From Jejuia pallidilutea (GTDB lineage Bacteria > Bacteroidota > Bacteroidia > Flavobacteriales > Flavobacteriaceae): a DNA stretch of 64,000 bases. The stretch lies in assembly GCF_002973595.1 (NCBI RefSeq), contig NZ_PVEO01000003.1, forward strand, positions 1-64,000, in the 5' to 3' direction. Below are positions 1 through 64,000 of this stretch, in pieces. The notes below the pieces were generated by a model, which had not been told where the DNA came from, did no database searches, and saw only the letters and a list, made by a program, of their open reading frames with translations. Both the position numbers and the translations under genes were made by a program. Every line of letters begins with the position of its first letter. Position 1 is the first letter of the stretch.

Positions 1-60
1 GTTGAAATAGGGCTAATTGCAATGGCCCACAACCTTAAAAAGTATAGTTTGGCAATATAA
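1..60 (+). CDS. Transposase, C-terminal fragment (runs off the window)
   Basis: Frame 1 from the first base reads VEIGLIAMAHNLKKYSLAI followed by a TAA stop at 58-60. The string GLIAMAHNLKK is the typical last segment of the DDE catalytic domain of IS1182-type transposases in Bacteroidetes, where the motif near the C-terminus is close to (V/A)xxGLIAMAHNLRK. The rest of the gene lies upstream of the window, so the length and the catalytic residues cannot be seen. The call rests on this one conserved segment and on its position next to a disrupted gene. Confidence 0.65.
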   Translation, partial: VEIGLIAMAHNLKKYSLAI

Positions 61-176
61 AATCACTTTTGCTTTTTTATATTGAGCGTTTTGTAGCAAA
101 AATTAAACGTCAAAAAAAACAAACTGAAAAATAACCAAAAAGAAAATCGCCTAAAAATTACTTTTTAGACGACCTC
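1..176 (+). mobile_element. Right end of an insertion sequence
   Basis: The window opens inside an insertion sequence. Positions 1-60 encode the end of a transposase, and 61-176 are the non-coding right end. The terminal part contains a short inverted repeat (CCTAAAAA, four bases, TTTTTAGA at about 151-169). I place the boundary after GACGACCTC at about 176, because from 177 the sequence continues as a receptor signal peptide. The family looks like the IS1182/IS5-type DDE elements of Bacteroidetes, but only one end is visible. The exact terminal inverted repeat and the target duplication therefore cannot be checked here. The element is unlikely to be very old, since the interrupted gene still has an intact reading frame. 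Confidence 0.7.
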
Positions 177-2812
177 TTTCTTCATACAGCCAACAACTTA
201 TAGTTTCTGGTACAGTAACTGATTCACTTCAAACCCCTTTAGAATACACCAACATTCTAGCCATTCCTAAAGGAGAAAAAGCAGAAGTAAAATTCGCCAT
301 AACCAACAAAAACGGCAATTATGAATTAGGCTTAGCCAAACACCAAACTTACAAAATCACAGTAAGCCACCTAGGCTACAAACCCCAAACCATTACCCTA
401 ACCACCACAGACCAAAACATAACCAAAAATTTTATCTTGCTTGAAAACCCCGACCAGTTGGACGAGGTTACGCTCAATTATACACCTCCCATATCCGTAA
501 AAAAAGATACCATTACCTATAAAGTTGATGCTTTTACTAGTGGCGAGGAGCGCAAACTGCGCGAGGTATTAAAAAAACTCCCCGGCGTGGAGGTGGACCG
601 AGAGGGCAACGTAAAGGTCCAGGGCAAAAAGGTAACCAAGGTGCTGGTGGAGGACAAAACCTTTTTTACGGGCAATAGTAAACTAGCAGTAAATAATATT
701 CCTGCCGATGCTGTAGATAAGGTAGAGGTATTGGATAATTATAGCGAAGTGGCCATGTTAAAAGGTTTGGAAGATAGTGATGACATGGCTATGAACATAA
801 AACTTAAAGCAGATAAAAAAAAGTTTGTGTTTGGCGATGTAGAGGCTGGTGGCGGTATTAAAAAACGCTACGTAATCCACCCCAACCTGTTTTATTATAG
901 CCCAAAAACCAACGTAAACTTTATTGGAGACCTCAACAACATAGGCATTAAAAGCTTTACGTTTCGTGATTATTTAGAATTTGAAGGAGGCATTAGTAAA
1001 CTGTTGCGAGATGCCAGTGGCTATTTTAGTTTAATAAAAGACGATTTTGCGCAGTATCTCAACAATCAAGATTTTAGGGAGAACACCAACCAATTTGGGG
1101 CATTAAACATTAGGCAGTCCATTTCTAACAGTACGGATGTAAGCGGGTATATTATTGCATCAAACTCCAAGACCCAAACGGAGACCAATACGCTTAACAG
1201 TTATCAAAATATTTCTACCCCTTTTCTTGAAGAAAGAATGGTAACCAATAGCCTTGACAATTTTTTTACCATTGGTAAAATAACTTTAGAATACAACCCA
1301 AGCTACGAAGAGGATTTAACTTACAACACCTTCCTAAAAACAACCAATAGTGCAAATAATGGCTTGATAAATACCGTAAGCCCAAATCAGGATAATCGCA
1401 TACAAACAATTTCAGATATTATATCTTTCAACCTAAAGCAAAACATCAGCTATAGCCGTAAACTATCAAAAGACCACACAGCGACTTTAGAGGCCTCATA
1501 TAATTTTCAAAATGACACCCCCATTACCGAGTGGCTTACCAATCGACAGATTTTACAGGGGCTTATTCCCTTGGAAGACGACACTATGTTTAATATTCTG
1601 CAAATAAAACGCTCAAAATCCCACGATATTAATGTCGTAGTTAAGGACTATTGGGTGCTTAATAATTTTAATCACCTATACACCAGTTTTGGCGTTAATG
1701 CCTCCTTTAATAGTTTTTATAATCTAGATGGTCAACAATTATCCAATGGCAGTTTTAATAACTTTAATACCGCAAATTTTGGTAACGATTTTCGCTATCG
1801 GTTTTTTAATACCTTTTTGGGGCTAGAGTACAAATTCCAAATTGGTATTGCTACGTTTAAACCTATGTTGTACTATCAGTTTTACAATTGGCACACCAAA
1901 CAATTTGACGAGCAATATTCTAATGATAAAGGTTTGTTATTGCCAAAATTCACAGCTAAGGTGGAATTTAACAATAGTGAAAAGCTCAATTTTAAATACA
2001 ATTTAAACGCACGATTTCCCGCTATTAATCAATTAGCTAATAATTTTATCCTTTCAAATTTTAATAGTGTGTTTAGAGGAAATCAACAACTGGAAAACCA
2101 ACTGTATCATACCGCAAGCTTAAGTTATTATAAATTTAGCCTTTTTAGGCAATTCAATCTCAACTTAAATACCACGTTTAATAAACGTTTAGAAACTATT
2201 AAAACCACAACAGAGCTTAACGGTATAGAATCGTTCAATACAACTGTAATGTTCGACCAGCCAGAACATAACTGCAATGTTAGCGGCACCATTTCAAAAA
2301 AAGTCAATAAAATAAGATACCGTTTGGGCAGTGATTTTTCATATAACGATTTTTATCAATTGCTTAATGATGACACCCAACTTAATATTTCAAAATCCGT
2401 TTCGGGAACTTTTGGTATTGAGACGCATTTTAAAAATTACCCGAACCTAGAGATTAACTACACTAAAAACTTAAATCGCTATAATGCCAACAATACTATT
2501 AACACTTTTGAAAACGATAGGTTTGAAGCTATTTTAGAATACGATTTTTTAAAAAACTTTATTTTTAAGGCCGATTACCAATTTGATAATTACCAAAATA
2601 AAAGCCTTAATATTAAAAATAGGTTTGACGTCGCCAATGCATCGCTGTTCTATCAAAAAGAAGACAACCCTTGGGGTTTTGAGGTAAGTGCTACAAATAT
2701 TTTTGATATAAAATTCAAGCAGCAAAATTCGTTTAATAGTTTTATTGTAAGCGATACTAGGACTTTTGTTTTACCTAGAATTGTGATGTTTAAATTAAGT
2801 TACAAGCTTTAA
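177..2812 (+). pseudogene. Outer-membrane receptor gene with its 5' end removed by an IS
   Basis: The frame is open from about 155 to the stop at 2812 and reads SSYSQQLIVSGTVTD from 179. This is the end of a signal peptide followed by a carboxypeptidase-like regulatory domain (about 200-440), a plug domain (LREVLKKLPGVEV and a VDKVEVLDNYSEVAM segment, about 500-790) and an outer-membrane beta-barrel ending in LSYKL. There is no ATG, GTG or TTG in frame between the upstream stop at 152 and a TTG at 437, and a start at 437 would delete the signal peptide and the first domain. The insertion sequence ending near 176 has evidently replaced the start codon and most of the signal peptide. The family is the TonB-receptor-like outer-membrane barrel group (OMP_b-brl_3 type). 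The substrate is unknown. The rest of the frame is uninterrupted, so the loss is recent, or the element supplies a fused start that I cannot see. Confidence 0.75.
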
Positions 2813-2826
2813 TTTGAAAAACAGCA

Positions 2827-2859
2827 GTCATTTAGAGGGAGGCACTACCGAAGAATTTA
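2827..2859 (+). repeat. Dispersed 32-bp intergenic repeat, copy 1
   Basis: GTCATTTAGAGGGAGGCAC continues as TACCGAAGAATT. A second copy lies in the opposite orientation at 62985-63015, differing at a few positions (TTT for TTC, CACT for CACG). Both copies lie in gaps between transcription units. Elements of this form (GTCATTC-AGAGGGAG-CGACCGAAGAATC) are, from memory, scattered through many Flavobacteriaceae genomes. Their function is unknown. Confidence 0.6.
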
Positions 2860-2905
2860 CGCATTAAATTGGTGTTTTATAAATTTCAGAAATAAAAAAA
2901 TTATG

Positions 2906-2913
2906 TAGTTTTG
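2906..2913 (+). promoter_or_regulatory. Probable -7 promoter box for pyrH-frr
   Basis: TAGTTTTG matches the Bacteroidetes -7 consensus TAnnTTTG and lies 19 bases before the pyrH start, leaving a leader of about 12 bases. No convincing -33 TTTG was seen at the usual 19-base spacing. Confidence 0.45.
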
Positions 2914-2932
2914 TTAAACTTCAATTTAAAAA

Positions 2933-3640
2933 ATGAAATACAAAAGAATACTCCTAAAACTATCGGGTGAAGCCTTAATGGGAACACGCCAATACGGTAT
3001 AGACCCAGAACGTTTAGCCGAATACGCCCAAGACATTAAAACCATTACAGACAAAGGCGTACAAGTAGCTATTGTTATTGGTGGTGGCAATATTTTTAGA
3101 GGCGTTGCAGGTGCAAGCAACGGTATGGACCGCGTACAAGGAGACCATATGGGCATGCTGGCTACCGTAATAAACGGGCTAGCTCTACAAAGTGCCCTTG
3201 AGGACGCAAACATTCCAACACGATTGCAAACTGCCATAAAAATAAATGAAGTTGCAGAACCGTTTATACGCAGAAAAGCAATGCGCCATCTAGAAAAAGG
3301 TCGCGTTGTAATTTTTGGCGGTGGCACTGGAAACCCTTACTTTACTACAGATTCGGCTGCTGTACTGCGCGCTATTGAAATAGAGGCTGATGTTATTTTA
3401 AAAGGTACTCGTGTAGACGGCATCTACAATGTAGATCCAGAAAAGGACAGTAGCGCCGTGAAATTCAACTCTATTTCTTTTGATGATGTATTGAAAAAAG
3501 GATTAAAGGTAATGGATACTACCGCCTTTACCTTAAGTCAAGAAAATAATTTACCTATTATTGTTTTTGATATGAACAAACCTGGAAATTTATTAAAAGT
3601 AGTATCGGGTGAATCTATCGGAACCGAAGTAATTATTTAA
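2933..3640 (+). CDS. pyrH: Uridylate (UMP) kinase
   Basis: This is the cytoplasmic kinase that phosphorylates UMP to UDP in pyrimidine nucleotide synthesis. It is a hexameric member of the amino-acid-kinase fold, unrelated to eukaryotic UMP/CMP kinases. The 235-residue length is standard. Visible motifs are the N-terminal KLSGEAL (residues 9-15), the glycine-rich GGGNIFRG (about 50-57), GDHMGMLAT (about 69-77) and [15 protein letters not shown] (about 124-138), which together form the nucleotide and UMP sites. The ATG is preceded by an A-rich leader and a TAnnTTTG box. The frr gene follows 71 bases downstream, the order seen in most bacteria, so the two are probably co-transcribed. Confidence 0.97.
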
Positions 3641-3711
3641 ATGTGGCGTAATTTTTGAATATTTTTTTCTTAACACAGTTGAAGTATTTTGACAATTAAA
3701 TTTTAAAAAAA

Positions 3712-4269
3712 ATGAACGAAGACATACAATTTATACTAGACACCGCAAAAGAAGCAATGGATAATGCAATTGCACATCTTAAAAAGCAGTTTATAAACAT
3801 TAGAGCCGGTAAAGCAAGTCCTGCCATGTTAGGTAGTGTTATGGTAGATTATTATGGGTCACAAACACCATTAAACCAAGTTGCCAATGTTAACACACCA
3901 GATGGTAGAACAATAACGGTACAACCATGGGAAAAAAATATGCTTCAAGAGATAGAGCGTGGTATTGCCTATGCAAACCTTGGGTTTAACCCTATGAATA
4001 ATGGCGAAACCATAATTATAAATGTGCCACCTTTAACTGAAGAACGCCGAAAAGACTTATCTAAACAAGCTAAAGCTGAAGCCGAAGACGCCAAAGTAAG
4101 TATAAGAGCCGCTCGAAAAGACGCCATGAACGATGTGAAGAAAAATGATGATGTGTCTGAAGACTTAAAAAACAATGCTGAAATTGATATACAAGAAATG
4201 ACGGATAAGTACGTTAAGAAAGTAGATGAATTATTTGATAATAAAGAAAAAGAAATCATGACCGTATAA
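3712..4269 (+). CDS. frr: Ribosome recycling factor
   Basis: The product releases ribosomes from mRNA after termination, acting with EF-G. Its 185 residues are the exact family length. Typical segments are AHLKKQFINIRAGKASPAML (residues 21-40), VNTPDGRTITVQPWEK (about 60-75) and the TEERRKDLSKQAK tract (about 108-120) of the three-helix bundle. It follows pyrH at 71 bases and is closed by a hairpin immediately after the stop. The gene is typical in length and sequence. Confidence 0.97.
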   Translation: MNEDIQFILDTAKEAMDNAIAHLKKQFINIRAGKASPAMLGSVMVDYYGSQTPLNQVANVNTPDGRTITVQPWEKNMLQEIERGIAYANLGFNPMNNGETIIINVPPLTEERRKDLSKQAKAEAEDAKVSIRAARKDAMNDVKKNDDVSEDLKNNAEIDIQEMTDKYVKKVDELFDNKEKEIMTV

Positions 4270-4272
4270 AAG

Positions 4273-4297
4273 GAAGCGACAAAACAGTCGCTTCTTT
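4273..4297 (+). terminator. Rho-independent terminator after frr
   Basis: GAAGCGAC, a six-base loop (AAAACA), then GTCGCTTC and a short T-rich tail form a perfect 8-bp stem three bases after the frr stop. The T tract is short (TTTCCTTT), so termination may be partial. Confidence 0.65.
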
Positions 4298-4326
4298 CCT
4301 TTAATTCCTAGCTTTTATTACTACTA

Positions 4327-5595
4327 ATGCTAAAAATTTGCACCCTTGTTTTCTGTTTTTCTTTCGGTTTGGTGCAAGCTCAAAATTCGGCATTTCATTT
4401 TTTTGAAGTAGAGCAAGATTCTATTAAAAAAAACTTTTTTCTAAAGCAATTAGGAAACGGCTACTTCCCTACCAAATATTTCGATTTTGATTTACGGTAT
4501 TTAGTAAAATACAACCAATATGAAGGTTTAAGAACCGGTTTAGGTGGCGTTACCAATAAAAACCTATCGGAAAAATTTAAGATTAACGGCTATACGGTTT
4601 ACGGCTTTAGGGATGATGCCTACAAATACAGTGTTGGAGGAAGCATACGGCTATCGCAAAGTACCAATACATGGTTAAACTTGTCTTATACTGATGATTT
4701 ACAAGAAACCGGAAGCTCTAAATTTTTAACAGACACACGGTTTTTTCAGTTTTTCGAACCACGCTTGTTAAATATAGATTTATTTCATAGGCATATTACG
4801 CAAGCCATTTCCATAAACCATCAGTTACACCCTAAGTTATCAACCGTAGCCCAGTTTTCTGTGAGTAATGTAGAGCCCACATACAATTATTTATTCAACC
4901 TAAACAATACACTTTACGATAAGTTTCAATTTAGTACAGCTACACTATCGGCACAATGGAGTCCGTTTAGCCAATTCAGAATAGTTGATAATCTTTACGA
5001 AAACATAAAAGAAGGCTATCCAAAATTTACATTGCAATACACAAGAAGCGTAAAAAATGTTTTAAAGGGCGATTTTAATTTTTCAAAATTAGATTTTAAA
5101 ACCATACACAGGCATCTCCACAAAAATAAAAATGTTTCGGAAATTACTTTAGTATCGGGTATGGCACGTGGCGATGTACCGCTAACGCATTTGTACCATG
5201 CCTATCCAAACAATATTACTAAGGAAACTATTTTACAACGTTTTTCGGTAGCAGGCATTACCAGTTTTGAAACCATGTACTTCAACGAATTTTTTTCTGA
5301 TAAGTTTACAACACTTCAGTTTAAACATTTTTTAAGGCCATTTAATATTTCACAACGTTACAAACCACAACTGGTGCTTATTTCGCGGTTTGCCATTGGA
5401 GACATGAACAACCCAGAACGTCATGAAAATGTAACCTTTGGTTCTTTACGCAAGGGCTATACAGAATCTGGCTTTGAGATTAATAAATTGCTCTTTGGTT
5501 TTGGTTTAAGTTTTACCTACCGTTATGGCGGTTATCACTTACCAAATTTTGAAGATAACATTGCTTTTAAATTTACTTTTAACCTAACATTATAG
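4327..5595 (+). CDS. DUF5686-type outer-membrane beta-barrel protein
   Basis: The 422-residue protein has a signal peptide (FSFGLVQAQ at about 12-20) followed by alternating hydrophobic/polar strands and a C-terminal aromatic strand (FKFTFNLTL), as expected for an outer-membrane barrel. The final third, with FGFGLSFTYRYGGYHLPNF and an EDNIAFKFTF end, matches what I know of the C-terminal barrel of the DUF5686 family. Full DUF5686 proteins are about 800 residues and carry an N-terminal carboxypeptidase-like domain that is absent here. It is therefore either a short family member or only the barrel half. The function is unknown. It lies between frr and an MMPL transporter, and its membership of that unit is uncertain because a terminator precedes it. 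Confidence 0.7.
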   Translation: MLKICTLVFCFSFGLVQAQNSAFHFFEVEQDSIKKNFFLKQLGNGYFPTKYFDFDLRYLVKYNQYEGLRTGLGGVTNKNLSEKFKINGYTVYGFRDDAYKYSVGGSIRLSQSTNTWLNLSYTDDLQETGSSKFLTDTRFFQFFEPRLLNIDLFHRHITQAISINHQLHPKLSTVAQFSVSNVEPTYNYLFNLNNTLYDKFQFSTATLSAQWSPFSQFRIVDNLYENIKEGYPKFTLQYTRSVKNVLKGDFNFSKLDFKTIHRHLHKNKNVSEITLVSGMARGDVPLTHLYHAYPNNITKETILQRFSVAGITSFETMYFNEFFSDKFTTLQFKHFLRPFNISQRYKPQLVLISRFAIGDMNNPERHENVTFGSLRKGYTESGFEINKLLFGFGLSFTYRYGGYHLPNFEDNIAFKFTFNLTL

Positions 5596-5627
5596 GTCTT
5601 TTACAACGCTTAATACATTGTTTTTTC

Positions 5628-5635
5628 TACCTTTG
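5628..5635 (+). promoter_or_regulatory. Probable -7 box for the MMPL transporter
   Basis: TACCTTTG fits TAnnTTTG and ends 21 bases before the ATG at 5657. No -33 box stands out. Confidence 0.4.
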
Positions 5636-5656
5636 CCCATCTTTTTATAAAGGCGC

Positions 5657-8068
5657 ATGTTTAAATTGTTGACAAAAGATTTTTGGGATGTTACCGCAAG
5701 ACTAATTCTTAGAAATAAAATAATTATTCTTGTAGGGATTGTAATTGCTACTTACCTTTTTAGTACGCAATGGCAATATATGCGCTTTAGTAATACCGAG
5801 GCTAATTTATTGCCCGACGACCACGAGGCAAATATTGCTTACAACAATTTTTTACAAACTTTTGGGGAAGAAGGTAATTTAATAGTAATTGGCGTAAAAG
5901 ACAGCACACTTTTTACGGTTGAAAAACTTAATGCTTGGAATAAATTTTGTTCTGAATTTAAAGATTATGACGCTATAGAAGCGGTTATTTCTATAAAAGA
6001 TCTACAAAAGTTAGTTAAAAATACCGACGAGGAAAAATTTACCTTAGAGCCATTTATAAAAGATTCTGTTACAAGTATATCACAAATTAAAACGCTACAA
6101 AACGAATTATTTAATAAATATCCGTTTTACGATAATTTTTTATTTAATAGTGAAACAAAAACTGTACGTACTGCATTATATTTTAAAAAATCGCTTGTAA
6201 ACACTTCTACAAGAAAAGAATTTGTACTCAATATTTTAGAACCAAAAATTGCAGCTTTTGAAACCAATTACGATTTAGATGTTCGTATTTCTGGCATGCC
6301 GTATATACGTACCAAAAACGCCGAAAATATAATTGACGAGATTGGAAAGTTTGTTTTAGCAGCATTACTAGTAACCTCGTTAATTTTCTTTTTCTTCTTC
6401 CGTTCCTTCAGGGCTACATTTATATCGCTAATTGTAGTGTGCATAGGCGTTATGTGGACGCTGGGTATTATTGGATTGTTAAAATATGAAATTACAGTTT
6501 TAACAGCCTTAATTCCGCCATTAATTATCGTTATTGGTATACCCAATTGTATTTTTCTAATTAACAAATACCAACATGAGGTAAAATTACATGGTAATAA
6601 AGTAAAATCGTTACAGCGCGTTATTACAAAAATTGGTAACGCTACGTTAATGACCAATGTTACTACAGCATCTGGTTTTGCAACCTTTATCCTTACGGAA
6701 AGTACTTTACTAAAAGAGTTTGGTATTGTGGCATCCCTAAGTATTCTAGCAATTTTTATTCTATGCTTACTTATAATCCCTATTATTTATACATTTTTAC
6801 CATTCCCTAAAGACCGCCATTTAGAGCATTTAAACAAACGCTGGATTGGAGGTTTTGTAAACTGGATGGAACACATGGTGCGCCAAAAGCGCATTGCCAT
6901 TTACGCCATTTCAGTATTATTGCTTATTGTAAGTATGATTGGTATTAACCAAATTAAGATTTCGGGCAGTTTAATTGAAGACATGCCACAAGAGTCTGAA
7001 TTTGTAAACGATATTCGGTTTTTTGAAGAAGAGTTTGATGGTATTTTACCCGTTGAAATTATGGTAGATACCAAGCGTAAAAAAGGAGTAATGAAACTCT
7101 CTACCCTAAAACGCATGGATCAACTTGAAGAGTTTATTGAAGAAACGCCACAATTATCAAAACCCATATCGGTAGTTGGTTTAGTAAAATATTCTAAACA
7201 AGCCTACTACAACGGCAATCCAAAACATTATCAGTTACCAACGTCGCAAGAAAACAGTTTTATTTTATCGTATGCTAAAAATTCATCATCCGATGTAGAT
7301 TTACTTAAAAATTTTGTAGATAGCACCGGGCAATACGCACGCATTACTACGTTTATGAAGGATATTGGCACCGATAAAATGGAGCGCATCCAAGAAAACT
7401 TAGGAGATAAAATTGCCAAAGTATTTCCAGAAGAACGTTACAATGTTACCATGACGGGTAAAGCATTGGTATTTCAAAAGGGCACAAAATATTTGGTAAA
7501 AAACTTAGCCATTTCGCTTTCTTTGGCCATTTTACTAATATCAATCTTTATGGCTTACATGTTTAGGTCTGCAAGAATGATTATTGTGTCGCTTATTCCT
7601 AATTTGCTACCGCTGTTGGTCACTGCCGGATTAATGGGCTACCTAGGCGTACCCATAAAACCTTCAACTATTTTGGTATTTAGTATAGCCTTTGGTATTT
7701 CGGTAGACGATACCATTCATTTTTTAGCAAAATACAGACAAGAATTACAAGCCAATAAATGGAAAATTAAGCCCTCGGTTTATGGTGCTTTACGAGAAAC
7801 AGGGGTAAGTATGTTTTACACATCTATTGTATTGTTCTTTGGGTTTTCTGTTTTTACCATATCTAGTTTTGGCGGCACCGTAGCCCTAGGCGCTTTAGTT
7901 TCGGCCACCTTATTATTTGCTATGTTATCTAACTTATTGTTATTGCCTTCGCTTTTACTATCTCTAGAACGCAGTATTGCAAACAAACAGGTGTTTAAAA
8001 AACCACCTATTAACGTAATTCCAGAAGAAGACGATAACATACCTGAGCACTCTGCGAACCTAGACTAA
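5657..8068 (+). CDS. MMPL/RND-family inner-membrane transporter
   Basis: The 803-residue protein has the duplicated RND architecture. There is an N-terminal membrane helix (about 21-37), a periplasmic loop, a block of five or more helices (about 230-390) ending in FLPFPKDRHLEHL, and then a second copy with a helix at about 415-432, a second loop and a final helix block (about 620-780). The segment FSIAFGISVDDTIHFLAKY in the second half is the hallmark acidic transmembrane motif of the MMPL/HAE-3 class, and IPPLIIVIGIPNCIFLINKY is its counterpart in the first half. It is smaller than tripartite drug pumps and no adaptor or outer-membrane gene is adjacent. Lipids or hydrophobic molecules are likely cargo by family analogy only. 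Confidence 0.88.
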   Translation: MFKLLTKDFWDVTARLILRNKIIILVGIVIATYLFSTQWQYMRFSNTEANLLPDDHEANIAYNNFLQTFGEEGNLIVIGVKDSTLFTVEKLNAWNKFCSEFKDYDAIEAVISIKDLQKLVKNTDEEKFTLEPFIKDSVTSISQIKTLQNELFNKYPFYDNFLFNSETKTVRTALYFKKSLVNTSTRKEFVLNILEPKIAAFETNYDLDVRISGMPYIRTKNAENIIDEIGKFVLAALLVTSLIFFFFFRSFRATFISLIVVCIGVMWTLGIIGLLKYEITVLTALIPPLIIVIGIPNCIFLINKYQHEVKLHGNKVKSLQRVITKIGNATLMTNVTTASGFATFILTESTLLKEFGIVASLSILAIFILCLLIIPIIYTFLPFPKDRHLEHLNKRWIGGFVNWMEHMVRQKRIAIYAISVLLLIVSMIGINQIKISGSLIEDMPQESEFVNDIRFFEEEFDGILPVEIMVDTKRKKGVMKLSTLKRMDQLEEFIEETPQLSKPISVVGLVKYSKQAYYNGNPKHYQLPTSQENSFILSYAKNSSSDVDLLKNFVDSTGQYARITTFMKDIGTDKMERIQENLGDKIAKVFPEERYNVTMTGKALVFQKGTKYLVKNLAISLSLAILLISIFMAYMFRSARMIIVSLIPNLLPLLVTAGLMGYLGVPIKPSTILVFSIAFGISVDDTIHFLAKYRQELQANKWKIKPSVYGALRETGVSMFYTSIVLFFGFSVFTISSFGGTVALGALVSATLLFAMLSNLLLLPSLLLSLERSIANKQVFKKPPINVIPEEDDNIPEHSANLD

Positions 8069-8185
8069 TTACAGTTTAAAACTTCTCTTATAGTAATAAT
8101 CTGAAAATTATTCAATTTTTGGAATTTATTATTTGAATTTTAAACATTGAATCTATTATATTTACTGCTCAAAAAACCCTTATAT

Positions 8186-9619
8186 ATGCAATTATATTCC
8201 GTTTCGCAGCTATTAAAACAGGAAAATAAATTACCAGAAGTTGAAGTTAAAGGTTGGGTAAGAACATTTAGGGCAAACCGATTTATTGCCTTAAACGATG
8301 GTTCTACACTAAACAATATACAATGTGTTGTAGATTTTGAAAGCACAGACGAAGCTCTTTTAAAACGCATAACAACAGGCGCTGCATTACATATAAAAGG
8401 AGAATTGGTAGAAAGCCAAGGTAAAGGGCAAAATGTAGAAATTCTTGTAAGCGCTATAGAAGTTTTAGGCGATTCTGACCCTGAGGAATACCCTATTCAA
8501 CCCAAAAAACATTCGTTTGAGTTTTTACGGGAAAACGCACATTTACGCACGCGTACAAATACATTTAGCGCTGTAATGCGTTTGCGCTCTACGCTGTCTT
8601 ACGCCATCCATAAATACTTTAATGATAATGGGTTTTACTACATGCACACACCCATTATTACAGGTAGCGATGCCGAAGGTGCTGGTGAAATGTTTAAGGT
8701 TACTAAACTAGATGCCAAAAACCCACCGCTAGACGATAATGGCAATGTAGATTACTCTAAAGATTTTTTTGGAAAAGAAACCAACTTAACCGTATCTGGC
8801 CAGTTAGAAGCGGAGACCTATGCCATGTCTTTAGGTAAAGTGTATACCTTTGGGCCAACGTTTAGAGCCGAAAACTCTAATACCTCTAGGCATTTATCTG
8901 AATTCTGGATGATTGAACCAGAAGTTGCCTTTATGGATTTGCCTGGAAATATGGATTTGGCCGAAGATTTCCTAAAATATGTACTTAACTACATTTTAGA
9001 AAATAACAGAGACGATCTAGACTTTTTAGAGCAACGCTTAATAAACGAGGAAAAAACCAAACCTCAGGCAGAACGTAGTAACATGTCGCTTATTGAAAAA
9101 TTAAAATTTGTAATTGATAATAATTTTAAACGTGTAAGTTACACCGAAGCTATAGATATTTTACGTAACAGCAAGCCCAACAAAAAGAAAAAGTTTAAAT
9201 TCCCAATTAGCGATTGGGGCGCCGATTTACAAAGCGAGCATGAACGCTTTTTGGTGGAAAAACATTTTAAGTGTCCTGTAATACTGTTTGATTATCCTGC
9301 TAATATTAAAGCATTTTACATGCGCTTAAACGAAGATGGTAAAACCGTTCGTGCTATGGATATCCTTTTTCCTGGCATTGGCGAAATGGTGGGCGGTTCG
9401 CAGCGTGAGGAACGTTTAGAAGTGCTTAAGGAAAAAATGGCCGCTTTAGATATTCCTGAAGAGGAACTGTGGTGGTACCTAGATTTACGCAAATACGGTA
9501 CCGCGGTACATTCTGGTTTTGGCTTAGGTTTTGAGCGCTTAGTTATGTTTGTTACTGGCATGACAAATATTCGTGATGTAATTCCTTACCCAAGAACGCC
9601 ACAAAATGCGGAGTTTTAA
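8186..9619 (+). CDS. asnS: Asparaginyl-tRNA synthetase
   Basis: The enzyme charges tRNA-Asn with asparagine. I place the start at the ATG at 8186 (477 residues, [15 protein letters not shown]), because the 13 codons upstream from an in-frame TTG at 8147 overlap a possible promoter (TATATTTA) and are not part of the family. An OB-fold anticodon-binding domain occupies residues 1-110. The class II catalytic core follows, with motif 2 ([16 protein letters not shown], about 230-245) and motif 3 ([12 protein letters not shown], about 437-448). The rpoN gene follows after a 574-base gap containing a structured repeat. The cognate tRNA-Asn is also in this window, at 35969-36042. Confidence 0.96.
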
Positions 9620-9679
9620 GTTTTTTAAAAACAGCAAACACCTTGGTTACTAATGCATAAACTACATTTTACAGGTTAA

Positions 9680-9779
9680 CCCGCGCTAGGGATTGAGGTA
9701 TGTGTTGAAGCTCTCCCGCCTTTTGCGGGAAGCGACTACCGAAAGCCCGACCCGACCTAAGGAGGGTAGCGCCCAAATA
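9680..9779. repeat. Structured intergenic element, copy 1 (possible RNA motif)
   Basis: The block starts CCCGCGCTAGGGATTG and ends GGGTAGCGCCCAAATA, and a related block occupies 38358-38456. GCGCTA near the start can pair with TAGCGC near the end. An internal hairpin CTCCCGC...GCGGGAAG varies in sequence between the copies but keeps its pairing, and AGCCCGACCC is conserved. Similar sequences are, from memory, common between genes in Flavobacteriaceae. It may belong to a described RNA motif such as flavo-1, but I cannot confirm this. It lies 60 bases after asnS, in a place where a transcript would end. Confidence 0.6.
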
Positions 9780-10193
9780 AATAATATTTTATTGTAAACT
9801 TTAAAGAACGCTTCTTACTTTTTATGCTTAACCGAAAATGAGATAAAATTGGTTAATATAATATACCTTTTGAAGTGCATCGCAGCAATACAGACGAGAA
9901 AAGCAACGAAATATGAACAAATTTCAACCATTTTTTAGGCAATAGAAAAAGTTAAAATGAGGCGTTATAATAATTTGGTACGACCTTTGGTTTACGTAAT
10001 GTTTTTTTATCTTTGATTCAGACCAAATGATTTTAAAATGATGGATATTAAATTTGAATTATAGGTTCTTTAAATGAAATAGAAACTACAAGCATAGCTT
10101 TGGTTAAGGTTCTATTTTATATTGAAATACAAAGGAAACAAAAACGCATTTAATCCGTTATTTTAAAGTTTATTGGTGTTATACCAAACAACC
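9780..10193. other. Long leader region upstream of rpoN
   Basis: About 410 AT-rich bases without a coding frame that I can support. The only signal seen is TGGTACG, four bases, TTGGT at 9976-9991. This resembles the -24/-12 layout of sigma-54 promoters (TGGCACG-N4-TTGCA), but the -12 GC is replaced by GG. It lies about 200 bases before rpoN. No tRNA, terminator or repeat was recognised in the rest. Confidence 0.3.
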
Positions 10194-11654
10194 ATGTTAA
10201 AGCAACATTTACAGTTTAAATTATCGCAGAAGCTATCGCCCCAGCAAATTCAATTAATGAAATTGATACAGTTGCCTACGCAAGCTTTTGAGCAACGTAT
10301 AAAACAAGAACTAGAGGAAAACCCTGCGCTAGAAGGTGGCAAGGAAGAAAAGGCTGATGATTTTGATGCTGAGTTTGAAAATAGTACCGACGATTTTGAT
10401 GATAGCGAAACTATAAATGCCGAAGATATTAATATTGACGAGTATTTAAGTGATGACGAAGTACCAGATTACAGAACCCAAGCCAATAATTACAGTAGCG
10501 ATGATGAAGAAAAAACCATGCCTTATGCTGCTGGCACATCGTTTACACAACATTTAATACATCAGTTAAACACCTACAGACTTTCTGATGAGGAACGCGA
10601 TATTGCTGAATTTTTAGTAGGTAGCGTAGATGAAAGTGGCTATATAAGGCGTTCGCTCTCTGATATTATGGACGATTTGGCGTTTACCCAAAATGTGTAT
10701 ACTACCGAAGATAAGATTGAAAGTGTTTTAAAAATTGTACATCAGCTAGACCCTGCTGGTGTTGGTGCGCGTAACCTCCAGGAGTGTTTAAGCATTCAAC
10801 TACATAGAAAAGAAAAAACTGCCGATACCGATTTAGCCATTACTATTATAGATAACGCTTTTGATGCCTTTACCAAAAAACATTACAAAAAATTATTACA
10901 GAAATTTGATATTTCTGAAATACAACTAAAAGATGCCATAACTGAAATTGAGCATTTAAACCCAAAACCTGGAGGCTCTTATGCTGGCAATAATCGTATT
11001 GTAGAGCATGTGGTGCCAGATTTTGCCATAAAAATTGTAGATGGCGAATTAGAGTTAACCCTTAACGGTAGAAATGCACCCGAGCTACACGTATCTAGAG
11101 AATACAACAACATGCTCAAAGGTTACAAGGATGCTAAAGATAAGAGCAAATCGCAAAAAGATGCAGTTATATTTATAAAGCAAAAGCTAGATGCGGCTAA
11201 ATGGTTTATTGAAGCCATAAAACAACGCCAGCAAACCTTATTTGTTACTATGAGTGCGATTATGCATTACCAAAAAGATTATTTTTTAACTGGTGATGAG
11301 CGCCAATTAAAACCTATGATACTTAAGGATATTGCAGATGAAATTGATATGGATGTATCCACCGTTTCTCGTGTTGCCAATAGCAAATATGTAGATACAC
11401 CTTATGGTACAAAATTGATAAAAGAATTCTTTTCTGAATCTATGAAAAACGATCAGGGAGAAGATGTGTCTACCAGAGAAATAAAAAAAATTCTAGAAAC
11501 TGTTATCGAGGAAGAAAATAAAAAGAAACCACTTACCGATGAGGCCTTAGCTAAAATTTTAAAAGAAAAAGGTTACCCCATAGCTAGACGTACCGTAGCA
11601 AAATACAGGGAACAACTAGATATTCCTGTGGCACGCTTAAGAAAAAAGATATAG
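10194..11654 (+). CDS. rpoN: RNA polymerase sigma-54 factor
   Basis: Sigma-54 directs RNA polymerase to -24/-12 promoters that need an enhancer-binding ATPase. I use the ATG at 10194 (486 residues, MLKQHLQFKLSQKLSPQQ). The longer frame from a TTG at 10173 only adds seven residues. Region I (about 1-50, glutamine and leucine rich: SPQQIQLMKLIQLPTQAFEQ) and an acidic region II (about 55-120) are clear. The core-binding domain, a helix-turn-helix and the C-terminal RpoN box ARRTVAKYRE (about 467-476) complete the family set. No enhancer-binding protein is encoded in this window. Adjacency to asnS recurs in Flavobacteriaceae as far as I know. Confidence 0.96.
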   Translation: MLKQHLQFKLSQKLSPQQIQLMKLIQLPTQAFEQRIKQELEENPALEGGKEEKADDFDAEFENSTDDFDDSETINAEDINIDEYLSDDEVPDYRTQANNYSSDDEEKTMPYAAGTSFTQHLIHQLNTYRLSDEERDIAEFLVGSVDESGYIRRSLSDIMDDLAFTQNVYTTEDKIESVLKIVHQLDPAGVGARNLQECLSIQLHRKEKTADTDLAITIIDNAFDAFTKKHYKKLLQKFDISEIQLKDAITEIEHLNPKPGGSYAGNNRIVEHVVPDFAIKIVDGELELTLNGRNAPELHVSREYNNMLKGYKDAKDKSKSQKDAVIFIKQKLDAAKWFIEAIKQRQQTLFVTMSAIMHYQKDYFLTGDERQLKPMILKDIADEIDMDVSTVSRVANSKYVDTPYGTKLIKEFFSESMKNDQGEDVSTREIKKILETVIEEENKKKPLTDEALAKILKEKGYPIARRTVAKYREQLDIPVARLRKKI

Positions 11655-11694
11655 TGAACGTATCGCAACTTTTTATATGCCCTAAACCATAAAG

Positions 11695-12309
11695 ATGAGA
11701 TTAACACACCATATCTTAAAAAGTATTTCGGTTATTTTTCATCCATTAATAATGCCCATTGCTGGTGTTATTTTTTACTTTGTTAAAACACCACGTTTTA
11801 TCGACAGGCAAGTAATTTGGGCAAAATTAACCTCGCTCTCTATACTTACCATTATTTTGCCTATACTCTTATACTTTTTATTAAAAACATTGGGGCATGT
11901 AAATTCTATTTATTTAAAAAGCACCAAAGAGCGCATTATTCCACTAATTTTAAACGCTATTGTTGTTATTTTGGTAACGCAACGTATACTAAGACCCGAC
12001 CCATACATTGAACTTTACTATTTTTTTATAGGCATTTTAATTTCCACTTTGTCTTGTTTAATATTAACGTTTTTTAAGTTTAAAGCCAGTATACATATGA
12101 TTGCTATTTCTGGCGTATTTATGTTTTTTATTGCGTTGAGTATTCACTTTAGTATTAATATTAATGGCACGTTGGCCTTAATGAGCATTATTAGTGGTGC
12201 AGTTGCTACATCTAGACTACATTTAAAAGCGCATACCTACCCAGAGTTAATTATGGGAGTTGTTATAGGTGTGTTTCCTCAGTTAATTTTAGTTAATAAC
12301 TGGTTATAA
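11695..12309 (+). CDS. PAP2-like integral membrane protein
   Basis: The 204-residue protein has about six membrane helices. It retains a degenerate set of type 2 phosphatidic acid phosphatase motifs: KSTKERIIP (about 79-87) in place of K-x6-R-P, ASIHM (about 130-134) in place of PSGH, and SRLHLKAHTYPE (about 172-183), which matches SR-x5-H-x3-D except that the last residue is Glu. The 38-residue spacing between the second and third motifs is within the family range. It may dephosphorylate a lipid phosphate in the membrane, or it may have lost activity, since motif 2 is weak. It starts 41 bases after rpoN and is probably in the same transcript. Confidence 0.55.
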   Translation: MRLTHHILKSISVIFHPLIMPIAGVIFYFVKTPRFIDRQVIWAKLTSLSILTIILPILLYFLLKTLGHVNSIYLKSTKERIIPLILNAIVVILVTQRILRPDPYIELYYFFIGILISTLSCLILTFFKFKASIHMIAISGVFMFFIALSIHFSININGTLALMSIISGAVATSRLHLKAHTYPELIMGVVIGVFPQLILVNNWL

Positions 12310-12323
12310 TAAAAATGGTAGTG

Positions 12324-13025
12324 TTAAAGCACGTAAAATATCAATCCTATTTTAACAGCATTCATATCTAGATTTTCGCCATTTAGTTGTGCGGTATCAG
12401 AAAAAATAGGATGTAAACCGTAATATATAAATACATTCCAAGTATTATAGCCCACACTTAGGGTGAGTCCGTATTGAAATGTATTAAAATCTTCTATATT
12501 ATTATATTTTAATTCGCCTAAACTACCTATAAACTTACTTCTGTTGGCAAATACATATCCTAATTTCACACCTGTATAAATACGCCAAAATTTGTAAGAC
12601 GTTGCTGTAGAAGTACGCCACCTATACTCTATGGGTAATTCTAGAACATGTTCTGAAAACTTATTTTTAGTAAAGCTTACCAAATTGTCATCTATAATGC
12701 TATAAATAAAACTCCCTGTATTATCCTGCTGAATTAGCATATTTTGAATATATGAGTTGGTAGAATAGCCCAAGCCTATACCAATAGATTTGTTTCGGCG
12801 TTTATTTATGGGCATATCCTTTATATATCCTAAATGAAACCCTAGCGAGAAACTGTTTTGTTTTAAACCTGCGTCTTTGGGTTTGTTGCCCAATAAATTG
12901 TATGTTGTACCAATATAAAACTGATCTTCTTTATATAATGAATCTACAACTTTACTTGTTATTTCCTGAGAAAATATAAGTGTTGTAAAAAGAGAAAAAA
13001 TTAAAACTACGCAGGGTTGTTTCAT
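12324..13025 (-). CDS. PorT-family outer-membrane beta-barrel protein
   Basis: The 233-residue protein has a signal peptide (ending FTTLIFSQ) and a small beta-barrel with glycine/aromatic-rich strands (SLGFHLGYIKD, FQYGLTLSVGYNTWNVFIYY, VKIGLIFYVL). Length and segments such as LELPIEYRWRTS fit the PorT family. PorT itself is a component needed for type IX secretion, but the family includes paralogues, and the neighbours here (rpoN side, umuC) do not decide the role. The gene converges on the PAP2-like gene with a 14-base gap. Confidence 0.65.
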   Translation of the reverse strand: MKQPCVVLIFSLFTTLIFSQEITSKVVDSLYKEDQFYIGTTYNLLGNKPKDAGLKQNSFSLGFHLGYIKDMPINKRRNKSIGIGLGYSTNSYIQNMLIQQDNTGSFIYSIIDDNLVSFTKNKFSEHVLELPIEYRWRTSTATSYKFWRIYTGVKLGYVFANRSKFIGSLGELKYNNIEDFNTFQYGLTLSVGYNTWNVFIYYGLHPIFSDTAQLNGENLDMNAVKIGLIFYVL

Positions 13026-13059
13026 TTATAAACTGTTCTAGTGTAACAAATATAGTGCA

Positions 13060-14316
13060 TTATTTTACCACAATAATTTCGTTAATGTTGGTAGTGTACC
13101 TTGGCGATAAGCGTTCTTGACGCATTTTCCAGGTACGCTGTAAATCTTGGTTGCCTAGTTTTATTTTATTATCAGCATATTTTTTGTTTAATCTGTCTAT
13201 AGTACGCATTAAGGGTTTGTGTTTGGGATTTTCGTTATCAAACATTTGTAATTGCTGGTTATCTGTTGGTACTAAGCCCATTACAATAACTCCTGCGCGT
13301 TTGTACTTAATACCTTCTTTAAACATTTGTGTAGCTACCCTAACGGCTTCCCTACTAATAACCAAGCTAGAATCTGTAGGGTAAGGTAAAGTTACCACTC
13401 TACTCGCCCTGTGCTGTTCTAAGTTTTTTTTGTGTTTATCGCTTTGTAATGTTACATACACCATGTAGCAACTAGACCCCTGTTTACGTAATTTTTCGGC
13501 ACAAATAGCAGCAAAGGTAGAAATACGCTCTTTTATATAGTTTATATCATCATAGGTATAATCAAAACTGCGTGTAGTAGCTATAGCCCTTTTAGTTGTA
13601 GGTTCATCTAGCTGTAATTGAGGTATGCCTTCTAAATCTTTTTTTAATTTAAAACCGGTAGAGCCAAAGTTTTTGCGTACCCATGCATCTGGTAGGTTTA
13701 CAAAATCTACAGCTTTATTACAGCCTTTAGCCTTTAATTTTTTTTGAAAACCTCTACCAATGCCCCAAACAGATTCAATATTCATCCATTTTAAGGCTTT
13801 AATACGTTTTTCTTCAGAATCTATAACATAAACACCCTTTGTGTCTTTAGGGAATTTACGCGCTATTTTATTGGCCACTTTACTTAATGCCTTTGTTGGC
13901 GCAACACCTACGCAAGTTGGAATCCCCGTCCACTTTAAAATACGTTGTCGTATTTGGGTACCATACGCTGTAAAATCGTGGTTGTTAAATCCTTTAAATT
14001 GTAAAAAAGCTTCGTCTATACTATACACCTCAACATCTGGTGTAAACTGTTCTAAAATAGTCATTACGCGGTGGCTCATATCGCCGTATAGCGGGTAGTT
14101 TGAAGACAGTACGCTTATGCCATTTGTCTTACAAAAATTTTCCCATTTAAAAATAGGGGCTCCCATTGGCAAATTTAGCGCTTTAGCCTCATCGCTTCTC
14201 GCAATAACGCAGCCATCGTTATTACTTAAAATAGCAACAGGTTTATTTTGCAAATTAGGGTTAAACACCCGCTCGCAAGAGGCATAAAAATTATTACAAT
14301 CTACTAGGGCGTACAT
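13060..14316 (-). CDS. umuC: Y-family DNA polymerase, UmuC type
   Basis: This is the catalytic subunit of a translesion polymerase. It is 418 residues, standard length. YALVDCNNFYASCERVFNP (2-20) and the catalytic YSIDEAFLQF (about 98-107) carry the metal-binding acidic residues. The thumb and little-finger domains follow, and the C-terminus RTWKMRQERLSPRYTTN is the DUF4113 tail found on bacterial UmuC proteins. UmuC normally needs UmuD, usually encoded just upstream. Here the upstream genes are a toxin-antitoxin pair, with the toxin stop only 18 bases before the umuC ATG, so umuC appears to be co-transcribed with them. No umuD is present in the window. Confidence 0.93.
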   Translation of the reverse strand: MYALVDCNNFYASCERVFNPNLQNKPVAILSNNDGCVIARSDEAKALNLPMGAPIFKWENFCKTNGISVLSSNYPLYGDMSHRVMTILEQFTPDVEVYSIDEAFLQFKGFNNHDFTAYGTQIRQRILKWTGIPTCVGVAPTKALSKVANKIARKFPKDTKGVYVIDSEEKRIKALKWMNIESVWGIGRGFQKKLKAKGCNKAVDFVNLPDAWVRKNFGSTGFKLKKDLEGIPQLQLDEPTTKRAIATTRSFDYTYDDINYIKERISTFAAICAEKLRKQGSSCYMVYVTLQSDKHKKNLEQHRASRVVTLPYPTDSSLVISREAVRVATQMFKEGIKYKRAGVIVMGLVPTDNQQLQMFDNENPKHKPLMRTIDRLNKKYADNKIKLGNQDLQRTWKMRQERLSPRYTTNINEIIVVK

Positions 14317-14334
14317 CTGTGATTTGAAAACTAA

Positions 14335-14613
14335 TTATTTATAATATTGTTTGTGATGAAGAATTTTTAATACTCGTATTGCAGTACCATCTACTATAAA
14401 ATGAATCCCGAAAGGAAATATTTTCGTGTGTGCAACTCTTATACCTTTGTATCTAATTTGATAAGGCAAAGGTCTTTCTTTTATTGTACCTATTTTTGCC
14501 CAAAATTCATTATTAAATCTATCAGAAAGGGTATTAGGTGTTTTTTCGTAATACGCAATGGCATCAAGGAAATTATCCAAAGTGCCTTCTTCAAATTCTA
14601 TAATGTATTTCAT
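14335..14613 (-). CDS. ParE/RelE-superfamily toxin
   Basis: The 92-residue protein has the compact alpha/beta layout of ParE/RelE toxins: EFEEGTLDNFLDAIAYYEK as the paired N-terminal helices, KIGTIKERPLPYQIRYKGIR as the central strand, and a C-terminal VLKILHHKQYY. It lacks a clear RelE catalytic Lys/Arg/Tyr set, so gyrase inhibition (ParE type) is more likely than mRNA cleavage, by analogy only. The start ATG overlaps the antitoxin stop (ATGA), the standard arrangement for translational coupling. umuC follows after 18 bases. Confidence 0.75.
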   Translation of the reverse strand: MKYIIEFEEGTLDNFLDAIAYYEKTPNTLSDRFNNEFWAKIGTIKERPLPYQIRYKGIRVAHTKIFPFGIHFIVDGTAIRVLKILHHKQYYK

Positions 14614-14861
14614 TTACCAGCAGTAAGCTTGCGAAACTCACTTTCGCTAATATAGTGCAACTTGCCCTTTTCGTGTTTATTTAGCATATCATCCATCATG
14701 GTCTTGTACTCCTCGGTTAATTCAAAGCTATTGGCCTTTTCTTTTAAAATATGCTCCATGTAATTTTTAAGCTTGCGACCTTCTTTTTCAGCTTGAATTT
14801 GAAGTAAAACTAGTGTGTCCTGATCTAAGGAAACTTCTTTTCTTTTTTTATTTGGCATCAT
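14610..14861 (-). CDS. Ribbon-helix-helix-like antitoxin
   Basis: The 83-residue protein has EVSLDQDTLVLLQIQAEKEG followed by RKLKNYMEHILKEKA (about 8-43), which fits one beta strand and two helices of an Arc/MetJ ribbon-helix-helix domain. The charged C-terminal tail would bind the toxin. It is first in the operon and overlaps the toxin by four bases. The DNA directly upstream carries several short palindromes on an 11-bp period, as expected for an autorepressing RHH antitoxin. The call comes from size, position and helix pattern and not from a named family. Confidence 0.65.
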   Translation of the reverse strand: MMPNKKRKEVSLDQDTLVLLQIQAEKEGRKLKNYMEHILKEKANSFELTEEYKTMMDDMLNKHEKGKLHYISESEFRKLTAGK

Positions 14862-14905
14862 TTACGTGTAATTTACATGTAATATACGTATAGTTTACGA
14901 AATTA
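14862..14905. promoter_or_regulatory. 11-bp tandem operator array before antitoxin-toxin-umuC
   Basis: Four aligned 11-base units start at 14862 (TTACGTGTAAT), 14873 (TTACATGTAAT), 14884 (ATACGTATAGT) and 14895 (TTACGAAATTA). The first three have palindromic or near-palindromic cores. Spacing of one helical turn puts all units on one face of the DNA, which suits cooperative binding by an RHH repressor. The array abuts the antitoxin start codon. Confidence 0.65.
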
Positions 14906-14919
14906 AAACTAAATATTTC

Positions 14920-15366
14920 TTAAAACAACTTCCCCTTCTCTACAATTTTATGGCCATTACGTTTATAATATACTTTTTTACCATTAGCACAAAACGTATA
15001 AGTACCTATTGTCTTTTTTTCTGAAGCAGATAAAAGCCTCACATCTGCCACGGTACATCCATAATCTTTAGCAACTTTTTCTTTTATATGCTTAATAGTG
15101 GCCCTGCCTTTTTTTAGTTGCGATTGTATTTTACTGCTTAATTTTGGTTCTTTAAAATCTTTTGGAAGGTTACAACCATCGTCTATATCTGTTTTTGCAA
15201 TGGTTGTTATTTTATTAGTTTTAGGTTTTTCTAAATCGATGTATTCCCAAGTAAAATCGGCTTTAAGTAGTACACGGCGCCCATCTTCGGTCTTTACAAT
15301 ATGGTTGTTTTGAGAATATCCAATTAAGGATACTAAAAGCAGTAAAAGGCATAGCATTTCTTTCAT
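14920..15366 (-). CDS. Secreted DUF3157-like protein
   Basis: The 148-residue protein has a signal peptide (LLLLLVSLIGYSQ, about 6-18), then KTEDGRRVLLKADFTWEYID, which resembles the N-terminal motif of DUF3157 family proteins. It is followed by a basic region (SQLKKGRATIKHIKEKVAKD) and a small C-terminal domain with three cysteines (GCNLP, YGCTV, FCANG). The function is not known. The gene stands alone and starts with ATG at 15366, divergent from the DUF2007-like gene. Confidence 0.5.
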   Translation of the reverse strand: MKEMLCLLLLLVSLIGYSQNNHIVKTEDGRRVLLKADFTWEYIDLEKPKTNKITTIAKTDIDDGCNLPKDFKEPKLSSKIQSQLKKGRATIKHIKEKVAKDYGCTVADVRLLSASEKKTIGTYTFCANGKKVYYKRNGHKIVEKGKLF

Positions 15367-15446
15367 GGCAAATATTTTAATTTATGATAAAAATACACAT
15401 TTATCAACGTATTCATTTCGCTATATTTACTTAAATTTAAGAACGC

Positions 15447-15872
15447 ATGCCACAAACCTTTACCACAATAGCTAAATTTCAGTATTCTAGTGAAGCTCAA
15501 ATTATAAAAGGTCGTTTAGAATCAGACGGTATAAAAGTATTTTTAAGTGATAATTTTACCATAGATACAGATCCTTTAGTGAGTAACGCTATTGGTGGCG
15601 TAAAACTTAAGGTGCTTACCGAGGATGTTATAAAAGCAAAACACATTCTTAACAGTATTGAAAAGTATTCTGTGGACGACGAAGGCAAACCTATTACTTG
15701 TCCAAATTGTAATAAAACCGAAGTACAATTGTTTTCTACAATAACAGATTTAAAATCTTTTTTTGCATTTCTAATTGGTTTTCTTTCTGGCACTTTACCG
15801 TTTTACTCGAAAGATAAATACCGCTGCAACAACTGCCAAACAGAGTTTGATGTAAATAATCCCAAAGCTTAA
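15447..15872 (+). CDS. DUF2007-domain protein with a zinc ribbon
   Basis: The 141-residue protein begins with a DUF2007 domain (about 1-75; FTTIAKFQYSSEAQIIKGRL, then GGVKLKVLTEDVIKAKHIL), an alpha/beta fold sometimes called a putative signal-transducing protein. This is followed by CPNC (about 85-88), a hydrophobic stretch FFAFLIGFLSGTLPFY (about 105-120) and CNNC (about 129-132). The two CxxC pairs would form a zinc ribbon interrupted by a possible membrane hairpin. The role is unknown and no operon partner is visible. Confidence 0.65.
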   Translation: MPQTFTTIAKFQYSSEAQIIKGRLESDGIKVFLSDNFTIDTDPLVSNAIGGVKLKVLTEDVIKAKHILNSIEKYSVDDEGKPITCPNCNKTEVQLFSTITDLKSFFAFLIGFLSGTLPFYSKDKYRCNNCQTEFDVNNPKA

Positions 15873-15910
15873 AACTCGGTCTTTCCTGCTTTCGTAGGGA
15901 TAACAAAACG

Positions 15911-17404
15911 TTATAGGTTAAGAGCAGCATCATAAGCATTTTTTAATGTTTTAACCACAATTTCAATTTCTTCTTCATTTAAATGTCCAAATCCAAAACG
16001 AATGGCACAGGTATCCCTATTTTGATAAAGTGAGGTTTTTGGGAGATATAAATCGTTTTTCTCGGCTGCTTCTGCTAGTTTAACTAATGAAATTTTAGGA
16101 TTAAACTCTAACCAAATAGCTAACCCTCCAGAGGGCATTTGCCATGTTATAGTTTGCCCAAAATACGCTAGCAAATAGTTACATAAACAATCGCGTCTTT
16201 GCTTGTAAACTATAATATTCTTTTTCACTAACCTATAAATTTCACCTTCTGAAATTAACTCAGAAAGTATCTGCTGTTGTATTACATCTCCTTGCTCATC
16301 AAGCAACTGCAAATAATTTGTTGCTTCAGAAATTAAATTATCTGGCGCCACAACAAAACCCGTTTGAAAACTTGGAAATAAAGATTGCCCTAATTTACCC
16401 AAGTAAATTACCAAACCATTGGCATCGGCACTTGCCATAGGCAACATTGCCGAACCTTCGTATTGAAAATCGTAATCGTAATCGTCTTCAATAATAGCAA
16501 ACTCTAGTACTTTTGCCAGTTTTAACAACTCTAAACGGCGTTCTGCACTAAGCATTCTTGTTGTTGGGTAATGCCTATTGGCGCATACATACACACAACG
16601 AATACTGCGCTTTACAAAATGGTTTTTTATATATGCCACATCCAATCCATAGTCATCTACAGGAATTGTAATAATGGTAGCGCCAGCTTGCTGAAAAATC
16701 ATGTTAGCAGCATAGTTGCTTAAATGCCCTACTAAAACCACATCGTTTGGCTTTATTAAAAGTTGCGAAACAATATACAAGCTCATTTCTGTACTTCGTG
16801 TACTTATTAGGTTGTTTGGTGTTATGTAAAACCCTCTGGTAGCATTCAAATAATTACATAGCTGGGTTTTAAATACCGAATGGGATGGTGCGGTTTGGTT
16901 CCATTTTAAAATTAAAGACTTACGTTTCATAACTGCACTGTACCATCTAGAGAACTCGTGTACAGGATGCAGTCGTAAATCGGGTTTACCATCATTAATA
17001 CTGTATTTTGCTGCTGTGTTTTGTAAGGTAGGAGCCAAATGGAACGAAGACTGAAAAGGAAACCCTGTTGTTTGAGAATAGGCGTACACCTTATCTATGC
17101 CCTGTATAGGCGCTTTAATTGCTGCCGTTATTTGTTCTGGCATTAAAACAAAAGTGCCTTTATTGGGAATAATCTCTACCCAGCCCTGAGATGCCAGTTC
17201 ATCGTAAACGGCTACAACTGTATTTCTATGGATGCTTAATAATTGACTTAAAACACGAGAACCTGGTAACACCGTGCCTTTTTGTAAATATCCGCGCTGA
17301 ATAGCATTTATAACCTGTTGTGCTATTTGTATGTAAACAGGTTTTGTATCAGATTTATCAAAATGGATTAACTGTTTTAAAATATCTATAACCGGACTAT
17401 TCAT
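15911..17404 (-). CDS. MocR-type regulator (GntR HTH plus aminotransferase fold) lacking the PLP lysine
   Basis: The 497-residue protein joins an N-terminal GntR winged helix (about 12-85; GSRVLSQLLSIHRNTVVAVY) to a fold-type-I aminotransferase domain (about 130-495), the layout of MocR/PdxR transcription factors. EDDYDYDFQYEG (about 305-316) is the usual cofactor-pocket segment. The next segment reads YLGKLGQSLFPSFQTGF, whereas family members have YxGTFSKTLFPxLRxGY. The Schiff-base Lys is therefore Gln340 here and the conserved Arg is Gln, with a different Lys three positions earlier (Lys337). It is divergent from a TonB receptor, and the intergenic DNA contains a direct-repeat operator candidate that overlaps its own start, suggesting autoregulation and control of the receptor. 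Confidence 0.85.
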   Translation of the reverse strand: MNSPVIDILKQLIHFDKSDTKPVYIQIAQQVINAIQRGYLQKGTVLPGSRVLSQLLSIHRNTVVAVYDELASQGWVEIIPNKGTFVLMPEQITAAIKAPIQGIDKVYAYSQTTGFPFQSSFHLAPTLQNTAAKYSINDGKPDLRLHPVHEFSRWYSAVMKRKSLILKWNQTAPSHSVFKTQLCNYLNATRGFYITPNNLISTRSTEMSLYIVSQLLIKPNDVVLVGHLSNYAANMIFQQAGATIITIPVDDYGLDVAYIKNHFVKRSIRCVYVCANRHYPTTRMLSAERRLELLKLAKVLEFAIIEDDYDYDFQYEGSAMLPMASADANGLVIYLGKLGQSLFPSFQTGFVVAPDNLISEATNYLQLLDEQGDVIQQQILSELISEGEIYRLVKKNIIVYKQRRDCLCNYLLAYFGQTITWQMPSGGLAIWLEFNPKISLVKLAEAAEKNDLYLPKTSLYQNRDTCAIRFGFGHLNEEEIEIVVKTLKNAYDAALNL

Positions 17405-17436
17405 TGTTTTGAAACTGGACTATTTAACTCGTCCGG
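17391..17436. promoter_or_regulatory. Candidate MocR operator
   Basis: ACCGGACTATT (17391-17401) is repeated as ACTGGACTATT (17414-17424), 23 bases later, and GTCCGG at 17431-17436 is the inverse of CCGGAC in the first box. Direct repeats plus an inverted half-site between divergent genes is the arrangement described for MocR/PdxR-type regulators. The first box covers codons 2-5 of the regulator. Confidence 0.55.
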
Positions 17437-17479
17437 AAAGTTACGACTTTTGCAACGTTTTTTTAAGCAATCCTTTATT

Positions 17480-19297
17480 ATGAAAACAAAATATACCATT
17501 ATAGCCATTTTAATAGCTTGTTGTGTTGGTAACGCCCAAGAAAAACCGCAAAAACAAAAGCTTGATACGGTTTTAATTTCCTCAACACGAATAGATTTGC
17601 CATTTAAGGAAAACTCTAGAACCATTGATGTAATAACTTCTGAAGACATAAAAAACAGCGCCACAAATAATGTTGCAGATTTGTTACAACAAGTAGCTGG
17701 TGTAGATATAAGACGTCGCGGAACAGCTGGAAGTCAGGCCGATTTATATATTCGTGGTGGTAGTTTCGACCAAACTTTACTGCTTATTGATGGCATTAAA
17801 ATGGATGATGCACAAACGGGACACCATACCATGAATGCCGCTTTACCCATTGAGGTTATAGAGCGTATAGAAATTATAAAAGGGCCTGCAGCACGCGTAT
17901 TTGGGCAAAATGCCTTTACTGGCGCTATTAATATTGTAACTAAAAAGCAATTAAAAAACACCGTATCTACAAATGTTGAAACAGGAAGTTTCGGGCAATT
18001 AAACGGTTCGGTAACTGTAGGTTCTGAGTTAGAGAATTCGTCTCATATTATTCACGCTGGAAAATTAACTTCGGCTGGTTACCGTAATAATTCAGACTAT
18101 AACAACACCAATCTTTTTATAAAAAGCGTGTTTAACAAAAAGGCGCAAGCCATAGAAATGATTGCTACGTTTTTCGATAGAAAATTTGGTGCTGAAAATT
18201 TTTATACCACAAACCCAGATTGGAACGAGTATGAAGAAACACAAAACAGTTTAATTGGATTTACAACTACTTTTAAATCTAATAATTTTAAAATAAGACC
18301 TCGCGTGTATTGGAAACGTAATCAGGATATGTTTCTTTTAAAACGCAAAGAACCTAACTTTTTTAGAAACCTGCACATTACAGATAAAATAGGTGCAGAA
18401 GCCAATGCTTCCTATACTTCAAATCTTGGTGTAACTGGTTTTGGCGTAGATATGTCTAAAATTTACATTAGAAGTAATAATCTGGGAAATAGAAACCGTT
18501 TTATGACGAACCTATTTTTAGAACACCAATTCAAACTATTTAATAATAAATTGGATGTTACGCCCGGTATAGCCGTTACTTATTTTTCAGATTTTAAATT
18601 TCATGCATTCCCTGGGCTAGATGTTGGATATCGATTAAACGATAGTTTTAAAATTTACGCAAATACGGGTAATACCTATCGTATACCAACCTACACCGAT
18701 TTGTTTTATAGCGACCCCGCAACTGTTGGTAATGAAAACTTAGAACCAGAAGAAGCGCTTTCGTTTGAATTTGGGAGCAAATACTTTTCACCAAAATTTA
18801 ATGGTTCGTTTGCCATATTTTACAGAGATGCCAGCAAACTAATAGACTATGTAAAAGAAAATGAAGCAGACCGTTTTATGGCCACCAACCTACGTAATTT
18901 ATATACTAAAGGGTTTGAAGTGAATACAAGCTATAACTTTAAATTAGGTAATTTACCTCAAAATTTATCCATGGGATACACATTTATAGAAGATGAAGTG
19001 GGCGATTTAAATATTCCATTTTCTAGATATTCTATTAACTCCTTAAAACATCATTTCACATCGCGTTTAAGTTCTCAAATTTCTAAAAGTGTTAACTTCA
19101 ACATAATATACAAGCATGCCGAACGTACTGCTGGTTTAAGCTATAACGTTTGGGATGCATCTGCAATAATTACAGTAAAACAGTTTGAGTTTACACTAAC
19201 CGCTGCCAATATTTTTGATGCTGAGTATATTGAAACTGGTGTTGTGCCAATGCCGCCTAGTAATGTGCTATTTGGGTTACGCTATGGGTTTAATTAG
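17480..19297 (+). CDS. TonB-dependent receptor, BtuB-like architecture
   Basis: I use the ATG at 17480 (605 residues), because it begins a normal signal peptide (MKTKYTIIAILIACCVGNAQ). The upstream TTG at 17450 only adds basic residues. The TonB box region is KLDTVLISSTR, the plug contains VADLLQQVAGVDIRRRGTAG, LYIRGGSFDQTLLLIDGIKM and IEIIKGPAARVFGQNAFTGA (about 60-170), and a 22-strand-type barrel fills the rest. Size and plug resemble BtuB and small-cofactor receptors more than SusC. No riboswitch fits in the 75-base gap. By position the divergent MocR protein controls it, so a vitamer or amine-like ligand is a guess and nothing more. Confidence 0.85.
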   Translation: MKTKYTIIAILIACCVGNAQEKPQKQKLDTVLISSTRIDLPFKENSRTIDVITSEDIKNSATNNVADLLQQVAGVDIRRRGTAGSQADLYIRGGSFDQTLLLIDGIKMDDAQTGHHTMNAALPIEVIERIEIIKGPAARVFGQNAFTGAINIVTKKQLKNTVSTNVETGSFGQLNGSVTVGSELENSSHIIHAGKLTSAGYRNNSDYNNTNLFIKSVFNKKAQAIEMIATFFDRKFGAENFYTTNPDWNEYEETQNSLIGFTTTFKSNNFKIRPRVYWKRNQDMFLLKRKEPNFFRNLHITDKIGAEANASYTSNLGVTGFGVDMSKIYIRSNNLGNRNRFMTNLFLEHQFKLFNNKLDVTPGIAVTYFSDFKFHAFPGLDVGYRLNDSFKIYANTGNTYRIPTYTDLFYSDPATVGNENLEPEEALSFEFGSKYFSPKFNGSFAIFYRDASKLIDYVKENEADRFMATNLRNLYTKGFEVNTSYNFKLGNLPQNLSMGYTFIEDEVGDLNIPFSRYSINSLKHHFTSRLSSQISKSVNFNIIYKHAERTAGLSYNVWDASAIITVKQFEFTLTAANIFDAEYIETGVVPMPPSNVLFGLRYGFN

Positions 19298-19368
19298 TTG
19301 GGCAAGTAAAACATAGTGAAGTTTACCAACATTTCCTTAACTTTGTTATACTAAACTAAAAACCTTAG

Positions 19369-20226
19369 TTGTTGAACTTACAAGACATTCCGCGCGTAAA
19401 AACAATTACGAAAGCCGATTTTTTAAACCACTATTTTAAGCCTCAAAAGCCTGTGGTTATCGAGCGTTTTATAGAAGATTGGCCAGCCTACAACAGTTGG
19501 AATTTAGAGTATTTCAAAAAAATTGGTGGCGATTTAACCGTACCCTTGTACGACGACAGACCTGTAGATTATAAAGACGGGTTTAACGAGCCTCACGCCA
19601 AAATGAAACTTAGCGAGTACATAGATTTACTTAAGCGCGAACCTACCAAATACCGTATTTTTTTATGGAATGCCCTAAAGGAAATTCCGCAACTACAACA
19701 AGATTTTACATTTCCCGATTTTGGTCTTCGCTTAATGAAAGGTATTCCCATGTTGTTTTTTGGGGGGCGCGATTCTTACACCTTTATGCACTACGATATA
19801 GATTTGGCAAACATTTTCCATTTTCATTTTGAAGGCAAAAAAGAATGTATTTTGTTCGACCAAAAACAGAACAATTACCTCTACAAAATTCCACATTCGC
19901 TAATTACTAGGGAAGATATAGATTTTAACAATCCAGATTTTGAAAAGTGGCCCATGCTTAAAAAAGCAAAGGGTTATAAAACCGAGTTAAATCATGGAGA
20001 GGTTTTGTACATGCCAGAAGGTTATTGGCACTATATGCGCTATGTAACCCCAGGGTTTTCTATGAGTTTACGGGCCATTGCCAGAAACCCTAAAAACTTT
20101 AGTAAGGCGATTTACAACTTGCTTGTTATGCGTAGTTTTGATAATGTAATGCGACGCATTAAAGGCCAAAAATGGATAGATTGGAAAAACGAACAAGCCA
20201 TAGTACGCACACACAAACATTTATAA
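19369..20226 (+). CDS. Cupin-like (JmjC-type) oxygenase-fold protein
   Basis: The 285-residue protein matches the cupin_8/JmjC-like group. KPVVIERFIEDWPAYNSWN (about 25-43) is the typical opening. The metal site is suggested by MHYDID (about 141-146, an HxD pair) and GYWHYMRY (about 218-225, the distal His). A 2-oxoglutarate- and Fe(II)-dependent hydroxylase acting on protein or small molecules is the family expectation. The start is TTG (19369 or 19372), as no ATG is near. A -7 box TAACTTTG sits at 19338-19345. The DUF6646-like gene follows but has its own TAnnTTTG box, so it is probably separate. Confidence 0.82.
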   Translation: MLNLQDIPRVKTITKADFLNHYFKPQKPVVIERFIEDWPAYNSWNLEYFKKIGGDLTVPLYDDRPVDYKDGFNEPHAKMKLSEYIDLLKREPTKYRIFLWNALKEIPQLQQDFTFPDFGLRLMKGIPMLFFGGRDSYTFMHYDIDLANIFHFHFEGKKECILFDQKQNNYLYKIPHSLITREDIDFNNPDFEKWPMLKKAKGYKTELNHGEVLYMPEGYWHYMRYVTPGFSMSLRAIARNPKNFSKAIYNLLVMRSFDNVMRRIKGQKWIDWKNEQAIVRTHKHL

Positions 20227-20252
20227 AACCTTTAAAGTTATAAAACTTGTAA

Positions 20253-20260
20253 TATATTTG
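20253..20260 (+). promoter_or_regulatory. Probable -7 box for the small barrel gene
   Basis: TATATTTG is an exact TAnnTTTG match, 35 bases before the ATG at 20296. Confidence 0.45.
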
Positions 20261-20295
20261 CGCACTCAAAACAATAGCTTAGAAAAATATTAAAG

Positions 20296-20787
20296 ATGAA
20301 AAAACTAATTTTAATACTTGCAATCTTAAGCGTTTCACTTACTAATGCACAAGCATATAGTGGCAAAAACGATAACAAATTTCAAGTTGGTGTTAACGCA
20401 CAGGACAATGGTACGGGTATAAACATAAGTTACGATTATGGTGTGGGCGATAATATATCATTTGGTTTTTCGTCTACATACCTATTAGGGGTTGAAGACG
20501 CTGTAGATGCTAATTTTGATGACAGAATAGATATAAGAGCCCGTTTTAACGCTAACCTAGGAAACGTTATTAACATTAGCGAAAAATTTGATATTTACCC
20601 AGGACTTAGCTTGGGCTTAAAGAATTTTGGCGGCCATTTAGGTGCACGTTACTTCTTCTCAGAAGGTTTTGGCATTTACACTGAGTTAAATACACCTTTT
20701 GCTAAATATAACTCTGGAACGTTAACACCAGCCGAAACACTTCACAACCAATTTACGGTTAATTTTGGCGCAAGTTTTAATCTTTAA
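20296..20787 (+). CDS. Small outer-membrane beta-barrel protein (DUF6646-like)
   Basis: The 163-residue protein has a clear signal peptide (LILILAILSVSLTNAQ, about 4-19) and strands with alternating pattern: KFQVGVNAQDNGTGINISYD, ISFGFSSTYLLGV, GLSLGLKNFGGHLGARYFF, and a final FTVNFGASFNL with C-terminal Leu. The pattern resembles the flavobacterial DUF6646 family. About eight strands would form a small barrel. No enzymatic motif is visible. A strong bidirectional terminator separates it from recX. Confidence 0.6.
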   Translation: MKKLILILAILSVSLTNAQAYSGKNDNKFQVGVNAQDNGTGINISYDYGVGDNISFGFSSTYLLGVEDAVDANFDDRIDIRARFNANLGNVINISEKFDIYPGLSLGLKNFGGHLGARYFFSEGFGIYTELNTPFAKYNSGTLTPAETLHNQFTVNFGASFNL

Positions 20788-20805
20788 GACGTCTCTTAAA
20801 ATATT

Positions 20806-20844
20806 AAAAAAGCAGATAAATTTTAAGACTTTATCTGCTTTTTT
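20806..20844. terminator. Bidirectional terminator between the small barrel gene and recX
   Basis: AAAAAAGCAGATAAA, a nine-base loop, then TTTATCTGCTTTTTT form a perfect 15-bp stem with an A tract on one side and a T tract on the other. It can serve both convergent genes. Confidence 0.9.
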
Positions 20845-20850
20845 ATGGAT

Positions 20851-21324
20851 TTACCCGAAAAGTTCCTTGGCTTTTTCGTACACCAAGTGCGATTCCCACC
20901 CCCTATACAACAGATAATCGATTAATTTCCGCTTTTTTTTAAGCGTGCTAGTTTCGGTCATAGTATTTGCTTTTTTTTCGGCTAAACCATTGAAAACCTC
21001 GATGTACTCCGCATTATCAATTTCTGCAAGTGCCTGATTTATATTAACTTTGCTTATGTCCTTTTGCTTTAATTCAAAAGTTAATCGGCGTCGGCCCCAA
21101 GCCTTCATTCTAAACTTACCCCTTACAAATGTTTTGGCGAAACGTGTTTCGTTAAGATAGTTGTGTTCTAAAAGATGGACTATAATCACATCGATAGCCT
21201 CGGGTATCATGTGCATAGACACTAGCTTTTGCCGCACTTCTTTATGGCAACGTTCTTGGTACGCACAATAGTGCTCTAGTTTTCTAGTAGCTTCTTGTAC
21301 CGTATATGTTTTTTTAGTGTGCAT
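20851..21324 (-). CDS. recX: Regulatory protein RecX
   Basis: RecX binds RecA filaments and dampens recombination. The 157-residue length is typical. The repeats of three-helix units are visible: LEHYCAYQERCHKEVRQKL (about 16-34), LLEHNYLNETRFAKTFVRGK (about 51-70, the family signature around LN-E-RFA), KAWGRRRLTFELKQKDIS (about 74-91) and KRKLIDYLLYRGW (about 134-146). recA is not adjacent, which is normal in this phylum. Start ATG at 21324. Confidence 0.93.
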   Translation of the reverse strand: MHTKKTYTVQEATRKLEHYCAYQERCHKEVRQKLVSMHMIPEAIDVIIVHLLEHNYLNETRFAKTFVRGKFRMKAWGRRRLTFELKQKDISKVNINQALAEIDNAEYIEVFNGLAEKKANTMTETSTLKKKRKLIDYLLYRGWESHLVYEKAKELFG

Positions 21325-21423
21325 GTAGCACCAAAAATAACAATTGCATTTTAGTTTGAATTAAAAATACAGAACCAAATCTACTATACTGAGCAAATTA
21401 CAGTGTAGACTTAAAAACTTAAC

Positions 21424-23895
21424 ATGATGAAAAAAATTACTTTTTTACTAGCAATGCTTTTAGCCTTTAGCTATGGTTATGGGCAAATAGTAGCTTGGAG
21501 TATGGTTAGCCCTAATACAGTTGGTAACGAGGTTACTCTAAATGCTAGAACTCTAAATCCTAATTTAAACATGTCTACTTTAAGGCGAGGTGCTGGAATT
21601 GATCCTGCTAATTTGGCAAGAGCTTTTTCATCAGATGACTATACAGTAGGAGGAACTCAGACGGATGCTATCAATAATGATGATTATATAGAATTTGATA
21701 TTTCTGCTATGAGTACATATCAGGTATCATTAAGTACATTAGATGCAAACTTTAGGAGATCTGGCACAGGTCCTGACACATTTTTATGGAGATATAGTAC
21801 AGACGGTGTGATTTTTAATAATATTGGAAGTCCTATATCTTATACCTCAAGTTTTGATGGTCCGCATTCTGTTCAGGCTCAAATAAATTTATCCTCTATA
21901 CTTGCACTACAAAACGTTGTATCTGGTACCATTGTCACTTTTCGTCTTTACGCTTGGGGAGCGACCAATGCAGGTGGAACATTTGCTATAGGAAGACAAG
22001 ACGGAAACGAATTGAGCATAGGGGTTTCAGTAACTTTAGCACCATGTCCTGGTGGAATTACAACTTGGAATGGAACTACATGGGATAACGGAATACCAGA
22101 TTTAACAACCGAGGCTGTCATTGCTGATGATTATAGTACAAACACAGATGGAGATATTAATTCTTGTAGTTTAACTATAGAAAACAACTCTACTTTAAAT
22201 ATTGATGATAACACTTTTGTTCAAGTAGAAAATGAATTAAATGTTGATACTGGTTCATCAATTACTGTTCAACCTTACGGAGCTTTTGTTCAAAATAATG
22301 ATGCTTCAGTAAACAATATTAATGGAGACATTACTGTAATAAAGACTACTTCAGATTTAAACGCATGGTATGAATATACCTATTGGAGCTCTCCCGTTTC
22401 TGGTGAAAGAATAGACACTGGTTTATTCGAATCTCAAACGAGTAGACGTTTCGTTTATAATGCGCAAAACTTTTTAGATGAAACCCAAGAAACAAACAAT
22501 AATAACGCTTCATTACCAGGTCAAGACGATATAGATGACAATGGAGATGACTGGGTATGGGTTGATGGCATTACAACTATGGCCCCTGGAGTGGGTTATG
22601 CAGCTACACATAAGGAGTCACTTTTTATTGGACCACCATTCAGTTCTCCACCATACCAGTTCGACTACACGTTTGAGGGTCCATTTAATAATGGACTAAT
22701 CAATGTTCCTGTTTATCGAAATGATTCGGAATTAAATGATAATAACTGGAATTTAATTGGTAATCCCTATCCATCTGCTATAGATGCCGATTTATTTTTA
22801 GCGGCCAACAGTGCTATTGATGCTAGTGTTACAACAACTACGGGCTCAACTTTGGATGGTGCTATTTTTATTTGGTCTCAAAACACTGCGCCTTCTGAAA
22901 CTGCTAATGGAAATGAAGGCTTAAACTTTGCAGATGGAGATTATGCTATAATAAACGGTATGGGAGAAGTACCTGGAGGTGATGGCGATACACCTTATAT
23001 TATTGCGTCTGATATTCGAGCCATCCCATCTGGACAAGCCTTTTTTGTATCAATGTCTAATGGAGCAACTGCATCTTCAGTCTCTGGAGATATTTATACT
23101 GCCAATGTTGTGTTTAATAATTCTATGAGGGTTTTTGGGGTTGATGACAATAGTAAATTCTTTAAAAATACGTCTTCAAAAAACAAATTGAATGAATCTA
23201 ATAAAATATCTATTAAACTAATATCAGATAATGGTGTTTTCAATCAAATTCTTATAGGTTATACTGATAAAGCAACCGATAATTATGATGGTATGTATTA
23301 TGATGCAGTGAAGAATTTGTCTAGTAATACCTCTGCAGCACTATACTCTTTAATTGATGGAGTAGATAAAAAATTCGCTATCCAAGGTAAAGCAAATAAT
23401 AGCTTAAATACTGATGAAGTAGTGAAGCTTGGTTTTAAAACCACAATTGACGTAGCAACTATTTACACATTATCCATAGCGCAACTAGAAGGCGACTTTA
23501 TATCAAACAACACTATATATTTAAAAGATAAGCTTACCAATACCATTCATAATTTATCAAACGATGATTATAGTTTTACTTCTGAAGTTGGTGAATTTAA
23601 TGAGCGTTTTGAAATTGCATTTAATGCAGCTTCATTATCTAACGACGCGTTTGCTTTAAATAACAACGCTGTTAAAATAGTACAATTAGATAATAACAAC
23701 GTTAAATTTACAACGGAAACCTCAACCTTTAAATCTATAACTGTATTTGATCTTTTAGGAAGAGCGCTTCAAACGTTTAATGGCGATAGTAATAACGAAA
23801 CTTACAACCTAAGCACCTTAAAAAATTCAGTATACTTAGCTAATATTGAATTACAAAATGGTGTTACTTTAAGTAAAAAGTTTATAAAAAAATAA
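21424..23895 (+). CDS. Secreted protein with a type IX secretion sorting domain
   Basis: The 823-residue protein has a signal peptide (FLLAMLLAFSYGYGQ, about 7-21), a beta-rich N-terminal region (about 22-205), a segment starting CPGGITTWNGTTWDNG with further beta repeats (about 208-560), and a C-terminal type A sorting domain. That domain runs from FKSITVFDLLGRALQTF (about 765) to an ANIELQNGVTLSKKFIKK end. It should cross the outer membrane through the type IX system and then be anchored or released. No enzyme motif was recognised, so adhesin or matrix roles are possible. A strong terminator follows. Confidence 0.85.
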   Translation: MMKKITFLLAMLLAFSYGYGQIVAWSMVSPNTVGNEVTLNARTLNPNLNMSTLRRGAGIDPANLARAFSSDDYTVGGTQTDAINNDDYIEFDISAMSTYQVSLSTLDANFRRSGTGPDTFLWRYSTDGVIFNNIGSPISYTSSFDGPHSVQAQINLSSILALQNVVSGTIVTFRLYAWGATNAGGTFAIGRQDGNELSIGVSVTLAPCPGGITTWNGTTWDNGIPDLTTEAVIADDYSTNTDGDINSCSLTIENNSTLNIDDNTFVQVENELNVDTGSSITVQPYGAFVQNNDASVNNINGDITVIKTTSDLNAWYEYTYWSSPVSGERIDTGLFESQTSRRFVYNAQNFLDETQETNNNNASLPGQDDIDDNGDDWVWVDGITTMAPGVGYAATHKESLFIGPPFSSPPYQFDYTFEGPFNNGLINVPVYRNDSELNDNNWNLIGNPYPSAIDADLFLAANSAIDASVTTTTGSTLDGAIFIWSQNTAPSETANGNEGLNFADGDYAIINGMGEVPGGDGDTPYIIASDIRAIPSGQAFFVSMSNGATASSVSGDIYTANVVFNNSMRVFGVDDNSKFFKNTSSKNKLNESNKISIKLISDNGVFNQILIGYTDKATDNYDGMYYDAVKNLSSNTSAALYSLIDGVDKKFAIQGKANNSLNTDEVVKLGFKTTIDVATIYTLSIAQLEGDFISNNTIYLKDKLTNTIHNLSNDDYSFTSEVGEFNERFEIAFNAASLSNDAFALNNNAVKIVQLDNNNVKFTTETSTFKSITVFDLLGRALQTFNGDSNNETYNLSTLKNSVYLANIELQNGVTLSKKFIKK

Positions 23896-23924
23896 TACTA
23901 AAAACCGTTTATCAGGTTTAGTTT

Positions 23925-23964
23925 AACACACGCTGTTCTAAGCTTTAGAATGGCGTGTTTTTTT
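23925..23964. terminator. Terminator after the sorting-domain gene
   Basis: AACACACGC with an inner stem TTCTAA/TTAGAA and the return arm GCGTGTT followed by a run of T forms a long hairpin. It ends at the stop codon of the convergent gene at 23963 and may serve both directions. Confidence 0.8.
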
Positions 23965-24796
23965 ATAGGTGTATAATTAGAGGCAACTCAGGTCTTAAAT
24001 CAAATGTTTTATCTTGAATAGTATTATCAAAAAAGAGCTCCATTAAATGCGCCTTTCCTTTTTTAACGGTAACGTTTTTAATACTGTTAACTGCTTTAAT
24101 CGTTGCTGTATTTAAGTCTAAATTAGGTGAAGCAATAACAATATTTGTAATTTTTTTTGCACCGTTTGGATGCTTATAAAATGCTCTCGCAAAGGCGTAT
24201 TCGTCTGGGATGTTTTTCAGGTCGGACAAGGTTTCAAATCTTTCCGATTCTATCTCTGGATATACAACAAAAATAGAGGGTTCTTTCAGGTTGGTTTTGG
24301 AGTTTTTAGCCGCATGTATATTCATATTCTGTGCCATCCAATCTTGGTGGTAGCTCACGGTTTCAAACGGAATTTTTTCTACATTATAATCCGTTACTTT
24401 TAAGGCAATACTAAAAGGAGAAGCGCCATTTTTGTAAAAGTTAGCTCTTTTAATAAAATCTAACGCTTTATTTTTTATGTTATTTTCTTTAAACTCCTTT
24501 TGGTTATTAATAAAAATTAATTCGAGATAGCCATTTAAAAAATGGAAATACCTTCCTGCTGTTCCTTGCCCCTTATGAATTTGTGAAAGCGAATCGGGAA
24601 CAGATGTAAACCCTATGCCGTTTAATCGTTTTTTAGTTTTTTCGTGATTATTAACCCAAATATTAAGATGGTCTATCTGTAAATCAGATGAAATAACTTC
24701 AGCTGTTTTCCCAGTTCTTTTATTGTGCTTTTCATCTTTACAAGACGTTAAACCAACTATTAAAACTAAAATGATAATGTAGTAACGTATGTTCAT
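23963..24796 (-). CDS. VOC/glyoxalase-fold lipoprotein
   Basis: The 277-residue protein has a lipoprotein signal peptide (LVLIVGLTSCKDE, cysteine at about 19). It then has LQIDHLNIWVNNHEKTKKRL (about 39-58) and a later ITNIVIASPNL, which match the glyoxalase-like (VOC, glyoxalase_3) domain with a first metal-ligand-like His in DHL. An FHFLNGYLELIFIN strand is the usual second motif. A periplasm-facing lipoprotein VOC enzyme or binding protein is the best call. The substrate is unknown. It is downstream of a receptor on the same strand with a 36-base gap, so it may be the last gene of the porZ-recO-receptor unit. Confidence 0.7.
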   Translation of the reverse strand: MNIRYYIIILVLIVGLTSCKDEKHNKRTGKTAEVISSDLQIDHLNIWVNNHEKTKKRLNGIGFTSVPDSLSQIHKGQGTAGRYFHFLNGYLELIFINNQKEFKENNIKNKALDFIKRANFYKNGASPFSIALKVTDYNVEKIPFETVSYHQDWMAQNMNIHAAKNSKTNLKEPSIFVVYPEIESERFETLSDLKNIPDEYAFARAFYKHPNGAKKITNIVIASPNLDLNTATIKAVNSIKNVTVKKGKAHLMELFFDNTIQDKTFDLRPELPLIIHL

Positions 24797-24832
24797 TTCA
24801 AAAGTGGCTATTATAGTTAAGGTTAAAAAAGG

Positions 24833-27244
24833 TTACAAACTATATTTTAAGGCAAAAATAAGATTTCGCCCTGGGGCAGCAATTCCAGAAGAATATGGTC
24901 TGTAACGCTGGTTTGTAATATTTTCTAAAGCGGCGGTTATGGTGGTAGCTTTACTTATTTTATATTGTGTTCTAAAGTTTAAGGTGTACCATGATGGTGC
25001 ATAAGGATTTCCGTTTTCGTCGGCTGCATAAATATAATCCTTCTCCTTTTCTGAAGGTGCCAATTGGTTAAATGACAATTCTGCGTTGTAATTTGCAAAA
25101 GCGTCTAGGGTTAGCCCTTTATAGTGCCATACTAAATGTGTGTTTCCAAAATTTGGTGCTACATGCCTAATAGGTACTTCAATACTATTATTTTCTTCTG
25201 TGCCACCAATAACGCTGTACTGCGATGTGAGTTCCAACCCTTTTGTAAGCGCTATTTTTAAACCCACTTCAAAACCATAAATCCATGCTTTTGAGGCGTT
25301 TTTTATGGCTTGCACATTACTTAATTCGCCATCGTACATAATTTCGGTAACACCATTTAAGGTATAATCCCGCCTTACTAAGGCATTATCTAAATACGTG
25401 TAATACGTACTTAAATCTAGTACAAATTTTTTATTAAAATCGAGTTTTAAACCCACTTCGCCACCATAGGCGTATTCTGGTCTTAAATTTTCGTTAGGCA
25501 CAACAACAGAACCAGGTTCAGAATCGAATACCTTACCAATATCATCAATATTTGGTGCCCTAAAGGCCGATGCAGCATTAAGTTTCCATTGCATGATTTC
25601 ATTAGGACACCACGTTAAACCTGCGGTTCCTGTTAATGCTCCAGCATTGTTTTTTGAACTTGTAAAGGGAAGGTTTAAAAACTCATTATTTTCCGTAAAG
25701 TCTGCTTCTGAAGTTACATGGTTAAAACGTAATCCCGATTGAAACACAAACTTAGTATTTGGTTTATACTTTAGGCTGGTATACACTGCCGCCGATTGCC
25801 ATGTAGCGCCATTTGGATATCGAGACACTGTATTAGATACATTTCCTGTTGTAATTTCTTCGTTAGTTCCGGTAGAAGCAACTTTATTAAACACATACTC
25901 TGCACCATAAAATAGTCTCGTTTTTTCGCTCAACCGTTTTTCAAAATCCAAATTAAAAGAATATGCGTCTACAGCTTCCTCCCTAATTCTTCTTTCTACC
26001 GATTGATAATCTCTATCAATTCTACTTTCTTGAAAGTTTTGGTAGGCCAAAGTTGCTTTAACCTTATCGTATAAATTAGAACGACTGCTTAATCGAGTAA
26101 CCTGAAGGTTAGACATAAACCATTTTTGAGGCCCATAATACCATTCTGCCGAACGTAAATCGTCTCCTCTGTAGCGAATAAGCCTATCGTATCTTGGGAT
26201 ATTGGAAGATTTTGAATAATGCAATCCTAAATCGAAACTCAAATTTTTATAAGGCTCGAACCTCACTTTTTGGGTAAGGTTTAATTGGTTGTATCCTGAA
26301 AACTTTTGAACTCTAGAGTTTGGGTTACTAACTATAGCATCATTACCATTATTAGTAATTACAAACTCTGGTCTTAAATAATCATTTGGCCCATGCATCC
26401 CCATTTCTAGGTCATTAAAGTTATTGTAGCTGGCACTTGTTAAAAACCCCCATTTTTTATAGCCTAAATTAAGATTTAAATGCCCCGTTTTTTCATCACT
26501 AGCAGAGGCATAACGTACTATTGTATTGGCTTTAACCAATAATGTATCTGTATAAGACAACTCTGGGTTTTTTGTATAAAAACTCATTACACCACCAATA
26601 GCATCACTTCCATAAATTACAGAACCCGAACCTAAAGTAACCTCTGTGCTTTGAATAGAAAAAGGATCTACCGCTATTACATTATGTACATTACCACCTC
26701 TAAAAATAGCGTTATTCATACGTACACCATCTACAGTAATTAATAAACGGTTGGTTGAAAAGCCCCTAATCATGGGGCTACCGCCACCAAGTTGACTTTT
26801 TTGTACAAAAACAGCACCCGTATTTTGTAAAGCATCTGCACTGGTTTGCGGATTCATAAACTCAATAATTTCCGCATTTGTATTTACAATTTTCTGAGGA
26901 ATATCGCGTTTGTGCTGTTCGAATTTTGAAGCAGAAACCACTATTTCGTTTAACCCTTGGGTATTGGCCTCTAAATACACAATTCCCGTTTTTAGAGCCT
27001 GAGATTTTGTTACGGACTTGGTAATATGCGATAAATGCTGAAAATACAGCGTATCGGATAAGGTGAACTTGTTTAAACTAGCTACACCTTTAAAGTTTGT
27101 AATGGCGCTTTTAGTTTTAGTTGCATTAAAAATAGCAACACCAAAAATGGGTTCTTCGGTAACTGTACTTAATACTTTTATGTCTTGTGCTTCTACCACC
27201 TTAAACAGTAGTAAAAATAATAGAAGCATATAATTGCGCTTCAT
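24833..27244 (-). CDS. TonB-dependent receptor, heme/siderophore-like
   Basis: The 803-residue protein has a signal peptide (LLLFLLLFKVVEAQ), an N-terminal carboxypeptidase-like domain (about 20-95), a plug (about 115-240; NPQTSADALQNTGAVFVQK, GGGSPMIRGFSTNRLLITVD, GSVIYGSDAIGGVMSFYTK) and a barrel. AASAFRAPNIDDIGKVFDSE, then NENLRPEYAY, in the barrel resembles the FRAP...NLxPE box of hemoglobin/heme receptors, but the conserved His between the two parts is missing. Heme, another iron complex or a different ligand are all possible. It starts 3 bases after the recO stop, so it is in one unit with porZ and recO. Confidence 0.85.
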   Translation of the reverse strand: MKRNYMLLLFLLLFKVVEAQDIKVLSTVTEEPIFGVAIFNATKTKSAITNFKGVASLNKFTLSDTLYFQHLSHITKSVTKSQALKTGIVYLEANTQGLNEIVVSASKFEQHKRDIPQKIVNTNAEIIEFMNPQTSADALQNTGAVFVQKSQLGGGSPMIRGFSTNRLLITVDGVRMNNAIFRGGNVHNVIAVDPFSIQSTEVTLGSGSVIYGSDAIGGVMSFYTKNPELSYTDTLLVKANTIVRYASASDEKTGHLNLNLGYKKWGFLTSASYNNFNDLEMGMHGPNDYLRPEFVITNNGNDAIVSNPNSRVQKFSGYNQLNLTQKVRFEPYKNLSFDLGLHYSKSSNIPRYDRLIRYRGDDLRSAEWYYGPQKWFMSNLQVTRLSSRSNLYDKVKATLAYQNFQESRIDRDYQSVERRIREEAVDAYSFNLDFEKRLSEKTRLFYGAEYVFNKVASTGTNEEITTGNVSNTVSRYPNGATWQSAAVYTSLKYKPNTKFVFQSGLRFNHVTSEADFTENNEFLNLPFTSSKNNAGALTGTAGLTWCPNEIMQWKLNAASAFRAPNIDDIGKVFDSEPGSVVVPNENLRPEYAYGGEVGLKLDFNKKFVLDLSTYYTYLDNALVRRDYTLNGVTEIMYDGELSNVQAIKNASKAWIYGFEVGLKIALTKGLELTSQYSVIGGTEENNSIEVPIRHVAPNFGNTHLVWHYKGLTLDAFANYNAELSFNQLAPSEKEKDYIYAADENGNPYAPSWYTLNFRTQYKISKATTITAALENITNQRYRPYSSGIAAPGRNLIFALKYSL

Positions 27245-27247
27245 TTT

Positions 27248-27967
27248 TTAATTAAAAACTTGATTAAAAATTTGTAGTGATTTTGGGGTTCTAAAACTGC
27301 CCAAATGTAGTTCAAAATAAAGCAAAATCATATTTAAAAACGATTGTCTTTTTTGTGCATTTATCTTTATTGTATGAAGTGCATCAAATTTTATACCTAA
27401 AAGCTCTTTTAAAAGTATTAAATTTTCTCCTGAAATACTGTATCTCCCATACTCTTTCGTTTGAAAACTTCCATCTTCTAAATTGAAATAGGAAAAATTA
27501 ATTTGTGAAACGTCTGGATAAAAGCCTAGATATTTGGTAAGTTTTAGCAAGAATAATAAGTGAAAATTTGCGTATTCTTTATCTGCATCAAACCATAATA
27601 AGGTGGTTTCTAAGTAGCTGTACAGGGCTTCGTTTTTCTCTTCTTCTTGAAGCGTAGTAGCTAATATTTCAGACAAAAACATTACTACAGAACTTTTTAA
27701 TACATGAGAGTGCAAACTTGTGTATATGGCCGTAGTTTTTACTTCTTTAAGAGTATATAAAGAACGTGTTTTTGTATAATTAAACACTACTTGTATTTGG
27801 GACAATAACTGAAAGTAAGCCACCTTGGTGTTAGATTTCTTAGATTTTAAAACACCGCGAACCAAAAAGCTTATAATACCATGTTCTTGAGTGTAACACT
27901 TAACAATTAGGTCGTTATCCCTATACTTTAGTTTTGATAATACAATGGCATTTGTTGTACTTAGCAT
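27248..27967 (-). CDS. recO: DNA repair protein RecO
   Basis: RecO loads RecA with RecR and anneals single strands. The 239-residue protein begins with the OB-fold motif NAIVLSKLKYRDNDLIVKCY, EHGIISFLVRGVLKSKKSNT (about 6-50), followed by the helical C-terminal domain (FHLLFLLKLTKYLGFYPD about 146-163). The zinc-binding cysteines of some RecO proteins are absent, as in other Bacteroidetes members. Its start overlaps the porZ stop by one base (TAATG), which suggests translational coupling. Confidence 0.92.
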   Translation of the reverse strand: MLSTTNAIVLSKLKYRDNDLIVKCYTQEHGIISFLVRGVLKSKKSNTKVAYFQLLSQIQVVFNYTKTRSLYTLKEVKTTAIYTSLHSHVLKSSVVMFLSEILATTLQEEEKNEALYSYLETTLLWFDADKEYANFHLLFLLKLTKYLGFYPDVSQINFSYFNLEDGSFQTKEYGRYSISGENLILLKELLGIKFDALHTIKINAQKRQSFLNMILLYFELHLGSFRTPKSLQIFNQVFN

Positions 27968-30306
27968 TACCTTACCACCATTAGTTTAAGCACTTTGGTT
28001 TCAAAACTATCTAAATCTGAAAGCATAATGAGGTATACTCCAGAAGCCACCACATTGTTGGCTAGATTTTTACCATTCCAATAGGCTATACCACCATCAA
28101 TTTCTAGATTAAAACCATTATACCTTTGGTTGGTTCTAGATTGGGCTTCGGCCACTAAATTTCCTTCAATATCGGTAATTTTAATGTTTACATTTTCTGG
28201 AAGATCCTTAATTTTTACTTTTTCTTCTACAATATCAAATCCTGGTCTTACTGGGTTAGGATAAACATGAGATGTAGTAAAACCTTCAGTGGTTGATGAA
28301 CTACCTGTTTTAAAAGATACCAATCCCTTTTCTGTGGCTATGTACAATGTACCATTTGATTCATCTAAAGAAATTTCAGAAATATTATTGGAAGGCAAGG
28401 GAGAGTTTTCCTTGGTAAAATGGAAAATAGTTTGTTGTCCATCTGACGAGAAATAAAACAACCCAGAACCAACGGTACCTACCCATTTATTGTTAGAGCC
28501 GTCTACTACAATTTTAGATACAAACTGTTTAAATAAAAGCTCTTTTGCCACACCATCTTCTGAGATAATTATTTCATCTGCGGTTATATTCTCATCTTCA
28601 AAAAACCCTGACGTATTATAAAGTACGCGTAGCCCTTCTATAGTTCCTATCCAGAGTTGGCTACGGTTATCTAAAGCTAGTGTTGTTACATATTCGTGCG
28701 GTAAATTAGCTTCTTTACTTAAATTTTTTATTTTTTGGGAACCACCTTCGTTATTAAAACCAATAACACCAAAACTGTAACTTGCTACCCATTTAGTACC
28801 GTCTCTACCCAATACCAAATCTCTATATCCCAGATTGCTACCTAACTCGTCTGGGACAATGGCAGTGAAATCGTAAGAACGCCATTCTCCATTTGAAGGG
28901 TTATAGGATTTAAGAGGCTTGGGTATAAAGCTTGTTACTGTCCACAGCAACCCATCCTCATCGAATTTTGAGGGTCCTACCCTAATATCAACATAATTGG
29001 GATCTGTTGGTAATACCAAAGACTCTAGACCGCTATTTTCATTATTATATAAAAATGTTGGTACGCCCTCGTTAACCTCTAACAATCCATTAAAAAAAGA
29101 ACTTATAAAAACTTGATTTATATTAAATGGGTTAATTGCAATGCTATTTAAACATTTTGCTTCTAAGGCGTCACTGTAAGGGATATTTAACCAACTGGTA
29201 CCATCAAAATAGCTAAACCCCCGACTGTTTAGCGGATAAGGGTTAAAAAAAAGTGAATACTCACCAAAAGTTACCCATAAGGTATTAGCAAAAGCTTTTA
29301 AGGAAAATGGTGTATTTAACAGAGGCCCATCTGGACGCACTTCCTCAAAACTATCAGTAGCTGAAATTGATGTTTTTAAAACACCAAAATCTCTAGTACC
29401 TATGTAAATATCGTTAGCGTTTATGGTGGCCGAGGTATATCTTGTATTAAATTCTTCAGTAAGATTTACTTTGGCCAACAAGTTAAAGCCTTCACCATAT
29501 ACAAAAACATTTCTATCTGTACTTAATACAAGATTATTATCTACCGCTGTAATGTCTAAAGGCGCACTACTGTATTGAAAAAGGGTTGTTAGTGAGGTGT
29601 TTTCAACTTCATAAATTACTCGGTTACTTGCAGTGGCATACAAGGTATTTGTGAGTGCCTCGATACCTAAAAAATCGCCTGATGTTATAACTTCCCAATT
29701 TTGGAAATCTATTAAATTTGGATTATCTAAAGCGCCTCTTCTAATGCCACTTCCTCTACTGGCTGCATAAATGTAATTATTAAAAATTGTAGTTTGCGCT
29801 ACTTTTATTTGGCTGCCTTGGTCTCCTATAAAAAAGGTGTCTCCAAACTCAAGACGTTCTAAATCGAAAACAGAAATACCGTAGTCTGTGGCGATAAAAA
29901 CTGAGTTTTCAAAAACATTAAAATGATTTATTCTTTTGTTAGAAGCTGGAATGGTTACTTTGTCTAAAATATCAACTACGGTTAATACATTATCATCATT
30001 ATCTAAAACCACCTCAATTAAACCATTCTCATAGCCTATTAATAACAGTCCGTAGGTATTGTTGTAGTGTATTGTAGAAATATTGTCTCCAGACAAACCG
30101 TTAACGGTGGTTATTTGTTCAATATCTTGAGTATTAATATCGTAAGTAAAAACCGCATTTTCAGCGGCTGCATAAATTTTATTATTCCCCTTTACTACAG
30201 AATTAATATTATAATAAGAAAAGTGTCCTTTCCAAAGCGCCGAAAAGTCTTGAGCAAACTGGAGTAATGGAAACAATGCAATAACTAAAAGGATAGTCTT
30301 TTTCAA
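27967..30306 (-). CDS. porZ: Type IX secretion component PorZ
   Basis: The 779-residue protein has a signal peptide (LVIALFPLLQFAQ), two seven-bladed beta-propeller regions (about 20-680, with repeats such as NKIYAAAENAVFTYD, VFIATDYGISVFDLE and SQLWIGTIEGLRVLYN), and a C-terminal sorting-type domain (HVYPNPVRPGFDIVEE to VLKLMVVR). PorZ is part of the cell-surface attachment complex that hands anionic LPS to the sortase PorU. The recO-porZ pairing recurs in Bacteroidetes as far as I know. The start is TTG at 30306 (TTGAAAAAGACT), with no ATG nearby. Confidence 0.88.
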   Translation of the reverse strand: MKKTILLVIALFPLLQFAQDFSALWKGHFSYYNINSVVKGNNKIYAAAENAVFTYDINTQDIEQITTVNGLSGDNISTIHYNNTYGLLLIGYENGLIEVVLDNDDNVLTVVDILDKVTIPASNKRINHFNVFENSVFIATDYGISVFDLERLEFGDTFFIGDQGSQIKVAQTTIFNNYIYAASRGSGIRRGALDNPNLIDFQNWEVITSGDFLGIEALTNTLYATASNRVIYEVENTSLTTLFQYSSAPLDITAVDNNLVLSTDRNVFVYGEGFNLLAKVNLTEEFNTRYTSATINANDIYIGTRDFGVLKTSISATDSFEEVRPDGPLLNTPFSLKAFANTLWVTFGEYSLFFNPYPLNSRGFSYFDGTSWLNIPYSDALEAKCLNSIAINPFNINQVFISSFFNGLLEVNEGVPTFLYNNENSGLESLVLPTDPNYVDIRVGPSKFDEDGLLWTVTSFIPKPLKSYNPSNGEWRSYDFTAIVPDELGSNLGYRDLVLGRDGTKWVASYSFGVIGFNNEGGSQKIKNLSKEANLPHEYVTTLALDNRSQLWIGTIEGLRVLYNTSGFFEDENITADEIIISEDGVAKELLFKQFVSKIVVDGSNNKWVGTVGSGLFYFSSDGQQTIFHFTKENSPLPSNNISEISLDESNGTLYIATEKGLVSFKTGSSSTTEGFTTSHVYPNPVRPGFDIVEEKVKIKDLPENVNIKITDIEGNLVAEAQSRTNQRYNGFNLEIDGGIAYWNGKNLANNVVASGVYLIMLSDLDSFETKVLKLMVVR

Positions 30307-30382
30307 TATAAAATTATTTATTTTTCAAATTGTTTTTATTGTTAAAACGTATTTATCATACTCAGAGTATAATAACACAAAA

Positions 30383-31429
30383 TTATTGATAGCGTAGGCC
30401 TCGATAAAGTTTTTTGTATCTTAATTTTCTGTTCTCTGAAAGATATTGCAACTCCAGCAAGTACCATGACAATACAGAAGCTATTAAAACAAAAAACAAC
30501 AGCAATATACTTACTAAAATAGGATTATAATCATGAAATAAATTGTAATGAACAAAAATTTGAATTAAAGGAAAATGATAAATATAAATACCGTAAGTAA
30601 AATCACCATATTTCCCAAAATTATTTAACCACTTAAAATTATAAGCAACATAAAACACCATAAAACCATATGTAATAGGTTTAAAAATATACGTTGAAAA
30701 AACATATTGTTCTAAAACGAACAAAACTAAACATGGTATTATAAAATAGTGTTTCCATTTAATAAGAAATTCAAAATTTCTGTAATACATTACGCCTGTG
30801 ATAAAAAATGCTAAGGCTCCAGGTAGTTGCTTTGCTATTCTATACATATCCGCATAGTAGAAGTAACTAAAATAAACTACTGAAACCAAATAAATAGAGA
30901 CACTTAAAATATAAATATTTACTTTTTTTGAATCGATTACATAATAAAATAATGGAAGTAATAAATAAAAAGCCTCCTCTATTTTAATAGTCCATAAAGC
31001 TCCATTTACGGCACATATTAGATTTCCTTCAAACACCCCGGGTAAACAAGGTTCAATATAATTTTGAAAAGATAAATTAGCCACTAAATATCTCCAGAAT
31101 TGTTTACTAAAAAAATAATCAGAAAACGCCTCAGTAGATACAGCGCTAAAAAAAATAGCACACAAAAGAATTACAAAAAAGTAAGCGGGCACTATTCTTT
31201 TTATTCTTTTCTTAATGTATACTTTTAGCTTTTTATTGCTTTCGTAGCTTTTAGCTATTAAAAACCCACTAATTATAAAAAAACCATCTATAGCCAAACG
31301 TGTATTAAAAAACTTAAGGTAGGGTTGAAAACTATTTATTTGGCTTAACTCTATTAAGTGAGCAATAGCTACGGTACTTGCGAATACCACTCTTAAAAAG
31401 TCGAAATTATTAGTGTTAATTTTGTTCAA
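30383..31429 (-). CDS. Acyltransferase family 3 membrane protein
   Basis: The 348-residue protein has about ten membrane helices. FDFLRVVFASTVAIAHLIEL (about 9-28) carries the conserved His of acyltransferase-3 (OafA/NodX-type) enzymes. It is followed by INGFFIISGFLIAKSYE-like residues (here DGFFIISGFLIAKSYE, about 49-64), KKRIKRIVPAYFFVI (about 73-87) and a C-terminal YGIYIYHFPLIQ (about 279-290). The family transfers acetyl or other acyl groups to sugars of O-antigen or exopolysaccharide from the cytoplasmic side. The gene stands alone with a TTG start at 31429, and no glycan cluster surrounds it. Confidence 0.85.
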   Translation of the reverse strand: MNKINTNNFDFLRVVFASTVAIAHLIELSQINSFQPYLKFFNTRLAIDGFFIISGFLIAKSYESNKKLKVYIKKRIKRIVPAYFFVILLCAIFFSAVSTEAFSDYFFSKQFWRYLVANLSFQNYIEPCLPGVFEGNLICAVNGALWTIKIEEAFYLLLPLFYYVIDSKKVNIYILSVSIYLVSVVYFSYFYYADMYRIAKQLPGALAFFITGVMYYRNFEFLIKWKHYFIIPCLVLFVLEQYVFSTYIFKPITYGFMVFYVAYNFKWLNNFGKYGDFTYGIYIYHFPLIQIFVHYNLFHDYNPILVSILLLFFVLIASVLSWYLLELQYLSENRKLRYKKLYRGLRYQ

Positions 31430-31520
31430 AACGTTAGCCTAAACAGCTATTTGAGTATCTATTTAGCAACAAATATATTTATAAGTAACGAGTTTTACTT
31501 TAAAATAATATACTTAAAAC

Positions 31521-31556
31521 AAAAAAGCTTCCTATCACAAAATAAGAAGCTTTTTT
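31521..31556 (-). terminator. Terminator after gdhA
   Basis: AAAAAAGCTTC, a 14-base loop and GAAGCTTTTTT form an 11-bp perfect stem, 30 bases after the gdhA stop on the minus strand. Confidence 0.85.
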
Positions 31557-31585
31557 CAACTTAACACTTTAATATATTATACCAT

Positions 31586-32929
31586 TTATACTACACCTTG
31601 AGCCAACATAGCATCTGCTACTTTTACAAACCCTGCAATGTTTGCGCCCTTAACATAATCTATATAACCATCCTCTTCTTTTCCATACTCTGTACAAGAT
31701 TCGTGTATATCGGCCATAATTTCTTTAAGCTTCTTGTCTACTTCTTCTCTCGTCCATTTATAGCGTAAGGAATTTTGTGTCATTTCCAAACCAGAAGTTG
31801 CAACACCTCCTGCATTTGATGCTTTGCCTGGAGCAAATAAAATTTTAGCTTTATGGAACTCTGCTATGGCTTTTTTTGTTGAAGGCATATTTGCGCCTTC
31901 GCTTACACACATACAACCATTTGATAATAGTGCTTTAGCGTCGTCTCCATCGAGTTCATTTTGTGTAGCACATGGTAATGCTATATCACATTTCTCATGC
32001 CAAGGCGTTTTTCCTTTTTCAAACTTTGCATTTGGGTATTCCTCAAGATATTCGCTAATCCTACCTCTTTTTTCGTTTTTAAGCTGCATTACAAACTTTA
32101 GTTTTTCGGCATCAATACCTTCTTCGTCGTAAATGTACCCAGAAGAGTCTGATAATGTAACCACTTTAGCTCCCAATTGAATAGCTTTCTCAGCAGCATA
32201 TTGTGCCACATTCCCAGAACCAGATATTACTACTGTTTTACCCTCAAAACTATCATTTTTAGTTTTCAACATGCTCTCAGCAAAGTAAACAGTACCGTAG
32301 CCTGTAGCTTCTGGTCTAATTAAAGAACCACCCCAAGTTAGCCCTTTACCTGTTAATACTCCAGTAAACTCGTTTCTTAGTTTTCTGTACATACCAAATA
32401 AGAACCCTATTTCTCGCTGCCCAACACCAATATCTCCGGCTGGAATATCTGTATTTGGTCCAATGTGCCTAAAAAGCTCACTCATAAAAGCATGGCAGAA
32501 ACGCATAATTTCATTATCACTTTTGCCTTTAGGATCAAAATCACTACCGCCTTTTCCTCCGCCCATTGGCAAGGTAGTTAGGCTATTTTTAAATACTTGC
32601 TCGAAAGCTAAAAATTTCAAGATACTTGCATTTACTGTTGGGTGGAAACGCAGACCACCTTTGTATGGCCCTATTGCAGAATTCATCTGAATGCGATACC
32701 CTCTATTTACTTGTATCTCACCACTATCATCAACCCAACATACTCTAAATGAAATTAATCGTTCTGGCTCTACCATTCTAAGCAAAACGTTTTTACCATA
32801 GTAAATATCGTGTTGAACAATATATGGAATAACGGTTTCCGCTACTTCTTCAACCGCTTGTAAAAATTCTGGCTCATGAGCATTACGCTCTTTTACCAAA
32901 TCTAAAAACTCTGCAATAATTTTTTCCAT
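31586..32929 (-). CDS. gdhA: Glutamate dehydrogenase (NADP-type)
   Basis: The enzyme interconverts 2-oxoglutarate plus ammonium and glutamate, and is a main ammonium assimilation route. The 447 residues are the standard hexameric (GDH type I) length. PYKGGLRFHPTVN (about 87-99), PMGGGKGGSDFDPKGKSD (about 121-138, with the catalytic Lys) and GPNTDIPAGDIGVGQREIG (about 157-175) are diagnostic. GSGNVAQYAAEKA (about 237-249) is the dinucleotide-binding loop. Start ATG at 32929. A -7-like box TATCTTTG reads on the minus strand at 32976-32983. Confidence 0.96.
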   Translation of the reverse strand: MEKIIAEFLDLVKERNAHEPEFLQAVEEVAETVIPYIVQHDIYYGKNVLLRMVEPERLISFRVCWVDDSGEIQVNRGYRIQMNSAIGPYKGGLRFHPTVNASILKFLAFEQVFKNSLTTLPMGGGKGGSDFDPKGKSDNEIMRFCHAFMSELFRHIGPNTDIPAGDIGVGQREIGFLFGMYRKLRNEFTGVLTGKGLTWGGSLIRPEATGYGTVYFAESMLKTKNDSFEGKTVVISGSGNVAQYAAEKAIQLGAKVVTLSDSSGYIYDEEGIDAEKLKFVMQLKNEKRGRISEYLEEYPNAKFEKGKTPWHEKCDIALPCATQNELDGDDAKALLSNGCMCVSEGANMPSTKKAIAEFHKAKILFAPGKASNAGGVATSGLEMTQNSLRYKWTREEVDKKLKEIMADIHESCTEYGKEEDGYIDYVKGANIAGFVKVADAMLAQGVV

Positions 32930-33062
32930 GCATTAACAAATGTTTAAATTTTAATGAATATACAATTTTGAAGCACAAAGATACGTTATCTTTAAAAATT
33001 ATGAGATTTTTTTTAATATTTCGCAATATGATACGAAAGACAAATGCGCTTTATCAGAATTA

Positions 33063-33093
33063 TTTGGTGGTTCATCGACTTTTTATATATTTG
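33063..33093 (+). promoter_or_regulatory. Canonical Bacteroidetes promoter
   Basis: TTTG (33063-33066), exactly 19 bases, then TATATTTG (33086-33093) reproduces the -33/-7 consensus of the primary sigma factor in this phylum. It is the best promoter match in the window and lies 30 bases before the ATG at 33123. Confidence 0.8.
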
Positions 33094-33122
33094 TTGCGTT
33101 AACGCCTCGAAAATAAAATATT

Positions 33123-33926
33123 ATGATGCTTGACTTTAAACGTTTAGCTCTTATCTTTTGCGTGTTTGCTTTAAGCCAAACAGCATACTCTCAATTAGGC
33201 TTCTCTCACGAAATAGGCGTTATTGCAGGTCCTGTACAATTTAGATCTGACTTTGGTAGTCGCGACGACGAAAAAACAAACTTTGGTAACTCTGGTATTG
33301 GCATTGGCTTAGTGCACTACATAAACTTCTCTTACAGAGCAGACTGTAACTGCTACACAACCGATACGTATTTTAACGACCACTTTAAACTTAGAAACGA
33401 AATTTCTTGGAACAAAACTAAATTAGAGCATTTAGGAAGGTGGACACAACCAGACAGAACAAGCGATAATGCCGATAGGCTTAGAGGGCACACCGGTTAT
33501 GCAAATAATTTAGATATTGGGACTCAGCTAGAGTTTTTTCCTTTAAGTATTAGGTCGTTCCAATCCTATGGTTATGCCATTGCACCTTATGTTAGTTTAG
33601 GGGTGCATTACACCTTTTTTAACCCTGAAGTTATAACAACTTACGATAATGGCACTAATGATGTTGGTAATATTGGAGATCCAAATAATTTTTACTCAAT
33701 TTGGGCACCTGGATCGGTACAACCACTATCTGGCAGCACTTGGTCTATGGTAACTAGTGCTGGTATAAGGTATAAGGTTGGTAGACTTTCTGATATTGTT
33801 GTAGATTTAAGATGGCAATATTACTTTGATGATTGGGTTGACGGTTTAAACCACGATTTAGTTTATAACAAAAACAACGATTGGTTACTGTGGTTAAATA
33901 TAGGCTACATCTACTACCTTAATTAA
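33123..33926 (+). CDS. Outer-membrane protein of the THC0290_0291-like family
   Basis: The 267-residue protein has a signal peptide (ending LSQTAYSQ, about 17-24), then LGFSHEIGVIAGPVQFRSDF (about 26-45), which matches my recollection of the flavobacterial THC0290_0291 family. A CNC motif (RADCNCYT) and a barrel-like C-terminus (VVDLRWQYYFDDW, WLNIGYIYYLN) follow. The product is expected in the outer membrane. No function is known. A strong promoter directly upstream suggests high expression. Confidence 0.6.
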   Translation: MMLDFKRLALIFCVFALSQTAYSQLGFSHEIGVIAGPVQFRSDFGSRDDEKTNFGNSGIGIGLVHYINFSYRADCNCYTTDTYFNDHFKLRNEISWNKTKLEHLGRWTQPDRTSDNADRLRGHTGYANNLDIGTQLEFFPLSIRSFQSYGYAIAPYVSLGVHYTFFNPEVITTYDNGTNDVGNIGDPNNFYSIWAPGSVQPLSGSTWSMVTSAGIRYKVGRLSDIVVDLRWQYYFDDWVDGLNHDLVYNKNNDWLLWLNIGYIYYLN

Positions 33927-33951
33927 AAATTAGTATTCATACACGTTAATT

Positions 33952-34671
33952 TTGGCTAAAAGAACTTTTTTATTCTTTCTAACATCTCTTTTGGTATTTT
34001 CATGTAAAAAGGAAGATGAACTTACTTTTTCTGAGATACAAGTAACCACGAATAACAATACTATAGTAGAAGTTTTTATTCCTAAAGCTACAGGAAACAA
34101 AGCTACCAGTAAAGCCATAAATACAGAAATTGAAAATTTTATAGCCTCTTTACTAGAAATAGGAGAACCTAAAGCAAAAACAAAGCCTTCATCTTTAACC
34201 AAACAAATTGAAGCGTTTAATAGCGAATACACCAATTTTATAAAAGATTTTCCAGAAGTTACACAACTATGGGAAGCACAAATAGATGGTGAAGTTATAT
34301 ATCAATCTAAAGATATTGTAAGTATAGCTATTACCGCCTATTTAAACACTGGTGGCGCACATGGCAATACTAATATTTCTTTTTTAAATTTCGATGCTGC
34401 TACGGGCAAACGCATTTTAAAAGAAAAGCTTATTACAAACACCAAAGCATTTACAAACATTGCCAAAACATATTTTAACGAAGAATTGACGGATAAGTCT
34501 ATACTGTTTGAACCTGAAAGTTTTACACTTCCTGAAAATATTGGGATTTCTGAAGAAGGTATAATTTTACTTTACAATACCTATGAAATTGCCCCTTACG
34601 CCAGTGGAATTATTGAGTTTACCATTCCTTTTGAAAAAATAAAAAACTATTTAATTTTTAATAGCTTTTAA
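33952..34671 (+). CDS. DUF4163/DUF3298 lipoprotein
   Basis: The 239-residue protein starts with TTG and has a lipoprotein signal (FFLTSLLVFSCKKED, Cys at about 17). A DUF4163-like region covers about 25-120, and a DUF3298 domain follows with GGAHGNTNISFLNFD (about 136-150) and YASGIIEFTIPFEKIK near the end. This two-domain layout occurs in RsiV-like proteins and in many Bacteroidetes lipoproteins of unknown role. It follows the barrel gene by 25 bases and is probably co-transcribed. Its 3' end overlaps the convergent DinB gene by 21 bases. Confidence 0.7.
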   Translation: MAKRTFLFFLTSLLVFSCKKEDELTFSEIQVTTNNNTIVEVFIPKATGNKATSKAINTEIENFIASLLEIGEPKAKTKPSSLTKQIEAFNSEYTNFIKDFPEVTQLWEAQIDGEVIYQSKDIVSIAITAYLNTGGAHGNTNISFLNFDAATGKRILKEKLITNTKAFTNIAKTYFNEELTDKSILFEPESFTLPENIGISEEGIILLYNTYEIAPYASGIIEFTIPFEKIKNYLIFNSF

Positions 34672-35115
34672 CAGTGCTAACACATAGCCGTAATGCAACC
34701 CTTCGTGTATGGCGGCAAATTGTAACGCTTCGTCAATATTACTTAATGTGTTGCCTGTGGTAGAAACGGTATATGCATTATACTTTTCAAACACATCATC
34801 GTAATAATCTTCTTTAGTTTTTTCTAATGTTGAAGTTAATAAACCTTTAATTTCATCAACCTCCCCTTGAGACACATCACCATTTGGTTTACTATCCTTT
34901 CTATAGTTGTTAATCATCTCATCAGACAATGATGATTCTAAACCAGACAATTTATAAGCCAATAACTGTTCTGTAACAACTATATGACCAATATTCCAAA
35001 TAATGTTATTATTAAAACCATTAGGAATTTTATTTAACTCTGCTAGTGAATTCGTTTCGATTATTTCTTTAAAAATTTTCCTTGTATTTTCTAAAACCTG
35101 AAATGTAAATTCCAT
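34651..35115 (-). CDS. DinB-fold protein
   Basis: I place the start at the ATG at 35115 (154 residues, MEFTFQVLENTRKIFKE). The longer frame to 35175 crosses the start of the divergent gene. The four-helix DinB pattern is visible: IWNIGHIVVTEQLLAYKLSG (about 38-57) with the first metal His, and AIHEGLHYGYVLALLKAI at the C-terminus with the other His residues (HEGLH). These proteins are putative metal-dependent hydrolases or thiol transferases with unknown substrates. Confidence 0.8.
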   Translation of the reverse strand: MEFTFQVLENTRKIFKEIIETNSLAELNKIPNGFNNNIIWNIGHIVVTEQLLAYKLSGLESSLSDEMINNYRKDSKPNGDVSQGEVDEIKGLLTSTLEKTKEDYYDDVFEKYNAYTVSTTGNTLSNIDEALQFAAIHEGLHYGYVLALLKAIKN

Positions 35116-35173
35116 ATTATGTAAATTTTTTGATAAATATAGTTTTAATTTGTTTTTTGAAACCAATACATCC

Positions 35174-35524
35174 ATGAAAAAAGTATATTATTTAAAGACT
35201 TGCGATACGTGTAGACGAATTTTAAAAGAACTAGACTTGTCTTCTGAATTTGAGTTACAGGATATTAAAAGCGAAGCTATTAGTGTTACGCAGCTAGACG
35301 AAATGAAGGCTCTTGCGGGTAGTTATGAAGCCCTATTTAGTAAACGCTCTCAACTCTACAAGAAAATGAATTTAAAAAATCAAGAGTTAACAGAAAAAGA
35401 CTTTAAAAATTATATTCTAGAGCATTATACATTTTTAAAGCGGCCTGTTATCATTATAGATGATACTATATGTATCGGTAATTCCAAAACAACTATCGAG
35501 AAAGCTAAAGCTACTCTAGGCTAG
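35174..35524 (+). CDS. ArsC/Spx-family thioredoxin-fold protein
   Basis: From the ATG at 35174 the protein is 116 residues, standard for the ArsC/YffB/Spx group. YYLKTCDTCRRILKELDL (about 4-21) carries the CxxC. ELQDIKSEAISVTQLDEM and LFSKRSQLYKKM, then the RPVIIIDDTICIGNSK end (about 95-110), complete the fold. Arsenate reductases need an Arg triad that I cannot confirm, and no arsenic genes are nearby, so a glutaredoxin-like or reductase role is equally possible. It diverges from the DinB gene with a 58-base gap. Confidence 0.8.
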   Translation: MKKVYYLKTCDTCRRILKELDLSSEFELQDIKSEAISVTQLDEMKALAGSYEALFSKRSQLYKKMNLKNQELTEKDFKNYILEHYTFLKRPVIIIDDTICIGNSKTTIEKAKATLG

Positions 35525-35530
35525 TAATAC

Positions 35531-35595
35531 AATGTAGAGGTAGTACATAAAAACAAAAAAGCCTAACATTACTGTTAGACTTTTGCTCCTCAGGC
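35531..35595. repeat. 65-bp direct repeat, copy 1 (distal flank of the GIY-YIG cassette)
   Basis: This copy and 35913-35978 differ by three substitutions and one extra A. Read on the minus strand, the repeat contains the last bases of a tRNA-like acceptor stem, a hairpin terminator and the first six codons of a GIY-YIG gene (MYYLYI). In this copy the frame then stops after four more codons. The start-to-start distance between copies is 382 bp. Confidence 0.85.
35555..35580 (-). terminator. Terminator copy after the GIY-YIG gene
   Basis: On the minus strand GTCTAACA, loop GTAA, TGTTAGGC and six T. It is a near-identical copy of the terminator that follows tRNA-Asn. Confidence 0.75.
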
Positions 35596-35661
35596 GTGTC
35601 CCGTAGCTACGGGAGACCCTCTGATTAATGCCGCACCTGCGGAACTCTAACCAACCGAGCC
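35586..35661 (-). pseudogene. Decayed tRNA-Asn-like sequence
   Basis: On the minus strand, GGCTCGGTTGGTTAGAG, TTAATCAGAGGGTC and GCCTGAGGAG line up with the D arm, 3' anticodon stem and acceptor stem of the intact tRNA-Asn at 35969-36042. The anticodon loop is replaced by a small hairpin (CCGCA-CC-TGCGG, 35631-35642) and the T arm by a perfect 16-bp palindrome (35599-35614, TCCCGTAG and its complement). It cannot fold as a working tRNA. The D-arm part is translated as the C-terminus of the GIY-YIG protein. Confidence 0.75.
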
Positions 35662-35930
35662 AATTTTCCGTTGGGCACAAACTCTTCATCTATTAATTTC
35701 AATAACAACGTCCTGCTTTTTTGCTTTTTCACAAACCGCTCAATTTTTTTGGCATCACCGCGGGTTATGCCCGCTTCAAAAACAGCCTTTAGAACCCATG
35801 GCCTGTATTTTGAGGTATAAGTGTTAAATTTGGATGTGTTGTGTGATTGTAAACGCTTCCATGGTGCTTGTGAAGAACCAACATAAAACCTGTTAAAAGT
35901 TTCCGAATATATAATGTAGAGATAGTACAT
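35625..35930 (-). CDS. Small GIY-YIG nuclease attached to tRNA-Asn
   Basis: The 101-residue protein is a single GIY-YIG domain: YYLYIIYSETFNRFYVGSS (2-20) gives the two signature strands, WKRLQSHN (about 24-31) the catalytic Arg, and DAKKIERFVKKQKSRTLL the following helix with an acidic residue. It is the size of UvrC-N/YhbQ-like stand-alone domains. The last residues KLARLVRVPQVRH are encoded by a tRNA-like sequence. The gene starts right after the terminator of the intact tRNA-Asn and is flanked by 65-bp direct repeats. A homing or mobile role at tRNA genes is suggested by this layout. A DNA-repair or housekeeping role cannot be excluded. Confidence 0.85.
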   Translation of the reverse strand: MYYLYIIYSETFNRFYVGSSQAPWKRLQSHNTSKFNTYTSKYRPWVLKAVFEAGITRGDAKKIERFVKKQKSRTLLLKLIDEEFVPNGKLARLVRVPQVRH

Positions 35931-35978
35931 GAAAACAAAAAAAGCCTAACATTGCTGTTAGACTTTTGCTCCTCAGGC
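35913..35978. repeat. 66-bp direct repeat, copy 2 (proximal flank)
   Basis: This is the partner of 35531-35595. It spans the first six codons of the intact GIY-YIG gene, the tRNA-Asn terminator and the last ten bases of tRNA-Asn. Confidence 0.85.
35937..35963 (-). terminator. Terminator of tRNA-Asn
   Basis: Read on the minus strand, GTCTAACA, loop GCAA, TGTTAGGC (8 bp with one G-T pair) and seven T, a few bases after the tRNA 3' end. Confidence 0.85.
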
Positions 35979-36042
35979 TGGGCTCGAACCAGCGACCCTC
36001 TGATTAACAGTCAGATGCTCTAACCAACTGAGCTACTGAGGA
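35969..36042 (-). tRNA. tRNA-Asn (anticodon GTT)
   Basis: On the minus strand the sequence starts TCCTCAGTAGCTCAGTTGG and ends CTGAGGAG, giving a 7-bp acceptor stem (TCCTCAG/CTGAGGA) with discriminator G. The D arm AGCTCAGTTGGTTAGAGC, the anticodon arm CTGACTGTTAATCAG (anticodon GTT) and the T arm GCTGGTTCGAGCCCAGC are all intact. CCA is not encoded. The length is 74 bases. A hairpin terminator follows, and the GIY-YIG gene begins directly after it. Confidence 0.97.
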
Positions 36043-36115
36043 AGGTTATGTTTCGCTTTTGCGAGCGCAAATATATATTAAATTTTATTTACTACAAATA
36101 TAATGACCAAAAAAA

Positions 36116-37462
36116 TTAGTCAAAAATTGCCTTATAAATGTCGTTGCCATTAGCAAATAATACTAGAGCAATTAAAATAAAGAAACCTACCATTTGTGCA
36201 TACTCCATAAACTTGTCTCCCGGTTTTCTTCCTGATATCATTTCGTAGAGTAAGAACATTACATGTCCGCCATCTAAAGCTGGTATTGGCAATAAGTTTA
36301 ACACTGCTAACATTATGGATAAAAACGCTGTAATACTCCAAAAGGCTTGCCAACTCCAAAAGTTTGGAAATATGTCGTAAATAGCTTTAAAACCGCCAAC
36401 GCCTTTGTAAGCTCCTGTGCTTGGTGTAAAAATTGCTTTAAGTTGCCCCCAATATGAAGTTAATCTGTCTTTAGCTTTATTTAATCCTACAGGAAACGAC
36501 TCAAAAAAACCATATTTTCTAACATCGTATTCATAATAACCAAGTGCTTCGAGAGTTTCTGGAGTTGATGCAGGTGCATAAACTAGACCTAATTTACCTT
36601 CATTACTTATTGACAGAGATGTTGAAAATTCAGCATCATCTCTCAAAATACTAGCTGTAACTTGTTGCCCTTTAAACTCATCTAAGGCTTGTTTTACCTG
36701 ATCTGCATATCTTGTTTTAAAATCATTTATGCCAACAATAATATCTCCTTTTTTAAGGCCGCTAGTTGCATTATGCGATGTATCTGGAACCTGAACAATT
36801 ACAAAAGGCTGCCTTAAATCTATCAAGCCTTTTTCTTTTGAATCCATTAATTGCGACAAAAAGTCTTGAGGCATAGAAATCGTTAATTGTTCGTTGTTTC
36901 TTTCAACCAGTACCTCTTTACCAAACAATACTTTTTCAGGAATTTCAGAAAAGGTTTCAATATTTTCGCCATCAACAGCCAAAATACGGTCTCCTGTTTG
37001 GAAACCCTCTTGTTTTAGTACAGGGCTCTCTATCACTAAACCATCCTTAATATTGTTATTTGGCAAAAACATGTCTCCGTAGAAATAACTCATTCCTATG
37101 TAGATAATTATAGCTAAAACAAAATTAACGGTAACTCCGCCCAACATTATAATCAATCGTTGCCATGCAGGTTTAGAGCGGAACTCCCAAGGCTTAGGAG
37201 CTTCTTTCATAGCTTCGGTATCCATGCTTTCGTCAATCATTCCAGATATTTTCACATAGCCTCCCAAAGGCAACCAACCTATACCGTAAACCGTTTCACC
37301 AATTTTCTTTTTGAATAGCGAAAACTTCACATCAAAAAACAAGTAAAATTTTTCTACTCTTGTTTTAAAAGCTTTAGCGGGAATAAAATGCCCTAACTCG
37401 TGCAAAACAATAAGTAAAGACAAACTCAATAAAAACTGAGATATTTTTATAACAAACTCCAT
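36116..37462 (-). CDS. rseP: Site-2 protease RseP
   Basis: This inner-membrane zinc metalloprotease performs the second cut in regulated intramembrane proteolysis of anti-sigma factors. I use the ATG at 37462 (448 residues, MEFVIKISQFLL). The longer frame begins with a TTG inside the -7 box TACTTTTG (37493-37500, minus strand). HELGH (about 21-25) binds zinc, NLLPIPALDGGHVMF (about 390-404) is the second catalytic segment, and two PDZ-like regions lie between (about 125-300). PQMVGFF-type residues and a last helix complete four membrane segments. The substrate anti-sigma factor is not in this window. Confidence 0.94.
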   Translation of the reverse strand: MEFVIKISQFLLSLSLLIVLHELGHFIPAKAFKTRVEKFYLFFDVKFSLFKKKIGETVYGIGWLPLGGYVKISGMIDESMDTEAMKEAPKPWEFRSKPAWQRLIIMLGGVTVNFVLAIIIYIGMSYFYGDMFLPNNNIKDGLVIESPVLKQEGFQTGDRILAVDGENIETFSEIPEKVLFGKEVLVERNNEQLTISMPQDFLSQLMDSKEKGLIDLRQPFVIVQVPDTSHNATSGLKKGDIIVGINDFKTRYADQVKQALDEFKGQQVTASILRDDAEFSTSLSISNEGKLGLVYAPASTPETLEALGYYEYDVRKYGFFESFPVGLNKAKDRLTSYWGQLKAIFTPSTGAYKGVGGFKAIYDIFPNFWSWQAFWSITAFLSIMLAVLNLLPIPALDGGHVMFLLYEMISGRKPGDKFMEYAQMVGFFILIALVLFANGNDIYKAIFD

Positions 37463-37598
37463 ATAATCTTCATCAAAATTAAAATAATCGCACAAAAGTA
37501 CGTTTTTAAACCAAGTTTAAAAAAGCAATTATACAATTGCATTGGCTTTTAACAGTAATTTAAGTGAAGGCTATGTATACTAAGATTTAAAATAGCCG

Positions 37599-37606
37599 TA
37601 TTTTTG
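37599..37606 (+). promoter_or_regulatory. Probable -7 box for the SCO-like gene
   Basis: TATTTTTG fits TAnnTTTG, 30 bases before the ATG at 37637. Confidence 0.45.
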
Positions 37607-37636
37607 TATTGGTTTATAAAATTTTAATTGCTTAAA

Positions 37637-38305
37637 ATGTTATCGTTTTTTAAAGACTACAAATTGTTTGCTATTGTGTTTGGTGCTATTTCTATTGTAA
37701 TTATTGCATTAATCTACAATACGCTAAACGTTTACCAACCGCTACCTATTTATCAGCCTTCTATGGTAAGCACTCAGTTGGTTGATAGTACCATTCAATA
37801 CAAAAAAAAATACCATAAAATTGCCGATTTTAGTTTAGTAAATCAAAATGGCGATACCGTAACGCAAAATACGTACAAGAATAAAATTTATGTAGCAGAT
37901 TTCTTTTTTACTACATGCCAAACCATTTGCCCAATTATGACGAGCCACATGGCCGAAATACAAAAAGAAATTATGGATGATGAAGAGGTTATGCTATTAT
38001 CGCATTCGGTTACTCCTGAAATCGATTCGGTTGCACAACTTAAGCGATACGCTACAAAAAAGGGGGTGATTGATAAAAAATGGAATTTGGTTACTGGCGA
38101 TAAAAAAGAGATTTACAAATTAGCCCGAAAAAGTTATTTAGCAGTAAAAGATAACGGCGATGGTGGGCCTTTTGACATGATACACACCGAAAATTTTATG
38201 CTAATTGATAAAAAGCGACAAATTCGTGGATTTTACGATGGCACAAATGCCGAGGATATTGAAAAACTAATAGACGATATTGCCATTTTAAAAGAAGAGC
38301 AATAG
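37637..38305 (+). CDS. SCO1/SenC-family copper chaperone
   Basis: From the ATG at 37637 the protein is 222 residues with an N-terminal membrane anchor (LFAIVFGAISIVIIALIY, about 9-26) and a periplasmic thioredoxin-fold domain. DFFFTTCQTICPIMTSHM (about 91-108) holds the CxxxC copper site and DMIHTENFMLID (about 177-188) the distal His, so all three copper ligands are present. The family delivers copper to the CuA site of cytochrome oxidase. No oxidase genes are nearby. An in-frame TTG three codons upstream is less likely as the start. Confidence 0.9.
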   Translation: MLSFFKDYKLFAIVFGAISIVIIALIYNTLNVYQPLPIYQPSMVSTQLVDSTIQYKKKYHKIADFSLVNQNGDTVTQNTYKNKIYVADFFFTTCQTICPIMTSHMAEIQKEIMDDEEVMLLSHSVTPEIDSVAQLKRYATKKGVIDKKWNLVTGDKKEIYKLARKSYLAVKDNGDGGPFDMIHTENFMLIDKKRQIRGFYDGTNAEDIEKLIDDIAILKEEQ

Positions 38306-38357
38306 CTTTTGTGATGTGTTTTTACTTAAGAACTAAAAAACAAACATTACAAATACG

Positions 38358-38456
38358 CCCGCGCTAGGGATTGTAGCGGCAGCTTTTGGTCCCGCCAATG
38401 CGGGAAGCCAAAACTATTAGCGGAAAGCCCGACCCTTTAGGGTAGCGCCCAAATAA
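38358..38456. repeat. Structured intergenic element, copy 2 (possible RNA motif)
   Basis: It shares CCCGCGCTAGGGATTG and GGGTAGCGCCCAAATAA ends and the AGCCCGACCC box with 9680-9779. The central hairpin is longer here (CTTTTGG, TCCCGC, loop CAAT, GCGGGA, AG, CCAAAA), and a small GACCC-TTTA-GGGT hairpin precedes the end. It sits about 50 bases after the SCO-like gene and before the feoA promoter. Confidence 0.6.
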
Positions 38457-38491
38457 TTACACTTTATCTTTTAAACTTATAAAGTTTCCTG

Positions 38492-38499
38492 TATTTTTG
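38492..38499 (+). promoter_or_regulatory. Probable -7 box for feoA-feoB
   Basis: TATTTTTG fits TAnnTTTG, 26 bases before the feoA TTG start. No Fur-type palindrome was recognised around it. Confidence 0.45.
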
Positions 38500-38525
38500 C
38501 TTCTTTAAAATCAATCTAAATAAGC

Positions 38526-38762
38526 TTGAAGCACACTTTAGCACAATTAAAACGCGGAGAACATGCAGTAATTGCTGATGTTTCGTCTATACACATCCCT
38601 CTAAAACTTTTAGAAATGGGATGCTTACCAGGGAATTCTGTGGAGTTGGTACAAGTGGCACCGTTTCAAGATCCTATGTATTTAAATGTAAATGGTACAC
38701 ACTTAGCAATTAGAAAAGAAACTGCTGCCCATATTTTAATAGAAAAAATTTCTAATGAGTAA
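38526..38762 (+). CDS. feoA: Ferrous iron transport protein A
   Basis: The 78-residue protein has the SH3-like FeoA fold: LAQLKRGEHAVIADV (5-19), LLEMGCLPGNSVELVQVAPF (about 28-47) and LNVNGTHLAIRKETAAHIL. FeoA is a cytoplasmic partner of FeoB. The start is TTG at 38526, as there is no ATG in a sensible place. Its end overlaps feoB by 8 bases, so the two are translated together. Confidence 0.93.
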   Translation: MKHTLAQLKRGEHAVIADVSSIHIPLKLLEMGCLPGNSVELVQVAPFQDPMYLNVNGTHLAIRKETAAHILIEKISNE

Positions 38763-40854
38763 ACAAATAAATGTAGCACTTATTGGCAACCCCAATACGG
38801 GAAAAACATCGGTGTTTAATGCACTAACGGGCTTAAACCAAAAGGTAGGAAACTACCCTGGTATTACAGTTGAAAAGAAACAAGGTATTTGTAAATTACC
38901 CCGAGGTGTAAAAGCGCATATTATTGATTTACCGGGCACTTACAGCTTAAACGCCTCGTCTCTTGATGAAAATGTTGTTATAGAATTACTACTTAACAAA
39001 AACGATAAAGATTTTCCTGATATTGCCGTTGTAGTTACCGATGTAGAAAACCTAAAGCGTAACCTATTACTCTTTACGCAAATAAAGGATTTGGAAATAC
39101 CTACGGTATTGGTAATAAATATGGCAGACCGAATGGGCTACAAGGGTATTTCTTTAGATATAGACTATTTAGAGGAAAAACTACATACCAAAATTGCCCT
39201 AATAAGCACACGTAAAAACGAAGGTATTGATAAGCTAAAAGATTTAATAACCAATTTTAAAGATGTTTCTGTAAGTCCGTGTTTAGATACTACAACTATA
39301 GATCCTATATACTTTGGCAATCTAAAAAAAGCATTTCCAAATCAGTTATTATACAAACTTTGGTTGGTTATTACCCAAGATGTTAATTTTGGAAAAACCA
39401 ACAGGAAAGAGTTTGATGCTGTTGCAGATTTTAAAACCAAAAGTAAGGGCGATTTAAAACGATTACAGCAAAAGGAAACCATAAAACGCTACCAATTTAT
39501 TAACAACGCTTTAGCCAAAGGACAATCTATAGATTTAAGTAGAGCTAAAGATTTACGAATAAAACTAGATAGAATTTTAACGCATAAAGTTTGGGGGTAT
39601 TTAATTTTTGGAATTATTCTTTTAACAATATTTCAAGCCATTTACGATTGGTCTAGCGTACCTATGGATTTTATTGACGGACTTTTTGCCAATTTAAGCG
39701 AATGGACTAAAAACATAATGCCAGAAGGGGCATTTACCGACTTAATTGCCGAGGGTATTATTCCTGGGCTGGGGGGTATTGTTATTTTTATTCCACAAAT
39801 AGCCTTTTTATTTTTGTTCATAGCTGTGCTCGAAGAAAGTGGCTATATGAGTCGCGTTGTATTTTTAATGGACAGAATAATGCGGCGTTTTGGCCTAAGC
39901 GGTAAAAGTGTAGTGCCTTTAATTTCTGGTACTGCCTGTGCAATTCCCGCCATTATGGCTACCCGTAATATTGAAAGTTGGAAAGAACGTTTAATTACCA
40001 TTTTGGTAACACCTTTTACAACATGTTCGGCACGCTTGCCGGTATACCTCATCATTATTGCTTTGGTAATCCCCGAAGGAAGATTTTTTGGGTTAAGCTA
40101 CCAAGCCTTAACTTTAATGTTACTATACCTTATTGGGTTTGGAACCGCTATTGTATCGGCTTATATTCTTAATAAAATTTTAAAAATACGAAGCAAGACG
40201 TTTTTTGTTATAGAAATGCCCAACTACAAATTGCCTTTGCTTAAAAATGTAGTTTTAACGGTTATTGAAAAAACAAAATCGTTTGTATTTGGTGCCGGAA
40301 AAATAATTTTAGCCATATCCATCATTCTTTGGTTTTTGGCATCGTATGGTCCAGGAGAACAATTTAACAATGCCGAAACTATCGTTAAAACCCAATATGC
40401 TTCACAAAATTTAAACGAAGAGGATTTGCAACAAAAAATTGCATCTCATAAATTGGAACATTCGTTTATAGGCATTGCAGGTCATGCGATTGAGCCTGCC
40501 ATTAGGCCTTTGGGCTACGATTGGAAAATAGGTATTGCCATTGTAAGCTCTTTTGCTGCTCGCGAAGTTTTTGTAGGTACACTTGCTACAATTTATAGTG
40601 TAGGTAACGATGATGAAGCCACCATTAAAAATAGAATGGCCGCAGAGGTAAATCCTATTTTAGGAGGCCCTTTGTTTAATTTTGCTTCGGGTATTTCCTT
40701 GTTGCTATTTTATGCATTCGCTATGCAATGTATGAGCACACTTGCTATTGTTAAAAAAGAAACAAATAGTTGGAAATGGCCAACACTGCAATTGGTAATA
40801 ATGTCGGCCTTTGCCTATATTGTAGCTTTAATTGCTTTTCAACTTTTAAAATAA
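38755..40854 (+). CDS. feoB: Ferrous iron transporter FeoB
   Basis: FeoB is the inner-membrane Fe(II) importer with an N-terminal G protein. It is 699 residues. GNPNTGKTSVFNAL (11-24) is the P loop, VGNYPGITVEKK (about 32-43) the switch I region, DLPGTYSL (about 59-66) the G3 motif and NMAD (about 122-125) the G4 motif. Two gate repeats follow, with GIIPGLGGIVIFIPQIAFLF and later SFAAREVFVGTL, and about eight helices. The length is usual for Bacteroidetes. It is coupled to feoA and followed by a tiny Cys-rich membrane protein. Confidence 0.95.
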   Translation: MSKQINVALIGNPNTGKTSVFNALTGLNQKVGNYPGITVEKKQGICKLPRGVKAHIIDLPGTYSLNASSLDENVVIELLLNKNDKDFPDIAVVVTDVENLKRNLLLFTQIKDLEIPTVLVINMADRMGYKGISLDIDYLEEKLHTKIALISTRKNEGIDKLKDLITNFKDVSVSPCLDTTTIDPIYFGNLKKAFPNQLLYKLWLVITQDVNFGKTNRKEFDAVADFKTKSKGDLKRLQQKETIKRYQFINNALAKGQSIDLSRAKDLRIKLDRILTHKVWGYLIFGIILLTIFQAIYDWSSVPMDFIDGLFANLSEWTKNIMPEGAFTDLIAEGIIPGLGGIVIFIPQIAFLFLFIAVLEESGYMSRVVFLMDRIMRRFGLSGKSVVPLISGTACAIPAIMATRNIESWKERLITILVTPFTTCSARLPVYLIIIALVIPEGRFFGLSYQALTLMLLYLIGFGTAIVSAYILNKILKIRSKTFFVIEMPNYKLPLLKNVVLTVIEKTKSFVFGAGKIILAISIILWFLASYGPGEQFNNAETIVKTQYASQNLNEEDLQQKIASHKLEHSFIGIAGHAIEPAIRPLGYDWKIGIAIVSSFAAREVFVGTLATIYSVGNDDEATIKNRMAAEVNPILGGPLFNFASGISLLLFYAFAMQCMSTLAIVKKETNSWKWPTLQLVIMSAFAYIVALIAFQLLK

Positions 40855-40880
40855 AATGCGATAAATTTTACCTGTTAAAC

Positions 40881-41015
40881 ATGAATAACATCGTACAGCA
40901 CATATTAGTTTTTACAGCAGTAGCCCTAGCACTAGCGTTTTTGGTTAGGAAATTTTTCTTAAAAAAACCAAAAGCTAAAAAAGCTTGTGGTAATGATGGT
41001 TGCGGTTGTCATTAA
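40881..41015 (+). CDS. FeoB-associated Cys-rich membrane protein
   Basis: The ATG at 40881 gives a 44-residue protein with one membrane helix (VFTAVALALAFLVRKFF, about 10-26), a lysine-rich linker and the end ACGNDGCGCH with three cysteines and a final His. Such proteins sit after feoB in Bacteroidetes and many Firmicutes, and are thought to assist iron uptake, possibly in place of FeoC. The gap to feoB is 26 bases, so it belongs to the feo operon. It is easily missed because a longer frame runs in from feoB. Confidence 0.85.
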   Translation: MNNIVQHILVFTAVALALAFLVRKFFLKKPKAKKACGNDGCGCH

Positions 41016-41129
41016 TTATTTACTAAAATTTAAGTAACTATTATAAAAAGGTTTTTTTCATCTGCTCATATTTTTAAATTTTATGCCTTATTTGTTATAC
41101 CTTTAAGAGGTAAATACAAAATTTAAAAA

Positions 41130-42014
41130 ATGAAAAAAATAGTTTTCTTATTTGCTATTACCCTAACCTTTGTTACGTCTTCATTTTCACAAAAAGAAAG
41201 CAAAACAACTAAGTTAATAGATAAAGACTTAACCCTTTTTGATATTTGGTTAAGCATTCCTCATCCTACAGTTACTGATTTGCCAAAAGGCACTTATCAA
41301 TCTGAAAAAATAGACTTTGGATCTCCAATTGGCTTAAACAATAATTTAAAACATGTTTTCTCTGTAATAGATGAGAATGGTGCGCTGGTTTTAAAAATAA
41401 CTGGTGAAATTTTTGGGTGCATCTCTACAAAGCAAACTTACCAAAACTACCACTTAAGCACTATGTTTAAATGGGGAGATAAAAAATGGGAACCTCGATT
41501 AAATAAAAAAAGAGATAGTGGTATACTGTATCATTGTTACGGCGAACACGGTCGTTTTTGGAACACATGGAAAACCTCTTTAGAATTTCAGGTACAAGAA
41601 ACCGATTTGGGGGATTTTATTCCTCTTGGAGGAAATTCTGTAACACCTAAAGTAGGTTCACCTATTGTTGAGATAAGAGGAGACTTTAAAACTGAGAAAA
41701 AATATAACCCAAACTCTGAAATTTATTCTATTGGAAAAGGGTATATAAACGCTGCCTCCGAACATGATGCGCCACACGGAGAATGGAATCGTTTAGAGCT
41801 ATACGTCATTGGCAATGATGCTGTGCATGTAGTAAACGGTAAAATAGTTATGGTTGTAGAAAATGCCATTAATCCAGAAACTAACAAACCTCTAACCAAA
41901 GGAGAAATACAAATACAATCTGAAGCTGCAGAGTGTTATTATAAAAATATGACGATAACACCAATTACTGAATTTCCAGAATTTATTCTTGATGCTGTAA
42001 CGTTTAAATCGTAA
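41130..42014 (+). CDS. Secreted DUF1080 (3-keto-disaccharide hydrolase type) protein
   Basis: The 294-residue protein has a signal peptide (LFAITLTFVTSSFSQ) and one DUF1080 domain, a concanavalin-like beta sandwich. Typical features are SLFDIWLSIPH-like wording at the start (LTLFDIWLSIPH, about 34-45), YQNYHLSTMFKWG (about 109-121), RDSGILYHCYGEHG (about 130-143) and HGEWNRLELYVIGNDAVHVVNG (about 213-234). Family members act on modified sugars in the periplasm or at the surface, and some are 3-keto-glycoside hydrolases. No sugar-use genes are adjacent. Confidence 0.85.
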   Translation: MKKIVFLFAITLTFVTSSFSQKESKTTKLIDKDLTLFDIWLSIPHPTVTDLPKGTYQSEKIDFGSPIGLNNNLKHVFSVIDENGALVLKITGEIFGCISTKQTYQNYHLSTMFKWGDKKWEPRLNKKRDSGILYHCYGEHGRFWNTWKTSLEFQVQETDLGDFIPLGGNSVTPKVGSPIVEIRGDFKTEKKYNPNSEIYSIGKGYINAASEHDAPHGEWNRLELYVIGNDAVHVVNGKIVMVVENAINPETNKPLTKGEIQIQSEAAECYYKNMTITPITEFPEFILDAVTFKS

Positions 42015-42060
42015 AATTCTTTCAAAAAACATTCTTAATTTTTTCTATCGTAAAATTCAC

Positions 42061-42068
42061 TAACTTTG
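42061..42068 (+). promoter_or_regulatory. -7 box almost touching a GTG start
   Basis: TAACTTTG matches TAnnTTTG exactly and ends five bases before the GTG at 42074. If used, transcription would start at or next to the start codon and give a leaderless mRNA. Confidence 0.35.
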
Positions 42069-42073
42069 TTACA

Positions 42074-42472
42074 GTGAGTAAATTAATATCCATAGTATTA
42101 TCAGGATTAATCCTAATTCAAAGTTTTCATCTAATGGCGGAAGATATTCTACAATTAGATGAACTCTTGGAACACGCCCAATTTCATAAAGAAGAGTATG
42201 GCGATAATTTTTTTGTTTTTCTATCTAAACACTATGGCGAACTTAAGTTAGACCACAGCAAAAATCACCAAGAAGAACAAAGCGAACATGAGCAGCTACC
42301 TTTTCAATACCAAGGCAATTGTGCTTTAATTATAGCATTTTTTCAATGTAATTCATCTAGTCATTTTAACCCCATTGAGGTGTTAAATATCACCGAAACT
42401 AATTTTCATTACTTTAACTTATACGCTTCTTTACACGAAGAAGAACTCCTACAGCCTCCTAGGCATTCATAA
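42074..42472 (+). CDS. Small secreted protein at the head of the Cus operon
   Basis: The 132-residue protein begins with GTG and has a signal peptide (IVLSGLILIQSFHLMA, about 7-22). The mature part has many His and acidic residues (HAQFHKEEYGDN, DHSKNHQEEQSEHEQ), two cysteines (GNCALIIAFFQCN) and the end LLQPPRHS. Small proteins with a similar PP end, such as the HYC_CC_PP group, precede heavy-metal RND operons in Bacteroidetes, but the HYC and CC motifs are not intact here. A periplasmic metal-binding or sensing role is an inference from composition and position. cusA follows after 72 bases. Confidence 0.5.
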   Translation: MSKLISIVLSGLILIQSFHLMAEDILQLDELLEHAQFHKEEYGDNFFVFLSKHYGELKLDHSKNHQEEQSEHEQLPFQYQGNCALIIAFFQCNSSSHFNPIEVLNITETNFHYFNLYASLHEEELLQPPRHS

Positions 42473-42544
42473 TTCTTGCTTATTAAATTTTTACATTACA
42501 GCTTGTTATACAATAAGTTGGCATTATTTTTTATCAAATGAATT

Positions 42545-45500
42545 ATGTTGTCACATATTATCAAATTTAGTTTAAGGAATAAGTTTATTATTCTATTATT
42601 TACTGTATTTATTATTGGTTTTGGATTGTTTTCCCTATCTCAAATCTCTATTGGTGCAGTACCAGATGTTACAAATAACCAAGTACAGGTAATTACAACA
42701 TCGCGCAACCTTTCTACACAAGATATGGAACAGTTTATTACCTATCCTGTAGAATTAGAAATGGCTAACCTTCCGAGTGTTAAGGAAATTCGTTCTGTTT
42801 CTAAGTTTGGCCTATCGGTAGTTACCATAGTTTTTGATGATGCTATAGGCACGTATTTACCTCGCCAACTTATTGCTGAAAAAATAAAATCTGCCTCGGA
42901 AAAAATACCTGAAGGCTTTGGAACTCCAGAGATGGGGCCAATTACTACTGGTTTAGGAGAAATCTACCAATATATTCTTGATGTTGAACCTAAATACAAA
43001 AACAAGTATACAGCTCAAGATTTACGCACCATACAGGATTGGATTGTAAAAAGACAGCTGTCTGGCATACCTGGAGTTGTAGAAGTAAACACTTGGGGAG
43101 GTTTTTTAAAACAATACGAAGTTGCATTAAATACCGAAAAGCTTAATGCAATGCAAATTTCGGCTCACGAAGTATTTAATGCTTTAGAATTGAACAATAG
43201 TGTTGCTGGCGGTGGTTATATTGAAAAAGTAAATCAGGCGTATTTTATACGTGGAGATGGATTGGTTTCTTCATTAGAAGATGTTGGCAATATTGTTATT
43301 AAAAACACCAATGGTGTGCCTATTTACATTAAAGATGTTGCTAAAGTAGGCTTTGGTAATGCCACACGTTTTGGTGCCATTACAGGTAATGGCGAGGGCG
43401 AAAAAGTATTAGGACAAGTAATGATGCTAAAGGGCGCCAACTCTAAAGAGGTTATAGATGCTGTAAAAGAACGGGTTGCATCAATCTCTAAATCGCTACC
43501 AAAAGGTGTATATATCAATGCATTTTTAGAACGTAGCGAATTAATTTCTAAAACAACATTTACGATAACCGAAAATCTTATTTTGGGCTGTCTTATTGTA
43601 GTGTTTGTTGTTGTATTGCTTTTAGGGAATATGCGTTCTGGCCTTGTGGTAGCCTCTGTAATACCGCTTTGTTTATTATTTGCTATTTCCCTGATGTATA
43701 TTTTTGGCGTTGATGCCAATTTAATGAGCCTTGGCGCCATAGATTTTGGAATAATTATAGACGGAGCAGTTATTATTGTTGAATTTATTGCTTTTCAGAT
43801 TACAAAAAATCAAGCTAAAATTGCATCACTTTCAAAACAAGAGGTACAGCCCTTTAAAGATACTATTACGTTCAATGGCGCTTCAAAAATGATGAATTCT
43901 GCCATTTTTGGACAGCTTATTATCCTTATTGTTTTTATTCCCATTTTATCATTAAGTGGTGTTGAGGGCAAAATGTTTAAACCTATGGCCTTAACCTTTA
44001 GTTTTGCATTAATAGGCGCAATGCTTTTTTGTTTTACTTATGTACCTGTTGCTGCTTCTTTATTCCTTAAGCCCACAAAACAATCTAAAAAAAATATCTC
44101 CGTTCACTTAATGAACTGGCTTAACAAGCTCTACGATCCAACAATACAGTGGGCATTACAAAGCAAAAAACTAGTGCTGGGTATAGCAACGGTTTTATTG
44201 TGCATATCCATTTACATATTTACAACTATGGGAGGTGAATTTGTTCCTACTTTAGATGAAGGCGATTTTGTAATACAGCCTGTACTTAAAACAGGCACCT
44301 CTTTAAAAAGAACAGTAGAAATTACTACCAAAATTGAACAAATTTTGCTTGATAAATTCCCAGAAGTAAAACAAGTAGTTACCAGAATTGGTGCAGCAGA
44401 AGTACCAACCGACCCCATGTCTATGGAAGAGAGCGACGTTATTATTATTCTAAAACCCAAAAAAGAATGGGTATCTGCATCTTCAAAAGACGAATTGGCC
44501 GATAAATTTAAAGAAGCTCTGGCCATAATTCCTGGAATGGAAGTAGAGTTTACGCAGCCTATTGAAATGCGTTTTAACGAACTTATTACTGGTGTTAGGG
44601 CAGATATTGCTATAAAAATTTTTGGTGAGGACTTACAAATACTCTCCCAAAAGGGGAATGAAATAAAATCGTTAATACAAAATGTTGAAGGCGCTGCAGA
44701 TGTTATTGTAGAAAAAATTGATGGCTTACCCCAAATGAGTGTTGCCTACAACCGAGAAAAAATTGCCCGCTATGGCTTAAACATACAAGATCTTAACACA
44801 ATGCTATCCATGGGGTTTGCAGGAAGAACAGTAGGCAGTGTTTTTGAAGGCGAAAAACGTTTTGATCTTGTTGTAAGACTTGATGAAACAAAACGTACCG
44901 ATATTGAAAGTATTAAAAACCTATATGTAGATTTACCTAATGGCGGAAAAATACCATTACATGAACTAGCCGAAATTACCTATAAAAAAGGTGCTGCTAA
45001 AATCTCTAGAGATGATACTAAAAGAAGGATAGTTGTTGGTATTAATGTGAGAAATCGCGATTTAGAATCGGTTGTAAACGATGTTCAAGCACTTATAAAT
45101 AAAAATGTAAATCTTCCTGTTGGTTACAATATTACCTATGGCGGACAGTTTGAAAATTTACAAACTGCTAAATCCAGACTACTGGTTGCCGTACCTATCG
45201 CGCTTATCCTCATTTTTATTTTACTCTATTTTGCATTTAATTCCATAAAAGAGGCGCTATTAATATTTTCTGCAATTCCTTTAGCAGCTGTTGGTGGCGT
45301 GCTATTGCTATGGGTAAGAGATATGCCTTTTAGCATTTCTGCAGGAGTAGGTTTTATAGCTTTATTTGGTATTGCTGTTTTAAATGGCATTGTACTTATA
45401 GAGCATTTTAAAGAACTAAAGCATAACCATTTTAACGATATGGAGACATTAATAAAACAAGGTGCAAAAGACCGCCTTAGAGCTGTATTGTTAACAGCCT

Positions 45501-46882
45501 CTGCAGCAGCCTTGGGGTTTTTGCCAATGGCAATATCAACTAATGCTGGAGCAGAAGTACAAAGACCTTTAGCTACAGTTGTTATTGGCGGACTGGTTAC
45601 CGCAACCCTGCTCACACTGGTGGTTTTACCTGTACTATATTCCTATTTTAATACAAATAAAAACAGCAACAAAAAGTTAAAAACCAATAAAACACACCTA
45701 CCAATACTACTAATTCTTGCAGGGTTATTTTCAACCTGTGCATTTTCACAAAACAACAAAAAATCTCTCGACGATTTAATTAGTATTGGCACTAAAAATA
45801 ATGCCGGTATAAAAGCAAGTCGCTTAACTGTTGAACAGCACAATACATTAGTAAACAGTGCTTTTACATTTGATAAAACCGAAGTGTATTATGGCTTTGA
45901 TGAAAACAACTTAGCTATTAACGAAGAACCCATTAGCGTTTTTGGTATCCAACAAGAATTTTTATTTCCAACAGTTTACTTCTCCCAAAAAAAATTAAAC
46001 AAAGCTAATTATACGCTTGAAACCTCTAATAATGCCATAAAAGAAAAAGCACTAAAACGTGAAATTACATCAATGTACTATCAATATTTATATGCTGTGG
46101 AAAAAGAACGTATTCACAAAACTTTAGATAGTTTATATAAAAAATTTGCAAATACAGCCGAAAGACGATTTGAATTAGGCGAGACGAATTACCTAGAGAA
46201 AATAACTGCTAAATCCAAACAACGACAAGTTAACTTAAATTTTGCGAAAGCTATTGAAGATGTGCAAATTGCTTACTCGCAATTAATGAGTGTTGTACAA
46301 ACTGAAGATAATTTAGAAATTGCAACACAACCTTTAAAAAAAGAAGCTTTACAGATTGTAAACGTAAACGAAAGTCCAGAAGTTTCTTTTTTCACTAATA
46401 ATGTTTTGGTTGCAAAAAGCACAAGGCAACTGGAAAAACAACAGTTGCTCCCCAACATTACATTAAATTATTTTCAAGGCACTAATTCTGGTATTAATAA
46501 AAATTTATATGGCTACCAACTAGGGTTAAAAATTCCTTTATTTTTTATGGGAACATCTTCCAAAATAAAAGCCTTAAAGATAGCAGAAACTATTGCTGCC
46601 GAAAGGTTACAGGACTACACTATTAAAATAAACGCCAAAAGTAAAATACTAGTATCGCAACTAAACCAACAACAAAAAGCATTAAATTATTACGAACAGG
46701 AGGGTGCAGCACTTTCTAAAGAAATTTTAAAAACCGCAAATAGCAGTTTTAAAAATGGAGAAATAGATTTTTACCAATACATTTTAAGTTTAGAAAACGC
46801 TTATGAGATTCAACTTAACTATCTCGAAAACCTAAATACCTATAACCAAACCGTAATAACCATTAATTACCTAACCTTATAA
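42545..46882 (+). CDS. cusA: CusA/CzcA-type metal efflux pump fused to a TolC-type channel
   Basis: The 1445-residue protein has two parts. Residues 1 to about 1045 are a heavy-metal RND pump with SQISIGAVPDVTNNQVQVIT (about 29-48), the proton-relay helix AIDFGIIIDGAVIIVEFIAF (about 398-417), a second helix block with GIAVLNGIVLIEHFKEL, and 12 membrane segments. A linker and an internal export signal (HLPILLILAGLFSTCAFSQ, about 1049-1067) lead to an outer-membrane efflux domain (about 1070-1445; LDDLISIGTKNNAGIKASRL, ETNYLEKITAKSKQRQ). Fusions of this kind are known in Bacteroidetes. The family exports Cu(I)/Ag(I) or Zn/Co/Ni, and the metal cannot be told from the sequence. The adaptor gene follows. 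Confidence 0.9.
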   Translation: MLSHIIKFSLRNKFIILLFTVFIIGFGLFSLSQISIGAVPDVTNNQVQVITTSRNLSTQDMEQFITYPVELEMANLPSVKEIRSVSKFGLSVVTIVFDDAIGTYLPRQLIAEKIKSASEKIPEGFGTPEMGPITTGLGEIYQYILDVEPKYKNKYTAQDLRTIQDWIVKRQLSGIPGVVEVNTWGGFLKQYEVALNTEKLNAMQISAHEVFNALELNNSVAGGGYIEKVNQAYFIRGDGLVSSLEDVGNIVIKNTNGVPIYIKDVAKVGFGNATRFGAITGNGEGEKVLGQVMMLKGANSKEVIDAVKERVASISKSLPKGVYINAFLERSELISKTTFTITENLILGCLIVVFVVVLLLGNMRSGLVVASVIPLCLLFAISLMYIFGVDANLMSLGAIDFGIIIDGAVIIVEFIAFQITKNQAKIASLSKQEVQPFKDTITFNGASKMMNSAIFGQLIILIVFIPILSLSGVEGKMFKPMALTFSFALIGAMLFCFTYVPVAASLFLKPTKQSKKNISVHLMNWLNKLYDPTIQWALQSKKLVLGIATVLLCISIYIFTTMGGEFVPTLDEGDFVIQPVLKTGTSLKRTVEITTKIEQILLDKFPEVKQVVTRIGAAEVPTDPMSMEESDVIIILKPKKEWVSASSKDELADKFKEALAIIPGMEVEFTQPIEMRFNELITGVRADIAIKIFGEDLQILSQKGNEIKSLIQNVEGAADVIVEKIDGLPQMSVAYNREKIARYGLNIQDLNTMLSMGFAGRTVGSVFEGEKRFDLVVRLDETKRTDIESIKNLYVDLPNGGKIPLHELAEITYKKGAAKISRDDTKRRIVVGINVRNRDLESVVNDVQALINKNVNLPVGYNITYGGQFENLQTAKSRLLVAVPIALILIFILLYFAFNSIKEALLIFSAIPLAAVGGVLLLWVRDMPFSISAGVGFIALFGIAVLNGIVLIEHFKELKHNHFNDMETLIKQGAKDRLRAVLLTASAAALGFLPMAISTNAGAEVQRPLATVVIGGLVTATLLTLVVLPVLYSYFNTNKNSNKKLKTNKTHLPILLILAGLFSTCAFSQNNKKSLDDLISIGTKNNAGIKASRLTVEQHNTLVNSAFTFDKTEVYYGFDENNLAINEEPISVFGIQQEFLFPTVYFSQKKLNKANYTLETSNNAIKEKALKREITSMYYQYLYAVEKERIHKTLDSLYKKFANTAERRFELGETNYLEKITAKSKQRQVNLNFAKAIEDVQIAYSQLMSVVQTEDNLEIATQPLKKEALQIVNVNESPEVSFFTNNVLVAKSTRQLEKQQLLPNITLNYFQGTNSGINKNLYGYQLGLKIPLFFMGTSSKIKALKIAETIAAERLQDYTIKINAKSKILVSQLNQQQKALNYYEQEGAALSKEILKTANSSFKNGEIDFYQYILSLENAYEIQLNYLENLNTYNQTVITINYLTL

Positions 46883-46891
46883 ATCAACGCT

Positions 46892-48028
46892 ATGAAGCAG
46901 ATAAATTTTATAATAACCGTTAGCCTATTTATTGCAGTCTTTGGATGCAAAAACCCAGAAAGCGAATCTAATATTAGCGCTGATACTATTACAGACAACC
47001 GCATTAGCATTAGTAAAACACAATTTAAACAAAACAATATGGCTATGGGAAGCATAGAAGAAAAAGCTTTTCCTATTACTATTACAGTAAACGGTATGAT
47101 TGATGTACCGCCAGAAAACAAAGCCATAGTAAATGCAATAACAGGTGGTTATATAAAAACTATTCCGCTGTTGGTAGGTAATAAGGTAAAAAAAGGACAG
47201 CTATTGGTTACTATTGAAAATCCTGAGTTTGTAAAACTACAACAAGAGTATATGGAAGTTAAAGAACAACTTAATTACCTTAAAACCGAATACGAACGCC
47301 AAAATACCATGTTCAAGGAAAATATTATTTCCCAGAAGGTATTTATTAAAGCCGAAAGCACTTACAAAGCGACCAATGCTAGATACAACGGACTAAAAAA
47401 ACAACTGTCTATGCTCAATATTAATACTTCTAGAGTAGAGCAAGGCCATATAACATCAATAGTGAATATATATGCCCCTGTTAGTGGAAGTATTACAAAG
47501 GTTAATGTATCAAAGGGCGCTTATGTTTCACCATCTACTCCAATACTCGAAATAATTGATAATAGCCATATTCATTTAGAATTATCTGTGTTTGAAAAAG
47601 ACATTATGCGTGTTAAAAAGGGACAGAATATAACATTTAGTATTCCTGAAGCATCAAACAAAATATATAATGCTAAAGTATATCTAGTAGGCACCTCTAT
47701 TGAAGACAATAGAACTATTAAAGTACATGCACACCCCACAGACGACTCTCAAAAATTCTTAACCGGCATGTTTGTTAATGCAGAAATTATTTCTGAAGAA
47801 AGCATAGCAAAAGCATTACCCGAGACTTCCTTTGCTGAAAATGAAGAGGATACTTATGCCCTAATTTTAGATGAAGAAACCAAAGACAACTATTATTTTA
47901 AACAAATAAAAATAGCTATTGGAAAAACATATAATGGTTACACAGAAATAAAAAGTACAAACCAAATAACAAAAAACGATATATTTTTAGTAGAAGGCGC
48001 TTTTAGTTTAATTGGCTCTTACGAATAG
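46892..48028 (+). CDS. cusB: RND efflux periplasmic adaptor (CusB-type)
   Basis: The 378-residue protein has a lipoprotein-like signal (FIAVFGCKNPES, Cys at about 19), a barrel-sandwich hybrid (IVNAITGGYIKTIPLLVGNK, VKKGQLLVTIENPEF about 80-110), a helical hairpin (about 110-165), and the return lipoyl half (VNIYAPVSGSITKVNVSKGA, about 190-209), then beta-barrel and membrane-proximal domains. It bridges the pump and channel parts encoded by cusA. No metal-binding N-terminal Met motif was seen. It starts 9 bases after cusA, and its end overlaps the convergent regulator by 21 bases. Confidence 0.92.
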   Translation: MKQINFIITVSLFIAVFGCKNPESESNISADTITDNRISISKTQFKQNNMAMGSIEEKAFPITITVNGMIDVPPENKAIVNAITGGYIKTIPLLVGNKVKKGQLLVTIENPEFVKLQQEYMEVKEQLNYLKTEYERQNTMFKENIISQKVFIKAESTYKATNARYNGLKKQLSMLNINTSRVEQGHITSIVNIYAPVSGSITKVNVSKGAYVSPSTPILEIIDNSHIHLELSVFEKDIMRVKKGQNITFSIPEASNKIYNAKVYLVGTSIEDNRTIKVHAHPTDDSQKFLTGMFVNAEIISEESIAKALPETSFAENEEDTYALILDEETKDNYYFKQIKIAIGKTYNGYTEIKSTNQITKNDIFLVEGAFSLIGSYE

Positions 48029-48664
48029 GTTATTAGACACATGTTTAGAAACACTAAGATGTACACCATTAATTAGTATAGTAATAGACTCATCGAATGG
48101 CTCTGTTGCCATAACTTTAATTTTACTTCCCAAGGCTATATTATGCTTATCTAAATATTTTAAAAAATCAGAAGACGAGTCGTCTACCCCAACACAAGTA
48201 CATGTAGTATTAACTGCTACTTTAGATAATTTTACCTTATCTAATTTAGAAAAATGTCCATCTTTATCAGGTATGGGATCTCCGTGCGGATCGTGAGTTG
48301 GGAAATCTAAAAAGGCATCTAGCTCATCTATAAGCTTTGGAGATTTAATATGCTCTAGTTGTTCGGCAACATCGTGTACCTCATCCCAAGAAAAATTAAG
48401 TTTATTAACTAAAAAAACTTCCCATAGGCGGTGTTTCCTTACAATATTAACAGCTGTAAGAACTCCTGTTTGTGTTAAACTAACACCTTGGTACTTTTTG
48501 TAATTAACTAAATCTTTTTCTGCTAGTTTTTTTACCATATCGGTCACAGAAGACGCTTTTGTATCCATTTCCTGGGCAATCGCATTTGTGCTTACATTTT
48601 CTGTACCGTGCTTTCCTAAGTGGTATATGGCCTTAATGTAATTTTCTTCTGTTAGGGTTGTCAT
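48008..48664 (-). CDS. DtxR/MntR-family metal-dependent repressor
   Basis: The 218-residue protein has a winged helix (about 1-65; TNAIAQEMDTKASSVTDMVK), a dimerization domain (about 66-145; AVNIVRKHRLWEVFLVNKL, EQLEHIKSPKLIDELDAFL) and a C-terminal FeoA/SH3-like domain (about 150-218). The metal segment reads THDPHGDPIP, whereas iron-type DtxR/IdeR proteins have Cys before PHG. The Asp here suggests manganese selectivity, as known for other family members (inference). It is divergent from the receptor-binding protein-ABC uptake operon, with an operator-like palindrome in the gap. A minus-strand -7 box (TATATTTG, 48684-48691) precedes it. Confidence 0.9.
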   Translation of the reverse strand: MTTLTEENYIKAIYHLGKHGTENVSTNAIAQEMDTKASSVTDMVKKLAEKDLVNYKKYQGVSLTQTGVLTAVNIVRKHRLWEVFLVNKLNFSWDEVHDVAEQLEHIKSPKLIDELDAFLDFPTHDPHGDPIPDKDGHFSKLDKVKLSKVAVNTTCTCVGVDDSSSDFLKYLDKHNIALGSKIKVMATEPFDESITILINGVHLSVSKHVSNNLFVRAN

Positions 48665-48683
48665 CTCTTGCTTCTTAGAGTAG

Positions 48684-48691
48684 CAAATATA
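48684..48691 (-). promoter_or_regulatory. -7 box of the DtxR-family regulator gene
   Basis: CAAATATA on the plus strand is TATATTTG on the minus strand, 20 bases before the regulator ATG. The matching -33 region would fall on the left arm of the 48708-48743 palindrome. Confidence 0.6.
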
Positions 48692-48707
48692 AGATATTTA
48701 TCATGTT

Positions 48708-48743
48708 TAAAATAATTTTTAGATAACTCTAAAAATTATTTTA
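48708..48743. promoter_or_regulatory. Operator for the DtxR/MntR-family repressor
   Basis: TAAAATAATTTTTAGA, spacer TAAC, TCTAAAAATTATTTTA is a perfect inverted repeat with 16-base arms. Its core TTTAGA-N4-TCTAAA resembles the binding sites of MntR/DtxR proteins. It lies between the two divergent -7 boxes and overlaps the receptor promoter, so one bound repressor could shut both genes. Confidence 0.8.
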
Positions 48744-48749
48744 TATTTG
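48742..48749 (+). promoter_or_regulatory. -7 box of the metal-uptake operon
   Basis: TATATTTG matches TAnnTTTG and overlaps the end of the operator palindrome, 16 bases before the receptor ATG at 48766. Confidence 0.65.
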
Positions 48750-48765
48750 CATAAAAATATATTTA

Positions 48766-51012
48766 ATGAAGTATATATTATTTGTAATCATTAATATGTT
48801 TTGCATGTTTACAACAGCGCAAACCGTTGTTGGAAAAGTTACTTCTAATGGCAAAGGTTTAGCTTATGTTAATGTGTATTTAGAAGGTACTACCAAAGGG
48901 GCAATTTCTAAAGATGACGGTACGTATAAAATAAATAATGTTAAAACAGGCACTTATACCATTATTGCTTCTTTTACAGGTTTTCAAACACAAAAAAAAA
49001 CGATTACTGTTGCTTCAAACGATATTACTGTAAATTTTAATTTAACTGAGTCTGAAATTTTAGATCAGGTTGTTGTTACTGGTACTTTAAAAGCAGTATC
49101 ACGACTAGAAAGCCCTGTGCCTGTAGAGGTATATTCACCAACATTTTTCAAAAAAAATCCAACATCTAATATTTTTGAAGCACTTCAAAATGTTAATGGT
49201 GTACGTCCTCAACTTAACTGCAACGTTTGCAACACTGGCGATATTCATATTAATGGTTTAGAAGGCCCTTACACTTTGGTGATGATTGATGGCATGCCTA
49301 TTGTAAGTGGTTTATCTACGGTTTATGGTTTATCGGGAATTCCAAACTCTTTAATAGAACAGGTAGAAGTGGTAAAAGGGCCTGCATCTTCACTTTATGG
49401 TAGCGAAGCTGTAGGTGGGCTTATCAATATTATTACTAAACTTCCAGAAAACGCTCCTCTTGTTTTTGTTGATGGTTTTACAAATAGTTGGGGCGAAACA
49501 AATGCAGACCTAGGTTTCAAGACAAATATTAGTAATACGGCCAACGTTATTCTTGGCATCAATTATTTTAACTATTCTAACCCTTTAGATAAAAACAACG
49601 ATAATTTTACAGATGTAACGCTGCAAGACCGTATCTCGGTGTTTCAAAAATGGAATTTCCAACGAAAAAACAACCGCTTATTTTCTCTAGCTGGCCGTTA
49701 TTTCTATGAAGATAGATGGGGTGGCGAAATGCAGTGGAACAAAAACTTTAGAGGCGGAACAGATGTGTATGGCGAAAGTATTTACACATCTAGGTACGAA
49801 CTTGTTGGGAACTATCAACTTCCTGTAGAAGAAAAAGTAAATTTTCAATTTTCATATTCTAATCATCACCAAGATGCCTTTTATGGAGATATGAAATATG
49901 AAGGTAAACAACGTATTGGCTTCGGCCAACTTATTTGGGATAAGCCACTAAAACATCACGATTTATTATTTGGTTTAGCTGCTAGATATAATTTTTATGA
50001 TGACAATACTACTGCAACCATACAAGCAGATGAAGTTGTAATTCCTTCGGCTTTTATTCAAGATGAAATAACTTTAACACAAAAACAAAAGCTGTTATTG
50101 GGTATGCGGTACGATTATGATAATCGCCACGGCTCTATTTTTACACCAAGACTTGCTTATAGATTTAAACCTACCGAAAACGACATTTTAAGGCTTAACG
50201 CTGGTACTGGTTTTAGGGTTGTAAACTTATTTACAGAAGACCATGCAGCATTAACAGGCGCTAGAGATGTTATTATAACCGAAGCTTTAGAGCCCGAACA
50301 GTCTTATAACATCAACCTAAATTACCTAAAAAAAATTTATACAAAAAACGGATTTTTATTCACCTTAGATGCTTCTGCGTGGTACACCTATTTCACCAAC
50401 GCCATTATACCAGATTACGACACTAACCCCAACCAAATTATTTACGATAATTTAGACGGGAACTCAGTATCTAAAGGTATAAGCATAAACTTAGACGCTG
50501 TATTTGGCAGTGGTATAAACGCATCAATAGGCGCCACGTTTCAAGATGTATCACAAACTGAAAGCGGTATAAAAACCAGACAAATTTTAACCGAGCGCTT
50601 TACTGCGGTTTGGGCGCTGTCTTACAAACATTACCCTACAAATATAACGGTAGACTATACAGGTAATATATATGGCCCAATGCGTTTGCCCTTACTTGGC
50701 GATTTAGACCCAAGAAACGAATACGCTCCAACATGGAGCATTCAAAACATACAATTTACATACAATGGAATTACAAATTTTGAACTATATGGTGGCGTTA
50801 AAAACCTATTAAATTGGACACCCAATAAAGGCAATCCATTTATAATTGCAAGAGCAAACGACCCTTTTGATAAAAATGTAAGCTTTGATGCAAATGGCAA
50901 TGCTCTAGCAACACAAAACAACCCTTATGCTCTTACCTTCGACCCCACATATGTTTACGGTCCAAACCAAGGTATTCGCGCGTTTTTTGGCCTACGTTAT
51001 ACTTTAAAATAA
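48766..51012 (+). CDS. TonB-dependent receptor of the metal-uptake operon
   Basis: The 748-residue protein has a signal peptide (FVIINMFCMFTTAQ), a carboxypeptidase-like domain (about 20-95; GKVTSNGKGLAYVNVYLEGT), a plug (about 115-230; EALQNVNGVRPQLNCNVCNT with Cys152 and Cys155, GPYTLVMIDGMPIVSGLSTV, VVKGPASSLYGSEAVGGLIN) and a barrel. The CNVC pair in the plug is unusual for receptors and could bind metal. Regulator, operator and downstream ABC genes indicate that it imports a metal ion or metal complex across the outer membrane, probably manganese or iron (inference). The binding protein follows after 36 bases. Confidence 0.88.
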   Translation: MKYILFVIINMFCMFTTAQTVVGKVTSNGKGLAYVNVYLEGTTKGAISKDDGTYKINNVKTGTYTIIASFTGFQTQKKTITVASNDITVNFNLTESEILDQVVVTGTLKAVSRLESPVPVEVYSPTFFKKNPTSNIFEALQNVNGVRPQLNCNVCNTGDIHINGLEGPYTLVMIDGMPIVSGLSTVYGLSGIPNSLIEQVEVVKGPASSLYGSEAVGGLINIITKLPENAPLVFVDGFTNSWGETNADLGFKTNISNTANVILGINYFNYSNPLDKNNDNFTDVTLQDRISVFQKWNFQRKNNRLFSLAGRYFYEDRWGGEMQWNKNFRGGTDVYGESIYTSRYELVGNYQLPVEEKVNFQFSYSNHHQDAFYGDMKYEGKQRIGFGQLIWDKPLKHHDLLFGLAARYNFYDDNTTATIQADEVVIPSAFIQDEITLTQKQKLLLGMRYDYDNRHGSIFTPRLAYRFKPTENDILRLNAGTGFRVVNLFTEDHAALTGARDVIITEALEPEQSYNINLNYLKKIYTKNGFLFTLDASAWYTYFTNAIIPDYDTNPNQIIYDNLDGNSVSKGISINLDAVFGSGINASIGATFQDVSQTESGIKTRQILTERFTAVWALSYKHYPTNITVDYTGNIYGPMRLPLLGDLDPRNEYAPTWSIQNIQFTYNGITNFELYGGVKNLLNWTPNKGNPFIIARANDPFDKNVSFDANGNALATQNNPYALTFDPTYVYGPNQGIRAFFGLRYTLK

Positions 51013-51048
51013 GTACTAGTTTTTGTACATTCACAGCAAATAAAAATT

Positions 51049-51954
51049 ATGAAAAAATACATCTATATAGTAACAATAAGTCTACTGCTTTTTAATTGTA
51101 AAAACCAAAAACAAACCAACGGCAAATTAAATATAGTTACTACCACTACCATGATAACCGATTTGGTAAAGAACATAGGTGGAGAACATATTAATTTACA
51201 AGGTTTAATGGGCAGCGGCGTAGACCCACACCTGTATAAAGCAAGCGAAGGTGATGTAACTAAATTGGCCAATGCAGATATTATTTTTTACAACGGATTA
51301 CACCTAGAAGGGAAATTGGTTGAGGTTTTCGAGAAAATGAAAAACAAAAAAACTATCGCCATCGCCGATGCTTTAGATAAAAGCACATTAATAGGGTCAG
51401 AATATTTTGCATCAAATTACGATCCCCATATTTGGTTTAATGTAGATTATTGGAAACAAGCTACCGCCTTTGTGGTTAAAACATTATCAGAACAAATTCC
51501 TGAACAAAAAACAGCTTTTGAAGCTAACGGAGCAGCCTATACGGCAAAATTAAATGCATTAAAAACCAAAATAGAAAACACCATAGCAACACTACCAAAA
51601 GAACAACGTATCTTAGTAACAGCTCATGATGCTTTTAACTATTTTGGTAAGGCTTTCAATTTTAAAGTTGTTGGTTTACAAGGCTTATCCACAGCGACAG
51701 AAGCGGGCGTAAAAGATGTTCAAAAATTATCTACATTCATCATAGAGAACAAGGTAAAATCTATTTTTGTAGAAAGCTCGGTACCAAAACGCACAATACA
51801 AGCGTTACAAGCCGCTGTAAAATCTAAAGGTCACGATGTTGCTATTGGAGGCACTTTGTATTCTGATGCGTTGGGCGATGCAGGAACCATAGAAGGTACA
51901 TATATTGGCATGTTTGAGTATAATGTGAATACGATTGTGGAGACGTTGAAATAA
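51049..51954 (+). CDS. Metal ABC transporter substrate-binding lipoprotein (Mn/Fe type)
   Basis: The 301-residue protein has a lipoprotein signal (ISLLLFNCKNQ, Cys at about 17) and the cluster A-I fold of TroA/PsaA. The four ligands are visible: His in GVDPHLYK (about 62-66), His in VTAHDAFNYFG (about 187), Glu in FVESSVPKRT (about 245) and Asp in ALGDAGTIEG (about 276). The H-H-E-D set and the absence of a His-rich loop point to Mn or Fe and not Zn. Zn carriers such as ZnuA usually have three His. It delivers metal to the ABC transporter encoded downstream, after a 241-base structured gap. Confidence 0.9.
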   Translation: MKKYIYIVTISLLLFNCKNQKQTNGKLNIVTTTTMITDLVKNIGGEHINLQGLMGSGVDPHLYKASEGDVTKLANADIIFYNGLHLEGKLVEVFEKMKNKKTIAIADALDKSTLIGSEYFASNYDPHIWFNVDYWKQATAFVVKTLSEQIPEQKTAFEANGAAYTAKLNALKTKIENTIATLPKEQRILVTAHDAFNYFGKAFNFKVVGLQGLSTATEAGVKDVQKLSTFIIENKVKSIFVESSVPKRTIQALQAAVKSKGHDVAIGGTLYSDALGDAGTIEGTYIGMFEYNVNTIVETLK

Positions 51955-52195
51955 AATGTCAACACCCAAGTCAATTCAAAGAATTGAACGTCAAGGTGGA
52001 GAATAGATATAGAAAAACTCCGAGAACAGGAGAACGCAGTTCGACGCGGAGTTTTCAAATCGGTTTCCATTCCGCCATAGCGGAATGAAAAATTCCTCGG
52101 CTTGACCGTGATTTCCTGCCTGCCGGCAGGCAGGTTTGGTTCATGGTATTTAGTGCGTCAAGGCAAAATGGACGTAAAAAAAAGTACAATTTTAA
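51955..52195. repeat. Multi-palindrome element inside the uptake operon
   Basis: This gap holds four inverted repeats: TCAATTC-AAA-GAATTGA (51971-51987), AAAACTCCG with CGGAGTTTT (52014-52055), CATTCCGC-CATA-GCGGAATG (52068-52087) and a 20-bp perfect palindrome built on CCTGCCTGCC (52115-52134). The last is similar to dispersed palindromes in other Bacteroidetes. It separates the binding-protein gene from the ATPase gene and is richer in GC than the surroundings. It could be a small mobile repeat, an RNA processing or attenuation site, or both. No coding frame is supported. Confidence 0.7.
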
Positions 52196-52972
52196 ATGAT
52201 TTCAAAAGAAAATGTAAATAACGAGACACCTACCTCCACAGGTGTTGTAGCCGTAAAAGTAGACGATCTCACCGTAGCCTACAACTACAAACCCGTGCTT
52301 TGGGATATCGATTTAGAAATCCCTGAGGGCGTGCTTATGGCTATCGTTGGTCCAAATGGTGCTGGTAAATCCACCCTCATTAAATCTATTTTAGGCATTT
52401 TAAAACCTATAGCAGGAAGTGTTAGTATTTACAATAAGCCTTATCAAAAACAACGTCAACTAGTTGCCTATGTCCCACAAAAAGGTAGTGTAGACTGGGA
52501 TTTCCCAACAACCGCATTAGACGTTGTACTGATGGGAACATACGGAAGCTTGGGCTGGATAAAACGTCCAGGGCAAAAAGAAAAAAAAGAAGCTTTAGAA
52601 GCTTTAGAAAAAGTGGGAATGCTGCCTTTTAAAAACAGACAGATAAGTCAGCTTTCTGGTGGGCAACAACAGCGTATATTTTTAGCAAGGGCTTTGGTGC
52701 AAAATGCATCTATTTATTTTATGGACGAACCGTTTCAAGGTGTAGATGCTACTACCGAAATTGCCATCATCAACATTTTAAAAGAATTACGAAAAGCAGG
52801 AAAAACAGTTGTTGTAGTACATCACGACCTACAAACTGTTCCAGAGTATTTTGATTGGGTAACCTTTTTAAATGTCAAGAAAATTGCTACTGGGCCAGTA
52901 AAAGATATTTTTAATGATGATAATCTTACTAAAACTTATGGCATTAATTATAAGGTAAGTATACAGGAATAG
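52196..52972 (+). CDS. Metal ABC transporter ATP-binding protein
   Basis: The 258-residue protein is a standard ABC ATPase of the Mn/Zn/Fe group. GPNGAGKST (about 53-61) is Walker A, YVPQKG (about 95-100) the Q loop region, [15 protein letters not shown] (about 154-168) the signature, and IYFMDEP (about 174-180) Walker B, with HH in [10 protein letters not shown] as the switch His. It would power the two permeases encoded directly downstream (2-base gap to the first). The start ATG at 52196 follows the structured gap. Confidence 0.94.
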
Positions 52973-52974
52973 CA

Positions 52975-54102
52975 ATGGATGTTACTGAATACATAAAACT
53001 CGTCTTTACAGACTACACACTAAGAACCATAACCTTAGGAACCGCCATATTAGGTGCAGTAACTGGTATGCTTGGTAGTTTCGCTGTACTAAGAAAACAA
53101 AGTCTTTTGGGTGATGCTATTTCCCATGCAGCCTTACCAGGAATTGCTATTGCTTTTTTATTAACTGGCGCAAAAAACAGCAATATACTATTATTAGGAG
53201 CATTAATTAGCGGACTAATAGGTACGTTTTGGATTCGGGGTATAGTAAAAAAAACACATCTGAAGTCTGATACCGCTCTAGGGTTAATTCTCTCTTTATT
53301 TTTTGGTTTCGGTATGTTATTGCTCACATTTATACAAAAACAGCCTAATGCAAATCAAGCTGGGTTAGACAAATATTTATTTGGACAAGCAGCTACTTTG
53401 TTAGAAAGCGATGTATGGATGATGGCCATTGTTACAGGAATTTGTTTATCTGTATTATTATTATTCTGGAAAGAATTTAAAATTTTATTGTTTGATGCAG
53501 ACTATACGAAAACTCTTGGATTCCATACAAAATTCATCGATATTTTAATTACATCATTTATTGTACTAGCTATTGTTTTAGGCTTGCAAACCGTTGGTGT
53601 TGTATTAATGAGTGCCATGTTGCTAGCGCCTGCCGCTGCCGCACGACAATGGACTAATAGTTTAAGTATGATGGTGCTTTTGGCTGCCATTTTCGGTGCG
53701 TTTTCTGGGGTGTTTGGTACAGCTATAAGCGCAAGCCAAAACAACCTATCTACAGGACCTGTTATTGTAATAGTTGCCAGTGTTTTTGTATTGGTGTCTT
53801 TTATATTTTCACCCACGCGCGGACTGCTCTTTAAACAAATACGATTTATAAAAAACCGTCGCGATCTACAATTACACAAAACCTTAGCGTTTATGTATAA
53901 TATTGTTGAAAGCCATGAAAATATTTCTCACCCACACGCTATAAAAATTCTAAATAATTTTCAAGGATATACTAAGAGTACACTTCAAAAATTGGTAAGG
54001 AAAAACTATGTTACTATAGATGGTAACATGTGGAGTTTTACTGAAGAAGGTTTTAAAGCTGCCACAAATTTATATAACCAACAAATAAATAATAATGAGT
54101 AG
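52975..54102 (+). CDS. Metal ABC transporter permease 1, with winged-helix-like tail
   Basis: The 375-residue protein has an ABC-3 permease domain (about 1-290) with about eight helices, including LRKQSLLGDAISHAALPGIA (about 39-58) and VGVVLMSAMLLAPAAAARQW (about 207-226). The tail (about 300-375) is cytoplasmic and hydrophilic. ISHPHAIKILNNFQGYTKST followed by LQKLVRKNYVTIDGN and FTEEGFKAA looks like a winged helix of the DtxR or MarR type. Ordinary MntB/ZnuB proteins are about 270-290 residues, so the tail is an addition. It overlaps permease 2 by 8 bases. Confidence 0.9.
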   Translation: MDVTEYIKLVFTDYTLRTITLGTAILGAVTGMLGSFAVLRKQSLLGDAISHAALPGIAIAFLLTGAKNSNILLLGALISGLIGTFWIRGIVKKTHLKSDTALGLILSLFFGFGMLLLTFIQKQPNANQAGLDKYLFGQAATLLESDVWMMAIVTGICLSVLLLFWKEFKILLFDADYTKTLGFHTKFIDILITSFIVLAIVLGLQTVGVVLMSAMLLAPAAAARQWTNSLSMMVLLAAIFGAFSGVFGTAISASQNNLSTGPVIVIVASVFVLVSFIFSPTRGLLFKQIRFIKNRRDLQLHKTLAFMYNIVESHENISHPHAIKILNNFQGYTKSTLQKLVRKNYVTIDGNMWSFTEEGFKAATNLYNQQINNNE

Positions 54103-55255
54103 TGCTCAATTAGAAATACAATTAATTGCATGTTTGGTTGCTATAGCTTGCGCTATTCCAGGAACATTTTTAGTGCTCCGTAAAATGGCTATGATTAGTG
54201 ATGCCATAAGCCATTCTATATTACCAGGTATTGTTATTGGTTTTTTTATTACACAAGATTTAAACTCACCATTATTAATTCTACTTGCTGCTTTAACTGG
54301 TATTTTAACAGTGGTTTTGGTAGAATACATTCAAAAAACAGGTTTGGTAAAAGAAGATACCGCAATAGGATTAGTATTTCCTGCTCTATTTAGTATTGGT
54401 GTAATTATGATAGCCAAAAATGCCAACGACGTTCATTTAGATGTTGATGCGGTATTGTTGGGAGAACTTGCTTTTGCTCCTTTTGATAGACTCATAATCT
54501 CTGGTGCAGATGTTGGCCCTAAATCTTTATGGATTATAGGCACCATACTAGCTATAACCGTAGGATTATTATTTGCCTTTTTTAAAGAATTAAAGATAAG
54601 TACGTTTGATGCTGGTTTAGCAGCTTCATTAGGCTTTTCGCCCGTTGCAATTCATTATGGTTTAATGACGGTATCGTCTGTAACCACAGTTGGCGCCTTT
54701 GATGCGGTTGGTGCAATTTTAGTAGTAGCTTTAATGATTGCTCCTGCAGCGACTGCTTATTTGTTAACTAACGAATTAAAACGCATGCTTATTTATGCTA
54801 TTTGCTTTGGTGTATGCAGCGCCATTTCTGGATATTGGGTAGCTCATTGGTTAGATGCTTCAATAGCTGGCTCTATAACTACCATGTTAGGCATATTGTT
54901 TTTAGCTGTGTATCTATTTGCCCCAAACAAAGGTGTTATTGCTGTGTTATATCGAGAAAAACAACAACGCACAGAAGTTTCGCTGCTTACGTTCTTACTT
55001 CATTTAAAAAACCATACCGATGAACGCGAGCGCCATGTTAATCACCTTAACGAGCATATTAATTGGCAAAAAGTACGTTCTAAATCTGTTTTAGATCTGG
55101 CTCTAAAAAACAATATGATTCTGTTAGACAATAATATTGTATCCTTAACAGAAAAAGGGGAAGCATTTACATCAAAAGCGATCAATTACATTATCACGAA
55201 TAAAGATGCTCAAATTGAAGACATGAAAGACGATTTCTTTTTGTTTAGAGGGTAA
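54095..55255 (+). CDS. Metal ABC transporter permease 2, with winged-helix-like tail
   Basis: The 386-residue protein is a second ABC-3 permease: LRKMAMISDAISHSILPGIV (about 27-46), LVKEDTAIGLVFPALFSIGV (about 84-103) and VGAILVVALMIAPAATAYLL (about 208-227). Its tail (about 295-386) contains EHINWQKVRSKSVLDLALKN followed by NMILLDNNIVSLTEKGEAF, again reading like a helix-wing pair. Two unlike permeases suggest a heterodimer. The neighbouring regulator and binding protein suggest manganese or iron. It is the last gene of the unit. Confidence 0.9.
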   Translation: MSSAQLEIQLIACLVAIACAIPGTFLVLRKMAMISDAISHSILPGIVIGFFITQDLNSPLLILLAALTGILTVVLVEYIQKTGLVKEDTAIGLVFPALFSIGVIMIAKNANDVHLDVDAVLLGELAFAPFDRLIISGADVGPKSLWIIGTILAITVGLLFAFFKELKISTFDAGLAASLGFSPVAIHYGLMTVSSVTTVGAFDAVGAILVVALMIAPAATAYLLTNELKRMLIYAICFGVCSAISGYWVAHWLDASIAGSITTMLGILFLAVYLFAPNKGVIAVLYREKQQRTEVSLLTFLLHLKNHTDERERHVNHLNEHINWQKVRSKSVLDLALKNNMILLDNNIVSLTEKGEAFTSKAINYIITNKDAQIEDMKDDFFLFRG

Positions 55256-55413
55256 TTGAGGGGAAAGTCCAAATAAAACAATACCTTTTTTTTATGGTTT
55301 AAATTCCATTGCGCACTACAACTATGTCTTTCGTCTAAAAAGTTGAATTTTCGACATAAATTAAAACGCAGAAAGGTTAAATTTTCGTACTTTTATTTAT
55401 CTAAATAATACTA

Positions 55414-58400
55414 ATGAAAAACTTTCTCACCCTAGTGGTACTGTTACTATGTACCGCTAAATTCTCTGCCCAAGAAAAAATTCCTTTTGTTGATATAAAT
55501 GAGATTTACTCACAACTCTCCGACAAAGCCTCTTTAGAGGACTACGCAAAAAACCTCGAGCTTTTAAACAAAATACATAAAAACGATTCTTCTTATTGTC
55601 GCGTACTCGTCTCTAAATCGTATTACCTATTGAATTCGAAGAAATACAACGAAGCCTTAAATACTGTAAATGAAGGTTTGGATAGAGGATGTGAGGATAT
55701 GAATCTATCCTTTTACATCAATAAAGGTCTAACCTATTCTCTCATGGAAGATTATAAAAAAGCTATAGAAGTATACAACACTGCCTTGGAAATATATCCA
55801 AAAAACCCAGAATTATGGTGTAACAAAGGTATAGCTTACGAAAAAGTTTCAAACTTAGAAGCAGCAATTAAAGCCTATAAAACAGCCATAACATTAAAAC
55901 CCACTTATGGCAGACCGCATTTACAACTTGGTAATATTTGCTATAAACAAGAGCGTATAACTCAAGCTTTGATGTGTTTTAATGTATACCTGATTTTAAT
56001 AATTGATGAAGAAAATGCATTTAATACCTTAAAATCTTTAAACAATGTGGTGTCTAGCAGAAATGAAAATGAAGCTAATCCTGATTTTGTAATATCTCCT
56101 GATGATAAAGCTTTTGACGAGTTAGATTTAATTATAAACAACAAAATTGCACTTAATAAAAAATACAAGACTGGACATAAAATTGAAATTCCTTTAACCA
56201 AACAAAATCATGCTATGTTGGAACAGCTAAAAGATTTTGAAGGCTATGGAGGTTTTTGGGATAACAAATATGTACCATTATATAAATGGATTGCTGTTAA
56301 TAATTATTTTGAAGACTTTATTTACACAATTTGTTACTCTATAGAAAATGAAAAGTATGCTAAAACTGTAAAAACCAATGAAAAAAATATCGTTGAATTT
56401 CTAAAAAAATTCTACCCTAAATGGCGCAGTATTTTAAGTACTAATATCATAAAGTTTAACGGTAAAACTCAAGAAGTTAATAATTATTATTATGATAATT
56501 ATACCCAAGCAGTAGGAAAGATGGAAGGAGAAACATCCGTTGGAAAATGGCTTATCTATAACAAATCTGGGCAACTAGCCTCTGAGGGCACCTACGACAT
56601 AAATGGCGAACGCGATGGAACTTGGACCTGGTATCACCTTAACGGAAAAGTAAAAGAGATTGCTAACTACAAAAATAGCAACCTTCATGGAGAAAATCTA
56701 TATTTTTTTTATGATGGTAAACCTAAAATTATAGCGAATTTTAAAGAAGGTGAACTAAATGGCGAATACTTATTATATAACGATACAGGTGCTGTATCAG
56801 AGAAAAAATATTTTAAGTCAGGCAAGTTAAATGGTATATATAAATCATACTTCGATGTTGGTGAGTCTCTTTTAGAATGGTATATACCTTACAAAAACGG
56901 CAATATTGATTCTACAGCAATAGAATACTATGCTAATGGAGATGTTTATAGTGAAATACCTTTTTTAGATGGTAAGAGGCATGGTATTGAAAAAAAGTAT
57001 CATTTTAACAAAAAGATAGCTTCAGAAATTAGTTACGCCAATGGGGAATTAAACGGCTCCTACAAAACCTTTCATTCTAATGGCGCTATTTGGAAAGAAG
57101 GTGAAAGTATAGACAACTTCTACAACGGGCCTTTTAAAACGTATTACAGAAATGGAAATTTAGAAAGTGATGAAATTTACCACAACGGTTCATTAGACGA
57201 TGAAAATAAATATTATGATAATGATGGCAAACTTCAAAGTGTGTTTTTATATCGAAAAGGAGAAATAATCGCTTATAAATATTTAGATAAAACAGGAAAT
57301 GTCTTAAAAGAAGCTCGAAAAAAAGGAGGCGAATTTCAATTTACCGGCTATTCACCACAAGGTATAAAGTTTTCTGAAGGATTATATGACATCAAAGGCG
57401 GAAAAGAGGGACTATGGGAATTCTATTCAGATAATGGTGTGCTTACTGAAAAAGGGAAATATAGCGACAATAAAGCTTTTGGGAATCATATAAGCTACTA
57501 TAATAATGGAGAACCAGAATCTATATCGCAATATAACAACGATTCGCTAAGTGGTTATTTTGTTCAATACCATAAAAATGGAAAAATGAAACAGCAAGGG
57601 TGGTACAAAAACCACAACGCTCAAGGTGAATGGCATATTTACTACCCAAATGGTACGTTAAAAGAAATCAACTTTTATCATAATGGAAATTTATATGGCC
57701 CACAACAACTTTTTGCTGTAAACGGCAAACCTGAACGCAACTATACTTACAAATTAGGCAAACTTCACTCTGAAATTTATTTTGATGAAAACGGTAACAG
57801 TTTAGACACTATAAATTACCGCCCACTAACTAAAAATCATAAAATAATCTACAAGTTTAACAATGGCAAAACCGATTTAGAAATAGATTATGTAAACGGT
57901 ATTAAACATGGAAAATATATAAGTTACGACTATTATGGCAATATTATACTAAAAGGAAGCTATAACAATGGTGAAATGGATGGTAAATGGACTTGGTACT
58001 ATACAGATGGTAAAGTAAATTACGTGAAAAATTATCGAGACGGTAATTTACATGGCGAATTTTTAAACTTTTATGAAAACGGAAATCTTAATGAAAAAGA
58101 AGTTTATGAGTTTGGAAGAATTGTTGGCACTTCTATTGAATATCATGATAATGGTAAAATATCTCAAACCACAGAGTATGAAAATGGTGATGTGCATGGC
58201 AGAAAGGTGTTTTACGATTATTCTGGCAAATTACAACTCATTCGTTTTTACAACTATGGTAGGTTAATAGGTTATAGTTATTTAGACACAAACTCTGAAG
58301 AGATAGAAATGATTGCTTTAGAAAATGAAACAGGTAAAATAAAGGCGTATTTCGAAAATGGTAAAGTTTCTCGTGAAATGGAATATAAAAATGGAGAGTT

Positions 58401-58710
58401 GGTTAAAAACTATAAAGAGTATTATTATTCTGGACAATTAGAAAGCAATTTAAATTTTATTGATGGGGACTACAACGGCAAAATAATTTACTACTATGCT
58501 AATGGTAATAAAAAAAGGGAAAGCAATTACGAGTATGGTGTTCTACAGGGATTGTATACTACATATTACAAAAACGGCAAGATACAAGAAGAAATAAATT
58601 ATTTGAATGATTATGAAAACGGTCCTAAAAAATACTATAATGCCAACGGAGAACTAACAAAAGAGGAACTGTATTTTAATGGTGATATTTACCAATCTAA
58701 AACCTTTTAA
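55414..58710 (+). CDS. TPR and MORN-repeat protein
   Basis: The 1098-residue protein has a signal peptide (LVVLLLCTAKFSAQ), TPR repeats (about 60-215; AIEVYNTALEIYPKNPELWC is one), a unique region (about 225-345), and then a long array of MORN_2-type repeats to the end. Units of about 22 residues have the form G-x-W-x-x-Y-x-x-x-G, for example GERDGTWTWYHLNGKVKEIA and GEMDGKWTWYYTDGKVNYVK. YwqK-like antitoxin annotations often attach to such repeats, but I see no toxin. An envelope-associated scaffold is the likely role. Its 3' end leads straight into two DUF3857 proteins, with no space for a promoter. Confidence 0.8.
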   Translation: MKNFLTLVVLLLCTAKFSAQEKIPFVDINEIYSQLSDKASLEDYAKNLELLNKIHKNDSSYCRVLVSKSYYLLNSKKYNEALNTVNEGLDRGCEDMNLSFYINKGLTYSLMEDYKKAIEVYNTALEIYPKNPELWCNKGIAYEKVSNLEAAIKAYKTAITLKPTYGRPHLQLGNICYKQERITQALMCFNVYLILIIDEENAFNTLKSLNNVVSSRNENEANPDFVISPDDKAFDELDLIINNKIALNKKYKTGHKIEIPLTKQNHAMLEQLKDFEGYGGFWDNKYVPLYKWIAVNNYFEDFIYTICYSIENEKYAKTVKTNEKNIVEFLKKFYPKWRSILSTNIIKFNGKTQEVNNYYYDNYTQAVGKMEGETSVGKWLIYNKSGQLASEGTYDINGERDGTWTWYHLNGKVKEIANYKNSNLHGENLYFFYDGKPKIIANFKEGELNGEYLLYNDTGAVSEKKYFKSGKLNGIYKSYFDVGESLLEWYIPYKNGNIDSTAIEYYANGDVYSEIPFLDGKRHGIEKKYHFNKKIASEISYANGELNGSYKTFHSNGAIWKEGESIDNFYNGPFKTYYRNGNLESDEIYHNGSLDDENKYYDNDGKLQSVFLYRKGEIIAYKYLDKTGNVLKEARKKGGEFQFTGYSPQGIKFSEGLYDIKGGKEGLWEFYSDNGVLTEKGKYSDNKAFGNHISYYNNGEPESISQYNNDSLSGYFVQYHKNGKMKQQGWYKNHNAQGEWHIYYPNGTLKEINFYHNGNLYGPQQLFAVNGKPERNYTYKLGKLHSEIYFDENGNSLDTINYRPLTKNHKIIYKFNNGKTDLEIDYVNGIKHGKYISYDYYGNIILKGSYNNGEMDGKWTWYYTDGKVNYVKNYRDGNLHGEFLNFYENGNLNEKEVYEFGRIVGTSIEYHDNGKISQTTEYENGDVHGRKVFYDYSGKLQLIRFYNYGRLIGYSYLDTNSEEIEMIALENETGKIKAYFENGKVSREMEYKNGELVKNYKEYYYSGQLESNLNFIDGDYNGKIIYYYANGNKKRESNYEYGVLQGLYTTYYKNGKIQEEINYLNDYENGPKKYYNANGELTKEELYFNGDIYQSKTF

Positions 58711-58711
58711 A

Positions 58712-60634
58712 ATGCGTATTTTATTTCTAATCCTTTCAATATTCTTTAGGATTCCTAGTTATGGGCAACAATCTGAAGAGTTTAAACGCTATAAAGATTT
58801 ATACCCTAATGCTTATTCGGTTACTACAAATAAAGAAACTGTAATTACTATTAAGTTAGAAGATGAAAACCTAAATGTTACACAAGAATTTTTAGAAGAA
58901 GATTTGTATTTAGATGAAGGTGCCAGCAGAAACTCTAAACGCTCATTGCATTTTTCATCATTTTTTGAATTAGATAATGTTGAAGCCTCTTCGTTTGTGT
59001 TTTCTGATGGAAAATATCGCGAAATGGAAGTTAAAGAATTCACTGAGAAGGATGAATTAGATCAATCTTTTTATGACGATTCAAAATCATTAAATTTTAT
59101 TTTCCCAAACCTTCAAAAAGGCGCTAAATCTCGTTTAAAATATTCAGAGAAGGTAAAGAATCCACGCTTTTTGAGCCCTTTTTATTTCGGCGATTTCTCT
59201 CCTATTATCAATAATAAAGTTACCATCGTTGCCGATAAAAATATCAATCTAAAATTTAAAGAATTTCATACTGATAATTTAGATATCAAGTTCAACAAAC
59301 AAGAGAAGCGCAATAGTGTTATCTATACTTGGGAATTAAAGAATATGAATAAGTTTAAATACGAATCTAATTCGCCAACATATAAAAAAATATTTCCACA
59401 TATAGTTCCGATAATCACATCATACAAAACAAAAAACAATACTGTTGCCTTAGCAAATGAAGTAGATGATTTATATAAGTGGTATTACTCTTTGGTAAAA
59501 AACATCAATAAAGACGCACCAGACGAAGAACTTGTTGCCGTAGTGAATGACCTTACCGCAAATAAACCCAATGATTTTGAAAAAGTGAAAGCTATATATT
59601 ATTGGGCGCAGAAAAACATAAAGTATATTGCTTTTGAGTATGCGTTGGGAGGATTTATTCCCAGGCAAGCAAACGATGTTTTTAAAAAGAAATATGGCGA
59701 TTGTAAGGACAATTCTAGCATACTTTATCAAATGCTAGAAATTGCAGGTATAAAAGGAGACCTTACATGGATTGGGACTAGAAAAATACCTTATAGTTAT
59801 GATGAAGTGCCAACACCTATTGTAGATAACCATATGATTTTATCGTATACCGATGAAAAAGACAATACTTATTTTTTAGATGCAACAGGACGATTTATCC
59901 CCATAGATTACCCAACGCCATTTATCCAAGGTAAGGAAGCCTTAATTTCGCAAGGAGAATCAGGCTTCGTTATAAAAAAAGTACCAGTGGTGCCTGCTAA
60001 AAAAAATACCGTAATTGATACAACGGTTGTCAGTTTAGAAGGTGAAAACCTCGTAGGTTCTTCTAAAGTAGAAATATCTGGTTATAGAAAATTAGATTGC
60101 TTTAATATTTTAGAAAATATAACCACTGACGATAAAACTAAAACCTTCTATATTAAACAATTTGAAAAGGGCAATAATAAATTTATAGTGGATACCTATG
60201 AAGCCACAAACTTGTTTGATTATGACAAAAATTTCATTGTGGATTACACATTTAATATTGATGGTTATGCTAAACAATTAGGCGATGAAATTTATATAAA
60301 TCTTAACCTAAATAAGGAGTTAACGCCTTATAAAATGGATGATGACCGCAAAAACGAGATAGAATACGAATATAAAAATTACTTTAACTACACTACCACG
60401 TTTAATATTCCTGAAGGCTACTCTATCGATTACATTCCTGAAAACATCTCGGTCTCTAATGATTTAGTATCTAGCAATATTACGTATACTAAAAACGAAA
60501 ACACTATTACTTACAAACATGATGCACTGTTCAATTTTATTAATCTAAGTTTAGAGGAACAAAAAGAATTAAACAGCATTGTAAAAACTATAAATAAAGC
60601 GTACAAAGAAGTCATTGTACTGAAAAAAAATTAA
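58712..60634 (+). CDS. DUF3857/transglutaminase-fold protein, triad intact
   Basis: I use the ATG at 58712, one base after the stop codon of the TPR/MORN gene (640 residues). The 11 codons upstream from 58679 lie within that gene. There is a signal peptide (ILFLILSIFFRIPSYGQ), a DUF3857 beta domain (about 45-230), a transglutaminase core (about 270-390) and a C-terminal DUF3858-like beta domain. The core has KKYGDCKDNSSILYQMLEIA with the catalytic Cys, VDNHMILSY with the His and FLDATGRF with the Asp, so a thiol acyltransferase or peptidase is possible. Substrates are unknown. It pairs with the inactive-looking paralogue downstream. Confidence 0.85.
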   Translation: MRILFLILSIFFRIPSYGQQSEEFKRYKDLYPNAYSVTTNKETVITIKLEDENLNVTQEFLEEDLYLDEGASRNSKRSLHFSSFFELDNVEASSFVFSDGKYREMEVKEFTEKDELDQSFYDDSKSLNFIFPNLQKGAKSRLKYSEKVKNPRFLSPFYFGDFSPIINNKVTIVADKNINLKFKEFHTDNLDIKFNKQEKRNSVIYTWELKNMNKFKYESNSPTYKKIFPHIVPIITSYKTKNNTVALANEVDDLYKWYYSLVKNINKDAPDEELVAVVNDLTANKPNDFEKVKAIYYWAQKNIKYIAFEYALGGFIPRQANDVFKKKYGDCKDNSSILYQMLEIAGIKGDLTWIGTRKIPYSYDEVPTPIVDNHMILSYTDEKDNTYFLDATGRFIPIDYPTPFIQGKEALISQGESGFVIKKVPVVPAKKNTVIDTTVVSLEGENLVGSSKVEISGYRKLDCFNILENITTDDKTKTFYIKQFEKGNNKFIVDTYEATNLFDYDKNFIVDYTFNIDGYAKQLGDEIYINLNLNKELTPYKMDDDRKNEIEYEYKNYFNYTTTFNIPEGYSIDYIPENISVSNDLVSSNITYTKNENTITYKHDALFNFINLSLEEQKELNSIVKTINKAYKEVIVLKKN

Positions 60635-60638
60635 GACC

Positions 60639-62603
60639 ATGATTAAACCTAAACTTCTACTAATAGTATTGTTTATTGCCCAAGCAACCATTGCGCAAAC
60701 CGAATTATTTTTTAAAGAATACGACTGGGAACAAACACCAAATTACACAATTGAAGAAGGTACTGAAGACCCTATAATAGCATTAAAAGACAAAATAACC
60801 ACAGAGTTTTATTTTGAGGACGATGGTCTTGTGGAGTATTACATGGAGCATAAAGTATATTGGTTAAATTCTGATGAGAAAATTGAATCTTTCAACAAAG
60901 TGTATTTACCCTACAACAGCACTTCAGAATTAAAAATAAGTAAAGCACGTGTTATCACAAAAGCAGGCGAAATTATTGAGCTTGACGATAGTAAAATATT
61001 AACTGCAAAAGATGAAGAAACTGGTAGAAACTACAAATATTTTGCTTTTGAGGGTGTTACAAAAGGTAGTTTTATCGAGTACTATTATGTTGTTAAACGT
61101 TATCCCAGATACAGTGGCAATCGTATTACGCTTCAAACCAGCTATAACAAAAACAATGTAGAGTTCGATTTGTTTGCACCAAAAAACTTGGTTTTCGAAT
61201 TTAAAACTTATAATAATACTCCAGAGGTTGAGCTCGATACCATTATGGAAGACAAATTACATTGGCAACTAAACATGAAAGATGTAAAAGGGCTTCTAAA
61301 CGAAGAGTTTTCGGCTTACGATGCATCTAAAAGCTCCGTAATTTATAAGTTAGATCGTAACATTGCTAGTAATGTTAAAGACATTACTTCGTATAGTAAA
61401 GTTGCCCAAAACATCTATAATTTTTATTATGCTGAAATAAGTGATAAAACTACAAAACAACTTAAAAAGTTTATTGAAGATGCCACCGAAAAGAAAAACC
61501 TTGAAGGTGAAGCCTTAATAAGAAAGCTTGAGTTTTATATAAAAAATAATATTTATATAACAGAAGGCAGTAATGAAAATTTAAAAGACCTTGATGAAGT
61601 CATTAAAAACAAAGTAGCCAGCGAAGCAGGTGTTTTAAAACTTTACATAGCCCTTTTTAAACAACTTGGTATTAAACATGAAATAGTACTAACCAGCGAC
61701 AGACAAGACTTGAAATTTGACAAACAGTTTGAAGCGAATAATTTTCTAACTGATTTTCTAATATATTTCAACACACATAAAACATACTTATCTCCTGTTG
61801 AATTGGAATCTAGATATGGGTTCCCTCCAGCATACTTAACGGATAATTATGGGCTTTTCATAAAAGAAGTTAAAGTTGGAGATTTCACTTCTGGGCTAGG
61901 TAAAATAAAATATATTAAACCTATACCTGCGGAAAAAACCGTTGATAAAATGATTCTTGATATTTCTTTTGAAGAAGATAATATTGAAAATTGCAAAGTG
62001 AACTTAGAGCGATCTTTATCAGGATATTACGGCATGTATTTCCACCCTGTAATACACCTTATTAAACAAGAAAACAAAGACGAGTTGGTTGAGAGTTTTG
62101 CAAAACGTTTAGATGAAAGTGTTAACATAAAAAGTCAAGAAATTCTAAATGCTGACCCAGAACTCTTTGGAATAAAACCAATTGTGTTTGCTTTAGATTT
62201 TGAATCTGAAGCCTTTACTGAAAAAGCAGGGCGAAAATATCTTTTCAAAGTAGGTGAGCTTATAGGAAGGCAAATAGAGATGTATCAGGAAAAGGAGCGT
62301 GTTTTACCTGTTGAAAATGAGTTTACTCGTAGTTATTTTAGAACGATAAACATTACCATTCCCGAAGGTTATAAAATAGCTAACCTCGAGGATATTAATA
62401 TTAAAAATACATTTAACGAGAACGGGAAAGACGTATTGATATTCGATTCTTACTATGAATTAAATGGTAATCAACTTAAAATAACGGCAGACGAGCATTA
62501 CCATAAAAATATTATTGATGTCGTAAACTTTGAAGCCTACAGAACCGTAATTAACAGTGCTGCAGATTTTAATAAAGTGGTTTTAATTTTTGAACCTATA
62601 TAA
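60639..62603 (+). CDS. DUF3857/transglutaminase-fold protein with a lost catalytic triad
   Basis: The 654-residue protein has a signal peptide (LLIVLFIAQATIAQ) and the same three-part layout as its neighbour. The core reads NKVASEAGVLKLYIALFKQL at the place of the active-site Cys (Ala instead), NNFLTDFLIYF in place of the His strand and YLSPVELESR in place of the Asp, so none of the three catalytic residues is retained. It is probably a binding or partner protein for the active paralogue, which ends 4 bases upstream. The yraN gene follows after 17 bases. Confidence 0.8.
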   Translation: MIKPKLLLIVLFIAQATIAQTELFFKEYDWEQTPNYTIEEGTEDPIIALKDKITTEFYFEDDGLVEYYMEHKVYWLNSDEKIESFNKVYLPYNSTSELKISKARVITKAGEIIELDDSKILTAKDEETGRNYKYFAFEGVTKGSFIEYYYVVKRYPRYSGNRITLQTSYNKNNVEFDLFAPKNLVFEFKTYNNTPEVELDTIMEDKLHWQLNMKDVKGLLNEEFSAYDASKSSVIYKLDRNIASNVKDITSYSKVAQNIYNFYYAEISDKTTKQLKKFIEDATEKKNLEGEALIRKLEFYIKNNIYITEGSNENLKDLDEVIKNKVASEAGVLKLYIALFKQLGIKHEIVLTSDRQDLKFDKQFEANNFLTDFLIYFNTHKTYLSPVELESRYGFPPAYLTDNYGLFIKEVKVGDFTSGLGKIKYIKPIPAEKTVDKMILDISFEEDNIENCKVNLERSLSGYYGMYFHPVIHLIKQENKDELVESFAKRLDESVNIKSQEILNADPELFGIKPIVFALDFESEAFTEKAGRKYLFKVGELIGRQIEMYQEKERVLPVENEFTRSYFRTINITIPEGYKIANLEDINIKNTFNENGKDVLIFDSYYELNGNQLKITADEHYHKNIIDVVNFEAYRTVINSAADFNKVVLIFEPI

Positions 62604-62620
62604 ACGTTGCGCTTTATATT

Positions 62621-62980
62621 ATGGCACAACACAACGAACTTGGTAAAAAAGGCGAACAATTAGCAGTAGATTTTCTTCTGAAAAACGACTACGATATTAT
62701 AGAACGTAATTATCGCTTTGAGAAGGCTGAAGTTGATATCATTGCTAAAAAAAATGATGTTCTAGCCATTGTTGAAGTGAAAACTCGTTCTACAGCCGAT
62801 TTTGGAGACCCTCAAGATTTTGTAAAACCAAAGCAAATAAAAAACTTGGTTAAAGCCGTTGATGAATATGTAACAGTGAACGATTTAGATGTAGAAGTAC
62901 GCTTTGATATTATAGCGATTGTAAAGGGAAAAGACGGTTACAATATTGAACATTTAGAGAATGCTTTTTATCATTTTTAA
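62621..62980 (+). CDS. YraN/UPF0102-family putative nuclease
   Basis: The 119-residue protein is standard for YraN. NELGKKGEQLAVDFLLKNDY (5-24), RNYRFEKAEVDIIAKKND (about 30-47) and LAIVEVKTRSTADFG (about 49-63) contain the E, D, ExK pattern of the restriction-endonuclease-like fold. The family is widespread and its exact DNA substrate is not established. It is the last gene of the TPR/MORN-DUF3857 run. Confidence 0.92.
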   Translation: MAQHNELGKKGEQLAVDFLLKNDYDIIERNYRFEKAEVDIIAKKNDVLAIVEVKTRSTADFGDPQDFVKPKQIKNLVKAVDEYVTVNDLDVEVRFDIIAIVKGKDGYNIEHLENAFYHF

Positions 62981-62984
62981 TTGA

Positions 62985-63015
62985 GATTCTTCGGTCGTGC
63001 CTCCCTCTGAATGAC
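62985..63015 (-). repeat. Dispersed 32-bp intergenic repeat, copy 2
   Basis: This is the inverted partner of 2827-2859, reading GATTCTTCGGTCGTGCCTCC on the plus strand and continuing CTCTGAATGAC. It lies between two convergent genes. Confidence 0.6.
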
Positions 63016-63024
63016 AAAAAGCTA

Positions 63025-64000
63025 TTATTCCTTTTCTTCTTCAATTGAAGGCTCTATAGCTTCAAAAAACGATTTCAATTCCTCAAAATCTTCAGGTTTT
63101 GCAACAATTTCTTTGTTTTTATTTAAAATAAAGTATGTTGGTGTAGCGGTTACGCCGTAGTTGTTGCCTATTTCATTATCCCATTTACCCTCGCCATAAA
63201 CATGTAAAAATTTAGAAAAATCGAATGTTAGGTTTTTCCATGCATAAGGCTCATCTTCCAGCCCAATAGCCACTACTTTTATAGTACCTGCTTTAAAAGT
63301 GCTAACAAATTTATGCAGTTGCGGAATTTCTTGTAAACAATGAGAACATGTACTGCTCCAAAAGGCTAAAATATACGTTTCAGCAATGTCTAGCTCGTGT
63401 AATGTTTTGGTTGTTGTTTTTTCTTTTTCAGTGATTTCAAAAGAAAAATCGGGTGCTAAACTTCCAAGAGATGTATTTTGATATAATATTAAAGCTTGCA
63501 ATAATTGTTGATCGTTTAACTTAACAGACAAGTCCATTAGGTAGTCTTCAGCAATAAAATTAGCTACAGATTCTAACTTTAAATCTACCATTTGCTCCCA
63601 CAAATCGGTTAATAATGATTTTTTTACTTCTACTGGCGCATTTTTCATAGCCTTACAAAACACCTTTATGTTTTTTTTATAGTCGTCGTCTTCATCGCCA
63701 TTCTGTGAAGACATTCCAAACACGTAGTTAAGCATACGCTCCGTTAAAAATTTAGAGTGCTGTAATGTTTTATTGTTAAAATCTACATGATCAAAATAAT
63801 GCTTTTCAAGATGTGTTATGTAAGTTTCAACATCAACAACCTTATTAGGAATATAAGGTGTATTTGCTTTTATAAAATGGTATGCTATGGTACCTTTTGA
63901 TGCTGCTTCGAACCCTTTTTGGGTGTTGCGCTGGGTTTTAAAAATAGAAGCTAACGCCAAAGTATCTTTTGTTTCGCTTCCATCTCTATAATAGTTGCCA
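63025..64000 (-). CDS. TlpA-like thioredoxin-fold protein (5' end outside the window)
   Basis: The frame is open to the window edge (about 325 residues visible, with GNYYRDGSETKDTLA at the edge), so the true start is upstream of the window and a TTG at 63960 should not be taken as the start. The C-terminal domain has ILAFWSSTCSHCLQEIPQLH, with the CxxC redox pair CSHC, and GVTATPTYFILNKN with the cis-Pro loop. The N-terminal helical part resembles the DUF5106-type region found before TlpA domains in Bacteroidetes. It is a likely periplasmic or membrane-attached thiol-disulfide protein. Confidence 0.8.
   Translation of the reverse strand, partial: GNYYRDGSETKDTLALASIFKTQRNTQKGFEAASKGTIAYHFIKANTPYIPNKVVDVETYITHLEKHYFDHVDFNNKTLQHSKFLTERMLNYVFGMSSQNGDEDDDYKKNIKVFCKAMKNAPVEVKKSLLTDLWEQMVDLKLESVANFIAEDYLMDLSVKLNDQQLLQALILYQNTSLGSLAPDFSFEITEKEKTTTKTLHELDIAETYILAFWSSTCSHCLQEIPQLHKFVSTFKAGTIKVVAIGLEDEPYAWKNLTFDFSKFLHVYGEGKWDNEIGNNYGVTATPTYFILNKNKEIVAKPEDFEELKSFFEAIEPSIEEEKE

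Follow-up and report, generated by a model that had tools for sequence, protein, structure and literature searches.

The question raised by this locus is how a small nuclease gene came to lie between an intact tRNA gene and a broken copy of the same tRNA in Jejuia pallidilutea, and whether these parts together form a mobile element. In the window (the whole stretch of 64,000 nucleotides that was analysed) all of the parts lie on the minus strand, in the order intact tRNA-Asn, terminator, GIY-YIG nuclease, tRNA relic, second terminator and the first codons of a second nuclease gene. ARAGORN placed the intact, functional tRNA-Asn(GTT) at 35968..36042; it is single copy, with one full-length match in the genome and three partial ones (83-88% identical). 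The first terminator, delimited from the sequence and the repeats, runs from the tRNA up to the start codon of the nuclease (35931..35967). It is followed by the nuclease ORF of 101 aa (35625..35930; ORF, Pfam and AlphaFold model), the tRNA-Asn relic (~35585..35663; repeats and gapped alignment), the second terminator, which matches the first copy (35549..35584), and the nuclease gene stub from the ORF list (35516..35548), which encodes MYYLYIVLLA in ten codons before a stop. We consider, with moderate confidence, that the locus is one member of a widespread Bacteroidota family of free-standing, intron-less homing elements that target tRNA genes.

The two repeat copies were aligned at 35527-35595 and 35909-35978, with four substitutions and one 1-nt indel, and are spaced 382/383 bp apart. 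A preliminary description of this DNA had given a flanking repeat of 65/66 bp with three substitutions and one indel, and the same counts are obtained over the shorter span from 35531; its 382-bp nuclease cassette agrees with the measured spacing of 382/383, and the intact gene of 101 aa lies at 35625-35930 (-). The truncated distal gene start that it reported, MYYLYI followed by four codons and a stop, was found again at 35516-35548 (-) as MYYLYI-VLLA-stop. This stub begins ATG-TAC-TAC and lies at the end of an ORF on the opposite strand (35150-35524), which we take to be ArsC-like; it is read as the putative remnant of a further tandem unit, multi-copy arrays being known in relatives. The description of the repeat as acceptor end, terminator and gene start is right as to these three parts and incomplete as to the unit, which holds most of a tRNA besides. 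Similarity to the tRNA picks up again beyond the palindrome and the gapped alignment reaches 35660/36033, so that the distal copy is a broken tRNA gene at ~35585-35663.

The relic contains the D-arm, a replaced anticodon arm, the variable loop, a replaced T-arm and the acceptor 3' end. The end of the nuclease ORF falls within it: the last 12 codons (LARLVRVPQVRH) run through the D-arm and then a hairpin, the D-arm doubling as coding sequence for part of the nuclease C-terminus, and the stop codon TAA sits in the tRNA sequence TTAATCAG (GGCAT-TAA-TC). The hairpin that replaces the anticodon arm, TTCCGCAGGTGCGGCA (35629..35644 on the minus strand, from the sequence), is a slightly decayed version of TCCCGCACGTGCGGGA found in relatives. 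Besides the D-arm, the relic retains the bases TTAATCAGAGGGTC and the acceptor end GCCTGAGGAGC, and at the position of the T-arm there is instead TCCCGTAGCTACGGGA plus CAC. This second hairpin, located by palindrome search on the minus strand (35599..35614), fits TCCCGN6CGGGA, of which there are 2 sites in the window against 0.01 expected by chance. The other site, 38390-38405, is part of a longer repeat, about 100 bp as judged by eye, that is dispersed and recurs in the same genome at G000:C3:157154, C15:2309 and C4:122668.

The protein carries a GIY-YIG domain (Pfam PF01541, E 9.3e-14, 51.9 bits, cut-off 22.6). Its AlphaFold model has a mean pLDDT of 91, the tRNA-encoded tail being less certain, and its nearest folds are Slx1 (E 1.9e-4) and then UPF0213 (E 3.4e-3), with weaker matches to UvrC and I-TevI (E 0.2-3); PDB profile matches were likewise to UPF0213 and Slx1. 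Residues Y5, Y16, G18, R26, H30 and E64, presumably the equivalents of the GIY-YIG catalytic residues, are invariant in 11 aligned nuclease sequences, and genes of the family encode about 80-100 aa. The group I intron endonuclease profile TIGR01453 (NCBIfam) gave 16.8 bits, below its cut-off of 56.05. No PHROG match was obtained for the window protein at 0.01; a relative of the tRNA-Pro type (L002) weakly matches the phage homing endonuclease family phrog_314 (E 4.8e-4 at best). Searched with tblastn, a set of 50,697 phage records gave no match to the window protein at 1e-3, and no relatives were found in the phages, plasmids and viral contigs searched, one of these searches being made with a single degenerate pattern.

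Occupancy of the rseP-tRNA-Asn locus was scored in 12 congeners with rseP as anchor; in the window, we take 36116-37495 to be rseP and 38755-40854 to be feoB. The cassette is present in four (G000, G001, G003 and G010) and missing in eight (G002, G004-G009 and G011), the call for G011 resting on ~180 bp readable past the tRNA. The preliminary description had proposed a comparison of strains at this tRNA-Asn and had named one fixed syntenic place in all relatives, with no empty sites, as a finding that would refute it; this is ruled out by the 8/12 empty congeners. The intact tRNA-Asn is identical in sequence in the empty congener G009, where it is followed by a terminator with a CCTTAAC stem and then by tRNA-Arg sequence. 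In the filled congener G001, which with G009 forms the clearest pair, a terminator of the G009 type and tRNA-Arg follow the relic; what was gained is thus the nuclease DNA together with another copy each of the tRNA 3' part and the terminator. At the level of sequence, this pair demonstrates insertion together with tRNA duplication, and filled and empty alleles of one site, one mark of a free-standing homing endonuclease, both occur.

The layout of the locus recurs within the genus and beyond it. G001 and G010 also bear the nuclease at tRNA-Asn, and G003 has a tandem array of three there, with spacings of 385 and 405 bp. The layout of the locus is shared by a Croceivirga bin (L016) and a bin of Chitinophagaceae (L017); in a Bacteroidales bin (L018) the contig starts within a unit and no intact tRNA is visible there, and in a Bacteroidetes bin (L019) the nuclease is at tRNA-Val. 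At a tRNA-Met locus of another genus, an array of 10 copies with a period of 457 was found in G166, its neighbouring copies 99-100% identical, and none in G669. As to the history of the locus, rseP places G001 near G000 (84%) and G010 far from it (56%), and feoB reverses this picture (G001 83%, G010 93%). Transfer inferred from rseP versus nuclease identity was set aside, as feoB contradicts it; since the two genes disagree on the closest congeners, incongruence at the tRNA-Asn locus is weak evidence of transfer, and their opposite pictures suggest recombination around the locus.

Relatives were searched with a profile (A1) built from 11 nucleases of the family. It detected the family in 179 of 395 genomes of the class (E<=1e-12, with at most 12 candidates scored per genome) and in 94 of 247 genomes of the phylum (E<=1e-15). 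The 124 loci that were read are the top ones among the matches listed, 29 of them supplied and 95 from further clusters. Among these, the first nuclease copy has a same-strand tRNA no more than 250 bp upstream in 92/124 loci and an opposite-strand one in 0/124; the gap between tRNA and nuclease has a median of 46 bp in the 92 linked loci. Eight loci have less than 250 bp upstream before the contig end, which makes the linkage 92/116; among the matches listed, 24 of the 116 loci with enough DNA are without a tRNA in that interval, and in seven loci that lack an upstream tRNA, one lies on the same strand within 250 bp downstream. The upstream tRNAs of the 92 listed loci comprise 17 anticodons and 13 amino-acid types: Asn (22), Met(CAT) (19), Val (17), Ala (7), Leu (6), Asp (5), Pro (5), Arg (4), His (2), Ser (2), Lys (1), Thr (1) and Gly (1). 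For the loci added later from the phylum search, an upstream tRNA was seen in 16/23, or 16/18 with enough upstream DNA, one of the 23 (L210) being a cluster already counted. A different GIY-YIG family, searched in 80 relatives of which 25 had matches, served as control; none of its 30 loci has a tRNA within 250 bp upstream, and only one has a tRNA in the ~3.3-kb locus at all, on the same strand ~480 bp upstream. The preliminary observation holds, and its scale is wider than first described, with the family in 179/395 class genomes and 92/124 listed loci linked to tRNAs of 13 types.

A mirror-image layout was observed at tRNA-Pro(GGG) in the window genome (G000:C7, L002 ~1424-1809) and in L011, where the intact tRNA is downstream of the nuclease and a relic 5' half upstream of it; the hairpin of L002 is ATTACGCCAAGGCGTAAT. 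In L089 tRNA-Pro(GGG) is likewise downstream of the nuclease.

Directly after the nuclease, a copy of the same tRNA was detected in 54 of the 92 listed tRNA-linked loci (score of at least 40), against 0/84 in a far-region control. The relic 3' end was located in 48/92 listed loci, 43 of which could be compared with other tRNAs of the same anticodon; it matches its own tRNA better in 39, equally in four and worse in none, although the relics were located using their own tRNA, a bias that favours this match. Conservation of a terminator only, which the preliminary description had named as a finding that would speak against its view, is ruled out by these 39 better, 4 equal and 0 worse matches of 43. 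In 28 of 45 loci compared (out of the 48 with a relic 3' end among the 92 listed), the first terminator best matches the post-relic terminator of its own locus, and in 17 it does not; in L126 the match extends to the base preceding the nuclease ATG. From the terminator and relic matches, the duplicated stretch is often a tRNA 3' part plus terminator, and this stretch looks host-derived. The first terminator appears to be of the host type in most loci compared, a pattern more in line with target duplication or gene conversion than with simple donor copying. Chance, terminator-only conservation or an assembly artefact can practically be dismissed as the source of the whole pattern: the terminators are indeed duplicated, with no other support found, and the length of the repeat, the tRNA homology on both sides of the hairpins, the recurrence in many genomes and the controls all tell against it.

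Tandem arrays of up to 10 copies were found, with a unit period of mostly 340-530 bp and one nuclease ORF per unit. A clean proximal-to-distal decay of these arrays was not borne out. The last copy is truncated in 6 of 21 loci (L058, L065, L081, L090, L105 and L144; that of L148 is cut by the contig end), and in four loci (L083, L095, L113 and L138) it is a first or middle copy that is split or shortened, so that there is no clear gradient. In 63/63 nuclease pairs of 62-99.5% identity and without internal stop, pS exceeds pN, and the median dN/dS is 0.14 over the 19 of the 63 pairs with finite dS; on these figures, the nuclease is under purifying selection. A first tree was made of 128 nucleases, namely 120 of the 124 listed class loci, the window protein and 7 further loci, on which tRNA type needs 25 changes versus 68.2 when shuffled. 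Both labels were available for 96 rows, and for these tRNA type needs 26 changes versus 63.7 shuffled (lowest of 100 shuffles 56) and host family 77 versus 80.4 (lowest 75), on a tree of 87 columns with many unresolved forks and few rows per host family. As judged from this tree, the spread of the nuclease follows tRNA type rather than host family.

Near-identical units and truncated members are also what unequal crossing-over produces, and purifying selection suits any functional role. Plain tandem duplication by ordinary recombination, with the nuclease as a passenger or as a host gene that adjusts tRNA copy number, is nevertheless improbable. The extra tRNA copies read are broken and non-functional, so that tRNA dosage is not raised; the nuclease lineages sit on 13 amino-acid types in a patchy set of genomes and track the tRNA, not the host family; and a single-copy insertion has its empty counterpart (G001 versus G009).

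Of the 56 loci whose relic aligns well, 49 bear hairpins of the type TCCCG..CGGGA or similar, and the pattern was absent from the intact tRNAs of the same 56 loci. In the relic a tRNA arm is replaced by the hairpin; the intact tRNA is unchanged and retains any site that lies wholly within the tRNA. Hairpin positions are about 24-35 for Asn (except L065, 32-43, and L095, 47-50), 28-45 for Val, 36/38-46/48 for Met (except L073), 38-50 for Asp in two loci and 31-44 in a third (L081), about 27-44 for Arg, Lys and two Leu loci, and variable for Ala. The place of the hairpin is thus largely set by tRNA type. In five loci (L031, L113, L115, L147 and L148) the hairpin is in the T-loop, directly after GGTTC or GGTTCG. 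Among the 92 listed loci, hairpin relics are on both sides in 16, downstream only in 33, upstream only in 13 and on neither side in 30. Upstream of the intact tRNA, hairpin-bearing 5' tRNA parts were found in 28/90 loci, with control values of 4 for a random tRNA of another type and 2/84 further upstream. Among the distinct TCCCG..CGGGA strings close to the end of the nuclease, a few of them terminators, the inner stem pairs are complementary in 52/53 and 42/50, against means of 27.5 and 15.4 after shuffling.

The idea that the hairpin is confined to relics is ruled out: the genome holds 10 TCCCG..CGGGA palindromes, several inside longer dispersed repeats unrelated to tRNA, and 13/30 control GIY-YIG loci have such a hairpin within 700 bp, which speaks against specificity. 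A second GIY-YIG family (L165-L194), not linked to tRNA, is also present in the window genome at G000:C10:94916-95215 (L003/L165). Palindromes such as ATTCCGCACTTGATGCGGAAT, with stems of 7 bp or more, lie within 160 bp on both sides in 9/30 of its loci against a background of 1/30. REP/RAYT systems (TnpA-REP) are described as short palindromes tied to a nuclease gene (PMC3733652, PMC6006769, PMC8266576). The layout of the second family is REP/RAYT-like, but its enzyme is GIY-YIG. The tRNA-linked element likewise differs from REP/RAYT, whose enzyme is HUH, in that its enzyme is GIY-YIG by profile and fold, with no HUH Y1 transposase, and in that its palindromes lie inside broken tRNA genes at preferred positions.

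These observations can also be read as a hairpin-directed, REP/RAYT-like element with a GIY-YIG enzyme, in which a structure-specific nuclease recognises hairpins or cruciforms of tRNA arms and of the TCCCG..CGGGA palindrome, relocating or copying the hairpin along with adjacent DNA, double-strand-break homing not being the main route. We regard this as rather unlikely, even with several points on its side: the nearest fold, Slx1, is a structure-specific GIY-YIG nuclease; pairing is kept while the hairpin sequence varies; the hairpins sit in tRNA arms, mostly the anticodon arm according to isotype, or in the T-loop of the five loci above; hairpin-bearing 5' parts upstream exceed those obtained with a random tRNA of another type (28/90 versus 4); and the second family is palindrome-flanked well above background (9/30 versus 1/30). 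Similar palindromes, however, occur in these genomes without an adjacent nuclease of this family, so that they may be an independent repeat family, and no excised form or joint was seen.

A broader version may be put forward tentatively, namely that there is a new minimal class of mobile element in which Bacteroidota GIY-YIG nucleases act on DNA hairpins, tRNA-gene arms being the targets here. The hairpin would replace the arm, and the nuclease and tRNA pieces would be copied to either side of one intact tRNA; the sister subfamily L165-L194 would do likewise with interspersed palindromes elsewhere. Such a unit would keep to one tRNA type across host families, with an estimated need for ~300 bp of DNA of its own, and would leave nuclease-free, hairpin-bearing tRNA pieces behind, as in the 28/90 upstream cases and in L221 as far as it can be read. 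The latter (G258:C21) is at the tRNA-Met locus that carries the array in G166; there, a terminator and a hairpin-bearing 3' part of tRNA-Met are repeated in tandem, without nuclease in the ~280 bp readable up to the contig end, and these repeats are possible satellite derivatives.

The grouping of nuclease lineages by tRNA type and the many relics altered at the anticodon would also suit a tRNA-cleaving toxin that cuts the RNA of the adjacent tRNA type at the anticodon, with the relic transcript, which lacks the site, as a decoy inhibitor. This is very improbable. GIY-YIG enzymes are known to act on DNA, and the folds nearest to this one belong to DNA nucleases; the insertion within the tRNA gene and the empty sites are left unaccounted for, and many relic alignments are without the 5' acceptor strand.

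We therefore return to the homing element and to how it compares with known systems. Homing endonucleases of group I introns are known in tRNA genes (PMC3984707). They target a conserved part of these genes, the GIY-YIG type is found among them, and the element is like such intron homing genes in target choice only. The Bacteroidota element is intron-less, and duplication rather than splicing preserves its tRNA function. A group I intron was ruled out in an Rfam gathering scan of 12 element loci, which returned tRNA only, with no other RNA family for the relics and no intron. Integrase islands restore the tRNA on insertion, leave a 3' tRNA fragment as a direct repeat and can be stacked in tandem. 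The element is like them in restoring the tRNA and unlike them in its period of mostly 340-530 bp, in the hairpin inside the repeat and in having 5'-half versions too; no integrase was recognised by eye in the unit, which is one ORF, or among the ORFs of 33000-39000. The empty sites and the exclusion of terminator-only conservation lend support to the preliminary description's idea of a very small, tRNA-attached mobile element of homing type, distinct from integrase islands.

The closest likeness is to SegB of phages T4/T6, a homing endonuclease of the GIY-YIG type that is described as free-standing and encoded next to tRNA genes of the phage (PMC13096335, citing Brok-Volchanskaya 2008). According to the same passages, SegB makes its cut within tRNA genes and causes tRNA and segB to be amplified together in tandem; the tRNAs near segB genes are of widely varied types, and the preferred motif of the enzyme is RAWTSGAAC (PMC13096335). 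By our own reading this motif is the reverse complement of the tRNA T-loop, which is why the loci with T-loop hairpins are of interest. Both are free-standing GIY-YIG nucleases adjoining tRNA genes; SegB is described in phages, the Bacteroidota elements are in bacterial genome assemblies with one tRNA each, and relic tRNAs, hairpin replacement and the insertion of one nuclease at one tRNA are features of the latter of which the passages on SegB make no mention (PMC13096335). On the best reading, the Bacteroidota element would work most like SegB, but with the host tRNA remaining functional. No description of GIY-YIG genes joined to tRNA relics in Bacteroidota was found in the open-access literature searched.

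Hairpin replacement, tandem growth and the clustering of nuclease lineages by tRNA can be read off the compared sequences; the cutting of the empty tRNA by the nuclease, homing and the role of the hairpin we infer. The nuclease would cut the empty tRNA gene at the present position of the hairpin, and repair of the break would install the nuclease and duplicate part of the tRNA, leaving one functional tRNA. The hairpin would remove the cut site from the spare tRNA copy. Arrays would be built as the intact tRNA is cut again and recombines unequally, and some of them would decay, as in the Jejuia pallidilutea window.

Very small tRNA parasites of a group not yet described seem to be present in many genomes of Bacteroidota. 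Such parasites would strike at essential genes, in this case a single-copy tRNA, yet leave them unbroken, at a target conserved across species, and the spare tRNA copies are marked by hairpins. If the mechanism holds, bacterial chromosomes would host a form of homing that needs no intron and brings its own rescue copy. The element may also explain odd annotations, such as small GIY-YIG genes with tRNA-derived tails and spurious tRNA-SeC calls, as well as contig breaks at tRNA genes. ARAGORN made tRNA-SeC calls in tRNA-Val relic regions of three loci (L009 1441-1520, L010 1789-1865 and L013 1430-1506), and these look like false calls caused by broken tRNA copies. Nuclease copies were seen within ~100 bp of contig ends in G071:C25, G094:C85, G170:C5, G224:C45, G364:C57, G424:C33 and G113:C8, among others, which is expected if arrays break short-read assemblies; true array copy numbers are probably higher than those assembled.
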